A DNA stretch of 64,000 nucleotides from Myxococcales bacterium (GTDB lineage: Bacteria > Myxococcota_A > Polyangia > Polyangiales > Polyangiaceae). The notes under the pieces are model-generated. The model worked only from the letters and a program-made list of their open reading frames with translations. It was not told the DNA's origin and did no database searches. Each line of letters begins with the position of its first letter. Positions within the stretch are counted from its first letter, which is position 1. The DNA lies in contig SXNL01000226.1 in the NCBI GenBank assembly GCA_005777185.1, forward strand, positions 1-64,000, in the 5' to 3' direction. Shown here one piece after another: positions 1 through 64,000 of the stretch. A program made the translations under genes and the position numbers.

Positions 1-840
1 GACGCCGGTTCGTCGGGCGCCAGCGGCGCCAGCGGCGCCAGCGGAACCAGCGGCACCAGCGGCACCAGCGGCACCAGCGGCACCAGCGGCACCAGCGGCA
101 CCAGCGGCACCAGCGGCACCAGCGGCACCGCCGACGCCGGCCAGGACTCCGGCGGGCCCGGGCCGGCGCCGACGAAGTCGTGCCCGATCACCAAGAACGC
201 CGAAGGCTGCTTCAAGCTGAGCACGTCGAAGGGCTCATACTGGGCCCGTCTCCCGGAGGACTACAAGGTCTCGGCGCCCGATCCCCGCCCGATGATCGTC
301 CTCCTCCACGGTTGCGGCGATACGGCGCAGAACTTCGTCGACTGGGGCGGCGCGCAGTGGGAGGTGCGCTCCACGCACGAGTTCATCGCGATGGCCGTCG
401 ACACCAGCCCGGTGAACGCGTGCTGGGATCCCGTCGGCGACGAGGCGAAGGTGACCGCGGCGATCGACGACATCTCGTCGTGCTTCTGGGTGCACCAGAA
501 GAAGATCACCATGGCCGGCTACTCCGCCGGCGGCTTCGGAGCCTACCACTACGCGCTCAGCCACGCGGAGCGCTTCGCCGGCCTCCTCGCGTACAAGACG
601 GGGCTCCCCTCGGGCGCGGACGCGCTGCTCGCGGGGGCGGCATGGCAGCTCCCGATCGTGCACTTCGCGGGCACGAACGACTCGAGTTTTCCGATCGCGG
701 GGGTCAAGTCCGACTGGGCCAAGATCAAGGCCGCCGGCTTCCCCCTGAAGACGATCGAGAAGCCCGTCAATCACAACGGCGAGGCCGACGACTGGCGCCT
801 CGTCCTGCACCCCGAGATGACCGGGTGGATCGCGCCCTGA
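1..840 (+). CDS. Partial (5' truncated) secreted esterase, PHB depolymerase/LpqC-like alpha/beta hydrolase, with GAS/GTS repeat linker
   Basis: Frame 1 is open from base 1: DAGSSGASGAS(GTS)n...KSCPITKNAEGCF...MIVLLHGCGDTAQNFVDWGG...MAGYSAGGFGAYHYAL; G-x-S-x-G nucleophile motif; stop at 840. Confidence 0.85.
   Translation, partial: DAGSSGASGASGASGTSGTSGTSGTSGTSGTSGTSGTSGTSGTADAGQDSGGPGPAPTKSCPITKNAEGCFKLSTSKGSYWARLPEDYKVSAPDPRPMIVLLHGCGDTAQNFVDWGGAQWEVRSTHEFIAMAVDTSPVNACWDPVGDEAKVTAAIDDISSCFWVHQKKITMAGYSAGGFGAYHYALSHAERFAGLLAYKTGLPSGADALLAGAAWQLPIVHFAGTNDSSFPIAGVKSDWAKIKAAGFPLKTIEKPVNHNGEADDWRLVLHPEMTGWIAP
16..123 (+). repeat. 12 tandem 9-bp units (ggcgccagc x3, then ggaaccagc/ggcaccagc x9) encoding Gly-Ala-Ser / Gly-Thr-Ser linker
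   Basis: Direct reading of the sequence; in frame with the downstream hydrolase. Confidence 0.95.
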
Positions 841-905
841 TCCGTTCGTACCGCGAAAACTCCCGTGATTCGGGCGCCTTCTGCTAGGGTGGGCCCTCTT
901 CGTCG

Positions 906-3053
906 ATGCCAAAGGCCCCCCGCGCCGTCGTCCTCCTCGGCTCCCAGCGCTTCGATCCCTCGCTCGGAGCCGCCGTCTCGGATCTCAGGGTCGAGGGGCG
1001 CTTCGCGCTCATCACGGCCGGCTGGCAGGAGCGCGAGGACGAGGACGAGGAGCTGGCGGAGCACCTCGGCGGCAACACCGTCAACCTGAAGCTCCACGCG
1101 CGCGCGGAGCAGATCTTCCGCGCCGATCCGGAGCTGCACGCGGCGCACCGCGAGCGGCAGACGCTGCTCCGCCACCGCCAGGACTTCTACCGGATCCGGC
1201 TGGAGCACGAACTCGAGGCCGAGCGCGTCATCCGCGGCCGCCAGGCCCCCGCCGCCATCCTCGAGCAGGAGACCCAGGCGTCGATCGAGTCCATCCGCGC
1301 GCTCGACGGGTGGCACCTCGCGCAGTGCGCGCTCGTGCACGAGGAGTTCGAGTCGAAGTGGCGCCTCGGCGAGCGGCCCTCCGTCGCCCGGCACCGCCGC
1401 GAGATCGCCGCGCTCCTCGAGGACTGCGCCGCGGTTGCCATCACGGGCGGCCACGTCGCGACGCTCGCGAACCGGCTCGCGATGTTCGACATCGGAGAGC
1501 TCGTCGGCGGCAAGGTCGTCTTCGCGTGGACGGGCGGCGCCATCGCGATCTCCGAGCGCATCGTGCTCTTCCACGAGCAGCCGCCCCAGGGGCCGGGCGC
1601 GAGCGAGATCCTCGAGTCGGGCCTCGGCCTCGTGCCCGGCGTCGTCGTGATGCCGCAGGCCGAGGAGCGGCTGCTCCTCGACGCCAAGGACAGGGTTCAG
1701 ATGACGGCGCGCCGCTTCGAGCCCGACCTCTGCCTCGCGCTGCCGGCCCGCTCGCGCGTGACGTGGAAGAAGGGCAAGCTGACCCAGGCCGTGGGGGCGA
1801 TCCAGCTCTGCGCCGACGGCGAGGCCATCCTGCTCTCGAAGGCCGGCCGCACCGTGGAGCGCGCGTCGGCCCGCATCCGGGCGACCCGGCCGCCTCCGTC
1901 GCTCCTCCTCGGACCGCCGCGCCTGGCGATCGACGCCTTCATCCACGACCGGCCCGACGCGAAGAAGGTCCAGCGCTTCCTCAAGATGCACAAGTTCCCC
2001 ATCGTGGAGGGGACGAGCGTCACCTTCGTGTGGACCGGCCACGGCGACGGGGTCAGCCTCCGACACTGGGTGTACGGGCTCGAGACGTCGAACGCCCTCG
2101 CGCGGGTCGAGGGCACGGACCTCTTCTACCTCACGCTCGAGATCCCCAAGAGATCACGTGTAGAATACAAGTTCGAGATCCACCGCGGCGGCACGAGCCA
2201 GTGGATCGAGGACCCGCTGAACCCGAACCGCGCCCGCGATCCCTTCGGCGCCAACTCCGTCCTCCAGAGCGACGGCTACGAGCTCCCGTCGTGGACGAAC
2301 CCCGACCCCATCGCGCGCCCGGGCGTGCTCGAGCCCTTCGCGTTCGAGAGCAAGGCGCTGGGCGCCGTCCGGACGGGCAAGATCTACCTCCCGGCGCGCT
2401 TCCGCCGCACGCGGCAGTACCCGCTCCTCGTCGTGCACGACGGCTCCGACTACATCAACTACGCGCGCATGAAGACGGTGCTCGACAACCTGATCGAGCA
2501 CCTCGAGATCCCGGACCTCATCGTGGCCTTCACCGACTCGCCGGACCGACTCCGCGAGTACGCCAACGACGAGGCGCACGCACGCTTCCTCACCGAGGAG
2601 CTCGCCGTCGACCTCGCGAAGCGCTTCCCGCTCTTCGACCGCCCGCAGGCGCGCTGCCTGATGGGCGCGTCCTTCGGCGCCGTCGCCGCCTTCTCGACCG
2701 CCTGGCGTTATCCGGGCTTCTGGGGCCGCCTCCTCCTGCAGTCCGGCTCCTTCGCGTTCACGGACATCGGCAAGGGCAACCGCCGCGGCCCGCTGTTCGA
2801 CCGCGTCGTCGAGTTCGTCAACGCGTACCGCGAGAAGCCCAGCGCGGTATCCGAGCGCGTGTTCGTGAGCTGCGGCGTGTACGAGTCGCTCATCTACGAG
2901 AACCGATCCATGGTCCCGCTCCTCGACGCGGTGGGCATGCAGGTCCGGTTCGTCGAGGCCCGCGACGGGCACAACTGGGAGAACTGGCGCGATCGGCTGC
3001 GAGAGGGGCTCTCCTGGCTCTTCCCAGGGCCGCTCATGTTCGTGTACGAGTGA
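906..3053 (+). CDS. Fusion: N-terminal peptidase S51/cyanophycinase-like domain, central CBM48/AMPK-type beta-sandwich, C-terminal enterochelin-esterase-like alpha/beta hydrolase
   Basis: ITGGHVATLANRLAMF...WTGGAIAIS...GLGLVPGVVVMPQ (S51-like); TFVWTGHGDGVSLRHWVYG...YLTLEIPKRSRVEYKFEI (CBM48-like); YPLLVVHDGSDYINY...LMGASFGAVAAFSTAWRYPGFWG (esterase, GASFG). Confidence 0.8.
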   Translation: MPKAPRAVVLLGSQRFDPSLGAAVSDLRVEGRFALITAGWQEREDEDEELAEHLGGNTVNLKLHARAEQIFRADPELHAAHRERQTLLRHRQDFYRIRLEHELEAERVIRGRQAPAAILEQETQASIESIRALDGWHLAQCALVHEEFESKWRLGERPSVARHRREIAALLEDCAAVAITGGHVATLANRLAMFDIGELVGGKVVFAWTGGAIAISERIVLFHEQPPQGPGASEILESGLGLVPGVVVMPQAEERLLLDAKDRVQMTARRFEPDLCLALPARSRVTWKKGKLTQAVGAIQLCADGEAILLSKAGRTVERASARIRATRPPPSLLLGPPRLAIDAFIHDRPDAKKVQRFLKMHKFPIVEGTSVTFVWTGHGDGVSLRHWVYGLETSNALARVEGTDLFYLTLEIPKRSRVEYKFEIHRGGTSQWIEDPLNPNRARDPFGANSVLQSDGYELPSWTNPDPIARPGVLEPFAFESKALGAVRTGKIYLPARFRRTRQYPLLVVHDGSDYINYARMKTVLDNLIEHLEIPDLIVAFTDSPDRLREYANDEAHARFLTEELAVDLAKRFPLFDRPQARCLMGASFGAVAAFSTAWRYPGFWGRLLLQSGSFAFTDIGKGNRRGPLFDRVVEFVNAYREKPSAVSERVFVSCGVYESLIYENRSMVPLLDAVGMQVRFVEARDGHNWENWRDRLREGLSWLFPGPLMFVYE

Positions 3054-3060
3054 GGTAGGG

Positions 3061-4305
3061 ATGGCGGAGATCACGCGTCACATAGGACTGTCCCTGGGTG
3101 CCGACATCTGCTGGCCCGCGTGCTTCGAGCACATGATGCGGCGGCTCGACCTCCGCATCCCCCACGAGGGCGACACCGTGCGCTTCGAGGTGTCGCGCGT
3201 CTACATCGAGCCGTTCGACCTCAGGCAGGGCTGCAAGTACGACGTCGTCATCGACCGGCTCACGCACTGGTACCACACCAGCCGCGAGTGGATAAAGAAG
3301 GCGATCGTGATGAACGATCTCTACGTGTTCAACAACCCGTGGAGCGTCCAGGCCAACGAGAAGCACACCAGCTACGTCGCGATGATGCACCTCGGCATGC
3401 CCATCCCGGCGACATGGATGGTGCCGCCCAAGAGCTATGAGCCCACGCCCGACCTCAAGCCGACGCTCTCGCAGTACGCCAAGCTGTTCGACGTCACGCG
3501 CGTCGGCGACATCATCGGGTGGCCCGCGTTCATGAAGCCGTACGACGGCGGCGGCTGGCGGGCGGTCACGCGCGTCGCCAACGCCGAAGCGGCGCGGGCG
3601 GCCTACGACGAGAGCGGCAAGGCCGTCATGCACGTGCAGTCGTCGGTGGAGGGGTTCGACCTGTTCGTTCGCTGCATCGGCTTCGGCCCGCAGACGCGGT
3701 GCGTGCTGTACGATCCTTCGGCGCCGCTCCACGATCGGTACACGACGAAGACGGCGTTCATGTCCGCGGCCGACGCCGAGCACCTGCGCAAGGTGACGCT
3801 CACGATCAACGCCTTCTTCGGGTGGGAGTTCAACTCCTGCGAGGCTCTCCGCAAGGGCTCGACGTGGCATCCGATCGACTTCGCGAACCCGTGCCCCGAC
3901 TCGCAGGTGACGTCGCTCCACTACCACTTCCCGTGGCTCGTCGGCGCGTACCTCAGATGGGCGATCTACACGGCCGCCACCAAGAAGAGGATGCGCAAGA
4001 CGCTCGACTGGGAGCCCTTCTACGAGATCGCGAAGAGGGACCTCCCGTACGAGGACAAGCTCGACCTCTACGCGAAGGTCGCCGACGAGAGGTTCGAGAC
4101 CGCGCGCTTCGAGGAGTTCTGCCACCGGCACCTCGGCCACCTCGACGCCGAGCTGTACGCGTTCTTCACCACCGAGGAGGCGAAGACGGCGGTGCGCGCG
4201 AAGGTCGCGGCGCTGTTCCCGGCGCACGAGGTGGAGCGGTTCACCGAGCTGTTCTGGTCGCGGATCCAGGAGTGGCGGGCCGATCAGAAGGCGCCCCCCG
4301 GCTGA
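3061..4305 (+). CDS. ATP-grasp-fold ligase-like protein
   Basis: 414 aa; PATWMVPPKSY...IIGWPAFMKPYDGGGWRAVTRV...VEGFDLFVRCIGFG resembles the ATP-grasp core; 7 nt downstream of the previous stop. Confidence 0.65.
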   Translation: MAEITRHIGLSLGADICWPACFEHMMRRLDLRIPHEGDTVRFEVSRVYIEPFDLRQGCKYDVVIDRLTHWYHTSREWIKKAIVMNDLYVFNNPWSVQANEKHTSYVAMMHLGMPIPATWMVPPKSYEPTPDLKPTLSQYAKLFDVTRVGDIIGWPAFMKPYDGGGWRAVTRVANAEAARAAYDESGKAVMHVQSSVEGFDLFVRCIGFGPQTRCVLYDPSAPLHDRYTTKTAFMSAADAEHLRKVTLTINAFFGWEFNSCEALRKGSTWHPIDFANPCPDSQVTSLHYHFPWLVGAYLRWAIYTAATKKRMRKTLDWEPFYEIAKRDLPYEDKLDLYAKVADERFETARFEEFCHRHLGHLDAELYAFFTTEEAKTAVRAKVAALFPAHEVERFTELFWSRIQEWRADQKAPPG

Positions 4306-4372
4306 AGCGGCCGAGGGCCCCGGCGTCGGCCGTCCACGCGTGGGCGGGCTTCGAACGGCGAGGGCGAGTCGA

Positions 4373-5137
4373 CTACCGGCGCGCGACCTTGTGCTTCACG
4401 GTCTCCCTCGCGACGAGGGCGACGAAGCGCGAGTTCGTGCTCATGTAGCGGCGAAGGAGCTTTCGGGGCTCCATCGCCATGCGCCACGCCCACTCGAGGC
4501 CCGCCTTCTGCAGCGGGACGGGCGCGCGCTTCACGAAGCCGGCGATCACGTCGAACGCGCCGCCCACGCCCAGGACGACGGGCGTGTCGAGCTCGTCCCG
4601 GAAGCGCTCGCTCCACACCTCCTTGAACGGGACGGGCATCCCCATGAGGAGCACGTCGGCGCGCGCGTCGCGGATCATGCGCACGACGTCCGGGTAGTCG
4701 GGCTCCTTGAAGTAGCCGTTGCGCGCGCCTGCGATGGTGACCTTCGGATACTTCTCCTCGATGACGGACACGAGCTTGTCGAGCCGCTCCTGCGTCGTGC
4801 CGAGCAGGAAGATGCGGAGCCCCCGCTCGCCGCCGGTCTCGAGGAGGCGCTTCATGAGGTCGACGCCCGACACACGCTCGGGCACTGGCGTCTCGAACAG
4901 CTTGCTCGTCCATACGAGGGGCTGACCGTCGACGACGACCAGATCGGCCCTCTCGACCGCGTTCCGGAGCGCCGGATCATCACGCATCATGACCAGGATG
5001 GACACGTTCACCGTGATGATGGTGTGCGTGCGCCGCGGCGTCTCGTCCCGCCACGCGTAGATGATCTCGAGCGCCCGGTCCTCCGTCAGCGAGTGGAACG
5101 TGACGCCGAGGAGGTCGACCTTGGGCGCGACGTCCAT
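4373..5137 (-). CDS. WecG/TagA/CpsF family glycosyltransferase
   Basis: HTIITVNVSILVMMRDDPALRNAVERADLVVVDGQPLVW...ERVSGVDLM...RIFLLGTTQERLDK...GYF...LLMGMPVPFKEVW...VVLGVGGAFDVIAG. Confidence 0.92.
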   Translation of the reverse strand: MDVAPKVDLLGVTFHSLTEDRALEIIYAWRDETPRRTHTIITVNVSILVMMRDDPALRNAVERADLVVVDGQPLVWTSKLFETPVPERVSGVDLMKRLLETGGERGLRIFLLGTTQERLDKLVSVIEEKYPKVTIAGARNGYFKEPDYPDVVRMIRDARADVLLMGMPVPFKEVWSERFRDELDTPVVLGVGGAFDVIAGFVKRAPVPLQKAGLEWAWRMAMEPRKLLRRYMSTNSRFVALVARETVKHKVARR

Positions 5138-5144
5138 GCCGAGC

Positions 5145-5834
5145 TCACTTGCCGGGCTTGTTCTTGAACGCGGCCGGCTCGGGGGCCGGCTCCAGGACCT
5201 CGATCTTGCTGTAGGTCATGACACCGTACTGCGGATCGGAGACGAGGCCCGTCGACGACTTGCCGAAGGTGTAGCCGTACTTGCCCGTGACCTTGACCTT
5301 CGCCCCCACCGAGGGCAGCGGGAAGGGCACATCGACCTGCCAGATCTCGTCCTTCACGAGCTCCTTCGGCGCCTCCTTGAGGCCCTTGTACTTCTCCATC
5401 GCGTCGTACACGGTCGCGAAGTTCTTCGCCCAGCCCATGACGCGGACCCGCGCCTTCGCCTCGGTCTTCGAGTCGGCGATCCAGAAGGTGGGGATGTCCG
5501 ACTTGCAGTCGTCATCGTCCTTCTTGCCCGTCTTGTGGATCGCGCACGAGGGCGCGGTCGGGATGTTCGACTCGACGATGTAGCCGGTGAGGCTGATGTC
5601 CTTCTCGGTCACCTCGCCCGCGTGGTAGCGGCTCTTGAGGTGGTGGCTGGCGCCGGCGATCGTGTAGGAGTCGGCGACCTTGACCGAGAGGTTCGGCAAG
5701 GTGGGGACCTGGGCCACGTTCGGCTTGCGCCCCGACCACGCGGGCGCGGCCTTGTAGGGCTCGTCGTTGCTCCCGCAGCCGGCAGCCATGGTTGCGGTGA
5801 GAAGGGCGAAAAGGGCGATCGCGGCGGTCCTCAT
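5145..5834 (-). CDS. Lipoprotein of unknown function
   Basis: MRTAAIALFALLTATMAAGC lipobox; start re-assigned inside ORF 5145..5912. Confidence 0.8.
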   Translation of the reverse strand: MRTAAIALFALLTATMAAGCGSNDEPYKAAPAWSGRKPNVAQVPTLPNLSVKVADSYTIAGASHHLKSRYHAGEVTEKDISLTGYIVESNIPTAPSCAIHKTGKKDDDDCKSDIPTFWIADSKTEAKARVRVMGWAKNFATVYDAMEKYKGLKEAPKELVKDEIWQVDVPFPLPSVGAKVKVTGKYGYTFGKSSTGLVSDPQYGVMTYSKIEVLEPAPEPAAFKNKPGK

Positions 5835-6004
5835 AAGCGCCTGTGAATACCACAGGTCGCGGGCCCGTGGCGCCGAAACCGAAGCCCCCGCCCGGAGGAA
5901 CCAAGAAAGCATAGCTCAATCGTTTCAGCGTGTTAGAGTGTCATGCTGGTTCCAGAATCGGGTCCGGGCTAGCTTTTCGAGTTGGCTCACTCCCAGAGGC
6001 GCGC

Positions 6005-7177
6005 ATGAGAACTCACCTTCCCTTCCTGCCCTTCCTGCTCCTGCCCGCGCTCGTCGTCGCGGCCTGTGCGAACTCGATCACCTCCCCGGACGAAGAGAAG
6101 GCGAAGGCCGCCGCCGACGGCGGTGACCCCAACAACCCGATCAACCCGTCCGGGGACGACACCAACGCCCCGCCGCACGCCCTCGCGACGCTCACGCTGG
6201 GCGAGCAGCACGCGGCGATCGACGGGCTGAGCGCGCCGGTCATCAGCGCGGTGTTCATCCCCGACTCCAAGCTGGCGAAGAGCTGCACGCGGAAGATCGG
6301 GACGTGCGAGGCCACGCAGATCCCGAAGTGCATGACCGGCACCACCCCCGGGTGCGCTGGCGGCGAGGCGTGCACGTTCGACGACATCTGCCAGCCGAAG
6401 TGCGTGAAGACGTGCACGCGCGCGTGCAGCGCGGGCGAGGAGTGCTTCTTCAATCCGTCCGCGTCGGACGGCTCGGGGATGGACTGCCGGAAGACGACGC
6501 GCTTCGACGCGGGCGCGATCGCGTTCGCGGGCACCACGGAGTCGATCTCGCTGTTCCCGCCCTACACGACGCGCCCCACCGGCAACGGCGCGCCGTTCCT
6601 CCCCGGGACCGAGCTCCGCGTCATCGCGACCGGCGCGAAGGAAGCCGGCTTCGAGAAGTTCGACGAGAAGTTCAAGGCCACGACGTTCATCGAGACGAAC
6701 CCGTCCCTGAGGAAGCTGTCGAAGTCGGTCGTGTTCGGCGGAGGGACGATCCCGCTCGGGTGGGACCCGGGCGCGGACGTGGTGGTCATCTCGCTGTCTG
6801 GCCCGGGCGGCACGGTCACGTGCAAGGTCGACGACAAGGCCGGCAAGTACGAGGTTTCGCGCTCCGCGGTCGAGGCGGCGATGGGCGAGTCCACGACGAC
6901 GACCGGCACGCTCTCGCTGATGGTGGCGCGCGAGCGCAAGGAGGTCCGCAAGGACAAGAAGACGGTCGGCTCGCTGCCCGGGCAGACCGTCCCCTCCGTC
7001 GGCTGGCTCGAGCTCGTGACGACGTCGGGCGAGACGGCCACCTTCGCTTCGTGCGGATCGGGGACCACGATCTGCGGGGAGCAGTGCGTGAACACCACGA
7101 GCGACTCGAAGAACTGCGGGCAGTGCGGGAAGTTGTGCGCCGCGGGGTTGGTCTGCTCGGCCAGCGTTTGCCGCTAG
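6005..7177 (+). CDS. Cys-rich lipoprotein, paralog of the convergent gene 7193-8371
   Basis: MRTHLPFLPFLLLPALVVAAC lipobox; C-terminal CGEQCVN...NCGQCGKLCAAGLVCSASVCR. Confidence 0.85.
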   Translation: MRTHLPFLPFLLLPALVVAACANSITSPDEEKAKAAADGGDPNNPINPSGDDTNAPPHALATLTLGEQHAAIDGLSAPVISAVFIPDSKLAKSCTRKIGTCEATQIPKCMTGTTPGCAGGEACTFDDICQPKCVKTCTRACSAGEECFFNPSASDGSGMDCRKTTRFDAGAIAFAGTTESISLFPPYTTRPTGNGAPFLPGTELRVIATGAKEAGFEKFDEKFKATTFIETNPSLRKLSKSVVFGGGTIPLGWDPGADVVVISLSGPGGTVTCKVDDKAGKYEVSRSAVEAAMGESTTTTGTLSLMVARERKEVRKDKKTVGSLPGQTVPSVGWLELVTTSGETATFASCGSGTTICGEQCVNTTSDSKNCGQCGKLCAAGLVCSASVCR

Positions 7178-7195
7178 CGGGTCGGTAACCCGCTA
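7175..7195. terminator. Perfect 8-bp stem / 5-nt loop hairpin (tagcgggt-cggta-acccgcta) spanning both convergent stop codons; possible bidirectional terminator
   Basis: Direct reading; arms are exact reverse complements and each contains the TAG stop of one convergent gene. Confidence 0.5.
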
Positions 7196-8371
7196 CCTGC
7201 AGACGCCGCTCGAGCAGTACTGCGAGGACAGGCACGTCCGCCCGCACGCGCCGCAGTTCTTCGGGTCGGACAGCGTGTTCACGCACACCTCGCCACACGC
7301 GGCGATGCCCGTGCCCGCGCCGCAGGACGTGAAGCTCGCCACCTCGCTCGATCGCGTCACGAGCTCGAGCCAGCCGACCGCCTGCATGGGCTGGCCGGGG
7401 AGCGAGCCCACCGTCTTCGAGGACTTCTTGACCTCCTTGCGCTCGCGGGAGACCGAGATCGAGAGTGCGCTCGAGGAGGTCGTGGACTCGCCGATCGCCG
7501 CTTCGAGGACGGCGCGCTGGATCTCGAACTTGCCCGCCTTGTCGTCCGCCTTGCACGTCGCCACGCCGCCGCCACCGCTCACGGTGACGACGACCGCGTC
7601 CTCCCCGGGCTCCCACGCGACGGGGATCGATCCCGATCCGAACACGGCGGCGCGCGATAGCTTGCGGAGCGAGGGGTTCGTCTCCAGGAAGCTCGTGGCC
7701 TTGAACCTCTCCTCGAAGCGGGCGAACCCGGCCTCCTTCGCGCCCGTGGCCACGACCTTGATCTCGCTCCCCGGCACGAACGGCGCGCCGTTGCCCTCGG
7801 GACGCACCGCGTAGGGCGGGAACAGCGAGATCGCCTGCGTGGTGCCGCTGAACGCGATCGCGCCCGCGTCGAAGCGCGTGCTCTTCTTGCACTCCATCCC
7901 GCTCGCGTCGGGCGCCGACGTGGAGAAGAAGCACTCCTCCCCTGCCGTGCACGCCTTCGTGCAAGCCTTCACGCAGCGCGGCTGACAGATGTCGTCGAAC
8001 GCGCAGGCCTCCCCGGACGGGCAGCCCACCGTGCCGCCGGTCGTGCACCTCGGGACCTGCGTGACCTCGCAGGTGCCGACCTTGCGGTTGCAGCCCTTGG
8101 CGAGCTTGGCGTCCGGCAGGAACGTCGCGCTGATGACCGGTGTGCTGAGCCCGTCCGACGCCGAGTGCTGCTCGCCGAGGACGATCGTCCCGAGGGCGTG
8201 CGGCGGCGCGCTGTCGTCGTCCGCCGTCCCGGCGGCGGGATCCTGCGCGGCCGACGCCGGATCCGCGGTCTTGTCGTCCGCCGAGCGGACCGAGTTGGCG
8301 CACGCCACGCCGAGGAGCGCGAGGGAGACGATGGAGAGGGCCTGGGGGAGATGGGAAGCGAAGGAGCGCAT
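7193..8371 (-). CDS. Cys-rich lipoprotein, paralog of 6005-7177
   Basis: MRSFASHLPQALSIVSLALLGVAC lipobox; long co-linear similarity (PPHAL.T..LGEQH...DGLS.PVISA.F.PD.KLAK.C.RK.GTCE.TQ...). Confidence 0.88.
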   Translation of the reverse strand: MRSFASHLPQALSIVSLALLGVACANSVRSADDKTADPASAAQDPAAGTADDDSAPPHALGTIVLGEQHSASDGLSTPVISATFLPDAKLAKGCNRKVGTCEVTQVPRCTTGGTVGCPSGEACAFDDICQPRCVKACTKACTAGEECFFSTSAPDASGMECKKSTRFDAGAIAFSGTTQAISLFPPYAVRPEGNGAPFVPGSEIKVVATGAKEAGFARFEERFKATSFLETNPSLRKLSRAAVFGSGSIPVAWEPGEDAVVVTVSGGGGVATCKADDKAGKFEIQRAVLEAAIGESTTSSSALSISVSRERKEVKKSSKTVGSLPGQPMQAVGWLELVTRSSEVASFTSCGAGTGIAACGEVCVNTLSDPKNCGACGRTCLSSQYCSSGVCR

Positions 8372-8414
8372 GCCCTGTCGTACGCGGCGGCGGCTCGGTT
8401 CTTCCCCGCAGCGG

Positions 8415-9098
8415 TCACGGACACGCGGTGAGCGCGTCGATCCACACCCCGCCGGCGCAGAGCGCGAAGGCGCGCTCGCACGTCACGCCCCCGTCCGCCC
8501 CGCCGGCGTCGGCCGCGCCCCCCGTGCACTTGTCCGCCATGGACTTCGCGAGCGCGTCGCTCGACTCCCAGACGGCCAGGAAGATGTCGGTGACGGTCGA
8601 GGGGTCGCCCGAATACGCGAGCGCGTCGGTCTTGCACTTCCCGACGTTGGCCTGGCCACACGTGGCGCAATACCGGTCGAGGAGGTCCTGCTGGGCGGCC
8701 GTCATGGCCTTGCCGGGGTACGTCCGGTACTGGCAGTCGTCCGCCTTCTTCGCCCCGCAGTTGGCCGCGGTGAGACACGCGAGCTCCGCCGCCTGCTTCT
8801 GCGCGCTGTTCAGCTTCTCGTTCGCGACGCACACGGGGGTGAAGTCGGCGCCGCACTCGATGGGGAAGCCGCACGCCTGGAGGAAGCTCTTCTTCCGCGA
8901 GCACACGTCTGTGCCTGCGTCGAAGTCGCCGTCGAGCACGACGCTCGCGGCGTCGCGACCTGCCTCGATCACGGTCCCAGGGCCGGCCTCGGCCGGGATG
9001 CCCGGCGCGCTCGTGGTGCTCGAACAGGCCGCGAAGAGGACGGCGCCCACGGGCGCGAGGACGACCGCGAAGGCGAAGCGGAGGCGCATGGTGTTCAT
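8415..9098 (-). CDS. Cys-rich lipoprotein of unknown function
   Basis: MNTMRLRFAFAVVLAPVGAVLFAAC lipobox; start re-assigned inside ORF 8415..9791. Confidence 0.75.
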   Translation of the reverse strand: MNTMRLRFAFAVVLAPVGAVLFAACSSTTSAPGIPAEAGPGTVIEAGRDAASVVLDGDFDAGTDVCSRKKSFLQACGFPIECGADFTPVCVANEKLNSAQKQAAELACLTAANCGAKKADDCQYRTYPGKAMTAAQQDLLDRYCATCGQANVGKCKTDALAYSGDPSTVTDIFLAVWESSDALAKSMADKCTGGAADAGGADGGVTCERAFALCAGGVWIDALTACP

Positions 9099-9207
9099 CG
9101 TAGTACAGCGCCAGGGGCGCGAGGGGATCATGTCGCTCGTGACACCCCGGGGCGGAAGCGCGCGTGGCCCTTTTGTCCGCACACCGCGGCCGTGGTAGAC
9201 ACGCGCC

Positions 9208-11523
9208 GTGGGAACGCTCGCGACGCTCACGCCCGCCGATCGGCTCCCGCGGGGCGGGGTCGCGACGCTCGCCGCGGGCGCGTACCTCTCGGCCGCCACG
9301 GTGCGCGACCTCGGGGTCCACGGCTTCGACGCGTGGGCGCTGGTGACCACCACGCTGTCGTTCGGCATCCTCGGGCTGCGCGCCTCGCCGGAGCGGCGCG
9401 CCTGGATGGCGAGCCTGGTCCTCCTCGTGGGGTCGATCGGGGTGGGGGGCGGCAACCGCGCGTTCGCTTCGATCGGCGTGCTCGTCGCGTTCGGCGTCGT
9501 GGCGCGGCGGATCGCGGGCGTTCTCGGCCCGGGCGGGCTCTCCGAGACACGCGCGCTGCCGGTCGGGCGCGTCCTCGCGCTCCTCGGCACCCTGTGCGGC
9601 GCCTCCGCGCTGGTGTTCGCGGCGGACGGGCTCGGCGCGGGTCTCCCGTGGGCGCGGGAGAGCCTCCTCCTCGGGCTCCCGGTCACCTCGGGCGCGCTCG
9701 CGATCCTCTGGGTGGCGATCGCGCGCGCGCGACGCGGCGCTTTCGAGCTCGGCGTCCCACACAAGGCGTTCGCGCTCCTCGGCGCTTTCACGGCTGTCCT
9801 CTCCCTCGTGACGGTGGCTGCCGTGGCGCTCGCCGGCCCGGACGACCTCGGCCCGGCGCGCGCGCATGGGCTGCGCCTCGCCTGCGTCGGCCTCGGAGCC
9901 GGCGCCGCGGCGGTGACCGAGCTCGACCTGCGCGCGGAGCTCCTGTTCTACCCGCGGCTCGCGCGGTGGATCGGCGCGGCGCTCCTGGTCGCCGCGCCCG
10001 TCATGCTCCTCACGATCGGCTCCGCCGTGGAGGTCTTTGGCGCGTCCCCGCTCGGCGCCGCGCTCGCGGCCAGCGTCGCCGCGTTCGCGTGCGGTGTGCT
10101 CGTCCCGCGCATCGCGCGCCTCTTCATCGACGGGACCGACGCGCACATCGAGGCCGCCGTCCACGCCCGCGGGGCGCTCCACTTCGACGAGCCGGAGGTC
10201 GTGATCGCCGGCGTGATCACGCGGCTCCGCGAGCCGTTTAGCGAGGGCGAGGCGCTCTCGAGCACGAGCCCCTGCCCGGTCCTCTTCACGCCGGATCCCG
10301 GCACGGCGTGGCAGGTCGACCTGGCCGGCTACCTCCACGCGCGCGCCGTGCCGTGGCCCGTCGCGATCGCCGACCTCGCTCACGAAGAGCCGTTCCGCCT
10401 GCTCGACGTGCGCGTGCTCCGCACCCTCGAGGTGCGCCGCCCCGATCTCCGCCCCGCGCTGGCGTGGATGGAGAGCGAGGGCTTCGCCTTCGTGGTCGCG
10501 GTCGCGCGCGAGGGCGAGGCCGACGCGCTGCTCGCGATGCCCGAGCGTGGGCGGCGTGGGAGCCTCGGCATCGACGAGGCGGTCGCCACGAAGGAGCTCG
10601 CCGACCAGCTCGCGTGGGCCTCGGCGTTCCGCTCGCGCTTCGATCGGGGGCTCCTCCGCGAGGCCGAGCTCAAGCGCGAGCTCGACGCCGCCACGGAGCG
10701 CGTGCTCCGGCTGGAGCGCGAGCGCGACCTCATCGCCCGGAGGGATATCCTCCACACGACGCGCCTCGCGGAGCCCGTCGTGGGCGTGTACGCCGGGGCT
10801 GCGCGCATGGCCGAGGACGCGCTCGACCAGCGCGCGCGCCTCGACGCGCCCACGGTCGTCCTCGCGCGGATCGGCATGGACGCGATCGCCCACATCGCCC
10901 GCGCGCACCTCGCGGGCGCGCGCCGCGCCGGGCCGTTCGTGGTCGTGGACGGCACGCAGTCACGCGAGCACGATCCGGCGCGCTGGAAGGACGCGGCGAC
11001 GTCGCCCCTCGCGCTGGCGCACGGGGGCCTCATCGTGCTGCTCGACGGCGCGGCGCTGCCCTCCGAGGTTCAGAGGTTGATCGGGGAGGCGCTCGCGGAG
11101 CGCCGCGGCCCCTGGCCGGGCGCGACGTCGCTCGACGTGCTGCCCTGGCTGGTCACCTCGCGCGATCCGTCGATCGTCGCGGCGGAGCTGGAGCCCGCCC
11201 TGCTCGCACGCCTGCACGACGCGCTGGCGTCCGTCGTCTCGCTCCCGCGCCTGGCGCACCGGCAGGAGGATCTGAGGGCGATCTTCACGGATCGCCTCGC
11301 GCGCGAGGGCCTCAGGCAGCGCGGGCGGCCGGTCGGGCTGGACGACGGGGCGTTCCTCCTCCTGTCGGAGCACCTCTTCGCGGGGGAGGACCGCGAGCTC
11401 GCGCTCGTGATGTCGCGGCTCGTCGCCACGCTGGATGGCGACGTCGTGCGGGCGGACGACGTGCGGCGGCTGGGGCTTGCGGCGCTGGCGAGCGATACGC
11501 CGAACCTGCGGCTGGTGCGCTGA
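9208..11523 (+). CDS. Multi-pass membrane protein with degenerate C-terminal sigma54-activator-like AAA+ domain
   Basis: N-terminal hydrophobic segments; C-terminal PTVVLARIGMDAIAHIARAHLAGARRAGPFVVVDG...AHGGLIVLLDGAALPSEVQRLI...RQEDLRAIFTDRL matches NtrC-type layout but lacks GESGTGKE and GAFTGA. Confidence 0.7.
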   Translation: MGTLATLTPADRLPRGGVATLAAGAYLSAATVRDLGVHGFDAWALVTTTLSFGILGLRASPERRAWMASLVLLVGSIGVGGGNRAFASIGVLVAFGVVARRIAGVLGPGGLSETRALPVGRVLALLGTLCGASALVFAADGLGAGLPWARESLLLGLPVTSGALAILWVAIARARRGAFELGVPHKAFALLGAFTAVLSLVTVAAVALAGPDDLGPARAHGLRLACVGLGAGAAAVTELDLRAELLFYPRLARWIGAALLVAAPVMLLTIGSAVEVFGASPLGAALAASVAAFACGVLVPRIARLFIDGTDAHIEAAVHARGALHFDEPEVVIAGVITRLREPFSEGEALSSTSPCPVLFTPDPGTAWQVDLAGYLHARAVPWPVAIADLAHEEPFRLLDVRVLRTLEVRRPDLRPALAWMESEGFAFVVAVAREGEADALLAMPERGRRGSLGIDEAVATKELADQLAWASAFRSRFDRGLLREAELKRELDAATERVLRLERERDLIARRDILHTTRLAEPVVGVYAGAARMAEDALDQRARLDAPTVVLARIGMDAIAHIARAHLAGARRAGPFVVVDGTQSREHDPARWKDAATSPLALAHGGLIVLLDGAALPSEVQRLIGEALAERRGPWPGATSLDVLPWLVTSRDPSIVAAELEPALLARLHDALASVVSLPRLAHRQEDLRAIFTDRLAREGLRQRGRPVGLDDGAFLLLSEHLFAGEDRELALVMSRLVATLDGDVVRADDVRRLGLAALASDTPNLRLVR

Positions 11524-11605
11524 CGGCGGGAAGCGGGCGGGCGACAGCGGACGGCGACGGCGCAAGTTCTTGAAACACCACGGGATGTCTGGGAAGATCA
11601 GGGTC

Positions 11606-11683
11606 ATGGACGCCCCTCCCAGCCGCCGGCCCTCGCTGGACGCGCCCGTGAAGGCGGGGGACGTGCTCGCGGGCGCGTTCTGA
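11606..11683 (+). pseudogene. Possible truncated 5' remnant of a Ser/Thr kinase gene (25 codons, ends AGDVLAGAF*)
   Basis: MDAPPSRRPSLDAPVKAGDVLAGAF resembles the ...GDVLAGKYRVERVLG start of myxobacterial STPKs, then stops. Confidence 0.3.
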
Positions 11684-11690
11684 GCACCCG

Positions 11691-12470
11691 ATGACCGCAC
11701 GCTCCCTCCCGTTCGTCCGGCTCGGAATGCTCCTCGCGGGCCGCGGCCCGCTGTTCTTCGTCTCGCTCGGCCTGTCGCTCGTGATCGTGGGCTGGGCCGC
11801 GACGCGCGCGCTCGTCCTCGCGAAGGCCGGCAACGCGAACGCGCTCCTCGCGGTGCCTGCGGCGTGCTCGTCCGCGCTCGTCTGGGGGACGGCGATCCTC
11901 GTCGCGTTCGGGGCCTCCGTGCAGGCACTGCGGCGCGATCGCGCCGAGGGCATCGTCGCCCTGATGGCGTCGCGCGGCGCGCTCGGGCGTTACCTGTTCG
12001 CGCGCGTCTCCGGCCTCGCCACCCTCCTGTTCGTGATCCTCGGCGGCGGCGCTCTGGTGAGCGGCCTCGCGTGCACCTTCGCCGCGATGGAGCTCTCCGT
12101 CGCGCTCGAGGCGCTCGGCGCGACGGGGGCGTCGGTGGCGTACGGCGCCGCGGCGTCCGTCACGCTCGCGCTCGTGTGCTTCGCGGCGCTGGGCACGCGC
12201 TCCCGAGGCGGCGGCTACGTCCGGCTCGCGGCGATCCTGTTCATCCCGGAGCTCCTCCAGCAGTTCCTCGTCGATCTCGTCCCTGACGCGTGGCGCGAGC
12301 TCCTCTCGATCCCGGAGGCCCTCGTCGCGCTCCGGAGTGCGCTCACGCCGCACGCCTTCGATCCGTTCCGGCTCGGGCGCGCGGTCGTGCTGCTGGTGTT
12401 CGTCTGTGGCATCGCGCTCGTGGTCATCAAGCGCGAGCTCGCGTCGCTCGAGGCGGAGGCCGGCCGGTGA
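11691..12470 (+). CDS. Multi-pass membrane protein, ABC-2-permease-like
   Basis: 260 codons with repeated hydrophobic segments; stop overlaps GTG start of the ABC-like ATPase gene. Confidence 0.65.
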   Translation: MTARSLPFVRLGMLLAGRGPLFFVSLGLSLVIVGWAATRALVLAKAGNANALLAVPAACSSALVWGTAILVAFGASVQALRRDRAEGIVALMASRGALGRYLFARVSGLATLLFVILGGGALVSGLACTFAAMELSVALEALGATGASVAYGAAASVTLALVCFAALGTRSRGGGYVRLAAILFIPELLQQFLVDLVPDAWRELLSIPEALVALRSALTPHAFDPFRLGRAVVLLVFVCGIALVVIKRELASLEAEAGR

Positions 12471-13438
12471 TCCGCGCCAAGGGTCTACGGGCGATCGGCC
12501 CGCGCAAGGGCGGCCCCGCGGCGGTCCTGTCGGACGTGACCCTCGAGATCGAGCCCGGCCTCACATGCCTCCTCGGCACCGCCGAGGACGGCGGGCCGCT
12601 CTTCCTCGACATCGCCGCGGGGCTCGTCCGGCCCAGCGCGGGCTCCGTCGACGTCCTCGGCGGGCCGCCGGCGGCTGCCCGCGCGCGGATCGCCCACGTC
12701 CCCCACGAGGTCGCGCTCCCCGAGGCGCTCACCGTCTCGGAGATCCTCACGCTGGGGCGACAGCTCCGGCGCGCCCCCACGAAGAATCACGGCGAGCTCC
12801 TCGCACGGCTGGGCATCGCGCACCTCGCCACCCGCCGCGCGAGCAGCCTGGCTCGGGCCGAAGCTCGATCGGTCGCGCTGGCCGCGGCGGTGCACGCGGA
12901 GACCGAGGTGCTCCTCCTCGACGAGCCTTTCGCGGACGCGAGCCTCGAGACGCCCGCGCGCCTGGGCGAGGTCCTCCGGGAGCGAGCGCGCGCGGGGGCC
13001 AGCGTGGTCGTGGCGACGGCGTCCACGCGACCTCCGCTCGCGTTCGAGACGACGTGGCTGCTCTCTCGCGGCGTCGTCTTCTCCGTGAACGGCTCGGAGC
13101 CCATCGCGCTGGCACGGGAGGCGAGGCTGCGGGTGGTCACGCCCGACGCGCGGGCTCTCTCCGCCGCGCTCGGGGCCCTCGAGGAGGACGCCGCTCCGCG
13201 CGAGCTCACGATCGGCGACGGCCACGTCGTCCTCGTGGGGCCCGACATCCTCGCGCTCGCGCGTGCACTCGGCGCGGCGGTCTGCAGCTCGGCGGCGCGC
13301 GTCGTGGCCGTGGTCCCGGAGCTCGCGTCCGTCGATGGGCTCAAGGAGGCTGCCCTCTCTCAGACGGCGCGTTCCTCCGTCCCGCCCGCCGCCGCGAGGC
13401 GCGCCGAGGTCGCGGGCTCCACCGGGGACCCGACATGA
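12467..13438 (+). CDS. ABC-transporter ATPase-like protein with degenerate Walker A and signature motifs
   Basis: GLTCLLGTAEDGGPLFLDIAAGLVRPSAG in the Walker A position; SLARAEARSVALAAAVHAETEVLLLDEPFADAS retains Walker B; GTG start overlaps the previous stop. Confidence 0.72.
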   Translation: MIRAKGLRAIGPRKGGPAAVLSDVTLEIEPGLTCLLGTAEDGGPLFLDIAAGLVRPSAGSVDVLGGPPAAARARIAHVPHEVALPEALTVSEILTLGRQLRRAPTKNHGELLARLGIAHLATRRASSLARAEARSVALAAAVHAETEVLLLDEPFADASLETPARLGEVLRERARAGASVVVATASTRPPLAFETTWLLSRGVVFSVNGSEPIALAREARLRVVTPDARALSAALGALEEDAAPRELTIGDGHVVLVGPDILALARALGAAVCSSAARVVAVVPELASVDGLKEAALSQTARSSVPPAAARRAEVAGSTGDPT

Positions 13439-14109
13439 TGGCTGCACTCTACAAACTTCCGATCGCGCGCCTGGGCCGATCCTGGGCCACGCTTCTCGCG
13501 GCCGTGGCGTGGACGCTCCTCGCGCTCGTCCCTGCCCTGTCGGTGCGGCGGCACCAGGGCCACGCGTACACGGCGCTGTCGGGCGCCTTCTCGGAGATCA
13601 CGCTCCCCCTGGTCGTCTTCGGCCTCACAGGGCGCGTCCTCGCGGGCGGGAACATGAAGGACGCGATCCGGCCGCTCGTCGGCCTGGGCGCGGCGCCGGC
13701 ACAGGCCGCCGTGTCGATGACCACGACGGCGATGCTCGCCGGGGCGCTCGCGGGCGCGCTGCAGGGCGCGCTCGTGGCGGCGGTGGCGCACGGACCGGGC
13801 GATCCGCCGCTCGCGTGGGACGTCCTGACGAGCGCCGAGGTGGGCGCGCTCGGCGGGGCCGCGTACGCGGCGCTGTTCGCCTTCGGATCCACGTTCGGCG
13901 GCGCCGTGGGGAGGAGCGTGCTCCTCGGCGCCGACTGGGTGCTCGGAGCGAGCGGATCGGGGGCCTTGCTGTTTCCGCGGGGGCACGTGCGGAGCCTGCT
14001 CGGGGGCGAGCTGGCGGGGTTCGCGATGAGCCAGCGCGCGAGCTTCGGGGCGCTGATGGTGCTGACGGGGCTCTTCGGCGCGATGGCGGTGGGTCGGACG
14101 CGACGCTGA
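13435..14109 (+). CDS. Multi-pass membrane protein, probable partner of the ABC-like locus
   Basis: Hydrophobic throughout; ATGA start/stop overlap with 12467-13438. Confidence 0.65.
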   Translation: MMAALYKLPIARLGRSWATLLAAVAWTLLALVPALSVRRHQGHAYTALSGAFSEITLPLVVFGLTGRVLAGGNMKDAIRPLVGLGAAPAQAAVSMTTTAMLAGALAGALQGALVAAVAHGPGDPPLAWDVLTSAEVGALGGAAYAALFAFGSTFGGAVGRSVLLGADWVLGASGSGALLFPRGHVRSLLGGELAGFAMSQRASFGALMVLTGLFGAMAVGRTRR

Positions 14110-14159
14110 AGGAGGGTATACCCAGGTATACCCGGACGGCGGACGGCGGCCCTCCGTCC

Positions 14160-14432
14160 CTACCCGGGGATGGCCGCGAGCAGCCGCTCCCGCGCCGCCG
14201 CCCCGAGATCCAGCGCGCGGCCCCGGAGCTCGAACCGCCCGTCCTCCTGGCGCTTCGCCGCGTGCACCTTCACGCGGATCGACAGCGCCACCGCCGCCTG
14301 GTCCTCGGCCGCCCCCACGAGGAGCCCCTCGAGCCGCGACCCGGGCGGCGACGGCGTCGTCGACAGGAGGGTGATCCTGTCGCCCGCCAGCGAGACCACG
14401 TCCGCCTCCCCGCCCTTCTGCCACCGGATCAC
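14160..14432 (-). CDS. Small protein, possibly PilZ-like
   Basis: 90 aa from a GTG start (VIRWQKGGEADVVSLAGDRITLLSTTPSPPGSRLEG...); start overlaps the smpB stop. Confidence 0.5.
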   Translation of the reverse strand: MIRWQKGGEADVVSLAGDRITLLSTTPSPPGSRLEGLLVGAAEDQAAVALSIRVKVHAAKRQEDGRFELRGRALDLGAAARERLLAAIPG

Positions 14433-14923
14433 GATCCCTTCCTCCCGCGGCCCATCTCCGCCCGCGCCTCGCGATCCGCCGTCTTCCGCGCGATCTCCTG
14501 CCGCTTGTCGCCCTTCTTGCGCCCCTTGCCGAGCCCGAGCTCGACCTTCACGAACCCGTTGCGGAGGAAGAGCTTGAGCGGAACGAGCGTGAGCCCCTCG
14601 CGCGCGAGCGCCGCGCCGATCCGCTCGATCTCCCGCTTGCGCACGAGGAGCTTGCGCGCGCGCCGCGGCTCGTGCGGGAAGGCGCTGGCGTGCGAGAAAG
14701 GTGCGACATACATCTGCTTCAGCCACAGCTCGCCCTGCTCCACCACCGCGTACGCGTCCACGAGCTCGATCTTGCCCGCGCGGATCGACTTCACCTCGCT
14801 GCCCACGAGCGCGAGCCCGGCCTCGAACGTCTCCTCGATGGCGTAGTCGAACGACGCGCGGCGGTTCTTCGCGATCAGGCCCTCGCCCGCCTGCCGCTCC
14901 TTCGTCGCGCGCGCCTCGACCAC
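14429..14923 (-). CDS. smpB: SsrA-binding protein SmpB
   Basis: IAKNRRASFDYAIEETFEAGLALVGSEVKSIRAGKIELVDAYAVVEQGELWLKQMYVAPF...RKLLVRKREIERI...LTLVPLKLFLRNGFVKVELGLGKGRKKGDKRQEIARKTADRE. Confidence 0.97.
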   Translation of the reverse strand: MVEARATKERQAGEGLIAKNRRASFDYAIEETFEAGLALVGSEVKSIRAGKIELVDAYAVVEQGELWLKQMYVAPFSHASAFPHEPRRARKLLVRKREIERIGAALAREGLTLVPLKLFLRNGFVKVELGLGKGRKKGDKRQEIARKTADREARAEMGRGRKGS

Positions 14924-14964
14924 GGCGCCTCCTTACCACACGAAACGCGCCTAGAATCGCGCGC

Positions 14965-15534
14965 ATGACCTTCCGTCTCTCTCCTCCCCGCATCGCGACG
15001 TGGCGACGCACACGGACGCACGAGCTCGCCGACTACGGCGTGTTCACCGTGCAGCGCCACGAGATGGAGGACGGCGCCGGCAAGCCGAGGCGTGCCGTCC
15101 ACTGCTTCACCTGCCCCGACTGGTGCAACGTGATCGCCCTCACCCCCGCCGACGAGGTCGTGATGATCTGGCAGTACCGCTTCGGCACCGACACGATGAC
15201 GCTCGAGGTGCCGGGCGGGGTCATCGATCCGGGCGAGGATCCCGCCCTCGCTGCCGAGCGCGAGCTCCGCGAGGAGAGCGGGTTCGCCGCCGACGGGTTC
15301 GAGCTCCTCGTGGCCACCGAGCCGAACCCCGCGCTCCAGGGGAACCGCTGCTTCACCTACCTCGCCCGGGGCGCGCGCCCCGCGTTCGAGACCGAGTTCG
15401 ACGATCTGGAGGAATGCGAGCCCGTCCTCGTCCCGCTGGACGCGCTGCCGCGTCTCCTCGACGAGGGGGCGGTCACCCACGCCCTCGTGCTCTGCGGACT
15501 CGAGCGCCTGCTCAGGAGGCGCGCGCTCCGCTGA
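14965..15534 (+). CDS. NUDIX hydrolase (ADP-ribose pyrophosphatase-like)
   Basis: GGVIDPGEDPALAAERELREESGF matches the Nudix box. Confidence 0.9.
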   Translation: MTFRLSPPRIATWRRTRTHELADYGVFTVQRHEMEDGAGKPRRAVHCFTCPDWCNVIALTPADEVVMIWQYRFGTDTMTLEVPGGVIDPGEDPALAAERELREESGFAADGFELLVATEPNPALQGNRCFTYLARGARPAFETEFDDLEECEPVLVPLDALPRLLDEGAVTHALVLCGLERLLRRRALR

Positions 15535-16692
15535 TCACCAGGGCGCCTCGTCCTCCAGGAGATCGCTCTCGTCGAGCAGATCGTCGGCCGCGAAACCCAG
15601 GGGCCGATCCGTGTCGCCTGGCTCCGTGCGCGCCGCCGCCGGGAGGTCGTCGCGGCGCGAGAGCCTGAGCTCGGACTCGGACCTCCGCGAGGGAGGCGCG
15701 CGCCCGGGCGCGGGCTGGGTGCGGGGCACCGTGATTTCCTCGACGTCCTTGGAGAGGAGCTCACGAAGGAACAGCCGCTCATCGCCCACGCCGAGGCCGA
15801 GCGACAGCCGTCTCAGCTCGAAGGCCATCTGCCCCGCGTCCGCGTACCTATCGCGAGGGTCGACCGCCATCGCCCGCACCATGATCGCGGAGAGCTCGTC
15901 CGGGAACGAGCGCATGCCGGTCATCTCCAGGATGCCGTCGCGCGCCATCCCGAGCGCCTCGCGACCGTCGACACGCGGGGAAAAGCGCGGCCCGACGAGC
16001 ATCTCGTGGAGGATGAGCCCCACGGAGAACACGTCGCTCTCGGCGGTCGCGCCCTCTCCGCACGCGACCTCCGGAGACATCGAGGCGCAGCGACGCGCGA
16101 CGCTGCGCAGGCTCCGCACGTCGGTCGAGATCTGACGCGCCTCCGCGAGCTCGAAGTCGGTCACCTTCACCTCGCCCGCGATCGACAGCAGCACGTCGCG
16201 CATCGAGAGGTCACCGTGCACCACCTGGAGCGCGTAGCCATCCTGGTCGACGGCGCGCCTCGCGGCCGCGAGTCCCTCGGCCACCTCGAGCGCGATGAAA
16301 ACGGCGAGGTCGAGTGACACGCGCACGCCCGCGCTCCGCAGCTTGTCCATGAGCGCCGAGAGCGTGATCCCCTCCACGAGCTCGCCCGTGCGCACCGTCT
16401 GCCCGCACTCGACGCCGAGGTCGAACATCTGCGCGACGTTGGGGTGACGCACCATGGCCGCGCGCGTCGTGGCGCGCCGGATCACGTGAAAGGCGAGGTC
16501 GCGATCGTCCGACGCGACGGCGTCGAACACCTTCGCGGCGACGGCGTGCGACACACCGTAGGGCCCCTCCGTCCTGCCCCGGAACACCGTCGCGAGGGAG
16601 CCACGCCCGAGCGGAGGCCCGAGGGTGATCCAGCGACCCGGGCCAAGCGGTACGTGGGAGAAAGGGGCGTGCGCCTGGACGGCATGAGACAT
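15535..16692 (-). CDS. Divergent Ser/Thr protein kinase-like protein (possible pseudokinase)
   Basis: LGRGSLATVF P-loop, VVHGDLSMRDVLLS in place of HRDLKxxN, VTDFELAEA in place of DFG, SPEVACGE in the APE position, SDVFSVGLILHEML. Confidence 0.8.
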   Translation of the reverse strand: MSHAVQAHAPFSHVPLGPGRWITLGPPLGRGSLATVFRGRTEGPYGVSHAVAAKVFDAVASDDRDLAFHVIRRATTRAAMVRHPNVAQMFDLGVECGQTVRTGELVEGITLSALMDKLRSAGVRVSLDLAVFIALEVAEGLAAARRAVDQDGYALQVVHGDLSMRDVLLSIAGEVKVTDFELAEARQISTDVRSLRSVARRCASMSPEVACGEGATAESDVFSVGLILHEMLVGPRFSPRVDGREALGMARDGILEMTGMRSFPDELSAIMVRAMAVDPRDRYADAGQMAFELRRLSLGLGVGDERLFLRELLSKDVEEITVPRTQPAPGRAPPSRRSESELRLSRRDDLPAAARTEPGDTDRPLGFAADDLLDESDLLEDEAPW

Positions 16693-16902
16693 CAGGCATC
16701 CGCTGGTGCAACCCGCGGGCCGGAAGCACGAGGTGCGGCTAACCCCTCGTAAACCGGCGCGTTGCACGCCACGCCTGGTCCGCCGGGGATCCAGAGACCT
16801 GATCTACGAATGGATCCATGGGTTTATGTAGACCGATGCCCACGGTGTAAGCAGGTCGCGCACGTCCGGAGACACGTCGAGCGATGCTATCCTGCGCGAG
16901 CG

Positions 16903-17460
16903 ATGCTCCCGCACCCCCCTCCGTCCCGGCACGTGCTCGTGTGCGTGAACGAGCGTGATCCAGCGTCACCCCTCGGCACCGGATGCGGCGCGCGCGGAGA
17001 GGCGCTCTACGCCTCGTTGAAGGACCTCGTGACGTCGCGTGGAGCACAGCGCGACGTGTGGATCACGCGGACGCACTGCCTCGGGATCTGCCCGCGCGCG
17101 GGCGCCACGTGCGTGACCCTCGACGCGAGCGGCGAGCGGCGCGTGCTCTCCGGGGTCGAGCGCGCGGACGCCCAGGCGCTGCTCCTGCCCGATCCCGCCC
17201 ACGAGGAGCGCATCGCCACAGCCGAGCTTCTCGACCTGCTCCGCGACCTCGAGGAGCTGCAGGCCGGCAAGGTGATCGATCTCGCCCGACGCCTGCGCCC
17301 GGGGCTGACGGACGAGGACATCCGGAACCCGCACGACTTCCCCGAGCTCGCGGATCCGGACTGGCACTACGCCGACGGCGTCCTCACCGGGATCCAGAGC
17401 GTCAGGAGCGCCATCGCCGCACGGGCGAGACGCAGGAGCGCGGAGAACCGCGAGCGATGA
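16903..17460 (+). CDS. Thioredoxin-like [2Fe-2S] ferredoxin-domain protein
   Basis: HVLVCVNERDPASPLGTGCGARGEALYASLKDLV...VWITRTHCLGICPRAGATCVTL; Cys pattern of (2Fe-2S) ferredoxin family. Confidence 0.75.
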   Translation: MLPHPPPSRHVLVCVNERDPASPLGTGCGARGEALYASLKDLVTSRGAQRDVWITRTHCLGICPRAGATCVTLDASGERRVLSGVERADAQALLLPDPAHEERIATAELLDLLRDLEELQAGKVIDLARRLRPGLTDEDIRNPHDFPELADPDWHYADGVLTGIQSVRSAIAARARRRSAENRER

Positions 17461-18167
17461 CGAAGAAGACACCGAAGAAGGCGACCGGACCGTTCGCGGC
17501 CCTCGACGGGATGCGCGAGAAGATCGCGGCCAAGCAGGAGCCCGCGGCGAAGCGCCCTCCCCCTCCCCCACGTCCGCCCCGGGGCGATCGCGCGGCCGAC
17601 CCGGGCGTGGACGATCTCAGCTTCCACCGCCTGATGAGCGGCGTCGTGCCGCTCGACAAGAAGAACGATCGCGTGCCGCGGACCAGCGCCAGGGCAGAGA
17701 GCGGCCTCGAGGAGCGCAAGCAGAGGGCCGAGGCGCTGCAGCGCGACGAGGACCGAGGGGTCGCCGAGAAGCTGCGGGCGCTGGTGGACGAGCCGGTCCG
17801 CTTCGAGGTCACCGACGACGGGGCGTACGCGGAGGGTCGTCGCCCCGAGGTCGATCGGGCCCTGCTGCGCCAGCTTCGACACGGCGGCTTCCCCGTCGAC
17901 GCCCGGCTCGATCTCCGCGGGGCGACCGTCCGCGACGCGGAGGAGCGCCTCGGGGTCTTCCTCGCCGGGCAGAGGTCCCACGGCGAGCGATGCGTCCTCG
18001 TGGTCCACGGCAAGGGGGAGCCGGCGCCCGGCGGCCGCGGCGTCCTTCGCGGCGAGATGAGCGCGTGGCTGTCCCAGGGCGCGGCGCGCCAACACGTCGC
18101 GGCCTTCGCCACGGCCCGGGGCCCGGATGGCGAGCCTGGAGCGACCTACGTCCTCCTCGCCCGCTGA
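17457..18167 (+). CDS. Smr/MutS2-C-terminal domain protein
   Basis: ARLDLRGATVRDAEERLGVFLAGQRSHGERCVLVVHGKGEPAPGGRGVLRGEMSAWL; ATGA overlap with the upstream ferredoxin gene. Confidence 0.88.
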   Translation: MTKKTPKKATGPFAALDGMREKIAAKQEPAAKRPPPPPRPPRGDRAADPGVDDLSFHRLMSGVVPLDKKNDRVPRTSARAESGLEERKQRAEALQRDEDRGVAEKLRALVDEPVRFEVTDDGAYAEGRRPEVDRALLRQLRHGGFPVDARLDLRGATVRDAEERLGVFLAGQRSHGERCVLVVHGKGEPAPGGRGVLRGEMSAWLSQGAARQHVAAFATARGPDGEPGATYVLLAR

Positions 18168-18258
18168 CCCCGTTTTCCCGGAAAAAGAGCCGAGGCCGCG
18201 ATTGCCCTTTCGGGAAAGCGCAGCTAATACCTGGGCGGGCAAATCCGGGAGCTTCCGC

Positions 18259-19176
18259 ATGGTCGACAAGGCGAACACAATCTGGCTCGACGGCGAGTTC
18301 GTGCCGTGGGACGCGGCCAACGTCCACGTCCTCACCCACTCCCTCCACTACGGGCTCGGCGCGTTCGAGGGGATCCGGGCGTACAAGCGGCAGAACGGCA
18401 CCCACGTCTTCCGCCTGCGCGAGCACATCGACCGCCTCTTCGACACCTGCAAGCTCACGCTCCTCGCGCCGCGCTTCACGAAGGAGCAGATGATCGAGGT
18501 CTGCTGCGAGACCTTGCGCCGCAACGGCATGGAGGAGGGGTACCTCCGGCCGATGATCTTCATGGGCGAGGGCGCGATGGGGATCTACGCGCCGAACAAC
18601 CCCGTGCGCGCGCTCGTCGTCGCGTGGAAGTGGGGCGCCTACCTCGGCGAGGAGGCGCTCAAGCAGGGGATCCGCGCGAAGCTGAGCTCCTTCGCGCGAC
18701 ACCACATCAACGTGAGCCTCGCGAAGGCCAAGATGATGGGGCAGTACACGAACAGCGTGCTCGCCAAGCGCGAGGCCAAGTTCGGCGGCTACGACGAGGC
18801 GATCCTCCTCGACGCGAACGGATATGTCAGCGAGGGCTCGGGCGAGAACATCTTCATCGTGAAGCGTGGGGTGCTGCAGACGCCCGACCTGTCCTCGTCC
18901 ATCCTCGAGGGCATCACGCGCGACACCGTCATCACGCTCGCGCGGGAGATGGGGCTCGCCGTCGAGGAGACGCGCATCACCCGCGACCAGCTCTGGCTCG
19001 CCGACGAGGTGTTCTTCACCGGGACCGCCGCGGAGATCACGCCGGTGCGCGAGATCGACAACCGGCCGATCGGCGAGGGCACGGTCGGGCCCATCACGCG
19101 CCGCATCCAGGAGCGGTTCTTCGACGTCGTGCGCGGCGGCGACACGGCACACGTCGAGTGGCTGACGAAGGTCTGA
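18259..19176 (+). CDS. ilvE: Branched-chain amino acid aminotransferase
   Basis: IWLDGEFVPWDAANVHVLTHSLHYGLGAFEGIRAYK...GYDEAILLDANGYVSEGSGENIFIVKRG...EVFFTGTAAEITPVREIDNRPIGEG. Confidence 0.95.
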   Translation: MVDKANTIWLDGEFVPWDAANVHVLTHSLHYGLGAFEGIRAYKRQNGTHVFRLREHIDRLFDTCKLTLLAPRFTKEQMIEVCCETLRRNGMEEGYLRPMIFMGEGAMGIYAPNNPVRALVVAWKWGAYLGEEALKQGIRAKLSSFARHHINVSLAKAKMMGQYTNSVLAKREAKFGGYDEAILLDANGYVSEGSGENIFIVKRGVLQTPDLSSSILEGITRDTVITLAREMGLAVEETRITRDQLWLADEVFFTGTAAEITPVREIDNRPIGEGTVGPITRRIQERFFDVVRGGDTAHVEWLTKV

Positions 19177-19181
19177 GGCGG

Positions 19182-19874
19182 TTGCGCGCCCTCCTCCCCG
19201 CCCTCCTCCTGGGCATCTCCGCCTGCGGGGAGAACGGGGCCGGTGGGGGCGGGGGCCGCGTGGAGGCGCCGGTACAGCCGGCCCGGTCGGGCGCTCCGGC
19301 GCACGCGCCCGAGTTCGAGGACGCGGCGTGGGGCAGGTTCCACAGCCAGCGCTTCCAGCTCACGATCCCGCTCCCGGAGGGGCGGTCGTGGATCATCGAC
19401 GATCACAAGGGGCGCGAGCTGGTGGCGACCCACGCGCACACGAAGTCGCGGCTCGTCGTGTACGGTCACCACGAGGACGATCTGATGAACCGCGCGCGAT
19501 GCGAGGAGCGCGCGCGCGCCCTCGGACTCGTGCCCGACGAGGCGAGGCTCTCCACGGTGGAGCGCGCGGTGGCGATCGGCCCGGACGCCTACGACACCGG
19601 CGTGTGGGTCGCCGTCGAGCGGCGGGCGGAGCCGCGCGCGAAGGCCGCCCCTGGGCCGAAGGCGGACGGGCCGCTCACGGGCCACCTGTTCCTCTTCTCG
19701 GCGTTCGTGCGACGGTGTCTCTTCGTGCACCTCGCGACGGAGGTGCCGCGCGCAGGCGACGAGGCGGTCCTGTCCTCACGGCTCGCGGTGGCGCGCGTCA
19801 AGCTCCTCGGCGGCATCAAGGTGGACCCGCCGCGGACCGGCGACGAGCTCCCGCGGGAGAAGACGCCGCGATGA
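19182..19874 (+). CDS. Lipoprotein of unknown function (TTG or upstream GTG start)
   Basis: LRALLPALLLGISACGE lipobox; start uncertain (GTG 19158 or TTG 19182). Confidence 0.6.
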   Translation: MRALLPALLLGISACGENGAGGGGGRVEAPVQPARSGAPAHAPEFEDAAWGRFHSQRFQLTIPLPEGRSWIIDDHKGRELVATHAHTKSRLVVYGHHEDDLMNRARCEERARALGLVPDEARLSTVERAVAIGPDAYDTGVWVAVERRAEPRAKAAPGPKADGPLTGHLFLFSAFVRRCLFVHLATEVPRAGDEAVLSSRLAVARVKLLGGIKVDPPRTGDELPREKTPR

Positions 19875-20701
19875 CGTCCGCGCCGCGCGCCCTCGACACG
19901 GCCGTGACGATCGAGACGCCCGAGCACATCGCGTTCGAGTACCGCGTCGCGGGGCCCGCGCGCAGGGCCGTGGCGCACGTGCTCGATCTCCTGCTCTGCT
20001 ACGGGGTCTTCGCGATCGTGGCGGTCGCCCTGACGGCCGCGATCCTCGGCGCGTCGGTCCTCGGCGAGATCTCGGATCTGGCCAAGGCGAGCGTCGGCGT
20101 CCTGCTCGTCCTCCTGTTCTTCGTTCAGTGGCTCTACTTCCTCCTGTGGGAGGCCCTCCGCGGCACCACGCCCGGCAAGATGGCCCTCGGCCTCGCGGTC
20201 GTCACCACGAACGGCCGACCGATCGGCTTCCGCGAGGCCGCGCTCCGCAACCTCCTCAGGGCCGCGGACGCGCTGCCGACCGCGTACGTCGTGGGCGTGG
20301 CGTGCCAGGCCATGACGGAGCGGTTCCAGCGGCTCGGCGATCTCGTGGCCGGCACGATGGTCATCCTCCCGGAGCGCCCCGCGGCGAAGCGCGCGCTGGC
20401 GCTCCACCCGCCCGCGACGCCGCAGGAGCTCGACATGGTCCCGGCGCACGTCACCCTGGATCCGGAGGAGCGCGCCGCGATCGAGCTGTTCCTCCGTCGC
20501 AGGGGCGATCTCGGCCAGGCGCGCTCCCTCGAGCTTGCGGAGATGGTCGCGCCAAGGCTCGCGGCGCGGTTCGGTGTGCCGCTCCGCGATCCGGTCCGCT
20601 TCCTCGCGCTGCTCCACGATCGCGCGACCCGCGCCGGCCGCGACGAGGAAGCGCCGCCCTCGTCCCGCGACGCGCCGCCCTCGTCCATGAGGGCCGCATG
20701 A
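19871..20701 (+). CDS. RDD family membrane protein
   Basis: AFEYRVAGPARRAVAHVLDLLLCYGVFA...FLLWEALRGTTPGKMALGLAVVTTNGRPIGFREAALRNLLRAAD...RFQRLGDLVAGTMVI. Confidence 0.92.
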   Translation: MTSAPRALDTAVTIETPEHIAFEYRVAGPARRAVAHVLDLLLCYGVFAIVAVALTAAILGASVLGEISDLAKASVGVLLVLLFFVQWLYFLLWEALRGTTPGKMALGLAVVTTNGRPIGFREAALRNLLRAADALPTAYVVGVACQAMTERFQRLGDLVAGTMVILPERPAAKRALALHPPATPQELDMVPAHVTLDPEERAAIELFLRRRGDLGQARSLELAEMVAPRLAARFGVPLRDPVRFLALLHDRATRAGRDEEAPPSSRDAPPSSMRAA

Positions 20702-20732
20702 GCCGCACGGACCGCATCGGCCGGAGCGCCGC

Positions 20733-21734
20733 GTGACCCGCGTCTCGCGCCTCACCGAGCGCGCCTTCGTCGAGGCGCGCTCGCGCGAGTGGGAGGAGCT
20801 CGACGTCCTCGCGCAGAAGTGCAAGCGCGGCATCCGCCGCCTGCAAGCGGGCGACGCCGCGCGGCTCTCCCCGCTGTACCGCAACGTGTGTGGCGATCTC
20901 GCGCGCGCGCAGTCGGCACGGTACACCGCCTCGCTCGTCGACTACCTGCAGGGCCTGGTGGCGGAAGGGCACACGCTCCTCTACGGGCCGCACGCGTCGC
21001 CGCGGCGGGGTCGAGCGGAGGGGGCGCTCGTCGCGTTCCCTCGGGCGCTTCGCCGACGCGGCCGCGCGATGGGGATCGCGCTCGCCCTCTTCGTCGTCCC
21101 GATGCTCCTCGGCCTCGGACTCACGCTGCGCGATCCGGCGTTCGCCTTCCAGCTCGCGCCCGAGAGCATGCTCCGCCCGCTCGCGGAGGCCTACGCGGAG
21201 GGCTTCGCGAAGGGGCGCGACGCGGGCGAGGGCGTCATGATGGCGGGCTTCTACGTGAACAACAACGTCGGGATCGCGCTCCGCTGCTTCGCGCTCGGGG
21301 TCTTCGGCGGCGTGGGATCGGCGATCTACCTCGTCCACAACGGGCTCTCCATCGGCGCGATCCTGGGCTACGTCACGTCTCAGGGCGCGGGCGCGAACAT
21401 CCTCACGTTCGTGCTCGGGCACGGCGCGTTCGAGCTCGGCGCGATCATCATCTCCGGAGGCGCCGGGCTCTCGCTCGGGTGGGCCCTCGTGGCGCCCGGG
21501 GACAGGACGCGCGTCGCGTCGGTCCGGCTCGTGGCGCCGGATCTCTTCGTGATCGTGTGCGGGGCGTCGGTGATGCTGCTCGTCGCCGCGGGGCTGGAGG
21601 CGTTCTGGTCACCCTCGAGCCTCCCGTCGGAGGTGAAGCACGTCGCGGGCGCCGTCTTCCTCTTGCTCGTGTGCGCCTACCTGGGCCTCGCGGGGCGAGG
21701 AGCCCCGGCCTCCTCCGAGGAGGCGGGGCCATGA
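20733..21734 (+). CDS. SpoIIM (stage II sporulation protein M)-like membrane protein
   Basis: GFYVNNNVGIALRCFALGVFGGVGSAIYLVHNGLSIGAILGYV...ILTFVLGHGAFELGAIIISGGAGL. Confidence 0.88.
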   Translation: MTRVSRLTERAFVEARSREWEELDVLAQKCKRGIRRLQAGDAARLSPLYRNVCGDLARAQSARYTASLVDYLQGLVAEGHTLLYGPHASPRRGRAEGALVAFPRALRRRGRAMGIALALFVVPMLLGLGLTLRDPAFAFQLAPESMLRPLAEAYAEGFAKGRDAGEGVMMAGFYVNNNVGIALRCFALGVFGGVGSAIYLVHNGLSIGAILGYVTSQGAGANILTFVLGHGAFELGAIIISGGAGLSLGWALVAPGDRTRVASVRLVAPDLFVIVCGASVMLLVAAGLEAFWSPSSLPSEVKHVAGAVFLLLVCAYLGLAGRGAPASSEEAGP

Positions 21735-22513
21735 TCGCCGAGCGCGCGCGCGTGGTCGTGAGGAGGCGCGGCGTGCTCGACGTCCTCGACCTCGCCGTCC
21801 GCTTCGTGACGCACCACGCGGGCCCGTTCGCGAGGCTGTCCGCGTGGGCGATCCTGCCGGCCGCGTCCCTGTGCTGGGCGCTGGGCAGCCAGATCTCGTG
21901 GTGGCTCGGGTGGACGGCGGCGATCACGCTCGGCGCCTTCGCGGAGATCCCCTTCCTGCTCCACGCGAGCCAGGCCGTCTTCACGGACAGCGTGTCCACG
22001 CGTGGGATCGCTCGCCAGACGGCGCAGCACGCGGGCGGCGTCCTCGGCGCGCGGCTCCTCGGGGCGTGCGCGATCGCGATGGGCGCCACGTTCCTCGTCC
22101 TGCCGGGGTTCTGGCTCGCGATCGCGTTCTTCTACGTCGCGGAGGTGCGGCTCCTCGAGCGGCTGCCGGTGAGCGCGGCCATCGTCCGCGCGCAGAAGAT
22201 CGCGAGCGCGTCGTTCGGCGAGGCGCTCGCGGGCTGGGTGTTCCTGCTCGCGTTCCAGGCGGGGGCCGTCCTCGTGTTCGATCTCGCGGGGCGGTCCATC
22301 GTCGTCGATCTCCTGCAGTTCGAGGCGCCCGAGCCACTGTGGGAGTCGGGTGGGAGCCTCTTCGCGATGGCGGGCTTCTGGGCCTTCGTGCCGTTCGGGG
22401 CGACCGCCCGCTTCCTCCTCTACCTCGACGCGCGCACGCGCACCGAGGGCTGGGACGTGCAGACGCGCTTCTTCGCGATGGCCCAGCGCGACCTCGAGGA
22501 GGAGGCGACGTGA
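21731..22513 (+). CDS. Membrane protein of the RDD/SpoIIM cluster
   Basis: 261 codons, hydrophobic; overlapping start/stop with both neighbours. Confidence 0.75.
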   Translation: MIAERARVVVRRRGVLDVLDLAVRFVTHHAGPFARLSAWAILPAASLCWALGSQISWWLGWTAAITLGAFAEIPFLLHASQAVFTDSVSTRGIARQTAQHAGGVLGARLLGACAIAMGATFLVLPGFWLAIAFFYVAEVRLLERLPVSAAIVRAQKIASASFGEALAGWVFLLAFQAGAVLVFDLAGRSIVVDLLQFEAPEPLWESGGSLFAMAGFWAFVPFGATARFLLYLDARTRTEGWDVQTRFFAMAQRDLEEEAT

Positions 22514-24372
22514 GGACCGCTCGCCTGGCCGCCGTCGTGGCCGCGCTCCTCCTCACCGCGCCGGCGAGCGTGGCACGCGCCGATCCGGAGGCCTCGCGCC
22601 AGGCGGCCCTGTCGGGCGATGCCGTCGCGTTCTGCTCGACGCCGAAGCTCCCGCTGTCCGCGGAGTCGCTCGAGCTGTGCCACCTCGCGAAGGAGATACC
22701 CGCGTGTGAAGGCCTTGCGAAGGCCTGCGACGAGGCCCTGGCGCCGAAGCCGAAGCGGAGCGCCGGGGCAGGGTGGCTGGATACCCTCGCGCCCCTCGGG
22801 TACGCGCTCGGGCGCGCGCTCCTGTGGATCTTCGTGGCCGGCGTCGCGGCCGCCCTGCTCGTGCCCATCGTGCGCGGCATCCTCGCGTGGGCGCGATCCC
22901 GGAGGGCACGTGACTTCCCGGAGGCGCGCGCGCGCCAGGCCAGGGTCCGGACCGATCCCGCGGCCCTCGCCCCGGCGCTCCGCCGCGAAGCGCGCGAGAT
23001 CCTCGGCCGGGCCGAGACCGCGGAGTCGACGGGGGCCCTCGGCGAGGCGATCGCGCTCTACCTCGCGGCGGCCCTCCGCGCGCTCGACGAGCGCGGCCAC
23101 ATCGCCCTCGCGCGGCACCGCACCAACGGGGAGTACGTGCGCGCGTGCCAGGACGCCGCCCTGCGGCGCCCGCTCGCCGAGATGACCCTCGCCGCCGACG
23201 CGATCGAGTTCGGCGGCAGGGCCCCCGATCCGGATCGGGCACGCGCGGTGGGCGATCGCGCGCGCGCACTCCTCCGCGCGCTGTCCTTCCTGACCGTGCT
23301 CGCCGCCTTGCCGGGCCTCGCGTGTGCGGGGAGGGGTGGGACGAAGCGCGCGGTCGACGATCCCGCGGGCCTCGAGGTCTTCCGGGAGATCGCGCGGGGG
23401 GAGGGGTACGCCGTGCAGGGCCTGGGCGGATCCATCGCGACCCTCCCCATCCCGAAGGAAGGCGAGAAGACGTTCCTGCTGGTGCTCGACGCGTCGAGGG
23501 TGCAGCTGTCGGACGACGCCTCGAGCCGCCTCCTCCGGTGGGTCGGCGCGGGCGGTTCGCTTCTCCTCCTCGGTGAGCCGGCGAGGTGGCCGAAGGCGCT
23601 GGGCGCGAAGCCGCGCGCCACGGGATCACGTGACGTGACGGTCCAGGTCGACGACGGGGAGGTGTTTCACGATGTCACCGTCCGCGTCAGCCAGCCTGGC
23701 GCCCTCACGTGGCCCGGGGCCGAGGCGATCGCCGTCGCGGGCGGGGAGCCGTTCGCGGCGCGGGTCGCGCTCGATCGCGGCGTGATCGTGGGACTGGCGC
23801 GCCCCGACCCCTTCACCAACGTCGGGCTGTCGCAGGAGGGCGCGGGCGACGTCGCGATGGCGCTCGTCGAGCAGGCCCGGCCGGTCGACGGCACCGAGAT
23901 CCGCGTCGCGCGTCCGGAAGACGGCGTCACGCCGCCGGGCAACCCGCTCTCCGCGCTCTCGCGCGCGGGCCTCTCGGTGGGCCTCGTCCACGCGGTCCCC
24001 TTCCTCGCGCTCCTGTTCCTCCACGCCGGGATCCGGCACGCCCGCGCCCGGCCCGCGCCCGAGCCGACCCGGCGCGCGTTCGTGGAGCACGTCCGCGCGA
24101 CGGGTGCATTCTACATGAAGGCGCGCGCCCACGAGCACGCGGTCCACGAGTACGCGAAGCATGCGCGCGAGGTGCTCCGCGCGCGGGCGCCGCGCGACGC
24201 GACCCTGGCGCAGTACGTCGCGTGGCGCGCGAACGTGCCGGAGCGGGAGGTGACCCGCCTCCTCGAGCCGAGGACGCCGGGGATCACCAGGAAGGGCGCC
24301 GCGGCCCACATTCGCGCGGTTCGTGATCTGCTCGACCGCGCGGCCGAGCCGAAAGAGAGGACGAGAGCGTGA
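22510..24372 (+). CDS. DUF4129/DUF4350-like membrane protein
   Basis: LALYLAAALRALDERGHIALARHRTNGEYVRAC (DUF4129-like); FLLVLDASRVQLSDDASSRLLRWVGAGGSLLLLGE (DUF4350-like); coupled to MoxR/DUF58 genes. Confidence 0.75.
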   Translation: MRTARLAAVVAALLLTAPASVARADPEASRQAALSGDAVAFCSTPKLPLSAESLELCHLAKEIPACEGLAKACDEALAPKPKRSAGAGWLDTLAPLGYALGRALLWIFVAGVAAALLVPIVRGILAWARSRRARDFPEARARQARVRTDPAALAPALRREAREILGRAETAESTGALGEAIALYLAAALRALDERGHIALARHRTNGEYVRACQDAALRRPLAEMTLAADAIEFGGRAPDPDRARAVGDRARALLRALSFLTVLAALPGLACAGRGGTKRAVDDPAGLEVFREIARGEGYAVQGLGGSIATLPIPKEGEKTFLLVLDASRVQLSDDASSRLLRWVGAGGSLLLLGEPARWPKALGAKPRATGSRDVTVQVDDGEVFHDVTVRVSQPGALTWPGAEAIAVAGGEPFAARVALDRGVIVGLARPDPFTNVGLSQEGAGDVAMALVEQARPVDGTEIRVARPEDGVTPPGNPLSALSRAGLSVGLVHAVPFLALLFLHAGIRHARARPAPEPTRRAFVEHVRATGAFYMKARAHEHAVHEYAKHAREVLRARAPRDATLAQYVAWRANVPEREVTRLLEPRTPGITRKGAAAHIRAVRDLLDRAAEPKERTRA

Positions 24373-25328
24373 ACTCCACCGTGTTCCAGGAGACGTTCCA
24401 GAGGCTGTCCGCCGAGATCGAGAAGGCCATCGTGGGCCAGCCCGATCTCGTGCACGGGCTCCTCGTCGCGGTCGTGGCGGGCGGCCACGTCCTCATCGAG
24501 GGCGCGCCAGGCCTGGGGAAGACCCTGGTCGTGCGCGCGCTCTCCCAGGTGTCCGGCCTGGGGTTCAAGCGGGTGCAGTTCACGCCGGACCTCATGCCTG
24601 GCGACGTGACGGGCTCGTCGATCTACGACCGGCAGACGGGCGGGTTCACGTTCGTGCCCGGCCCGGTGTTCACGCAGCTCCTCCTCGCGGACGAGATCAA
24701 CCGCGCCCCCGCCAAGACCCAGAGCGCCCTCCTCGAGGCGATGCAGGAGCACCAGGTGACGACCGACGCGACGACGCGCGCGCTCCCACGTCCCTTTCTC
24801 GTCATCGCCACGCAGAACCCCATCGAGTCGCAGGGCACGTACCCGCTGCCGGAGGCCCAGCTCGACCGCTTCCTCCTCAAGCTGACGATGCAGAACCCGC
24901 CGGCGGACGTCGAGGCCGAGATCGTCAAGCGCCACGCGGCGGGCTTCGACCCGCAGGAACTCTCCCACCTCGAGGCCGTCGCGAAGGACGCCGAGCTCAT
25001 CGCGATGGGGAAGCTGGCGCTCCGCGTGCGCATCGACGACGCGGTGACGAGGTACATCGTCGACCTCGTGGGGCGCACCCGGAACGATCGCCAGCTCGAG
25101 CTCGGCGCCTCGCCGCGCGCGTCGATCTCGATGCTGCGCACGGCGCAGGTCGTCGCCGCGGCCGCGGGCCGCGACTTCGTGACGCCGGACGACGTGAAGG
25201 CGATGGCGCGGCCCGTCCTCCGTCACAGGGTCCTCCTCCATCCCGACGCGGAGCTCCAGGGGATCACCGTCGAGGAGCGGATCGAGGACATCCTCAGGAG
25301 CGCGCCCGTGCCGCGCGTCGCCTCGTAG
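24369..25328 (+). CDS. MoxR family AAA+ ATPase
   Basis: HVLIEGAPGLGKTLVVRALSQVSGLGFKRVQFTPDLMPGDVTGS...LLLADEINRAPAKTQSALLEAMQEHQVT...FLVIATQNPIESQGTYPLPEAQLDRFLLKL. Confidence 0.96.
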   Translation: MNSTVFQETFQRLSAEIEKAIVGQPDLVHGLLVAVVAGGHVLIEGAPGLGKTLVVRALSQVSGLGFKRVQFTPDLMPGDVTGSSIYDRQTGGFTFVPGPVFTQLLLADEINRAPAKTQSALLEAMQEHQVTTDATTRALPRPFLVIATQNPIESQGTYPLPEAQLDRFLLKLTMQNPPADVEAEIVKRHAAGFDPQELSHLEAVAKDAELIAMGKLALRVRIDDAVTRYIVDLVGRTRNDRQLELGASPRASISMLRTAQVVAAAAGRDFVTPDDVKAMARPVLRHRVLLHPDAELQGITVEERIEDILRSAPVPRVAS

Positions 25329-26642
25329 ATGCTCGTCCCCACGCGACGGATGGTCGTGCTCGCGGGCCTCGCGGCGGGAATCGCCGGCGTTGCCGGGCTC
25401 GTGCCGGCGCTGATGCCCGCGGCGTGGACGCTCGACGGCCTGCTCCTCCTCTCGGGGGCGGCCGACCTCGCCCTGGCGCTCGGTCACAGGCTACGGATCG
25501 AGCGCAAGACACCCCAGATCTGGAGCCTCGGGCGGCGCAACCGGATCGAGCTCACGATCCAGAACCGGTCCGGCCGGCGCCTCCGCGGGACCGTCATGGA
25601 TGATCCGACCGCGGACACCGAGTCGTTCGATCTCCCCCTCTCGCTCGACCTCCCGGCGCGCGGCGAGGTCAAGCTCGGCTACGAGGTCGTCCCGCGTAGG
25701 CGAGGTCGACGCGAGCTCGGCGCCGTGACGGTGCGCTACGGGGCGCCGCTCGGCCTCGTGATGCGGCAGGAGAAGGTCGACCTGCCCGAGCACGTCGACG
25801 TGTACCCCGACGTGCACGCCGCGCGCGAGCTCGCGATGCTCCGCCGCCAGGGAAGGAAGGACGCGCGCGTCGGCTCGCTCCGCGTCCGCGGCGGGGACAC
25901 GGAGTTCGAGCGCCTCCGCCCGTACAGCGTGGGCGACGAGATGCGCCACGTCGACTGGCGCGCCACGGCCCGTCGCGACGACCTCATCGTCCGCCAGTTC
26001 CAGGCCGAGTCCGATCAGAACATCGTCTTCGCGATCGACATCGGCCGAAGCATGCGCGAGAAGAGCGGCGCGCTCGACGCCGTCGACTGGGCCCTCAACG
26101 CGGCCCTGCTCTGCGCGGACGTCGCGATCCGCGGCGGCGACAAGGCGGGCCTGCTCACCTTCGACGAGCTTCCGCGCGCGTTCGTGAAGCCCCAGGGAGG
26201 CCGCCGCGGCGCGACGCGCCTCGTGTCCTCCGTGTTCGACCTGGAGTCCACGCTGCACGCCACGGACTACCGCGCCGCGATGGCGTACCTGAAGACCAAG
26301 CTCCGCGCGCGATCCCTGCTCGTGATCCTCACGCGCGTCCTCGAGCCGCAGACCGCCAAGGAACTCGCCTCCGCGGTGCGCGTCCTCCTCCCCACGCACC
26401 TCCCCCTGTGCGTCTTCCTGCGCGAGCCTGCCCTCGGGGCGCTCGCGACTGGCGACGGGTCGGCGGGCAGGGACGAGGACGCCTTCGCGATGGCCGCCGC
26501 GGCGGAGGCGCTGACGTTCCGCGAGGGGCTCCTCAGGCGGATCCGCCGCGAGGGCGCGCTCGTACTCGACGCGAGGCCCGAGGACGTCACGATGGCGCTC
26601 GTGTCTCGCTACCTCGAGGTGAAGGCGCGACGGCTCTTGTGA
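25329..26642 (+). CDS. DUF58 domain protein
   Basis: REFERLRPYSVGDEMRHVDWRATARRDDLIVRQFQAESDQNIVFAIDIGRSM-type motif directly after MoxR. Confidence 0.93.
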   Translation: MLVPTRRMVVLAGLAAGIAGVAGLVPALMPAAWTLDGLLLLSGAADLALALGHRLRIERKTPQIWSLGRRNRIELTIQNRSGRRLRGTVMDDPTADTESFDLPLSLDLPARGEVKLGYEVVPRRRGRRELGAVTVRYGAPLGLVMRQEKVDLPEHVDVYPDVHAARELAMLRRQGRKDARVGSLRVRGGDTEFERLRPYSVGDEMRHVDWRATARRDDLIVRQFQAESDQNIVFAIDIGRSMREKSGALDAVDWALNAALLCADVAIRGGDKAGLLTFDELPRAFVKPQGGRRGATRLVSSVFDLESTLHATDYRAAMAYLKTKLRARSLLVILTRVLEPQTAKELASAVRVLLPTHLPLCVFLREPALGALATGDGSAGRDEDAFAMAAAAEALTFREGLLRRIRREGALVLDARPEDVTMALVSRYLEVKARRLL

Positions 26643-26702
26643 GCCGCGCGCCCGGAGGGGTACCGCGAGGTACGTCGGGGCGCGACCGCAGCGCGCCGTC
26701 GT

Positions 26703-27359
26703 TCACTTCTTCTTGAAAACCAGCACGCCCTTCTTGGCGGGCGACGGATCGGTGACCTTGACGGTCGACTCGTCGGGGACCTCCATCGTCACTTCCTTCG
26801 GCGCGGGCTTGTTCGCGAGCTTGCCCTGGGCCTTGCCCTCGGGGTTGACGGTGAGCTTGTCGCCGTCCGACTTCGCGATCTTGAAGGCCATCTTGATGTG
26901 GATGACCTCCTTGTCCTTCTCCTTGCCGAAGGCCGTGTACCAGAGCGCTCCCTTGCCGTCCTTCTCGAAGCGGATCCCCTCGGTGGCGGCGCTCGCCTCG
27001 ACGGCCTTGTTGCAGGCCTCGAGCTTCTTCGCGTCCTTCTTGCTGTCCTTCTCGCACTTGTCCGTCGCGAGCTTCTTCGCGTCCGCCGAGTCGGCCAGCG
27101 AGAACATGAACGTGCCGCCAGCCTCGATGATCTCCTTCGCCGTCTTCCTCGGGGGCGGGGGGGGCGCCTCGGCCTTCGCCGTCTCGGCCGGCGGCGTCTC
27201 GACCTTCGGCGGGGCCGTCTCGGCCGGCGCGGCGCTCGCCTGGGGCTCCGCGGAGGGGGTGGGCGGCGTCTCGACCTTAGGCTTGTCGCCACCGCAAGCC
27301 AGGTAGCCCATCGCGAGAGCTACGATCACCGAAGTCGGCACCAGACCCATCCTGCGCAT
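26703..27359 (-). CDS. Lipoprotein with Pro/Ala/Glu-rich linker
   Basis: MRRMGLVPTSVIVALAMGYLACGG lipobox; start re-assigned inside ORF 26703..27599. Confidence 0.75.
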   Translation of the reverse strand: MRRMGLVPTSVIVALAMGYLACGGDKPKVETPPTPSAEPQASAAPAETAPPKVETPPAETAKAEAPPPPPRKTAKEIIEAGGTFMFSLADSADAKKLATDKCEKDSKKDAKKLEACNKAVEASAATEGIRFEKDGKGALWYTAFGKEKDKEVIHIKMAFKIAKSDGDKLTVNPEGKAQGKLANKPAPKEVTMEVPDESTVKVTDPSPAKKGVLVFKKK

Positions 27360-27484
27360 ACTCGAACCCCTTGTTCGTGCGGGAACCTTCCCCGCTCGAC
27401 GGGACTCCTTAGCCGGACGGGCGCGTGAAGTAAAGCGCACCCGGCGGGCGGGGCGCGGCCGCGTGGTGCTATTCTCGCGACGGT

Positions 27485-28723
27485 TTGGACGGACGCTCCC
27501 TGAGAGGCTCGCCTTGGGCGCGCGTCGCGGTTTTGCTCGGCGTCGTCGTCGCGGGCGCGGTCGCGTGGACCCGATGGCCACGCGGTGACTCGGCGCCACC
27601 GACCGCGGCGACCGCGTACGTCGCCTCGTCCACGCGCGACGTCGGTCGCGAGGACGCGGCGGCGTCAGCCGAGCCCCGCGCCGAGGCCGGCACCGCGTGC
27701 TGCACGGAGCCTCCGCCCCGCTTCGGGCGCTCCGAGGGCGGCGGGCCTCCGGGCATGGTTCCGATCCCCGGCGGGGAGTTCGCGATGGGCGACGCGGCCG
27801 GCGACGGCATGGCCTGGGAGCGCCCCGTCCACACCGTGCGGGTCGATCCGTTCTTCCTCGACGCGTTCGAGGTGACGAACGCGCAGTTCCAGGCCTTCGT
27901 CGCCGCCACCGGGCACAGGACCACCGCGGAGAAGCCGGCCGACCTCGCGGACATCATGCGGCAGCTGCCGCCTGGCACGCCCCCGCCCTCGCCCGACAAG
28001 CTGCGCCCCTCGTCGATGGTGTTCCGGAAGACGCGAGGCCCGGCGAAGCTCGACGTGCCCGGCGACTGGAGCCAGTGGTGGGAGTACGTCGCGGGTGCGG
28101 ACTGGCGCCACCCGTCGGGACAGGACGACACCATCGTGGGCAAGGACTACCTGCCCGTGGTGCAGGTCTCCTGGGACGACGCCGTCGCGTATTGCAGGTG
28201 GGCGGGGCGCCGGCTCCCCACGGAGGCGGAGTGGGAGCGGGCGGCGCGCGGCGGCGAGGCGCGCAAGCGGTTCACGTGGGGGGACGGCGCGTTCGATCCG
28301 GCGAAGCCCCAGGCCAACATCTGGCAGGGGAAGTTCCCGTACGAGAACACGGCCGCGGACGGCTTCGAGGGGACCGCGCCCGTGGGCCGCTTCCCGCCGA
28401 ACGGCTACGGCCTCCACGACATGGCCGGAAACGTGTGGGAGTGGTGCAGCGACTGGTACCGCGCGGACACGTACGCGAAGGCCGCGGCGAAGGGCGTCGC
28501 CGTCGACCCGGCGGGGCCCGAGACGAGCCTCGATCCGGACGAGCCCCACGCGCCGAAGCGCGTGATCCGCGGGGGATCGTACCTCTGCACGACGACCTAC
28601 TGCGCCTCCTTCCGCCCGTCCGCGCGCATGAAGACGAGCCCGGACTCCGCCACGAACCACCAGGGATTCCGCTGCGCGGCGTCGCGGACCGCCGGGGACG
28701 CGAGCGTGGTTGTCCGGCGGTGA
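27485..28723 (+). CDS. Formylglycine-generating enzyme (SUMF1/FGE-type), membrane anchored
   Basis: PGMVPIPGGEFAMG...EVTNAQFQAFV...RRLPTEAEWERAARGG...GYGLHDMAGNVWEWCSDWY...IRGGSYLCTTTYCASFRPSARMKTSPDSATNHQGFRC, with the two FGE active-site Cys positions. Confidence 0.92.
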   Translation: MDGRSLRGSPWARVAVLLGVVVAGAVAWTRWPRGDSAPPTAATAYVASSTRDVGREDAAASAEPRAEAGTACCTEPPPRFGRSEGGGPPGMVPIPGGEFAMGDAAGDGMAWERPVHTVRVDPFFLDAFEVTNAQFQAFVAATGHRTTAEKPADLADIMRQLPPGTPPPSPDKLRPSSMVFRKTRGPAKLDVPGDWSQWWEYVAGADWRHPSGQDDTIVGKDYLPVVQVSWDDAVAYCRWAGRRLPTEAEWERAARGGEARKRFTWGDGAFDPAKPQANIWQGKFPYENTAADGFEGTAPVGRFPPNGYGLHDMAGNVWEWCSDWYRADTYAKAAAKGVAVDPAGPETSLDPDEPHAPKRVIRGGSYLCTTTYCASFRPSARMKTSPDSATNHQGFRCAASRTAGDASVVVRR

Positions 28724-28744
28724 CCCAGCGGTCATAATGCCGGG

Positions 28745-30244
28745 ATGATCCGAGCCACACGGAGCGGTTGGCGGGCGCGGGTCCTCGGCGCCGCGACGTT
28801 CGCCGCCTCGATCGCCATGGGCGCCGCGTGTGGAAGCGATGGACCGGGCGCGCCCGCGCTCGCCGACGAAGCGGGCGCCAGCGGGGACGCGACCGGCGCC
28901 GACGCCGCCGCCGACGATGCGCCCACCGCGGTGGACGCCGGCAGAGACGGCGCGTCCCCGGACGCCGCGCCGACCGACGCGGGGAAGCCGCCGCTCCCCA
29001 ACATCCTCTTCGTCATCGGCGACGACTTCGGCATCGACGGAAACGTCTGCTACGCGATCGCGGCCGATCCGGGGCGGGCTCCGCGCGTGGCCGCGCTTTG
29101 CGCGCGCGGCGTGGTGTTCGACAACGCCTGGGCGGCCCCCGTCTGCTCGCCGACGCGCGCCGCCATCCTCACGGGAAGGCACGGCTTCCGGAACACGGTG
29201 GGCACCGTGGGGTTGCCGCTCCCGCTCAGCGAGCGCGCGCTCCCCCTCGCGCTCACCGACGGAAACCCGAGCTACGTGACGGCCGCGTTCGGCAAATGGC
29301 ACCTCTCCACGCCCGCGAACGGGGGCCCGAACCACCCGAACATGGTCGGCTTCTCCCGGTACGCAGGGAGCCTCCCCGCGGCCGTGCCCAGCTTCTTCAA
29401 CTGGACGCGCACCGTCGATGGCGTCAGCGCGAACGAGACGGGCTACGCCACGACCGTCAACGTGAACGACGCGCGCGACTGGATCGCGCTCCAGACCAGG
29501 CCGTGGTTCGTGTGGCTCGCGTTCAACGCGGCGCACTCGCCGTTCCACGTGCCGCCGGCGGCGCTTCACACGTACACGGGGCTCGCCACACCGCCACCGG
29601 CGCGGCCCATCGACCACTTCCACGCCATGATCGAGGCGATGGACACCGAGCTCGGCCGGCTGCTCGACAGCCTGAAACCGGCGGCCCTCGCGAACACCTG
29701 GATCCTCTTCGCCGGCGACAACGGCACGCCGAACGCGATCAGCTCCGCCCCGATCCCGCCGACGCGCGGCAAGGGCGGGCTCTACCAGGGCGGCATACAG
29801 GTCCCCCTCGTCATCGCGGGCCCGGGTGTCGTCGGAGGCGGCAGGCGCGTGGGCGGGATCGTGCATGTGCTCGATCTCTTCAAGACCATCCTCGAGCTCG
29901 GCCAGGTGGACATGTCCCTCGCCCTGCCCGCGGGCGGCAACACCGTCGACTCGGTGAGCCTCGTCCCGTACCTCACGAACCCTGCGCAAGCACCGCTGCG
30001 CACCACGGTCATGACCGAGGTGTTCGGCGGCGCGCCGTTCGCGGGCGGGCAGCCGGGGAAGACGATGCGCGACAAGGACTTCAAGCTCATCCGCTTCGAC
30101 AGCGGCACGCTCGAGCTCTACGATCTCCGCACGGATCCCTACGAGGCGATCAACCTCATCACGGCCGGCCCGCTGAGCGCGGAGGCCGCGACGCACCTGG
30201 CCGACCTCACGGCCGCCCTCGACGCGCTCCTCGCGTCGCCCTGA
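28745..30244 (+). CDS. Cys-type sulfatase, lipoprotein
   Basis: MGAAC lipobox; NILFVIGDDFGID...VFDNAWAAPVCSPTRAAILTGRHGF (C-S-P-T-R); AAFGKWHLS; LFAGDNGTPN. Confidence 0.93.
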   Translation: MIRATRSGWRARVLGAATFAASIAMGAACGSDGPGAPALADEAGASGDATGADAAADDAPTAVDAGRDGASPDAAPTDAGKPPLPNILFVIGDDFGIDGNVCYAIAADPGRAPRVAALCARGVVFDNAWAAPVCSPTRAAILTGRHGFRNTVGTVGLPLPLSERALPLALTDGNPSYVTAAFGKWHLSTPANGGPNHPNMVGFSRYAGSLPAAVPSFFNWTRTVDGVSANETGYATTVNVNDARDWIALQTRPWFVWLAFNAAHSPFHVPPAALHTYTGLATPPPARPIDHFHAMIEAMDTELGRLLDSLKPAALANTWILFAGDNGTPNAISSAPIPPTRGKGGLYQGGIQVPLVIAGPGVVGGGRRVGGIVHVLDLFKTILELGQVDMSLALPAGGNTVDSVSLVPYLTNPAQAPLRTTVMTEVFGGAPFAGGQPGKTMRDKDFKLIRFDSGTLELYDLRTDPYEAINLITAGPLSAEAATHLADLTAALDALLASP

Positions 30245-30290
30245 AGGCCGCCCCGGTCACTCCCGCGCGGCGGGGAGCTCGAGCCGTCCT

Positions 30291-30914
30291 TCACGTGCTT
30301 CGAGCTGCCGACGCCCTGGAGCGCGAGATGCCCGCGCTGTCGAACAGCCCCGCGCGGGCGGCCACACGCAGCACCGCGCGCGCCGCTTCGTCATCCCGGA
30401 GGAGGATCTGGTGCGTCCCGAGACCGTCGAAGATGGCGAGGACGAGGCGGGTCGTCGCAGCGATCTCCCGCGCGTCGTCGACGTGGGGGAGCAGCACGGC
30501 GTGACACAGCCGCTCGGCCCGCGCGACGAGCCGTGCGTCGACCGCGGCGACGAGGGCGCGCAGCTCCGCATCCGTGCGGGAGGCGACCACCAGCTCGAGC
30601 CACGCGTAGTAGGTGTCACCCGTGTAGACCGACCACAGGAACGACGCCGCGTCCGCCAGATCGATCACCGTCGGGCACGCCCCGATCCGTCGCTCCAGGT
30701 CGGCGACGCGCTTCGTGAAGAGGTGCTCGACGGCCGCCGCCACGAGCTCCTGCTTCGTGCGGAAGTGGTGGAGCTGCGCGCCGCGGGACACCCCGGCGCG
30801 GCGGCAGATCTCCGGCGTGGACGCGCCCCGGTAGCCCGCGTCGATCAGCGCGGCGAGGGTCGCGTCGAGGAGCCGCTCGGTCGTGGCCGCGGTTCGTTCC
30901 GCCTGGGTCGACAT
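30291..30914 (-). CDS. TetR family transcriptional regulator
   Basis: TTERLLDATLAALIDAGYRGASTPEICRRAGVSRGAQLHHFRTKQELVAAAV HTH. Confidence 0.93.
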   Translation of the reverse strand: MSTQAERTAATTERLLDATLAALIDAGYRGASTPEICRRAGVSRGAQLHHFRTKQELVAAAVEHLFTKRVADLERRIGACPTVIDLADAASFLWSVYTGDTYYAWLELVVASRTDAELRALVAAVDARLVARAERLCHAVLLPHVDDAREIAATTRLVLAIFDGLGTHQILLRDDEAARAVLRVAARAGLFDSAGISRSRASAARST

Positions 30915-30938
30915 CCGGGGGTGCGGTAGCCTCCCTTC

Positions 30939-30962
30939 AACAAACAGTCAAGACTGTTTGTT
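30939..30962. promoter_or_regulatory. Inverted repeat aacaaacagtc-aa-gactgtttgtt; probable TetR operator
   Basis: Two exact 11-nt arms with a 2-nt centre, in the tetR/kinase divergent intergenic region. Confidence 0.75.
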
Positions 30963-31001
30963 ACTGGGCGCGTTTCCATCGCGCAGAACCGCTAACCTTC
31001 C

Positions 31002-33389
31002 GTGCCTGTTCGCCGGGACTCGGTCCTCGCGCGGAGCCCCATGATCGGCACCTTGATCGACGGCAAGTACCAGGTCGTCCGCATGCTCGGCTCGGGCGGG
31101 ATGGCGACCGTCTACGAGGGCCGGCACGCGGCGACCGGCCGCAGGGTGGCGATCAAGCTCATCACGAGCAAAGCCGGACAGGCCGAGCAGCTCGTCGCGC
31201 GGTTCCAGCGCGAAGCGCGCGCCGCCGGCGCCATCGACAGCGAGCACATCGTCCAGATCCTCGACGCGGGCAGGGACGACAAGAGCGGGTTCCCGTTCCT
31301 GGTCATGGAGCTCCTCGAGGGTGACGATCTCGAGCGCCTCGTCGCTCGCCACGGACCGCTCCCTCCCTCCCTGGCGCTGCGCATCCTCGCGCAGGCGTGC
31401 CTGGGCGTCCAGAAGGCCCACGATGCAGGCGTCGTGCACCGCGACCTCAAGCCCGCGAACATCTTCGCCGCGAACCGCGACGAGGGCCGCGTCGTGATCA
31501 AGGTGCTCGACTTCGGCATCGCCAAGATCGCCGAGCCCATGGCGCTCCCGGTGAGCAGCCTCACGGGCACCAACAGCCTGCTCGGATCGCCCCTGTACAT
31601 GTCGCCCGAGCAGGCGCGCGGCTTCAAGGACATCGATCACCGCACCGACGTGTTCTCGCTCGGCGTCGTGCTCTACGCGATGCTCACGGGCAAGGTGCCG
31701 CACGCCGACGTGGGCGCCATCGGCGAGCTCATCTTCGCGATCTGCGGCACGCCAGCGAAGCGCGTCGAGGAGGTGGCGCCGTGGGTCCCGCCGGAGATCG
31801 GCGCGATCGTGCACCGCGCGCTCCACATCGAGCGCGCGGATCGCTACCAGACCGTCGCGGCGATGCACGAGGCGATACGACCGCTCGTCGGCGGCGACTC
31901 CGCGCTCCTCCGATCGATGTTCGTCGGCGTGGCGGGCCCGCGCACGGAGTCTGTCATCTCGTCGGATCCGGAGAAGCAGCGTGACAGCTTCACGCTCGGC
32001 GACACGGGCCTCTCCGGCGAGAACCCACGCACGCCGGCCCCGATGGACAGCCCCGCAGCCTCGCCGGACGCGGCGCCGCCGGAGCCGCGTCTGACCCTCC
32101 AGCGCACGTCAGAGTCCAACCTCGGCCGCACGGGCGCCGCCGGCGCGAAGCGACCCGAGGACGCCGTGTCCGTCGCCTCCTCACCTGCTCCCCGATCGAG
32201 CCCGCCGGGGTCGGGCCAGGAGACCGCGCCCGGCGCCGCGAAGGACGCCTCGCTGGGAACGACGGGGACGACGCCGCGCCGCGCGTCCACGGGCCTCGCC
32301 CTCGGGGTCACCGCGGCCGTCGTCATCGGCGGGCTCGTGGGGTGGGATCTCTGGGCCCGCTCGCACGCGAAGCACGCGGGGCTCCTCCCCGCGCCGTCCG
32401 CGAGCGCCTCCGTGCATGCCGTCAAGGACACCATCGACGACGACGTGCTGCGGAGCTTCTCCCCGCTGCCCGCCGTCGTCACGAGCGCGAAGAACCCGCT
32501 CAACGAGGACAAGATCGCGCTCGGGCGCCTGTTGTTCTACGATCCGCGCCTCTCGAAAGCGCACGATGTGTCGTGCGCTTCGTGCCACTCGCTCGAGAAG
32601 CACGGGGTCGACGGCCTCCGCTTCTCCACGGGCCACGCGCACATGCAGGGCACACGCAACGCGCTCACCGTGTACAACAGCGCGGGCTTCTTCGCGCTCA
32701 TGTGGGACGGGCGCTTCGAGAACGTCGAGAAGCAGGCGTCCGGGCCCATCGCCTCGGCCGTGGAGATGGCCCAGAACCCCGGCAAGATCGAGGCCGTGCT
32801 CAGGTCGATCCCCGGCTACGTCGCGCTCTTCGCGAAGGCCTTCCCGGGCGAGAAGGCGCCGCTGTCCTTCGAGAACGCCACGCGGGCCATCGGCGCCTTC
32901 GAGCGCAAGCTCCTCACGCCGGGCCGCTGGGACCGGTTCCTCCAGGGCGACCGCTCCGCCCTCACCAGCGCGGAGCGCGCCGGCTTCAACACCTTCGTGG
33001 ACGTGGGCTGCGTGCAGTGCCATTCGGGGACGTACGTCGGTGCGTCGTCGTTCCAGAAGCTCGGCCTCGTCAAGGCCTGGGGCGAGACGCGAGACCGGGG
33101 CCGCTTCGAGGTCACCAAGGAGGAGTCCGACTTCATGGTCTTCCGCGTGCCGCGCCTGCGCAACGTCGCGATGACCGCGCCGTACTTCCACGATGGCGCC
33201 ATCAGCTCGCTCGACGAGGCCGTCCGTCTCATGGGGCGTCATCAGATCGGGAAGGAACTCACGCCGCAGCAGGTGTCCTCGATCGTGACGTGGCTCAGGG
33301 CGCTCACGGGCGAGCTGCCGCTCGAGTACGCGAGGAAGCCCGAGCCGTTCCCTAGCGGGCCGACCACGCCGAAGCCCGCGACGGACTGA
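31002..33389 (+). CDS. Transmembrane Ser/Thr protein kinase fused to a di-heme cytochrome-c peroxidase (CCP/MauG-like) domain
   Basis: Kinase: VRMLGSGGMATVYEG, VAIK, VVHRDLKPANI, LDFGIAK, MSPEQ; TM: GLALGVTAAVVIGGLVGWDLW; CCP: LGRLLFYDPRLS...VSCASCHSLEKHGVDGL...LMWDGRFENVEKQASGPI...GCVQCHSGTYVG...RVPRLRNVAMTAPYFHDGAISSLDEAV. Confidence 0.93.
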   Translation: MPVRRDSVLARSPMIGTLIDGKYQVVRMLGSGGMATVYEGRHAATGRRVAIKLITSKAGQAEQLVARFQREARAAGAIDSEHIVQILDAGRDDKSGFPFLVMELLEGDDLERLVARHGPLPPSLALRILAQACLGVQKAHDAGVVHRDLKPANIFAANRDEGRVVIKVLDFGIAKIAEPMALPVSSLTGTNSLLGSPLYMSPEQARGFKDIDHRTDVFSLGVVLYAMLTGKVPHADVGAIGELIFAICGTPAKRVEEVAPWVPPEIGAIVHRALHIERADRYQTVAAMHEAIRPLVGGDSALLRSMFVGVAGPRTESVISSDPEKQRDSFTLGDTGLSGENPRTPAPMDSPAASPDAAPPEPRLTLQRTSESNLGRTGAAGAKRPEDAVSVASSPAPRSSPPGSGQETAPGAAKDASLGTTGTTPRRASTGLALGVTAAVVIGGLVGWDLWARSHAKHAGLLPAPSASASVHAVKDTIDDDVLRSFSPLPAVVTSAKNPLNEDKIALGRLLFYDPRLSKAHDVSCASCHSLEKHGVDGLRFSTGHAHMQGTRNALTVYNSAGFFALMWDGRFENVEKQASGPIASAVEMAQNPGKIEAVLRSIPGYVALFAKAFPGEKAPLSFENATRAIGAFERKLLTPGRWDRFLQGDRSALTSAERAGFNTFVDVGCVQCHSGTYVGASSFQKLGLVKAWGETRDRGRFEVTKEESDFMVFRVPRLRNVAMTAPYFHDGAISSLDEAVRLMGRHQIGKELTPQQVSSIVTWLRALTGELPLEYARKPEPFPSGPTTPKPATD

Positions 33390-33420
33390 TCCGCGCCGCC
33401 CGGGGAGCGCGACGGGCCCC

Positions 33421-34662
33421 TCAGCCCCCTCGAACCTCCATGAGGCTGCGCGCGATCTGGGACACCTGGATCTCGTCGGTCCCGCCGTAGATCTGGAGGA
33501 CCTTCGCGTCGCGGGCGAGCTGCTCGACGCGGAACTCGGCCATGTAGCCGTTCCCCCCGAACAGCTGGACGGCCTCCATCGCGACCTCGCTGGCCGCCTG
33601 AGCGCAGTACAGCTTGCAGGCGCTCGCCTCGGCCAGCTGCATCTTCTTGCCCGCGATCGCCAGCTCGATCATGCGGTACACGAGGTTCTGCACGTTCATG
33701 CGCGCGACCTCCATCCGCGCGAGCTTGAGCTGGATGAGCTGGAACTCCCCGATCGGCCGTCCGAACTGCACGCGGGTCTTCGCGTATTCCACGGATCGGG
33801 CCAGGCACTCCTCGATGATCCCGAGCGCCATCGCCGCCACGCCGGTGCGCTCGGCCGTGAACGTGTCCTTCGCGCCCGTGCGGTAGCTCACCTCCTCGGT
33901 CTCGCCGAGGAGCTGGTCGGCCGGGACGAACACGTCCTCGAGGAAGAGCTCGCCCGTCGGTGACGAGTGCAGGCCCATCTTGCGGAGCGCCTTCGTCTGC
34001 GTGAGCCCGTTCGCGCCTCGCTCGACGACGAACGAGAGGACCTTGCGATCGCGCGGGTCGTTCCCGTCGTCGAGCTTGCAGATGAACACGATCACGTCGG
34101 CGTGCGGGCCGTTGGTGATGAACGTCTTGTTGCCGGAGAGCAGGTAGCCCCCGTCCGAGCGCCGCGCCGTCGCCTTCATCGACCCGAACGCATCGGAGCC
34201 CGAGCCGGGCTCGGTGATCGCCCACGAGCCGACCTTCTCGAGCGTGAGGAGCTCCTTCACCCAGCGGTCGATCTGGCGGGCCGTCCCGCGGCTCATGATG
34301 GTGCCCGCGGTGAGCCCCGCGGAGACGCCGAGGGCGGTGACCATCCCGGGGCAGTACCGGGACAGCTCGATGATCGAGATCATCTGCATGGCCACCTGCT
34401 CGCCTGGCTCGGCTCGCTCCACGACCTCGAGCGTCTCGCCGCGCGCCCGGGCCTCCTCGCGCTTCCTCGCGCGGGCGGCGGCCTTCTCGGCACGCATCAC
34501 CGCGAGATCCGCGACGCCGAAGGTCGCGAACATCTTGCGGAGGATCGGGTACGGCGGCATGTCGCCGTGCTCGAGCTCGTGGAGGTTGGGCTTCACCTCC
34601 GCGTCGACGAACCGTTTGACCAGGTCGCGGATCTGCGCGTGCGTCTCGCTCCACTCGATCAT
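33421..34662 (-). CDS. Acyl-CoA dehydrogenase
   Basis: GSWAITEPGSGSDAFGSMKATARRSDGGYLLSGNKTFITNGPHAD...YAKTRVQFGRPIGEFQLIQLKLARM...AVQLFGGNGYMAEFRVEQLARDAKVLQIYGGTDEIQVSQIARSL. Confidence 0.96.
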   Translation of the reverse strand: MIEWSETHAQIRDLVKRFVDAEVKPNLHELEHGDMPPYPILRKMFATFGVADLAVMRAEKAAARARKREEARARGETLEVVERAEPGEQVAMQMISIIELSRYCPGMVTALGVSAGLTAGTIMSRGTARQIDRWVKELLTLEKVGSWAITEPGSGSDAFGSMKATARRSDGGYLLSGNKTFITNGPHADVIVFICKLDDGNDPRDRKVLSFVVERGANGLTQTKALRKMGLHSSPTGELFLEDVFVPADQLLGETEEVSYRTGAKDTFTAERTGVAAMALGIIEECLARSVEYAKTRVQFGRPIGEFQLIQLKLARMEVARMNVQNLVYRMIELAIAGKKMQLAEASACKLYCAQAASEVAMEAVQLFGGNGYMAEFRVEQLARDAKVLQIYGGTDEIQVSQIARSLMEVRGG

Positions 34663-35513
34663 GGCGAGCGGGGCGTGCTCGTCGCGTGCACCGCGACCAC
34701 GCGGCCGAGGGCGTCGGTCACCGTCGCGTGGACGGTCACGGGTCCGAACTTGAACGGCTTCGCCACCGGCCCGGCCTGCCCCCGCGCGACGTACGCGTTG
34801 TCGGCGTGCAGCCGGTACGTCGCGCCCTGCGACACCTGCACGCCCACGGGCAAGCCCGCCTTCATGTCGAACGTCGGCGGGACGACGACCGAGGCGCGCG
34901 GGAGGTCGGGCCTCCCCGCGACGAGCGCCGCCGACACCGTGCCCGCAATCTTCGCGGCGCTCGGGACCGCGCTCGGCGAGGTCCCCGCCGGAGCGTTCAC
35001 GGCGAGCACGTCCACGAGGAAGGCGACGTTGCCGCGTGCCCCGACGACCAGATGCGTGCCCCGTCCGCCATCGTCCGCCCACGCGACGTCGCCGAGCGTC
35101 GGTGAGAAGGCGAGCTCGGACGATACGCCGTGCAGCGCCGCCTCGAGGAAGGCGCGCGCCCCGGCCTCGTCCCTGGCGACGGCGACGGTGACGATCGCGC
35201 GCACCTGGTCCGTCGCGTCGGCGAAGCTGGTGACGATGCCTCCGTCGTCCGCCGGGTGGTCGTCCCTCGCGCGAACCTTGAGTCCGGCGATCCCGATGCG
35301 CTGCATGTCCACGCCCGCGAACCTGGCGCTCGACGGCGACGCCGAGGCGAGCTGCGGGTAGGCCGCGCGAAACCGCGCCTCGAGGGCCGCGTCCTCGGCG
35401 GTCCTCGTGACGACGGGCGGCGCCGCAGCCGCGCTCCCCGCCGCGAGCACGAGCCCGAGACTGGCGGCGATGAGGATCGCGTCAGTAGGTGTTCGTCGTC
35501 GTCTTGTCGACAT
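34659..35513 (-). CDS. Secreted protein of unknown function
   Basis: MSTRRRRTPTDAILIAASLGLVLAAGSAAAAP signal peptide; start overlaps the 3' end of 35482-37248. Confidence 0.65.
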   Translation of the reverse strand: MSTRRRRTPTDAILIAASLGLVLAAGSAAAAPPVVTRTAEDAALEARFRAAYPQLASASPSSARFAGVDMQRIGIAGLKVRARDDHPADDGGIVTSFADATDQVRAIVTVAVARDEAGARAFLEAALHGVSSELAFSPTLGDVAWADDGGRGTHLVVGARGNVAFLVDVLAVNAPAGTSPSAVPSAAKIAGTVSAALVAGRPDLPRASVVVPPTFDMKAGLPVGVQVSQGATYRLHADNAYVARGQAGPVAKPFKFGPVTVHATVTDALGRVVAVHATSTPRSP

Positions 35514-37248
35514 ACTTGTATCCAACCTGCGTGGGGGTGCCGGGGGAGAGGCGCGAGAGGTAGTCCGCGCCGGTGAGGTTCTGCACGAGGAGCTTCGTCT
35601 GCGGCGCCGCCTTCGGATCCGCGTCACCGTCGACCGCAAGCGTCGCGTCGTTGATGGTCGCGGCCGCGTCGGGCGAGGTCACGGCGTGGTAGCTGAACGA
35701 GAGGCGCCCGCTGTTGAACGGCGACCCGAAGCTCGTCGCGCCGATGCCCAGGATCGGGTTCAACGGGAAGTCGAACCCGATGATCGCGTACTTGAGGCTC
35801 GCGCCGATCATGTTCGAGAACGTCGTGAGGATGCTGGCGCAGTCGCTGCAGTTGATGACGGTGCCGTTGTCGCGCCGGAGGAGGCGCGCGAGCCGGAAGC
35901 CCGCCGAACCGTAACCCGACGAGTAGGCCGTGTAGTGCGAGGCGCCACTCGCCCGGTCGTACGAGAGGCCCATCCCCTCGTAGACATGCTTGACGAGAGC
36001 CGCGCGGACGGCCGCCGCGTCGGCCGCTTTGCCCCCCACGGCCCTCGTGGCCTCGTCGACCACGGCGACCCACGGGAGGTTGGGGACCGACGCGCCCTGC
36101 GTGTTGCCGAGGACGCCGTACAGACGCAGCGTCGCGTTCACGTCCACCCCCGGGATCTCGACCCACTCGTTCGCGTCGTTCCTCGCCTCGAACTTGATCA
36201 CGAGAGGGTGGTCGACGCGGTTCACGGACGGGACCGGCGAGTCCTTGAGGCGCACGGCGAGGGTCGCCCCCTCCTTCACCCCCTGCGCGTACGCGCCTGC
36301 GATGGCGACGCGGACCGCCGGCGCCCCGGGGACGTCGAGACCGGTCGGCTGCGTGACGCCCTGAGGCCCGCGCGCCGACTTGCCGATGGTGACGAGGACG
36401 TCGGGGCGCGTCCCCACGGTGAGCGACACGGGGAGCGTCGCGCCCTTCTCGAGCACCGCGCCCGTACCGTCGACCGGTGGCGTCTCCAGATCGTCCCACG
36501 GCTTTGCGAACGCGCGCAGCACGCCCTTCGCGTCGTCGATCTCGGGCTCGCCCTGCGGCAGCACCAGGGTCGCCGCCACGACGGACGAGATGGGGTACGA
36601 GCTGCGGTAGACATGATCGACCGCGTGGTACATCAGCTCGCCGCGCGCGCCGTCCCCGCCGCGGACGTCGATGGCCGTGACGCCGAGCCGGACCAGGTGC
36701 AAAGGGGCGCTCGCCATCGCGGGCCTCGCCTGCGTCGCGTTCGCCGGACACCCGACCGTGGCCGTGAGCGTGTACGCGCCTGTCGCGAGATCGGCGGTCA
36801 CGGTCGTGTTCAAGAGGACGTCGACCTTGCCCAGCTCGCGCGGCGCGTCGAGCAGCGTCGCGACCTCGGCGCCGCCCTTGTAGAGCATGAGCTTCACCGG
36901 GCGCGGGCCCTTCATGCCGGCCTCGTCGCCGACCGCGAGCTGGATGGGGAACGCCTGTCGCGCCCGCGCGTCGGCTGCCGGAGCGCTCGCGATCGCCGCC
37001 GTCGCGCGACACTCCGTCGTCGGCGGAGCCGCAACGCCGCCCGTGTTCCCCGTGTCGTCGACCTTGCCCGTGGTGCCTCCAGCCCCGGGGCCAGGGATGG
37101 GATCGGCGCTCGAGCCACCGCACGCCGCGAGCACCGCGAGCACGCTGAGCTTGAAGAGCCTGATCGGGGCGGTGGGCGCGCGCGGCGTGCGCGTGAGGGA
37201 CCCGCCAATCGAGGAGAAGGAGCGCGACACGTTGGAGCCTTTCGCCAC
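35482..37248 (-). CDS. Lipoprotein with possible transglutaminase-like Cys/His region
   Basis: GTG start, RLFKLSVLAVLAAC lipobox; NCSDCASILTTFSNMIGASLKYAIIG...FSYHAV. Confidence 0.7.
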   Translation of the reverse strand: MAKGSNVSRSFSSIGGSLTRTPRAPTAPIRLFKLSVLAVLAACGGSSADPIPGPGAGGTTGKVDDTGNTGGVAAPPTTECRATAAIASAPAADARARQAFPIQLAVGDEAGMKGPRPVKLMLYKGGAEVATLLDAPRELGKVDVLLNTTVTADLATGAYTLTATVGCPANATQARPAMASAPLHLVRLGVTAIDVRGGDGARGELMYHAVDHVYRSSYPISSVVAATLVLPQGEPEIDDAKGVLRAFAKPWDDLETPPVDGTGAVLEKGATLPVSLTVGTRPDVLVTIGKSARGPQGVTQPTGLDVPGAPAVRVAIAGAYAQGVKEGATLAVRLKDSPVPSVNRVDHPLVIKFEARNDANEWVEIPGVDVNATLRLYGVLGNTQGASVPNLPWVAVVDEATRAVGGKAADAAAVRAALVKHVYEGMGLSYDRASGASHYTAYSSGYGSAGFRLARLLRRDNGTVINCSDCASILTTFSNMIGASLKYAIIGFDFPLNPILGIGATSFGSPFNSGRLSFSYHAVTSPDAAATINDATLAVDGDADPKAAPQTKLLVQNLTGADYLSRLSPGTPTQVGYKYVDKTTTNTY

Positions 37249-37307
37249 CGGGAGACCTCCGAGGGAATACGCAGTTCTAGCCTGGAAATCCGGATATACA
37301 AGGCGCC

Positions 37308-39362
37308 ATGCGCGCGACGTCTCGGTTTTCGTTTGCCTTTTTGAGTGGGTCTCGGCTGTCGTGGGGTTCCGTGCTTCCACTCACGGCGTCATTGTACGGC
37401 GCGTCGTGCGCGGCCTTCCTCGGCTGCGCTCACCCGCGCGCGGCCGCCGCGGCTGGACCCGCGACCGGCGCGGGCGCGGCTCCGCCCCAGGTCGCCGACG
37501 AGCTGCCGCTCGTCCCGGGGGAGCTCAGGGACGAGCCCGCCGAGATCGCGCGCGCGATGCGTGAATGGTACACGAAGTACGAGTACCGCATCCCCATGCG
37601 CGACGGCGTCCGCCTGTACACCGTCGTGTACGTGCCCAAGGACACCACGCGCACGTGGCCCACGATGCTCCTTCGCACCCCCTACGGGGTCGCACCTTAC
37701 GGAATCGACAACTATCCATCGAAGGACAACGCACGCGCGATCCGCAAGTTCGCGCCGTCGGTCGCGTTCGTGCGGGACGGGTTCATCCTCGCGCAGCAGG
37801 ACGTGAGAGGCCGGATGATGTCGGAGGGGAGCTTCGCGGACGTCCGTCCCCGCGCCACCGATCGCAAGGGCACCGACGAGGCGACCGACGCGTGGGACAC
37901 CATCGACTTCCTGGTGAAGAACGTCCCCCACAACAACGGCAAGGTCGGCATGTGGGGGATCTCCTACCCGGGCTTCTACGCCGCGCAGGCGGCCATCGAC
38001 TCCCACCCTGCGCTGAAGGCCGTGAGCCCGCAGGCGCCCGTCACGGAGTGGTTCCTCGGGGACGACTTCCACCACAACGGCGCTCTGTTCCTCGCCGACT
38101 CGTTCGACTTCTACGTCAACTTCGGCAAGCCCCGCCCCGCGCCGACGCCGAAGATCACCTGGGATTTCGAGCGCGACGTGGCCGACGTCTACGCGTTCTT
38201 CCTGGAGATGGGCCCGCTCTCCAACGCGAACGCCAAGTACATGAAGAACGACATCGCGTTCTGGAACGAGATCCTCGCGCACGACACGCGCGACGCCTTC
38301 TGGCAGGCGCGCGATCCGAGGCCCCACTACCGCAACCCGAAGGTCGCCGTGATGACCGTCGGCGGCTGGTTCGACGCGGAGGATCTCTGGGGCTCGCTCG
38401 AGACCTACCGCGCGTTCGAGAAGGCACCTGGCGCGGACAACACGCTCGTCATGGGCCCGTGGAGCCACGGCGGCTGGGCCAGGAACGACGGCGACCACCT
38501 CGGCGACGTCGCGTTCGGGCAGAAGACCGCCCTCTTCTACCGACAGAACATCGAGTACCCATTCTTCCAGAAGCACCTGAAGGGAAAGAAGGTCGCGCCG
38601 GGGCCCGAGGCATGGATCTTCGAGACCGGCACGAACGTGTGGCGCAAGTACGCGGCCTGGCCACCCGCCGATGCGAAGCCCCACGCGCTCTACCTCCACG
38701 CGGGCGGCGGGCTGTCGAGCGCCGCGCCGAGGGCGGGGGACGCGCCGTTCGACGCGTGGCTGAGCGATCCCGCGAAGCCCGTCCCCTACACCGGAAAGCC
38801 GTCGGGTGAGCTCGACCACGAGTACATGACCGCCGACCAGCGCTTCGCTGCGCGAAGGCCCGACGTTCTCGTGTATTCTACACCCACCCTCGACGCCGAC
38901 GTGACCGTGGCCGGCCCCGTGGAGGCGAGCCTGTGGGTGTCCACGACGGGCACGGATCTCGACGTCGTGGTCAAGCTCGTCGACGTCTTCCCCGAGAACG
39001 CACAGGATCCCGAGCCCAACCCCGCCGGCGTGAAGATGGGCGGCTACCAGTCGCTGGTCCGCGCGGAGGTCATGCGCGGGAAGTTCAGGAACAGCTTCGA
39101 GAAGCCCGAGCCCTTCAAGCCCGGCGAGCCGGCCCTCGTCCGCTTCACCCTCCCCGACACGTGCCACACGTTCCGCGCCGGGCACCGGCTCATGGTGCAG
39201 GTGCAGAGCTCGTGGTTTCCGCTCGTGGATCGCAACCCGCAGACCTTCATGAACATCCACACGGCGAAGGCGACCGACTTCCGCGCGGCGACGCACCAGC
39301 TCTTCCACACCGCCGACCGCGCCTCCCGCCTCGACCTGCGGCTCACCGCCGGAAAGCTCTGA
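37308..39362 (+). CDS. CocE/NonD family hydrolase (X-Pro dipeptidyl-peptidase S15-like), secreted
   Basis: IPMRDGVRLYTVVYVPKDTTRTWPTMLLRTPYG...FILAQQDVRGRMMSEG...GMWGISYPGFYAAQAAIDSHPALKAVSPQAPVTEWF...LVDVFPE...GHRLMVQVQSSWFPLVDRNPQ. Confidence 0.95.
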   Translation: MRATSRFSFAFLSGSRLSWGSVLPLTASLYGASCAAFLGCAHPRAAAAAGPATGAGAAPPQVADELPLVPGELRDEPAEIARAMREWYTKYEYRIPMRDGVRLYTVVYVPKDTTRTWPTMLLRTPYGVAPYGIDNYPSKDNARAIRKFAPSVAFVRDGFILAQQDVRGRMMSEGSFADVRPRATDRKGTDEATDAWDTIDFLVKNVPHNNGKVGMWGISYPGFYAAQAAIDSHPALKAVSPQAPVTEWFLGDDFHHNGALFLADSFDFYVNFGKPRPAPTPKITWDFERDVADVYAFFLEMGPLSNANAKYMKNDIAFWNEILAHDTRDAFWQARDPRPHYRNPKVAVMTVGGWFDAEDLWGSLETYRAFEKAPGADNTLVMGPWSHGGWARNDGDHLGDVAFGQKTALFYRQNIEYPFFQKHLKGKKVAPGPEAWIFETGTNVWRKYAAWPPADAKPHALYLHAGGGLSSAAPRAGDAPFDAWLSDPAKPVPYTGKPSGELDHEYMTADQRFAARRPDVLVYSTPTLDADVTVAGPVEASLWVSTTGTDLDVVVKLVDVFPENAQDPEPNPAGVKMGGYQSLVRAEVMRGKFRNSFEKPEPFKPGEPALVRFTLPDTCHTFRAGHRLMVQVQSSWFPLVDRNPQTFMNIHTAKATDFRAATHQLFHTADRASRLDLRLTAGKL

Positions 39363-39365
39363 GGA

Positions 39366-39686
39366 TCACTCGAGGTTCATGCCGAAGCAGGTCGTCCCCG
39401 TACCCTTGCAGTCGTTCTTCCCCGCGCAGCCGTGCCGCCCTTCCACAGCGCACGAGCTCTTGCCCTTGCAGTCGTTCTTCCCGGCGCAGCACCCCTTCGT
39501 GGGCGGCTCCTTCACGGCTCGCTTCTCGCGCGAGCCGCCCGCGTCCCGGTCCAGCTGGTGGCCGAGGGACGAAGGAGCCGACGCCGACGTCGCGGTCATC
39601 GGCGCCGCGACCACACGCGGCTCGGTGCACCCCATGAGCGCGCCGGCCACGATCCCGCGCCCCGCGATACGAGCGAGCTTCGACAT
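39366..39686 (-). CDS. Small Cys-rich lipoprotein with duplicated CAGKNDCKG motif
   Basis: GALMGC lipobox; CCAGKNDCKGKSSCAVEGRHGCAGKNDCKGTGTTC. Confidence 0.75.
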   Translation of the reverse strand: MSKLARIAGRGIVAGALMGCTEPRVVAAPMTATSASAPSSLGHQLDRDAGGSREKRAVKEPPTKGCCAGKNDCKGKSSCAVEGRHGCAGKNDCKGTGTTCFGMNLE

Positions 39687-39757
39687 GTGTCCTCTAGCCT
39701 ACCGTCGTCGCGCCCCTTGGGCAGGAGGCCCGCCCGGGGCGCGCCCGCTCCCCGGCG

Positions 39758-40147
39758 TCAGCCGAAGTAGGACTTCACGCTCGCGTCGGTGAGCACGCGG
39801 ATCGACTTCAGGTTCATCCCGACGTTCGTGACGGTGAGGCCCGTGAGCACGAGCGTCGCGAGCGACCAGTCGTGGATGAAGAGCCAGCCGAGCTTGGCGG
39901 AAGCGAGCGTGCCGAGGACGGCGAAGATGCCCGACAGGCCGATCAGGATCGTTCGCCAGACGTGCGACCGAGCGAGGAGCCGCCCGCCGAGGAACCACGT
40001 GACGGCGAAGCTGAAGAGCGTGCTCACGGCCGCGCCGACGATGGAGAAGAAGCCGATGCCATTCTGCACGAGCGTCGCCACCCCGGTGAAGAGGGCGTAG
40101 CCGTACCAGGCGTGGGTGAGCGTCTCGATCTTCTGCTTGCCGGTCAT
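39758..40147 (-). CDS. Small four-helix-type membrane protein of unknown function
   Basis: 129 aa with several hydrophobic segments (GYALFTGVATLVQNGIGFFSIVGAAVSTLFSFAVTWFLGG...). Confidence 0.65.
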   Translation of the reverse strand: MTGKQKIETLTHAWYGYALFTGVATLVQNGIGFFSIVGAAVSTLFSFAVTWFLGGRLLARSHVWRTILIGLSGIFAVLGTLASAKLGWLFIHDWSLATLVLTGLTVTNVGMNLKSIRVLTDASVKSYFG

Positions 40148-40271
40148 CGGTCTTCCTCGGGGTGGTGGGAGGTGGGCCTGTCTTACGGAGATGTAGGACG
40201 AAAGATCCCCGCGAGCGACTCAACGATAACCAACCCGGCTCCGTCCGCCACAACGTCGGGCGATTTCGCAC

Positions 40272-43200
40272 CTACATTCCCTCACTCCCCGGACGTGGCT
40301 CGGCGGGGAGCGGGGGCGGCGTGGGCCGCGGGATGACGGGCGGAAGTGGCGCCTTCCTCCACAGACCTCCCATCGCGAACGACGTCCACCCCCAGCGCAG
40401 CCAACCGAGCAGCGCGAACGCCGTCCAGAGCGCCCACGTCAGCATCACCCCGCGGTACACGAGCACGGGAACCGACACGATCCACGGCGCCGCGAGCGCG
40501 GGGCCGGAGCGGTCGACGTACCACCTCAGGAGATGCGGGCTCGACCCGTTCCCCCGCACCTGCATCTCGGGAGCACCGAGCAGCCCCTGGTGGATCGCGA
40601 CCATCAGGACGACGAGCGCGAGGACGGTCAGCGGCACGATGCCGATCTGGCGGAGGTTGAACGTCCAGCGGCGGCCCCCGTCGTCGCCCGTGTCCTTCCT
40701 GCGGCGTCCGAGCGCGAAGAGCCACCCGACGAAGACGGCGCCGAGCACGAGGCTCACCTGCGAGAGGCCGATCGCGAGCAGCAGCCAGTGCCACGAGCGG
40801 AGGGGGGTGGACGTCGTCCGACCGAGGAGCAGCGCCACGACGGCGAGGATCGCGAGGAGGCTCCAGAAGAGCACCGCCGGCCCCGCGCCGGGACCTCCCA
40901 CGAGCAGCAGCCAGCGCCCCTGGGACACCTCGAGCGTGGTGCTCGCGTTCACCGACGGCGCCCCGAGGTCGGCCGTGCGCGCGCGGAAGAAGGCGCCGAT
41001 CCCCACGGGGTCACGCCACGTCGCGACCACCGCCTGCGCGCCTGGCACGAGCGGGATCGTGACCTTGCGCCCGTCCTGTCTCAGAGGCTGCGCGCGACCC
41101 GCGACCGTGAGCGTCTCGAGGACCGCCCCCTCGGGAAGGAGCAGCGTGTGCTCGCCGCCGCGGCTCGAACGGAGCGTCGCGGTGAGCGTCGCGTCGGTCG
41201 CGCGCAGTCCCGGACGAAACGCCGTGACGGAGTCATCGATGGTGAGCGTCTGCCCCGGAACGCCGGCCGGGCGATCGAGCGCGACGAGCACCTCCTCGCC
41301 GGGCCACGGGTGGAACGCGGGGATCCGGACGCTCGTGCCGGACGCGGCGTGGATGGGCGGGATGCCGCCGTAGGAGGCGTGCCAGATGGGCCCCACGTCC
41401 ACGTTCCAGATCTCGGTCCACGAGGGGCTGCGCGGGGCGGCGAGCCGGATGGGGGATCGCTGCTCGAGGACCGAGTGCCATGTCACCTCGGACACCTGAG
41501 GCCCCATGTTGACGAGCGCCTTGCCGCCCGAGACGCGGAGGTCGGTGGTGACGTTCTCCCCCGGCAGGAGCGGGATCTCGAGCACGACGGCTGCGCCGGG
41601 CGGCGTCGCGCGGACGACGCGCGTGTCCACCTGCCAGTTGAGACCTATCTGGAGGGTGCGCTCGACACGCACGAACGGGGGTAGGACGCCGGGCTGTAGC
41701 GAGGCGCCCGCGCCCTCCCTTCGCACGCGGGTGAGCTGCAGGTTCTCGTCGGCGAGGCCGTCCTCGTGGACCCCCTCGACCGTCCATCCGGTGGCGGACA
41801 CCTCGACACGGTGCGGGCGTAGAGGGAGCGCGATCTGCACCGTCTCGCGATCGGGAAGCTCGCCCTCGAGCACCACCTGGTGGTTGCCCGGGGAGAGGAG
41901 GAGCCAGAGCGCGCCCGTCTCGAGCCGGGCCAGCCCACGCGCCGGCTGGCCGTCGAGGAGCACCTCGCGCGGCGTCCACTGCGCGAGCGATCCGGGGAGC
42001 GGCACCGCCGTCGGCGCGATGGCGTCGACCTCCATGCGGGCGCGGAGCGTCGCGCCCTTCGCCTCGAGGATCATCCGTGGGCTCGACGCGCACGATGGCG
42101 TGCACTCGGGCTTTCGGCTCAGGCGCTCCCTGAGCTCCTCGAGCGTCTTCGCGTCGGGGACCTGCGCGCGCGCCCGGCCCTCGACCGCCAGGAGCGCGAC
42201 CATCGAGAGCGCGGCGACCACGACGCGCGCGACCGGCGGCGCACCCCATGCCCCGGGCAGCCTTCCGGCGAGGAACGGCAGCGTCCTCGCGAGCAGGATG
42301 CCGAGCAGGACCGCGCGGAGCAGCGCGAGCGCCAGGTTGGCCCTCGGTGACAGGAGATGCACCTCCAGCCGCTGGCCGCGCGTGACCGGCCCGTTCCACT
42401 GCAGGGAGATCGTCGTCCACGTCCACTTCGGGACGCCCGGTCCGGTCTGGACGATGGCCTGCGGGTCGTACTCGATCGGGTTCTGCAGCTTGGCGCGACC
42501 CGCGTCGTACCGCGACGGTACCTTGCGGAGCGAACCTGCCTTCGACTGCGCGTGCGCCTTCTCCTCCCCCTCGCGCTCGCCACGGAGATCTTGCGCACCG
42601 TCCCCGTCGACCTTGGCGTCCTCCTCCGCGGCGGGCACCGAGACCGGCGGGGAAGCGCTCTTCCGCATGCCGAGATCGAGCAGCCCCGAGGAAGACCTCT
42701 CGATGCTCTCGCCACCCGACCCGACGACGGCGTCCGCGTTGGTCAACGAGGGAAAGAGGCCTTCGCGCACGTGGGCCACGACGAACGCGAGCGACAGGAG
42801 GGCCACGAGGACCGCAGCGGCGAGGCGCGCGCCCATGAACAGACGCCGCGCCGTGCTGGGCTCGGGGAGCACCCGGAACAGCGCCTCCGTCCCGAGGACG
42901 AACGCCCACGTCCATCTCGGCGCGCCGTCCTCCGGAAACGTGAGCAAGAATGCGCACGCCGCGATCACGCCCCACCGCGCTCCGTACAGTCGGCCCGCGG
43001 CGACGGCGAGGACGAGCGCAAGGAAGATCTCGAGCAGCGACCAGTGCTTCACCCACGTCCCCGACGCGTCGTCCGCGCCCGACACGTGGAGGAGGCGCCA
43101 CCCGGGCGGCAGGTGCAGCACCGCGGAGACCTTGTGGAAGTCGTGTGCCCAGCCGACCGCGGGCAGGTCGCGTGGGTCGCCCGGTATCCAGCTGTCGGCG

Positions 43201-44471
43201 TCGACGGTGAGCGTCCCCTGTCGCACCTCGATGCCCGCGCTCGGGGAGCCCGCGGCGCGCGTGATGAACTGATCCTTGCCCGCGATCGCGGCCCTGCCGA
43301 GCTCGGTAGGGGCCGCCATGGTCAGCCGCGAGTCGCGGTTCAGGGTCCCCGTGATGCGGTCCTTCACGGTGTAACCGCCGCCGGCGAATTCGAGCCAGAG
43401 CGTGCGATCGAGGGTGAGCTGGTCCGGGGGTGGCTCGGCGTCCCCGCGGCGCCGTTCCACGAGCCGCATCGTGGCGCCGAGCTTCATTCCGTGAGCGGGG
43501 AGCTTCTTCCAGGCGTCGGGCAGGGTCGTCTGCTGGGGATCGATCGACGTGACACCCTCGACCGTGACGAGGCGGAGATCGTTCCGGGCGTCGAAGACCC
43601 AGACCTCGTCTCCCTCGCGCCAGGGTCCGTCGGGCGCCGGCCGCGAGAGTGTGCCCACCGGGCCGTCGCTACGCGCGACGAGCTCGATCACGAACACGCC
43701 GGGGCGGACCTGCACGCGGAGCCGCCCATCCGGCTCCACGCGGGCGGGGAGCGGCGCCTCGAGCGACATCGCGACGAACCCCGGCGGGAGCGCGCGACCC
43801 GTGACGATCTCCCGGTTCTTCCCGGACACGTGGAGCTCGATGCGCGTCGTGAGGAGGAGCGGGACGGCGTCGGTGACCTTGCGGTGGACGACGAGCTCGA
43901 GGGCGTCGCCCTCCTCGCCCGCGGTGCGCGTCTTGTGGAGCCACACGATCCCCTGCGCGTCGCGGTTGACGCTCGATACCGGGACACCGCGGAGCGTGAG
44001 CTGGACGAGCCCGGTGTCGGCTGGGATCCGGAGGGACTCCGGCAACGTGTCCCAGGCAAACGCGCCGGTGATGACGTGATCGCCCGGCTCGAGCGTGAGC
44101 CTCGGCGCCCCCTCCTTCTCGACGACGACGGCGTCCTTTCCGTCGACCTTGACGTCCTGGGGCCAGCGCTTGGCGTCGCCCGCGAGCGGGATGGTCTGGC
44201 GCGCTCCTTCGACATGCCAGCGCTGCGAGAAGCGGCCCGCTCGCTCGTCCAGGGAGAGGTCGATCCGGGAGGGCCACGCGCAGCGCGACATGTCGGCGTG
44301 GCCCTGGAAGAACGGGCAGGGGGCCTTGCCGTCGAGCGCCCACGAGACCCACGGCTCGAGGGAGGGCGGGATCTCCTTCGGATCGATCGGCCCCTTCGCG
44401 CGCGCCGGGAGCGCGACGAGGAGCGCGGCCAGCGCGAGCGTGAGCAGGAGAAGACGCCTGGGCATCTGCAC
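40272..44471 (-). CDS. Very large (1399 aa) multi-domain membrane protein of unknown function
   Basis: Signal peptide MPRRLLLLTLALAALLVALPARA; long beta-rich segments alternating with clustered hydrophobic helices; single uninterrupted frame of 4.2 kb. Confidence 0.8.
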   Translation of the reverse strand: MQMPRRLLLLTLALAALLVALPARAKGPIDPKEIPPSLEPWVSWALDGKAPCPFFQGHADMSRCAWPSRIDLSLDERAGRFSQRWHVEGARQTIPLAGDAKRWPQDVKVDGKDAVVVEKEGAPRLTLEPGDHVITGAFAWDTLPESLRIPADTGLVQLTLRGVPVSSVNRDAQGIVWLHKTRTAGEEGDALELVVHRKVTDAVPLLLTTRIELHVSGKNREIVTGRALPPGFVAMSLEAPLPARVEPDGRLRVQVRPGVFVIELVARSDGPVGTLSRPAPDGPWREGDEVWVFDARNDLRLVTVEGVTSIDPQQTTLPDAWKKLPAHGMKLGATMRLVERRRGDAEPPPDQLTLDRTLWLEFAGGGYTVKDRITGTLNRDSRLTMAAPTELGRAAIAGKDQFITRAAGSPSAGIEVRQGTLTVDADSWIPGDPRDLPAVGWAHDFHKVSAVLHLPPGWRLLHVSGADDASGTWVKHWSLLEIFLALVLAVAAGRLYGARWGVIAACAFLLTFPEDGAPRWTWAFVLGTEALFRVLPEPSTARRLFMGARLAAAVLVALLSLAFVVAHVREGLFPSLTNADAVVGSGGESIERSSSGLLDLGMRKSASPPVSVPAAEEDAKVDGDGAQDLRGEREGEEKAHAQSKAGSLRKVPSRYDAGRAKLQNPIEYDPQAIVQTGPGVPKWTWTTISLQWNGPVTRGQRLEVHLLSPRANLALALLRAVLLGILLARTLPFLAGRLPGAWGAPPVARVVVAALSMVALLAVEGRARAQVPDAKTLEELRERLSRKPECTPSCASSPRMILEAKGATLRARMEVDAIAPTAVPLPGSLAQWTPREVLLDGQPARGLARLETGALWLLLSPGNHQVVLEGELPDRETVQIALPLRPHRVEVSATGWTVEGVHEDGLADENLQLTRVRREGAGASLQPGVLPPFVRVERTLQIGLNWQVDTRVVRATPPGAAVVLEIPLLPGENVTTDLRVSGGKALVNMGPQVSEVTWHSVLEQRSPIRLAAPRSPSWTEIWNVDVGPIWHASYGGIPPIHAASGTSVRIPAFHPWPGEEVLVALDRPAGVPGQTLTIDDSVTAFRPGLRATDATLTATLRSSRGGEHTLLLPEGAVLETLTVAGRAQPLRQDGRKVTIPLVPGAQAVVATWRDPVGIGAFFRARTADLGAPSVNASTTLEVSQGRWLLLVGGPGAGPAVLFWSLLAILAVVALLLGRTTSTPLRSWHWLLLAIGLSQVSLVLGAVFVGWLFALGRRRKDTGDDGGRRWTFNLRQIGIVPLTVLALVVLMVAIHQGLLGAPEMQVRGNGSSPHLLRWYVDRSGPALAAPWIVSVPVLVYRGVMLTWALWTAFALLGWLRWGWTSFAMGGLWRKAPLPPVIPRPTPPPLPAEPRPGSEGM

Positions 44472-44498
44472 GCAGCGTCGGTCAGCGCGACCCCGCCG

Positions 44499-45056
44499 TC
44501 AACCTCGCCGCTCCGGACGGCGCGCGCGGCGCCTCGCGAGCGACGCTCCGAGCGCCGTCGCGAGGAGCGTCATGAGGGCACCACCCGGTGCGCCCGCGCC
44601 AGCGCTCGAGCACCCCGCGCAGCCGCCACGGCGCCGCTCCTCCGGGACGCCCTGGGACGTCGGCGCCGCCTCACGATCGGCCGCGTGCGCGGCCTTCGCG
44701 ACGGGAGGAGGCGGCTCCGGCCGGAGGGTCGTCGTGTCCGTTCCGGGCGCCGGCGACGCGCAGACCGGGCAGCGGGAGAGGACCTTCGCCCGCGCCGCTT
44801 TCACGCGCGCGCGCGCTTCGTCGCAGCGCGCACCGGGCTCGAGCGCGCAGATCCGGTCGGCGCTCCGCTGCATGGACGACAGCGCCCGGCAGGCACCCGC
44901 GCACTCCTCCGTGGCGAGCGTGATCTCGTCGACCTGGAGCGCGGCGAGGAGGCGGTCTACCTCGGGCGGCTCGGCCGCGGCGATCGCGGAGGCGGTGAGG
45001 AGGGGCCCGAGGAACAGGGCAGGGACGCGGAGACGCACGTACGTACGAGAGCACAC
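44499..45056 (-). CDS. MYXO-CTERM domain protein, Cys-rich
   Basis: Signal peptide; C-terminal GGCAGCSSAGAGAPGGALMTLLATALGASLARRRARRPERRG. Confidence 0.75.
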   Translation of the reverse strand: MCSRTYVRLRVPALFLGPLLTASAIAAAEPPEVDRLLAALQVDEITLATEECAGACRALSSMQRSADRICALEPGARCDEARARVKAARAKVLSRCPVCASPAPGTDTTTLRPEPPPPVAKAAHAADREAAPTSQGVPEERRRGGCAGCSSAGAGAPGGALMTLLATALGASLARRRARRPERRG

Positions 45057-45117
45057 GTGGCGGGGGAGGTCACGTCTCGCCGCCCGGCGCTACGACGGCG
45101 TGCGTCTCCGCCGACGA

Positions 45118-47055
45118 TCACTTCGCGCGGACGGGGACGAGCGGCTCGTCGGTCGGCGCGAGATCGAAGAGGGTCCAGAACGGGTCGAACCGCTCCCGCC
45201 TCCGCGCGGCTCGGTCGATCGGCGGCGGGATCGAGGCGATGTTCTCATCCCAGACGACGAAGCGGATACGGCGTTCCTTGCAGAACCGCCGGAACGCCTC
45301 GTCGTCGACGAGCGCGGCGCTGGGCAGGTACGCGAAGGGCCGCTCGCCGACGGGCATCGAGAGCAGGCCGAGCACGGGCCCGGCCGAGACGGTGAGCGGG
45401 CCGAACGCGAACCCCGAGGAGGAGCCGAACACGCTCGCCGACCACTCCGGCAGGCCCTCGGCGAACATGTAGTTCGGGTGCTTGTAGGTCGTGAGCTGCT
45501 GGACGACTTCGCTCGCGGAGCGCGGAGGCGTGCGGATCGCGACGAAGAAAGGGATCCCCGTCGAATAGCCCCACGCGTAGTGGCACTCGTACGCCGCCAC
45601 GTAGCCGACCGACAGCGCCCACGCGAGCGTCGCCACGCGCGCGAGGACGAACCGGGAGAGGACCCCGTCGAGCACGACCGCGGCAGCCGGAAGGCCGAGG
45701 ACGTGAAGCCAGACCGTGTAGCGCGCCCACCAGCTGAGCGGCGCCAACGCAAAGCAGATCAGGATGTGGGCGAACAAGACGAAGTACGGGATCGCCTCGT
45801 CCCAGGAGCGCGCGCTCCTCGCGGCGCGGGCGCGCATGCCGGCAACGACCAGCGCGGCCGGGAGACCGGCGAGGAGCCAGAGAAAGCCAAGGCCCCCCTC
45901 GCGCGCGTCGAAGAACCGGATCGAGCCGGGCCACAACTGGGCGCGGTAGCCCTGCGTCCAGGCGAAGGCGATCTTCCTCCATGCCGGCCAGCCGCTCATG
46001 AACGCCGGGGTCACGCCTGTCTCGGTGATCTGCTCGCGGAGGGGGATCCCGGGGAGGATCTCTCGACCGCCGAGCGTCACCTGCACGGGGTAGATCGGGT
46101 TCCCCTTGTGCCACGCGTTGCGGACGTAGAAATACCCCGCAACCACGAGCACGACGGCGACGACACCTCCGAGGAACAGAAGGTGCCCACGGAGCCGCGC
46201 ACGCCCGCGCACCACGATGAGCACGCCGAGCACGACGAGCGGCAAGAGGCCGAGCGAGAGCCCCGACGCCTTGATGGACAGCGTGAGCCCCACGCCTGCA
46301 CCGAGCGCCGGGATGGCGCGGACCGCGGAGCGCCCCGCGAGCACGTCGGCGGTCGCCTCGAGCGCGCCCGCCGCGACGACCGCAACCGACGCCGCGAGGG
46401 CGGCGTCCACGTAGGTGGTCGTCGCCTGCGTCACGCACACCGGCACGAAGAGAAAGAGCGCGCCAGAGATCGCCGAGCTCGGCGCCGAGGCCCCGATGCG
46501 CCGCGCGATCGACGCGACGCCGAAGGCCCCCAGGGGGAGGAACGCGAGGTTGACCGCGTTCACCGGGTGGCTCGTCCCCGCCGCGCGCGCGGAGAGGAAC
46601 GCGAGCACCTCGAGCCCCTTCGGGTATCCGTTCAAGAGGTTGTCGACGTAGGACGGCCAGTGGAAGAGCGGCGCGGGCTCCGGCGCGATCCAGTGGACGT
46701 AGCCGCGGAGCGCCCAGTGATGGATGGCGGGGATGTGGTAGGAGTTCCCATCCCAGGACAGGTCCGGCTTGGCGAGGGCGGGGACGAGCAGCGCCACCCA
46801 GAGAACGGCTGCCAGCGCGACGACCGCGCCGGAGGCGACGACGAAGACGCGACCTGTCGGCGGCGGCACGCGCTCGCTCGACGGAGGCAGCCAGCGCGCG
46901 GTCACGGCGGCCGCGACGCCCGACGCGACGAGGATGAGCCAGGCGATCGCCCGGTTGATCTGGATCGTCGCGAGGCTCGCCCCCACCGTGAGCACGAGCG
47001 CGGAGGCGAGGAGGACGGAGAGACCGGAGACGATCCGGAAGGGGCTCGAGCGCAT
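45118..47055 (-). CDS. Polytopic GT-C-type glycosyltransferase-like protein
   Basis: Many TM segments; PDLSWDGNSYHIPAIHHWALRGYVHWI luminal acidic loop; adjacent to UPF0104 and epimerase genes. Confidence 0.75.
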   Translation of the reverse strand: MRSSPFRIVSGLSVLLASALVLTVGASLATIQINRAIAWLILVASGVAAAVTARWLPPSSERVPPPTGRVFVVASGAVVALAAVLWVALLVPALAKPDLSWDGNSYHIPAIHHWALRGYVHWIAPEPAPLFHWPSYVDNLLNGYPKGLEVLAFLSARAAGTSHPVNAVNLAFLPLGAFGVASIARRIGASAPSSAISGALFLFVPVCVTQATTTYVDAALAASVAVVAAGALEATADVLAGRSAVRAIPALGAGVGLTLSIKASGLSLGLLPLVVLGVLIVVRGRARLRGHLLFLGGVVAVVLVVAGYFYVRNAWHKGNPIYPVQVTLGGREILPGIPLREQITETGVTPAFMSGWPAWRKIAFAWTQGYRAQLWPGSIRFFDAREGGLGFLWLLAGLPAALVVAGMRARAARSARSWDEAIPYFVLFAHILICFALAPLSWWARYTVWLHVLGLPAAAVVLDGVLSRFVLARVATLAWALSVGYVAAYECHYAWGYSTGIPFFVAIRTPPRSASEVVQQLTTYKHPNYMFAEGLPEWSASVFGSSSGFAFGPLTVSAGPVLGLLSMPVGERPFAYLPSAALVDDEAFRRFCKERRIRFVVWDENIASIPPPIDRAARRRERFDPFWTLFDLAPTDEPLVPVRAK

Positions 47056-47056
47056 C

Positions 47057-48115
47057 TCAGGCACCGCGCGTCGGACCCGACACGGCCTCGCGGCCGCCAC
47101 GCCATAGCGAGCTTGTCGCCGCGAGGAGGATCGGCGGCAGGCCCGATGCGCCGCGGTCGAGCACGATCGCCACCGTCGCCGCGGCGGGCTCGATCTTGCC
47201 GAGAGAGGCCAGCAGGGCGACACCCGTCACGCCGACCACCCCCTCCGAGAACGGCAGGATCGTGAGCACGCCGGCGAGGAGCGAGACCGGGTACACGAAG
47301 AAGACGACAGGGAGCGAGGCGGGCGAGCCGAGCAGCGCGAGGAGGCACCAGAGCTTGGCGAACTCGATCGACCAGATGACCGCCGAACCGGCGATGTACG
47401 CGAGGAGCGTCGCAGGGAACGTGAAGACCGCGTCCCATGTGCGGAACGTCGCCTGGAACTTCTCGGCGAGTCCCTCCGCGCGCTTCGAATCGAGGCGCCG
47501 GGCGAGCCTGCCGAGGAGCTCCGTGGCCGCGCGTCGGATCCGACCGTTTGTCAGGACGACGAGCCCGACGACGAGCAGGGCGAGCAGGACGACCGCCGCT
47601 CGCAGCCAGCTCGCCACTCCCTCGCCGGACATCGCGAGGCCGGCGACGAGGATCGCGCCCGTGAGGGAAAGGAGATCGAGCATCCGCTCGATGAGCACGA
47701 GCCCGACGCCGGCGCTGAACCCGACGCCGTGCCGGCGCACCAGCTGCGCCTTCACGAAGTCCCCCGCGCGTGCTGGCGTCACGGCGGACGTGCTCAGGCC
47801 GATCAGGAAGATCGCGAAGCCGTCGGTCCACCGGTACTCCGTCGGATGGCAGCGCAAGAGGAGCCTGTGGAAGCGGAGCGCCCTCCCCGCGACGTGGAGC
47901 AGGGCGATCGCGAGCACGAGCGCGATGTGCGTGGCGCGTAGGCGGCCGAGGCCTTCCAGGAGGCGACCGTGGTCGATGGCCCGCCAGGCGAGCGCGAGGA
48001 TGGCAGCATAACCGAGCACGGCGATGACAGGCCGCAGCCTCGACCTTCGTGAGGGAGGCACCGACTCGGCTGGCGGGGACGACGCCCTGGGCGTGGGCGT
48101 GGTGGGTGGGCTCAT
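47057..48115 (-). CDS. UPF0104/AglD-type (lysylphosphatidylglycerol synthase TM-like) membrane protein
   Basis: ATHIALVLAIALLHVAGRALRFHRLL...GLSTSAVTPARAGDFVKAQLVRR...VLIERMLDLLSL...LPFSEGVVGVTGVALLASLG. Confidence 0.88.
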   Translation of the reverse strand: MSPPTTPTPRASSPPAESVPPSRRSRLRPVIAVLGYAAILALAWRAIDHGRLLEGLGRLRATHIALVLAIALLHVAGRALRFHRLLLRCHPTEYRWTDGFAIFLIGLSTSAVTPARAGDFVKAQLVRRHGVGFSAGVGLVLIERMLDLLSLTGAILVAGLAMSGEGVASWLRAAVVLLALLVVGLVVLTNGRIRRAATELLGRLARRLDSKRAEGLAEKFQATFRTWDAVFTFPATLLAYIAGSAVIWSIEFAKLWCLLALLGSPASLPVVFFVYPVSLLAGVLTILPFSEGVVGVTGVALLASLGKIEPAAATVAIVLDRGASGLPPILLAATSSLWRGGREAVSGPTRGA

Positions 48116-49143
48116 GACGGCCGCTCGGTCGCGACGGGCTGCCCGCCGGGGCTCGCCGTCTTGGCCGTGTACCAGCGAAACGTCTCCAGCACCGCCTCCG
48201 TACCCGACCAGCGCGGCGACCACCCCAGGTCGACGCGGGCGCGCTCGGCGTCGAGGTGGTAGTCGAGATCGGCGATCAGGTACTGATCGCGCCGCAGGGG
48301 CGCGATCCGCAGCGCCTCGAGGGCGCGAAGGCCGATCTTCACGGGGCGCCCCGGGACGCCGACCACGCGCGACGTGGATCCGGCGCGCGCGATCACCGCC
48401 TCGATCCACTCGCGCATGGTGGGCACCTCGCGCGCGCGGCAGTTGTACACGCCGAAGCCCTTCGCCGCCCCCGCGTGGAGGACGAGGCTGGCGACGTCCG
48501 CGGAGGCCATCATCTCGTAGCGGTTCTTGCCGTTGCCGATGAGCCAGACGGGGCGGTTCGCCAGGATCCAGTCGAACACGCGCGCGACGACGCCCGTGCG
48601 GCCCGGACCCACGATGAGGCCGGGGCGCACGATCGCGGCGTCGAGGCCGCGCGCGAGCGCCGACTCGACGAGACGCTCCGCCGCGAGCTTCGACTGACCG
48701 TAGGGTCCAAAAGGCGCGCGCGGATGGTCCTCCGAGAGGGGCAGGCGCTGGGGCAGACCATAGACCATGTTCGTCGACACGAACACGAGCCGGGCTGCCT
48801 TCGCCCCCACCGCGGCCTCGATCACGCGCCGCGTCCCCTCGACGTTCACCTCGAAGAACGGCAGGTCGTAGGTGCGCTTCGCAAGCGGCGTGTGGTACTG
48901 GCAGGCCGCGAGGTGCAGGACCGTCTTCGCGCCCGCGAAGGCCTCGGTCATGTCGAAGGAACGCAGGTCCCCCCGGAAGAAGCGCACGCGTTCGGGGACG
49001 GCGCCCGGGAACGGGGCGACGTCGATGACGCGAACGTCGGAGCACGACAGCGCCTGCAGCTGCCGGAGGACCTCGGCGCCGAGGAACCCGGCTCCACCCG
49101 TGACGACGACGGGGCCGTCGATCCGCATCTGAACACCACTCAC
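48112..49143 (-). CDS. NAD-dependent epimerase/dehydratase (extended SDR)
   Basis: VVVTGGAGFLGAEVLRQL...VLHLAA...VFVSTNMVYG...PYGQSKLAAERL. Confidence 0.93.
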   Translation of the reverse strand: MSGVQMRIDGPVVVTGGAGFLGAEVLRQLQALSCSDVRVIDVAPFPGAVPERVRFFRGDLRSFDMTEAFAGAKTVLHLAACQYHTPLAKRTYDLPFFEVNVEGTRRVIEAAVGAKAARLVFVSTNMVYGLPQRLPLSEDHPRAPFGPYGQSKLAAERLVESALARGLDAAIVRPGLIVGPGRTGVVARVFDWILANRPVWLIGNGKNRYEMMASADVASLVLHAGAAKGFGVYNCRAREVPTMREWIEAVIARAGSTSRVVGVPGRPVKIGLRALEALRIAPLRRDQYLIADLDYHLDAERARVDLGWSPRWSGTEAVLETFRWYTAKTASPGGQPVATERPS

Positions 49144-49273
49144 AGCGGCGCCACTATCGTCGCGCCGCGCTCAAAAGTCCACCGCGACCGACCATGCCCG
49201 CGAGCGCGAGCGCGAGCGCGACCGCGCCACGCGGCCAGGCGCGACCCCCGAGACCGGACATGGCGGCGAATAC

Positions 49274-51013
49274 TCACGGATCGTTCCTCATCCACACGTG
49301 GTACGGCCCGAAGGTCGCCCGCTCGTGGTAACGCGAGGCGAGCCACCGGGCCGTATCCGCGCAGCAGTGCTCGAAGTCCTCGTGAGCGGCGGCGTAGCTG
49401 ACGAGCGGCGAGTGGTCGACGAACACGAACGCGGCGGGGGGTGCGGCGTGGAGGCGCGCGAGCATGTCTCGCTCGTGGGCGTCGCGGGCGAGCCTGATCT
49501 GGAAGGCTTCGCCATCGGTGGGGTGGTTCGACCAGCCGCCGTCGAGGGCGGCGTCGGCGTTGAGATCGTACGCGTAGATGTAGGGTGTCGCGGAGCGGCG
49601 ACCTGCGAGGAAGAGCATGTACGGATCCATGCCGTACATCTGCACGCGCGCGTCTTGCGGCGTGTTCGCGCGCAGGTACCACGCCGCCTGACGCATCTCC
49701 CATGGGAAGAAATCGTAGGTCTTGAAGCGATCGTAGTACTCTTGCATCTGCCTGCGCTCGGGGGTCTCCCCACCGGCGAGGATCCAGACGTTCTGGAGAT
49801 GAGGCGACAGGCGGAGCCCGTTCGCCGCCTGCCAGGCCACGGCGCACGCCGTCCCGAGCGCGAGGAGGCGACCCGCGGGACGCGTTCTCGGGGCGCCGCG
49901 ATGGCGCTCCCACAGCGCGACGACGACGACCAGGGCGCCGATCCAGGTCGCCGCCGTGAGCGGGTGGAAGTGGTAGCCGAAGCCCTTGTGCTGCGCGACG
50001 ACGTTCGCGAGCGCCGCGCCGGGCAACAGCGCGATCACGAGCGCGCGCCGCGGCAGAACGCGCACCACGACCAGCGCGAGGACGAAGAGCCCGCAGGCGA
50101 TGGCGGTCGTGCTCGTGGTCAGCGGCCCGTCCTCCCCGAAGATCTCGGGCGCGGACTTGGCCCAGATGAACCGGTAGATGCGCGGGACGTCGCGGAACGC
50201 GATGCGGAGGTACGCGACGAGATCCCCGTAGCGCAGCGTGTACGCGATCGGGGGGATCGCGCCGAGCGCGCCGCCCAGCGCGAACGCCGCGAGCCGGCGC
50301 GGCCTCGACGCGAGGATCTCGTCATCGAAGAGCAGGACGGCGACCTGCACGAGCGAGAACGCGGCGAAGCTCGGCTTCCCGAACCATGCGATCACGGACA
50401 GGGCGCCGATCCACACGATGCGTCGCGTGGCCGAGCGCGACGAGCTCGCCGGGGTCGCGAGCTGGAGCGCGACGCTCGGCAGGAGGAACCAGTCGCAGAA
50501 GCTCTCGCGCTGCGCCTGGTTCCAGTAGAAGTACAGCGCATACTGACCGCTCAACACGACGCACGCCGCGGCGGCCCACGCGCCTCGCTCGAGCGGCGTG
50601 GGGCCCGCGCGCCTCGCGACGACGCCGAGACCTGGCAGGCAGGCGCCCACGAAGGCGAACGCGATCGCGGTGCTCGCGAGATCGAGCATGTGAAAACGGT
50701 GCTCGTCTGCCCCTCCGAGCGCGAGCATCACGAGGTGGATGAGGTGTGTCAGGGGCCCGTTGACGTCACGGATGTCACGGTAGTCGACGTCCCCCTGCTG
50801 CACGGCCCAGGCGATGTACTGGAAGATCCCCTGATCTCGCCCGAGCGTCGTGATCGACGCGCGGTACGTCGTGTCGAGCACCCACCACAGCGGCACGAGC
50901 ACGATCAGGAGCGGGGCGAGCGTCGCGCGCACGACGCGCACCCAGGTCTTCCGCCCCCGGAGGCTCGGTCGTTTGCGCGGCGCCCCCGCGCCTCCCCGCA
51001 CCTCGTCGGTCAC
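49274..51013 (-). CDS. GT39/PMT-like polytopic glycosyltransferase
   Basis: VTDEV GTG start; TTLGRDQGIFQYIAWAVQQGDVDYRDIRDVNGPLTHLIHLV acidic loop; many TM helices. Confidence 0.8.
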   Translation of the reverse strand: MTDEVRGGAGAPRKRPSLRGRKTWVRVVRATLAPLLIVLVPLWWVLDTTYRASITTLGRDQGIFQYIAWAVQQGDVDYRDIRDVNGPLTHLIHLVMLALGGADEHRFHMLDLASTAIAFAFVGACLPGLGVVARRAGPTPLERGAWAAAACVVLSGQYALYFYWNQAQRESFCDWFLLPSVALQLATPASSSRSATRRIVWIGALSVIAWFGKPSFAAFSLVQVAVLLFDDEILASRPRRLAAFALGGALGAIPPIAYTLRYGDLVAYLRIAFRDVPRIYRFIWAKSAPEIFGEDGPLTTSTTAIACGLFVLALVVVRVLPRRALVIALLPGAALANVVAQHKGFGYHFHPLTAATWIGALVVVVALWERHRGAPRTRPAGRLLALGTACAVAWQAANGLRLSPHLQNVWILAGGETPERRQMQEYYDRFKTYDFFPWEMRQAAWYLRANTPQDARVQMYGMDPYMLFLAGRRSATPYIYAYDLNADAALDGGWSNHPTDGEAFQIRLARDAHERDMLARLHAAPPAAFVFVDHSPLVSYAAAHEDFEHCCADTARWLASRYHERATFGPYHVWMRNDP

Positions 51014-51594
51014 GGCGCCGCGCCCGCGGCGGCCCCGCTGAACGCGCGGAGCATCGCGAAGATCAGGACACCCGTCACCGAGACGTACAGCCACAGCGGC
51101 AGCGTCACGCGCGCGACCTTCTTGTGGCTACGGAACCGCCCCGAGAGGGAGAAGAAGAAGCTCGAGAAGACGAGGGGCAGCGTCACCGCCGACAGCACGA
51201 TGTGCGAAACGAGCACGAGGAAGTACACGGGCCGGATCGCGCCTTGCCCGAGGAACCGCGTCTCGCCGTGGACCGCGTGGTAGATGATGTAGGACACGAG
51301 GAACAGGGAGGACGCCCCGAGGGCGCAGAGCATGAAGCGCGCGTGCTCGGCGAGCGCGCGTCGCCGGATGGCGCGCCACGCCAGCACGAGGAACGCAGCG
51401 CTGAGCCCGTTCAGGCCGGCGTTCACCGCCGCGAGGTGACCGACCCAGGGCGGCGCCGAGGTCAGCGGGCCGTGGCCGTAGATGACGAAGAGGAGCGCAC
51501 CGAGCGCGAGCACGCTCACGCCGAGCACGACCGCGACCGCCCGCCTCGGGCTCACGCGCTCGAGGACGGCGATCTGGACGGGCGGGTCGGCCAT
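51010..51594 (-). CDS. DUF420-like membrane protein
   Basis: HLAAVNAGLNGLSAAFLVLAWRAIRRRALAEHARFMLCALGASSLFLVSYIIYHAVHGETRFLGQGAIRPVYFLVLVSHIVLSAV. Confidence 0.85.
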   Translation of the reverse strand: MADPPVQIAVLERVSPRRAVAVVLGVSVLALGALLFVIYGHGPLTSAPPWVGHLAAVNAGLNGLSAAFLVLAWRAIRRRALAEHARFMLCALGASSLFLVSYIIYHAVHGETRFLGQGAIRPVYFLVLVSHIVLSAVTLPLVFSSFFFSLSGRFRSHKKVARVTLPLWLYVSVTGVLIFAMLRAFSGAAAGAAP

Positions 51595-54500
51595 CACCGC
51601 ACGCGCGCGCCGGACCGACGGCGCCGCACGTACGCGAGCACGGCCACGCCGAGCGCGAGCGACATCGGCGCCTCGCTGCTCCGCGTCTGTGAGCAGCCAC
51701 ACCCGGTCTCCGGCGGAGGCGCCGCCGTGGGACGGGGCAGCACGTGGACGTCGATGCGGCTCGTCGCGGCGCTCACGAGCACGCCGTCGTTCGCGCGGAG
51801 GACGAAGCTCAGCGTGGCCGGGGTGGTGGGCGCGTCGATCTCGGGGAGCGACGCACGGATGCGGTCCGTGGCGCTCCACGGGCTGTCGGGGAGGCCGGCC
51901 TCGCCGCATGCCTGCGCCAGGTGCGCCGGCGCGGGCGCGGCCGAGCCTCCGCGCACCGTGAGCGGCGGGCCCGCGACCTGGGTCCACGTGAAGCCGAGCG
52001 GATCCACCGGGATCGGCGCGGCGTCGGTGCCCCCGGGGCGCACGCCGCAGCCCGTGAGGCGCAGCGCATCCCCCACGAAGACGCACGCGGTCGAGGTGCA
52101 CATCGCCTTCTCGGCGGGGCCGAGCCGGTCGAGCGTCTTCTGCGGCGTCGGTGTCGCGAGGACCTTCGCGCTCGGCGCCTTCGCGTCGCAGCCGTCGGCG
52201 TGCGGGACGAAGCCCCAGAAGGGCGTCGAGCTGATCCCCCCGAGCGAGACGTCGTCCACGTCCCACCCCTCCGCCCCGAAGAAGCCGGTCGCCGATCCTG
52301 TGCGGAAGCGGATCAGGACCTTGCCATCCTTGGGTCGCTCGCGGAGCGCGACCGCGATCTTCCCCTCGACCCACGCCGGGTAGCCCGCGCTCTTGAAGAC
52401 GTACGCGGGGCGAGCCTGGCCCGCGGGGACGTCCTTCAGGAGCGGGTTGTCGCTGAGGCGCCCGGGGCTGCCGGGGTCGATCTTCCCCGGGTACGCGAGC
52501 TTCGGATCGGAGACGCTGGACACGTCGACCCAGGTGACACCGTTGTCCACCGAAAGCTCGATCACGCCACCGTCCACGTCGACGTTGCGCCGCGTGGAGT
52601 GCCGGAAGCTGTGGCGGTGCCGGAACGACAGCGTGAAGGTCGCCTCGTCGATCGTGAAGGGAGCGGACGTGAGCCTCTGCTCGACCGGCAGGGGCTGGTC
52701 GGGGACCGTCCAGAACGTGCCATCCGCCGGGGTCGCCTTGCGCGACCACTTGATGGCCGCCCCGCCGGGACCCGTGACCTTCCACGACGTGTTCTTCGCC
52801 TCCATCGAGTCGATGGCGGACTTCTGGTCCTCGTCGGTGTTCGCGCGACCCTGCACCGGCGCCGACAGGACGCGCGGTCGGAGCAAGGTCGGATCGGTGA
52901 CGCGGACGTCGAGCTGGATCGGGCCCGACTTGCTGCCCCGGACGACCGCGCCGGTCCTGGCCGTGCGCGTCTCGAAGGGCCGAAGCGGTCCCACCATGGT
53001 GCGGACCGTGCCGACCGTTCGGCCCTTGTCGTCGAGGAAGGTGACGTCCGGAGAAGGGGTCGAGATCTCGACGGCGGTGTCCGCGAGGGCCCCCACGCCG
53101 ACGTTCCGGACGACCACCTCGACCGCGCCGACCTCGCCCTCGTCGAGGAACGGGTCGTGGTCGCACGTGAGCGCACCCGTCACGAGGACGGCGCTCACGA
53201 TGCGGATGTCGTTGCCCACGTCGAAGCTCTCGATCACGCCCACGTTGTTCGTGCTCTCCTTCGAGGGCCCGCTGGCGCCGACGCCCGCGCCACGGCGCGC
53301 GAACGCCTGGTAGAAGACCTGGAAGTCCCGCTCGTCCCCGGCCAGGCTCGTGGCGAGGAGGGCGTCGCGCGCCTCGATGAGGGTCGGGTCGACCGGCGTG
53401 GTCTTCATCGCCGAGACGAGGTAACGCGCCATGCGCGCCTGCGCTTCGTCGTACGAGAGACGACCCTCGGCGAGCAGCGACGCGTAGCACTCCCACAGCA
53501 TCGACGCCCAGACCTCGCCGGTGGCGTGCACCTCGGCATTGAAGCTCCCATCCTCGCCGAAGCTGATGGGGACGCCGGTGGGCAGCGGTGTGCCGTTCTG
53601 GATGTGCTTGAACGTGAGAGGGTTCTTCCTGAAATCCGTGGAGTAGGGGAGCCGCCGGATGCCGAAGTAATAGTCCGCGCCCGATCCCATCGTCGCGTAG
53701 GCGCCCTTCGGGTACACGCCCGCCCAGCCGCGGCCGGCGGGCGTCTCGACGTCGTCCTTGCGCGCCACGAGCAGGAGCGCCAGGAAGTCGGCCCACCCCT
53801 CGCCGAGGCCGCCCGCCTGGTTGGTGGCGAGGCCGCTACCGTTCCCGATGAGCCGGCTCGACAGGACGTGGCCCCACTCGTGGGCGACGATGGAGGTGTC
53901 GAGCCCGCCATCGAGGTCGACCTGCGGGAAGCGGCGCATCTGCACGGTGGCCGTCCCCGTCGTCGCGGCGGCCTCGAGCGCCTGCCCGTCGGCGAGGTTC
54001 AAGGACAGGATAGGGATGGTGATCCTGTCGCTCGTGCCTCCCATGAACGGCGGCGATCCGGGATCGGCGGAGCTGGGGACGTTGACGACGACCACGCCCA
54101 CCGCGCCCTGATCCTGGACGGCCTGCGCCTTCTGTACGAACGAGCACTGCCCGCGGTGGACGAGCACGATCTTGCCCGCGATGTTCCCCTGTAGCTCCCC
54201 GTCGCACGCGTCGGCGCGATCCGGATCGGCGTTGTCGGCGGCCACGACGACCTGCGCCGTGACGTCGAAGGCGTCCTTCCCGAACCCCGCCAGACCCACC
54301 GCCTTGTCCCCGGCGACGGGGGAAGGAGGGGGCACGTTGAGGACCGCCGTGCTCGGCCCGGAGAACACGAACATCTGGATCCGCGGCGACGCGCCGTCGC
54401 CCGGGACCGTGGCGTTGGCGTTGTTCTTCCCGCTGTAGTCCAGCGCCTCGACGAGGAGCGGATCGTTCTCCTTGCCCCCGCGGAAGAGGTTCTTCGCCTG

Positions 54501-55709
54501 GTGGTTGCCCGACTTCTCGTCGAAGCCGGCGTCGTAGAACCAGTCGTGCAGGAAGTTGGTCGTGTAGAAGAGGTGCGTGATCGACGCGCGGATCGAATTG
54601 GGCCTCGCCACGGGGGACGCGGTGGTGTCGTACACGTAGTCGAAGGTCGACGGCGACGTGAGCGCGGGCTGGGTGTCCAGGGCGCCACCGAGGCCGTCCG
54701 GCGTGGACAGGTCGGCGTACGCCGAGACGTTGTTGCCCATCGTGGTGGACGCGCCCGGAGGCAGCCAGGGATCGTTGCGCGAGAAGGGGTAGTTGGCGAT
54801 CGTGACGAGCGCCCCGGGGACGAACGACGGCTTGTACCTGTCGGGCTTGCCGGTGGGGTGCGGGATCGTGGCGTTGCCCTGTGGACCGTCCATGGGGATG
54901 AGGGTCTTGGCGTCCGCGTACACGCGGTAGGTGTAGGCATCGGCGTGGACGAGGCTGGTCGAGAAGAGGATCTCGCCGTCGACCGCCGAGACGACGAAGG
55001 AGGTTCCGCCCGATCGACGGCCGACCAGCTCCACGTGCCAGCCGGGGACCACGCCCTCGGCGAGAGGGAAGAGGACACGGCGCGCGCGCGAGAGGGAGAG
55101 CGCGGCGTCGCCGGCGAAGTGCGTGTACTCTCCGTCCGTCTCGCGCGCCGTGAAGGCCGCGGCTCCCCCCGTCATCGCGTGATGCGCCGTCGCGACGGCG
55201 GTGGCGGGGAGGACCGTGAAGGGCGTGTCGGCGCCCGAGAGCTGGGGCACGACGAGTCCCGAGGCCGCGACCGGCTCGAGGGCGCGGTTCATCGTCAGGT
55301 TGAGACCGCCGCGGAAGACCTCCACGCCGCCGACGGCCTGTCGGTAGCGGGCGACGATCGGACCCTGGCCGACGTCGTGGATCACGGGCTCTCCGAGGGA
55401 GGCGAGCGCCGCCGGACGCCACGAGAGCGCGGGCGCGAGGACCGCGATCGTCGCGCGGGCGGCGTCGGCCGGGGTCTCGAGCGACGAGGGGGCGTGGGCG
55501 GTGCCGGACCCCGACAGGGGCCGGCCCGTGAGCCACACGAAGGACGGCAGGCCGAGCCTGGCGTCGACGTGGGCCACGTGGACCGCAAAGGGGGCCGTGG
55601 CCCGGGCCGTGACCTCGGGCGGAGGGGATCGGGGTTGGTCTCCGACGGCGCAGGCGCTGAGGAGAAGACCGGACAGGAGGACGATCCCCGCGGAGCGCGA
55701 TCGGAGCAT
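51594..55709 (-). CDS. M36 (fungalysin)-type secreted metalloprotease with PA-domain insert and MYXO-CTERM tail
   Basis: LLSGLLLSAC lipobox; KIVLVHRGQCSFVQKAQAVQDQGAVGVVVVN (PA); SIVAHEWGHVLSSRLIG...GGLGEGWADF; C-terminal GCGCSQTRSSEAPMSLALGVAVLAYVRRRR. Confidence 0.92.
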   Translation of the reverse strand: MLRSRSAGIVLLSGLLLSACAVGDQPRSPPPEVTARATAPFAVHVAHVDARLGLPSFVWLTGRPLSGSGTAHAPSSLETPADAARATIAVLAPALSWRPAALASLGEPVIHDVGQGPIVARYRQAVGGVEVFRGGLNLTMNRALEPVAASGLVVPQLSGADTPFTVLPATAVATAHHAMTGGAAAFTARETDGEYTHFAGDAALSLSRARRVLFPLAEGVVPGWHVELVGRRSGGTSFVVSAVDGEILFSTSLVHADAYTYRVYADAKTLIPMDGPQGNATIPHPTGKPDRYKPSFVPGALVTIANYPFSRNDPWLPPGASTTMGNNVSAYADLSTPDGLGGALDTQPALTSPSTFDYVYDTTASPVARPNSIRASITHLFYTTNFLHDWFYDAGFDEKSGNHQAKNLFRGGKENDPLLVEALDYSGKNNANATVPGDGASPRIQMFVFSGPSTAVLNVPPPSPVAGDKAVGLAGFGKDAFDVTAQVVVAADNADPDRADACDGELQGNIAGKIVLVHRGQCSFVQKAQAVQDQGAVGVVVVNVPSSADPGSPPFMGGTSDRITIPILSLNLADGQALEAAATTGTATVQMRRFPQVDLDGGLDTSIVAHEWGHVLSSRLIGNGSGLATNQAGGLGEGWADFLALLLVARKDDVETPAGRGWAGVYPKGAYATMGSGADYYFGIRRLPYSTDFRKNPLTFKHIQNGTPLPTGVPISFGEDGSFNAEVHATGEVWASMLWECYASLLAEGRLSYDEAQARMARYLVSAMKTTPVDPTLIEARDALLATSLAGDERDFQVFYQAFARRGAGVGASGPSKESTNNVGVIESFDVGNDIRIVSAVLVTGALTCDHDPFLDEGEVGAVEVVVRNVGVGALADTAVEISTPSPDVTFLDDKGRTVGTVRTMVGPLRPFETRTARTGAVVRGSKSGPIQLDVRVTDPTLLRPRVLSAPVQGRANTDEDQKSAIDSMEAKNTSWKVTGPGGAAIKWSRKATPADGTFWTVPDQPLPVEQRLTSAPFTIDEATFTLSFRHRHSFRHSTRRNVDVDGGVIELSVDNGVTWVDVSSVSDPKLAYPGKIDPGSPGRLSDNPLLKDVPAGQARPAYVFKSAGYPAWVEGKIAVALRERPKDGKVLIRFRTGSATGFFGAEGWDVDDVSLGGISSTPFWGFVPHADGCDAKAPSAKVLATPTPQKTLDRLGPAEKAMCTSTACVFVGDALRLTGCGVRPGGTDAAPIPVDPLGFTWTQVAGPPLTVRGGSAAPAPAHLAQACGEAGLPDSPWSATDRIRASLPEIDAPTTPATLSFVLRANDGVLVSAATSRIDVHVLPRPTAAPPPETGCGCSQTRSSEAPMSLALGVAVLAYVRRRRSGARVR

Positions 55710-55794
55710 GTCCGGCGTTAGTTAGCGGAAGGCGCCCCGGAAAAAAAGGGCCGCGGACAAACCCTCCGCGGGTCTCGCCCGTCGAAGCTCGACC

Positions 55795-56346
55795 ATGGCG
55801 TACCGAGATCCGAAGGTGGCCCTCCAGGCGAGGCAGGCGAGGCTGGAGGCGGAGCTCGGGGAGCTGCGGGCGGCCCGGGGGGGCGCCACGGACGTCGAGA
55901 GGGAAATCGCGGGCCTCGAGGCCGAGCTGGCCAAGCAGAGGGCCCGCCGCCTCCCGGTGCTCGAGGACGTCCGCGTCGCGGCCCCGTGCGGCGTGCGGTG
56001 GGACACGATGGTCGGCGACGACCGTGTCCGCTTCTGCGGGCAGTGCAAGAAGAACGTCTACAACCTGTCCGCGATGGGCCGCGCCGAGGCAGAGGCGCTG
56101 ATCGCCGATCGTGAGGGCCCGATGTGCGTGCGCCTCTCGAAGCGGGCGGACGGCACCGTCGTCAGCGGCGACTGTCCGGTCGGGGTCCGCCGTCGACGCT
56201 TCCGGATCGCGGCCTTCTCGGCCGTGGGCGGGAGCCTCGTGGCCCTCGGAGCCGCAATCGGGCTGTCGCGCTTCCTCCCGCGTGAGAAGCCGCCGATGGT
56301 TCACACCGCCGGCGAGATGACCCTGCAGGGAGACATCGCCGAATGA
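55795..56346 (+). CDS. Coiled-coil / CxxC / TM protein of unknown function (paralog 1)
   Basis: APCGVRWDTMVGDDRVRFCGQCKKNVYNLSAMGRAEAEALI...CVRLSKRADGTVVSGDCPVGVRRRR then hydrophobic helix. Confidence 0.8.
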   Translation: MAYRDPKVALQARQARLEAELGELRAARGGATDVEREIAGLEAELAKQRARRLPVLEDVRVAAPCGVRWDTMVGDDRVRFCGQCKKNVYNLSAMGRAEAEALIADREGPMCVRLSKRADGTVVSGDCPVGVRRRRFRIAAFSAVGGSLVALGAAIGLSRFLPREKPPMVHTAGEMTLQGDIAE

Positions 56347-56984
56347 AGGGCGGGGGCGAGGGCGAGCTCGAGCGGCGGCTCGACGCGCTCAGGAGCGGGG
56401 TGCGGCGCGAGAAGGAGATCCAGGCTGAGCTCGACGAGACCACGCGGCTGCTCGAGGGAATCGGCGGGAGGCGGTCGCCGGTCGACGACACCCGCGTCGC
56501 GTCCCCGTGCGGCGAGAGCTGGGAGGGCATGGTGGGCGACGCGCGGCAGCGCCTCTGCCTCCGCTGCGACGCGCACGTCTACGATCTGTCCGCGATGACG
56601 CGCGACGAGGCCGAGGTGTTCCTCGCCACGCGCGGGGCAACCGCCTGCGTGCGGTTCTTCCGTCGGGACGACGGCACGGTGAGGACGAGCGACTGCCCCG
56701 TCGGCGTGCGCAAGAAGCGGGTGCGGCTCGCGATCCTCTCCGCTGCCGGCGCAGGCATGCTCGCGACGGCCGCCACCACGTCGCTGGCCGCGACGCAGGA
56801 GAAGCCGGCGTGCCGCGCGCGTGGGCCCAGCACGGAGATGGCTCCCGGGCCCTTCCCGCCCACCCCGACGGCGACGGAATCCCCCGGCAAACGCCCGGAA
56901 GGCACCTGGGTCATGGGCGCGCGTGCACGCGCGGTTCCCCCCGAGGTCGCGGAGGAGGCCTCGACCCGCGCGAAGCGCCGCTGA
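56343..56984 (+). CDS. Coiled-coil / CxxC / TM protein of unknown function (paralog 2)
   Basis: SPCGESWEGMVGDARQRLCLRCDAHVYDLSAMTRDEAEVFL...CVRFFRRDDGTVRTSDCPVGVRKKR then hydrophobic helix; start overlaps paralog 1 stop. Confidence 0.8.
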   Translation: MKGGGEGELERRLDALRSGVRREKEIQAELDETTRLLEGIGGRRSPVDDTRVASPCGESWEGMVGDARQRLCLRCDAHVYDLSAMTRDEAEVFLATRGATACVRFFRRDDGTVRTSDCPVGVRKKRVRLAILSAAGAGMLATAATTSLAATQEKPACRARGPSTEMAPGPFPPTPTATESPGKRPEGTWVMGARARAVPPEVAEEASTRAKRR

Positions 56985-57000
56985 CCGAGGGCCGCGCCGG

Positions 57001-57192
57001 TCAGACCGGGCAGCTCATGTCCTGCCCGCAGCACAGGGGTGACTTCACCTTGCCGTCGCCGTTCGGGCACTTCGAGACGGCCACCTTCGTGCCGTCGGTC
57101 TTCTCGATGGTGTCGTGCGCGAGCGCCGCGCCGCACTTGCCACACGTCATGTTCACGCTCATCCCGCACTTAGAACAGGAATAGGTCACCAT
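57001..57192 (-). CDS. Small zinc-ribbon protein
   Basis: MVTYSCSKCGMSVNMTCGKCGAALAHDTIEKTDGTKVAVSKCPNGDGKVKSPLCCGQDMSCPV. Confidence 0.7.
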   Translation of the reverse strand: MVTYSCSKCGMSVNMTCGKCGAALAHDTIEKTDGTKVAVSKCPNGDGKVKSPLCCGQDMSCPV

Positions 57193-57231
57193 CCGTCGAG
57201 AGTACCCTTCGCCGTCCGGCCGCGGGGGGAT

Positions 57232-57903
57232 TTAGTTCAGCGGGTACCGCGCCGCGCACGCGCCGGCCGGGCCCGCGCCCGACCCGCCCCCCGCCGACCA
57301 GCGTCCGTTCACGCACTGGTACCACGCACCGTCGAACCGGGACTCCACGCTCGTCTTCTCGGCCACGCGGGTGTTCAGCGTCCCCGAGTGGCAGCCGTCG
57401 TCGTCCTCGGTCGAGCTGCTCGCGGCGCCGCTCCCCGCCGGGACGCGGTAGGCGTTGCACTCGGCGCGGTGAGCCTTGTAGCCGTACCACGCGTTGAGGC
57501 CCTGCATCTTGTAGATGGTGTACGCGCACTTCGCGTTGGTGGCGGCGTCGTAGAGCGCCGACGGGTTCCGGGGGCACGCGCCCGTGCCGAGGTGGATCGA
57601 GTTGATCTGGAACAGGCCGTGGTCCGTCGTGCCGTTGTTGTTGCGGTTGGAGGCCCGCTCGTAGAAGCTCGACTCCCACTTCGCCGTGCACACCATCGTG
57701 CCGACGATCGACTCCGCGAACCCGGCCGCACGCAGGTGCTCCGCGATCTCGGACTGCGGCACCTTTCGACCCGCGAGTAGCTGGTCCTGCGTCTCGCCCG
57801 TGCCGCCGACGTCCTCGCTGGTCGGTGCCGCGCAGGCCATCGTCGAGAGGGCCACCACGCCGAGGAGGGGCCAGCGAAACCCGTGGAGGAGCGCGCCTGT
57901 CAT
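57232..57903 (-). CDS. Secreted C-type-lysozyme-like (GH22-like) protein with Cys-rich C-terminal tail
   Basis: Signal/lipobox STMAC; VCTAKWESSFYERASNRNNNGTTDHGLFQINS...ACPRNPSALYDAATNAKCAYTIYKMQGLNAWYGYKAHRAEC. Confidence 0.8.
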   Translation of the reverse strand: MTGALLHGFRWPLLGVVALSTMACAAPTSEDVGGTGETQDQLLAGRKVPQSEIAEHLRAAGFAESIVGTMVCTAKWESSFYERASNRNNNGTTDHGLFQINSIHLGTGACPRNPSALYDAATNAKCAYTIYKMQGLNAWYGYKAHRAECNAYRVPAGSGAASSSTEDDDGCHSGTLNTRVAEKTSVESRFDGAWYQCVNGRWSAGGGSGAGPAGACAARYPLN

Positions 57904-58049
57904 GCGTCCCCGTGGAGCAAGCCGCGCGCCAGGTTCGCGAGCGTGCGTTTTCGCGGGAGATCGCGCACACTGTGGGCCGGCCGTGGGTCGGTGAGGATCC
58001 ACGTTGCCGACCGTCTCCGGACAAGAGAAGAACCAGGTAACATGCACCC

Positions 58050-59402
58050 ATGGCGCTCTTTTCCTTCAGGTCGGTAGCGTGCGGGATCGCTGTCGCGCTG
58101 CTCGCGGTCGCGTCGAGCTGCGCAGGCGACGGCAGGTGCCGCTACAACAGCGACTGCCAGGGCGCCTACTGCGACAACGGCGCGTGCAAGAAGGACTGCG
58201 TCGACGCGGCGCTCGACTGCCCGCGGGGGTTCATCTGCAGCGCCATCGCGCGGTGCGAGGTGCCCCCCGGCGCCGTCGTCGGACCGGACGGAGGCATCGT
58301 GTTCCCGCCGGCGAGCGACGGCGGCCCCGTCGTCACGCCGGACTCGGGGACGCCGGGCACGGACGCCGCCGCCGACGGATCGATCTCGCCGCCGCTCGAC
58401 GCGGGCCTCGACACCGGGAAGCCACCGCTGAAGAAGGTCCTGCTCGACGCGTGTGGCGGGGACTCGGAGTGCGCGTCCGGGCTGTGCAAGCCGTACTTCG
58501 TCGGCGGCGGGCGGCGCTGCACGAAGACGTGTGTTTCCACCCCCGACTGCATGCAGGGGACGCGGTGCATCGAGTTCGGAGCCGCGGGATCGTGGTGCGT
58601 GTTCAGCGACATCGGGCGGACCTGCAACGTCGCGGGCGACTGCAGCTTTGCCTGCCTGACCAGCCAGAAGTACTGCACGGCGAAGTGCACGACGGGGTCC
58701 GACTGCCCGAACGGCTACGGCTGCCAGGCCGTCGGTACGCCGCCCACGAGCGTCTGCGTGAAGAACGAGGCGGCCTGCGGGCCCGGGATGACCGGGGCGT
58801 GCATCGCACCGGCCGCCTGCGACAACACGATGCTCGTCTCGAGCTGCACCCAGGCGTGCGGCTCCGCCGCGGACTGCCCGCAACGCGCCCAGGGGCTGGC
58901 GCCGTGGACCTGCAACGGTCTGTGCAAGCGCCCCGCCGACGTCGTCGGACCCCTCGCAGGAGGCGAGCCGGCGGAGTACGCGTGCCAGGGTGGATCCATC
59001 GTCAACCTCTGCAACGACGCGCAGCACATGAACTTCGACACGTTCACGATCCCGCCCGCGCCGGTCTTCACGTGCCCCGTGGCCGTGAGCAAGCCGGGCG
59101 CCGCCGGCGACACGTGCGTGGACTCGTGCCGCTACCAGGGCGCGTGCATCCACGGCTTCCACTGCACGGGCATCGGCTCCGTGGGTGCGAACCGCATCGG
59201 CCTCTGCCTGCCCGGGCTGGGCGGCGGGGAGGTCGGCGCGGCCTGCACGCGCAGCGCCGACTGCTACTTCGGGCACTGCAACCTGAACACCAACAAGTGC
59301 TCGCGCGACTGCACGGTCGACGGGCTCTGCCCGACCGGGTCGGCGTGCAGCGCAGGCGCGACGCCGGCGGTCGAGGGACGGCTGTTCCGGCGGTGCGAGT
59401 GA
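58050..59402 (+). CDS. Cys-rich secreted lipoprotein
   Basis: MALFSFRSVACGIAVALLAVASSC; many regularly spaced Cys; D/G/P-rich linker. Confidence 0.8.
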   Translation: MALFSFRSVACGIAVALLAVASSCAGDGRCRYNSDCQGAYCDNGACKKDCVDAALDCPRGFICSAIARCEVPPGAVVGPDGGIVFPPASDGGPVVTPDSGTPGTDAAADGSISPPLDAGLDTGKPPLKKVLLDACGGDSECASGLCKPYFVGGGRRCTKTCVSTPDCMQGTRCIEFGAAGSWCVFSDIGRTCNVAGDCSFACLTSQKYCTAKCTTGSDCPNGYGCQAVGTPPTSVCVKNEAACGPGMTGACIAPAACDNTMLVSSCTQACGSAADCPQRAQGLAPWTCNGLCKRPADVVGPLAGGEPAEYACQGGSIVNLCNDAQHMNFDTFTIPPAPVFTCPVAVSKPGAAGDTCVDSCRYQGACIHGFHCTGIGSVGANRIGLCLPGLGGGEVGAACTRSADCYFGHCNLNTNKCSRDCTVDGLCPTGSACSAGATPAVEGRLFRRCE

Positions 59403-59998
59403 TGGACCGCCTGTACGAGCTCCTCGATCGCTTCAACGCCGCCCCGCCCGACGGGGCGGACGCCATCGAGGAGGAGATCTGGCGCTCCTACGGGGCCGAG
59501 CGATCGGTCCTCATCCTCGACATGGCCGGCTTCTCTCGGGTCGTGCGCCGCCACGGCATCGTGCACTACCTCGCGATGGTGCGGCGCATGCAGATCGTGA
59601 CGCGGCCGCTCGTCTCCCGCCACGGCGGCGAGATCGTGAAGTACGAGGCGGACAACCTCTTCGCGGTGTTCGAGGATCCGCGCTCGGCGGTGGCGTGCGC
59701 GATCGCGATACGCGTGGCGTTCGACGCGATCAACCCGCACACGATGAACGAGCGCGACATCCACGTGTCGGTCGGGATCGCCACCGGCCGCATCCTGCTC
59801 GTTCCCGGCGCCGATGCGTTCGGCGACGCGGTGAACATCGCCAGCAAGCTGGGCGAGGATCTCGCGGGGAACGACGAGATCCTGATCGCCGAGAGCGTCC
59901 GCGCGCTCCTGCCGGCCGATCCCGGGTTCGCGCTGCGGGCCGTGGAGTTCTCGGTCTCCGGCCTGGAACTCGCGGCGTGGTCGATCGATCCGCGGTGA
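59402..59998 (+). CDS. Stand-alone class III adenylate/guanylate cyclase-domain protein
   Basis: SVLILDMAGFSRVVRRHGIVHYLAMVRRM...GGEIVKYEADNLFAVFEDP...VSVGIATGRILLV...FGDAVNIASKLGEDL; TGATG coupling to the upstream gene. Confidence 0.8.
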   Translation: MDRLYELLDRFNAAPPDGADAIEEEIWRSYGAERSVLILDMAGFSRVVRRHGIVHYLAMVRRMQIVTRPLVSRHGGEIVKYEADNLFAVFEDPRSAVACAIAIRVAFDAINPHTMNERDIHVSVGIATGRILLVPGADAFGDAVNIASKLGEDLAGNDEILIAESVRALLPADPGFALRAVEFSVSGLELAAWSIDPR

Positions 59999-60479
59999 AG
60001 GGTCAGCCCCGCGCCGTCGGCGCGCCGCGAAGAGGACCGCAGCCCGTTTCCGAGCCTCGAGCGCTTCGAGCCCGCGGATCGTGACCGCGACGGCGTGCTT
60101 CGCGGCCTGTCGTCGCCGCGGAGGAAGGTCCCGCCGAAGAGCGACGGCTGCATGCCGGCCTCGCGGGGCGAGAGGTCGGGAGCCTCGCGTCGGATCGGGC
60201 GCCCGCACGGGGGCCGGCAGGCGCCCCCAAGACCCCGAGCTCGCGGCTCGCCTCTATCCCCCGCTCGGCCTCCACGAGGCCATCGCGCAGTGCCGCGAGT
60301 GCCGCGCCACCTCGCTCGCCGGCGCGGGAGGCCGGGGCGCGAACCGCGCGGAGAGCTCGGTCCACAGCCGCGACGTCGGGAACGTCTCCGTCCACCACGT
60401 CCGCCAGCGTCCGAGCGTCCGCCGCGACACGCCTGTCGCCTCGCTCGCGGCCGCCTTCGTGATGCCGAACCTCTGCTGG

Positions 60480-60990
60480 GGAAGGGTGGCTGGGGCCACC
60501 CTCGGCGACGTCGAGGTTGGTGGGGATGAAGGCGTTCGCGTCGTTCGCGGCTTCGTAGCGCGCCTGCTTGCCCACGCCGGTCGGGCCGAGACCACCGAAG
60601 CCGTCGCCGTGCCCGGCGCTGCGCGGATCCTGCTCCCAGTACTCGACGAGGCGCGGGGCGCCGAGCTTGTCGACCTTGTCGAAGACTCCTTCGGGAGGAC
60701 CTTCACGTTCTCCTTCTGGAGCACGACGCGCACGGGGATCACGAGCGCGAACCGCTCGGGCGGGCCCTTGTACTCGGGCGGGCCCTTGTAGTCGTTCTGC
60801 ATGGACAGCACGGTGCGCTGACCCTCCCGCATCAGGACGACCTGCGTGGCGTCTGCGAAGAGCTTCCCGTCGGCGCCCGACACGTAGAAACCGCAGAACG
60901 CCTGCGCGCGGGGAGCCGCCACGGCGACGACGGCGACGTGAGCGCGGAGACGAGCGCGGCGCGGAGGGTACGCATCCCGCGACGGTACGC
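60480..60990 (-). pseudogene. DUF2330 gene remnant, frameshifted and 3'-truncated
   Basis: AFCGFYVSGADGKLFADATQVVLMREGQRTVLSMQNDYKGPPEYKGPPERFALVIPVRVVLQKENVKVLPKE, then the expected continuation VFDKVDKLGAPRLVEYWEQDP is in another frame. Confidence 0.7.
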
Positions 60991-61023
60991 CGAAAGTCGC
61001 CGGCGCGGCAACGTGGCGGGCCG

Positions 61024-61797
61024 TCAGCCCGCGGAGGCCGACGGACCGTGCTCGTCCTCGGGGTACACGTGGGCCGGCAGCTGGCCGATCGGGTCGAGGT
61101 TGCGGAAGCCCACGCAGGACTTCTTGATGCCGAGGAAGTAGGGGATGGATCGGAGGGTCATGAGGAACCACCCGCGGATCTTGCCCCAGACCGACGGCGC
61201 GGGGGTGGGCACCGGCGGTGCCGGGACCTCGTTGAGGTCGACGTAGAAGGCCCGCGTCAACCCGAAGCTCTCGACCTCGTGATCGATGGAGCGGGCGTGG
61301 TCGAGGAGCGGTGTCGCGAGCGCGGCGTGGATGGGCTCGCTCATCAGAACGTACTCGGGGACGGGCACGGGGTTCTTGAGCAGGCGGTGGACGAGGATGA
61401 CGTCGACGCCCGCAAGCTCGACGTGCTTCTTGACCTTCTGGAACGCGACCTCGCCGTGGTGGGCGATGAACTTGAGCTGCAGCTTGCCGACCTGCGTGCA
61501 GCTGTCGCAGTTGCAGACGCGGTCGATCTCCATCTGCTGCTGCTTCGCGCGGAAGGCGCGACGGATCTCGAGGACCCGGTCGACGTGCCCCCGGAGGTCG
61601 GCGGCCTTCCCCAGCTTCGCGTAGAAGAAGGCGGCGTCGCCCTCCAGCTTGGCCAGCTCCAGCGACCCGGCGGCGTCGATGACGGTCTCCAGGAGCTGCG
61701 CGACGATGTACTGCGCGTGGGCGAGGTTCACGCGGTGGACCTTCATGAACCGCGTGTACCCGCCGATGTCGGCGATGAGGAGGAAGACGTGGGCCAA
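61024..61797 (-). CDS. DUF2652-like protein (cyclase-like fold)
   Basis: FLLIADIGGYTRFMKVHRVNLAHAQYIVAQLLETVIDAAG...LAKLEGDAAFFYA...ELAGVDVILVHRLLKN. Confidence 0.85.
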   Translation of the reverse strand: MAHVFLLIADIGGYTRFMKVHRVNLAHAQYIVAQLLETVIDAAGSLELAKLEGDAAFFYAKLGKAADLRGHVDRVLEIRRAFRAKQQQMEIDRVCNCDSCTQVGKLQLKFIAHHGEVAFQKVKKHVELAGVDVILVHRLLKNPVPVPEYVLMSEPIHAALATPLLDHARSIDHEVESFGLTRAFYVDLNEVPAPPVPTPAPSVWGKIRGWFLMTLRSIPYFLGIKKSCVGFRNLDPIGQLPAHVYPEDEHGPSASAG

Positions 61798-61841
61798 GGG
61801 GGAAGGATTCTAGCGCGGACGGCGGACAGCGGGCGGACGGA

Positions 61842-64000
61842 TCAGAGCCCCTTCTTGGGCTTTCCCCCCGCCTCCCCTGCCCCGCCGACCGGGCTCGACG
61901 GCAGCGGCACGGCGCCCGAACCGACCTTCGTCTGGTTCTCCTCGAACCGGGAGTCGTCGGTGACGACGACGACGCGCGGCGACGCCACCGCGGGGGCTGC
62001 CTTGCCCGTCTCGAGGGTGCTCCCCTCCTGCACGTGGATCCCCACAGCGTTCCCCGCGACGAGGCAACCGGTCACGACGCCCGCCGCGTCGTTGAACGCG
62101 ATGCCGATCCGGTTGGCGCGCACCTCGGTCGATCGCATCACCAGCGACGCCTTCCCCGTGGCAACGGCGCCGTGACCGTACCGGCCACGTTCGTCGGGCC
62201 TGGTGGAGCCGAGGAACGAGCTCTCGACCACGGCGCTCCCCGTCGCGTTGCCCACGACGAGGCCGAACTCCACGCTCCCCGTGACCGCGCTCGAGCGCAG
62301 CGTGAGCTTCCCCCCGACCCCGACCCCGACGCCCTGGAGCGCGATCCCCTTGCCCGTGAGCCCGTCGTCCGCGGCGCGCGTGTCCCTCACCACCGCGTGC
62401 GAGAGTGTGAGCTCCGCCACGTCGCCGGCCTCCCCGAGCGTGTCGTTCACGAGCACGGCTGCGCGCCGGGCCCGCAGAATCGCGGCGCCGTCGATCTCCG
62501 CGACGGCCCCTTTCTCGACGTCGAGGCCGTCGCCGAGGGAGCCGTCCACGCGCGACACCGTGTCCATCACGAGGAGGCGCGAGCCGTTCGCCTGCGCGCG
62601 CGCCCCGTCCTTCGTCTGGCCGCGCACGAAGAAGCTCGAGTCCCCGTTGCCGATCGCCGTCACGCGATCGAAGTCGAGGCGCGCGCCGTACTCGACGTTC
62701 ACGCCGCGGCCCATCTGATCTAGCTTGTTCCGCCGCGTCCCGGAGACCAGCACACGCGTGAGCTTGCCCGTCGTGCCCGCGCCATACAGGCCCAGACCGT
62801 AGTAGGCGTTTCCCACGAGCGCCGCGTCCTCGAGCTCCACCCGGCCGGCCTGGTCTGCCCACGCGCCCATGCCGAAGTCGCCATCGGCCTGCGCCGTCGT
62901 ACCCTCGACGACGACGCGCCTCGCCGTCACGAGCGTCTTCGCGCCGATCGAGAACAGCCCCACGGTGGAGATGTCGCGGAGCGTCACGTCCTCGAGCGAG
63001 GCCTGCGCGCCCTCGGCGGCGTACACACCCGCCGCCGCCTCGCCGCTCTTGTCGGGGAGGGTCGACACGAGCGCAGAGCCCGTGATCGTGAGCCGGGCCT
63101 CTGGCCCGAGGGCGGCGGTCGCGATGCGGCGCGTCCTCACGATGGCGCTGTCGCGGATCGTGCCCTTCGACAGGTCGCTCACGACGACGCCGGCGCCCAC
63201 CGGCGATCTCTCGACGACGTTCGTGTCGCGGATCACGGTGCGCTCGAGCTCGAGCGTGCTCGTCACCTTGGTCTCGTCGCCAGGGTTGGTCGCCGTCACG
63301 CCCGCGTGGAAGCTCGTCTCGATGGCCGAGGACACGAGGCGGATCGCGCCGCCCGCGTCGGCGTTCGCCGCGAGGGCCTGGTTCGACTTCCCGGGCTGGG
63401 GCCTCGTGCCGCGGATGACGACACGCTCGGCCAGGATGGAGCTCTTCGGCCGATACGACACCAGCCCGGAGCCGCGCGGGGACTCGATGACGACGTCGGT
63501 GAGCGTGAGCGTGCCGCCGCTCTGCGCGCGTGCCCCTTCGTAGTGATCCTCGAGGGTGACGCCCCGAACGGCGACGTTCTGGACGGCGTTCGCGAGCACC
63601 CCCCACACGTTCTGTCCGGTGCCCACCAGGCGGACCTTCTCGGCGCAGCGACCCACGATCGTGACGGCGGAGCTCGCCTCGATGCCCTCGGCGTAGCGCC
63701 CGGACTCGACGGCGATCACGGCGCCCGACGGCGCGGCGTCGACGGCCTGGCGGATCGCCCGGAAGCGCTTCGGACCGAGCTCGGCGTCCGTGAAGGCCGC
63801 GTTGACGAAGTAGGTGGCGTCCGGAGGGGGAAACGGGGCGCTGCAGTCGCCGACCGGCACGCACTCCGTCCGCCCCAGCTCCTCGCGCGTCGCCCCCGCG
63901 CAGACGGCCGCGGGCAGGATCGGCTCGCATCCCCACCCGGAGGGCGCCCTGTGGAAGCCGCTCGCGCACGTCGTCGGGCCCACGGGGGTGCACGCACGCT
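61842..64000 (-). CDS. Parallel beta-helix repeat protein, 5' end probably beyond the window
   Basis: FRAIRQAVDAAPSGAVIAVESGRYAEGI...repeats of the form VxGTxxxG/VVESSFLGS; frame open to the window edge (..RACTPVGPTTCASGFHRAPSGWGC). Confidence 0.75.
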   Translation of the reverse strand, partial: RACTPVGPTTCASGFHRAPSGWGCEPILPAAVCAGATREELGRTECVPVGDCSAPFPPPDATYFVNAAFTDAELGPKRFRAIRQAVDAAPSGAVIAVESGRYAEGIEASSAVTIVGRCAEKVRLVGTGQNVWGVLANAVQNVAVRGVTLEDHYEGARAQSGGTLTLTDVVIESPRGSGLVSYRPKSSILAERVVIRGTRPQPGKSNQALAANADAGGAIRLVSSAIETSFHAGVTATNPGDETKVTSTLELERTVIRDTNVVERSPVGAGVVVSDLSKGTIRDSAIVRTRRIATAALGPEARLTITGSALVSTLPDKSGEAAAGVYAAEGAQASLEDVTLRDISTVGLFSIGAKTLVTARRVVVEGTTAQADGDFGMGAWADQAGRVELEDAALVGNAYYGLGLYGAGTTGKLTRVLVSGTRRNKLDQMGRGVNVEYGARLDFDRVTAIGNGDSSFFVRGQTKDGARAQANGSRLLVMDTVSRVDGSLGDGLDVEKGAVAEIDGAAILRARRAAVLVNDTLGEAGDVAELTLSHAVVRDTRAADDGLTGKGIALQGVGVGVGGKLTLRSSAVTGSVEFGLVVGNATGSAVVESSFLGSTRPDERGRYGHGAVATGKASLVMRSTEVRANRIGIAFNDAAGVVTGCLVAGNAVGIHVQEGSTLETGKAAPAVASPRVVVVTDDSRFEENQTKVGSGAVPLPSSPVGGAGEAGGKPKKGL

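Follow-up and report, generated by a model that had tools for sequence, protein, structure and literature searches.

A Hanks-type Ser/Thr kinase joined to a di-heme cytochrome c peroxidase domain in Polyangiaceae: a candidate redox receptor

The fused gene and its surroundings

The window analysed here is a stretch of 64,000 nucleotides from a Myxococcales soil bacterium of the family Polyangiaceae. Coordinates refer to this window and residue numbers to a 782-residue protein that starts with ATG. The frame 31002-33389 on the plus strand contains no internal stop, and the Pkinase (PF00069) and CCP_MauG (PF03150) families are both matched within the same uninterrupted protein. The original prediction of one polypeptide carrying a kinase, a transmembrane (TM) helix and a cytochrome c peroxidase (CCP) domain is thereby borne out: the domain scan that it proposed found both families, the frame runs without a stop from the linker into the CCP domain, where a break had been considered beforehand, and the kinase motifs, TM helix, CASCH and CVQCH lie exactly where it placed them. 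Its span was right as an open frame and is revised at the start. A GTG at 31002 would give 795 residues; the protein probably has 782, because its homologues start at the position that matches the ATG at 31041 and not at the GTG. The features of the locus and of the N-terminal half are as follows.

30291..30914, minus strand: TetR-family regulator gene, divergent from the fused gene (PF00440, 2.6e-13)
30939..30962, no strand: 24-bp perfect palindrome AACAAACAGTC-AA-GACTGTTTGTT in the divergent intergenic space, unique in the genome
31041..33389, plus strand: fused gene, 782 amino acids plus stop (open frame; start by homologue alignment)
31068..31865, plus strand: Hanks-type Ser/Thr kinase, residues 10-275 (Pfam PF00069, 6e-44; motifs)
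31089-31121, plus strand: GSGGMATVYEG motif
31146-31157, plus strand: VAIK motif (K39)
31437-31463, plus strand: HRDLKPANI motif (HRD, residues 133-135)
31509-31517, plus strand: DFG motif (residues 157-159)
31602-31610, plus strand: SPE motif (residues 188-190)
31893..32285, plus strand: juxtamembrane linker rich in Pro, Ser and Ala, approximately residues 285-415, predicted to be disordered
32286..32354, plus strand: single TM helix, residues 416-438 (hydropathy)

Judged by its sequence, the protein is a Hanks-type Ser/Thr protein kinase: the Pfam model scores 150.9 bits (cut-off 31.7), and the Gly loop, catalytic Lys, HRD, DFG and APE-like motif are all kept. The nearest solved kinases are PknB, StkP and Stk. 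In the full-length AlphaFold model the linker has a pLDDT of about 25 (residues 285-424) and a helix occupies residues 419-446. The hydropathy peak of the TM segment (1.9) is the only one above 1.6, and in all ten fused proteins described below a lone TM segment separates kinase from CCP, with Lys and Arg enriched on the kinase side. This single peak between the domains and the excess of basic residues place the CCP domain outside the cytoplasm; the predicted topology is type II single-pass, with a cytoplasmic N-terminus and a periplasmic CCP. Heme c attachment takes place outside the cytoplasm, in the periplasm, and the genome of the window holds three matches to the cytochrome c assembly family PF01578. 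Two further frames of this genome, G000:C96:558-2453 and G000:C213:4127-5860 (L004 and L006; 925 and 805 amino acids), each contain two kinase domains and appear to encode tandem double-kinase proteins.

The fused gene stands alone. The window and the Sorangium loci that carry a related gene share no neighbour and no conserved electron-donor or substrate gene, which counts against the receptor model given below; the conserved downstream neighbour in Sorangium is LolA-like. The palindrome next to the divergent TetR gene has an expected chance count of 0, and in seven further genomes of the family it adjoins, with two or fewer mismatches, genes for TetR homologues (42-73% identity), where no fused gene lies within the 1.5 kb read around it. 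As the palindrome accompanies TetR homologues without the fused gene, it is most likely the operator of TetR itself; control of the fused gene by TetR is a possibility suggested by the spacing. A promoter and terminator scan gave no matches. Elsewhere in the window, a formylglycine-generating-enzyme-like gene (PF03781) stands directly before a sulfatase gene (PF00884) at 27485-30244, a plausible maturase-substrate pair. On the minus strand, a 1399-residue frame at 40275-44471 contains several hydrophobic stretches and matches no Pfam family, and a frame at 51597-55721 resembles, at 34%, a metallopeptidase of the M36 fungalysin type that has PKD domains.

The di-heme peroxidase domain

The features of the C-terminal half are listed below, with aligned residues given in the numbering of Pseudomonas aeruginosa CCP (PaCCP).

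32430..33386, plus strand: di-heme cytochrome c peroxidase domain, extracytoplasmic (PF03150 plus Cytochrom_C; model)
32574..32588, plus strand: CASCH, P-heme c attachment (H516; motif, alignment)
32634..32636, plus strand: H532, P-heme distal ligand (PaCCP H71; aligned residue)
32703..32705, plus strand: W555, inter-heme electron-bridge Trp (PaCCP W94; aligned residue)
32733..32735, plus strand: Q565, catalytic Gln (PaCCP Q104; aligned residue, role from PMC10094543)
32763..32765, plus strand: E575, catalytic Glu (PaCCP E114; aligned residue, role from PMC10094543)
33009..33023, plus strand: CVQCH, E-heme c attachment (H661; motif, alignment)
33156-33197, plus strand: conserved block LRNVAMTAPYFHDG (motif)
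33231..33233, plus strand: M731, E-heme axial Met (PaCCP M275; aligned residue)

Pfam matches CCP_MauG at residues 490-638 (1e-49) and Cytochrom_C at residues 648-755, and the domain aligns over its full length with solved bacterial CCPs (E about 1e-81). The CCP part of the full-length AlphaFold model, which was built on a nine-row alignment, is poor, and a separate domain model from 75 homologues (pLDDT 95.7) was used for it. Its closest PDB structure in a Foldseek search is mixed-valence MacA (4aam; TM score 0.95, rmsd 1.5 Å). With two CxxCH motifs and the Trp, Met, Gln and Glu in place, the domain is a bacterial di-heme CCP by sequence and predicted fold. His717 is also kept, and N540, T712 and P714 of the Ca site named for CCPs (PMC10094543) are invariant in the nine aligned proteins.

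The region had been described earlier as of CCP/MauG type. The two-heme CCP part of that description holds and the MauG-like part does not, because the E-heme is of the His/Met type, with M731 as its axial Met. A heme enzyme of the MauG/MbnH kind would oxidise a partner protein, and the kinase would report the reaction; we consider this improbable. The NCBIfam models of both families do match, far below their curated cut-offs (MbnH 164 against 362.85 bits, MauG 157 against 443.85 bits), and membership of either family was rejected, for MauG also on the Met that stands in place of Tyr. The best CCP structures reach TM scores of 0.88-0.95, compared with 0.75 for MauG, and the comparison of window and Sorangium loci gives no conserved partner gene.

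Single Glu or Gln variants of Neisseria gonorrhoeae CCP are inactive, so that both residues are required (PMC10094543). Since both are kept, the CCP of the window can probably reduce peroxide; it and its closest fused relatives (group A, below) retain every peroxidase catalytic residue. The protein could therefore be a membrane-tethered periplasmic peroxidase whose main task is H2O2 reduction, the kinase reporting or tuning something else or responding secondarily to turnover. In keeping with this, no other CCP was detected in the genome of the window, which is 82% complete, and CCPs anchored in the membrane exist, as in Escherichia coli YhjA (9qdt). Against it, four Sorangium genomes (G020, G122, G123 and G124) also encode a separate, unfused CCP, and the kinase motifs are fully conserved in the alignment of fused proteins. 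Together with the relatives discussed below, these points leave the tethered peroxidase a minority reading, at about one chance in five in our estimate expressed loosely. One position departs from the classical enzymes: where PaCCP has its dimer-stacking Trp73, each of the five group A proteins has a His (32640-32642, in a GHAH motif) that no unfused CCP among the 75 shares.

Fused relatives, their origin and selection

Searching with the CCP part and then examining reading frames identified ten fused proteins, spread over nine of the 108 Polyangiaceae genomes, the window included. The nine further genes, eight of them full-length, come from eight other genomes and fall with the window into three groups.

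Group A: window, G020, G122, G123, G124
Group B: G116, a second locus in G122, G126, G125
Group C: G083

The group B gene of G125 (L114:939-2504) lacks the kinase N-lobe and may be a decayed gene or an assembly break. We take G122 to be Sorangium cellulosum So0157-2 (PMC3696898) and G123 to be So ce26 (NZ_CP012673.1). Among long-frame CCP matches in the wider order, class and phylum (G157 and G142 left out), none has a kinase in its frame, and a whole-protein search of genome contigs returned only kinase relatives. In G122, a gene that joins a kinase to an nSTAND1 NTPase domain (L102:14060-17233) lies roughly 4 kb away from the group A gene, and a homologue of the M36-like frame (L107:1-2454) adjoins the group B gene, possibly by coincidence.

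The assembly of the window is fragmented (413 contigs), and a frame error or mis-assembly of two adjacent genes could in principle have created the fusion. The original prediction had asked whether the joined architecture occurs in other genomes. It does: independent genomes, some of them single-contig assemblies that include those taken as S. cellulosum, encode the same architecture with 61-63% identity in the CCP and 55-58% in the kinase. The artefact is thereby ruled out, with a residual chance that we regard as negligible.

With 55 unfused CCPs in the tree, the ten fused ones group as a single clade (bootstrap 100, SH-aLRT 99, recovered in 100% of bootstrap trees). The kinases of groups A, B and C fall in three lineages, each placed among unfused kinases that the same genomes encode. 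Constraining the A and B kinases together is 152 log units worse (p-AU 6e-60), and constraining all three together 280 log units worse (p-AU 4e-60); a clade of the window and Sorangium group A kinases is not rejected by the AU test (p 0.59). A single ancestral fusion that carried its kinase into all groups was rejected by these tests. Because the CCPs are one clade while the kinases belong to at least three lineages, the trees indicate that a single CCP lineage has been paired repeatedly with different kinases. Either several fusions of one CCP lineage or at least two kinase replacements would fit them. Repeated pairing would be expected if the coupling of kinase and CCP were itself useful.

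Selection was estimated as dN/dS by a simple counting method. Among the Sorangium group A orthologues the values are 0.22-0.31 for the kinase, 0.25-0.62 for the CCP and 0.8-1.0, nearly neutral, for the linker; the group B CCP gives 0.24-0.28. These ratios indicate purifying selection on both ends of the protein. In all four group B proteins the catalytic Glu (E114) is Ala and the distal His (H71) is Ser, and both CxxCH motifs, the Trp, the Gln and the axial Met are retained; group C has Asn in place of the distal His. Loss of the distal His is by itself uninformative, as it also occurs among unfused CCPs (kept in 55 of 75). The Glu is kept in 74 of the 75. The strongest argument that use of the CCP in this family goes beyond catalysis alone is the loss of this Glu in group B, where hemes, Trp and Met are maintained under purifying selection. 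It favours sensing over catalysis in group B and counts against a tethered peroxidase.

The original prediction also offered a peroxidase under kinase control, in which phosphorylation inside the cell would alter the activity of the CCP attached outside. A Ser/Thr-rich linker that could be autophosphorylated speaks for this, but the domains lie on opposite sides of the membrane with a disordered linker between them, and the catalytic Glu is missing from group B; we now consider it a distinctly unlikely arrangement.

A receptor model and its relation to known systems

We favour a single-pass transmembrane Ser/Thr receptor kinase whose complete di-heme CCP ectodomain reports the periplasmic redox or peroxide state, probably by way of dimerisation, with a probability of roughly 0.58. 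Of the earlier proposal of a receptor reading peroxide or redox state through heme, the architecture is fully confirmed; sensing is the best-supported reading, given the monophyletic CCPs, their repeated pairing with different kinases, purifying selection on both ends and the heme sites kept in group B despite its lost catalytic residues. The broader proposal, that a single CCP lineage acts as an exchangeable sensor module on at least three kinase lineages, in part as a non-catalytic pseudoperoxidase, and relays the state of periplasmic peroxide or electron transport to Ser/Thr phosphorylation, we regard as an even call.

In known CCPs, reduction of the E-heme shifts the loop with the distal His toward the dimer interface, and dimerisation can be Ca-dependent (PMC10094543). 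In the model, a periplasmic donor would reduce the E-heme and H2O2 would react, so that the CCP toggles between an oxidised closed and a mixed-valence open state. The toggle would move the loop bearing the distal His of the P-heme to the dimer interface, as in those enzymes, and the shift would alter the association of two receptors and turn trans-autophosphorylation of the kinases on or off, by analogy with the proposal for PASTA-type receptor kinases. In group A peroxide is probably still reduced, which would couple turnover to sensing; group B would likely sense only heme redox state or a ligand. Signalling by the fused protein, its heme loading, ligand, direction of signal and dimer switch are all parts of this model. 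Because Trp73 is replaced by His, the dimer switch of known CCPs may not hold here unchanged. Rigid conformational transmission is unlikely through a long linker that is disordered in the model, and signalling would need to be association-based; dimer association is the likeliest route.

The overall plan is that of the PASTA-type receptor kinases (PknB, StkP, Stk1/PrkC): an N-terminal Hanks kinase, a juxtamembrane linker, a single TM helix and a C-terminal extracytoplasmic domain. The window protein differs from them in lacking PASTA repeats (Pfam; NF033483, 271 bits against a cut-off of 450) and in carrying a di-heme redox protein where they carry a peptidoglycan binder. With the classical CCPs (MacA/CcpA of Geobacter sulfurreducens, P. 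aeruginosa CcpA and N. gonorrhoeae CcpR) it shares the domain, hemes, Met, Trp, Gln/Glu and Ca site; it differs in the kinase joined through a TM helix and in the His at Trp73, and the group B relatives differ further in lacking the catalytic Glu and distal His. The CCP of the tri-heme YhjA is likewise carried on an N-terminal membrane anchor (TM score 0.84 to the CCP domain model), but YhjA carries a further heme domain and lacks a kinase. MauG and MbnH, of the same CCP_MauG superfamily, modify protein or peptide partners, and MauG has Tyr instead of Met at one heme. The Geobacter chemoreceptors GSU0582 and GSU0935 also couple a periplasmic c-type heme sensor across the membrane, with a dimerisation-based model (PMC3460858, PMC8396549), but theirs is a one-heme PAS fold with chemoreceptor output rather than a di-heme CCP with a Ser/Thr kinase.

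The earlier statement that no description of this fusion was known agrees with searches of the open-access literature, which gave no account of a CCP-kinase fusion. The nine further genes show that other genomes carry the fusion too. General papers on kinase architectures are silent on cytochrome and peroxidase domains, as is the CCP_MauG network paper on fusions with kinases, and an entry in the myxobacterial kinome paper (Perez 2008) is possible. The kinase-CCP protein points to a redox or peroxide receptor of an apparently undescribed kind. If the reading is true, it would to our knowledge be the first Ser/Thr kinase with a di-heme c sensor.

Myxobacteria have hundreds of Ser/Thr kinases per genome, and signals are known for a minority of them. 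Here the ectodomain is a very well-understood redox enzyme with a spectroscopic read-out for each heme state, which makes the input of a receptor kinase directly testable. If the receptor model is correct, periplasmic peroxide or respiration would be linked to intracellular phosphorylation, and the active group A, the His-less group C and the Glu- and His-less group B would form a natural series from enzyme to sensor.
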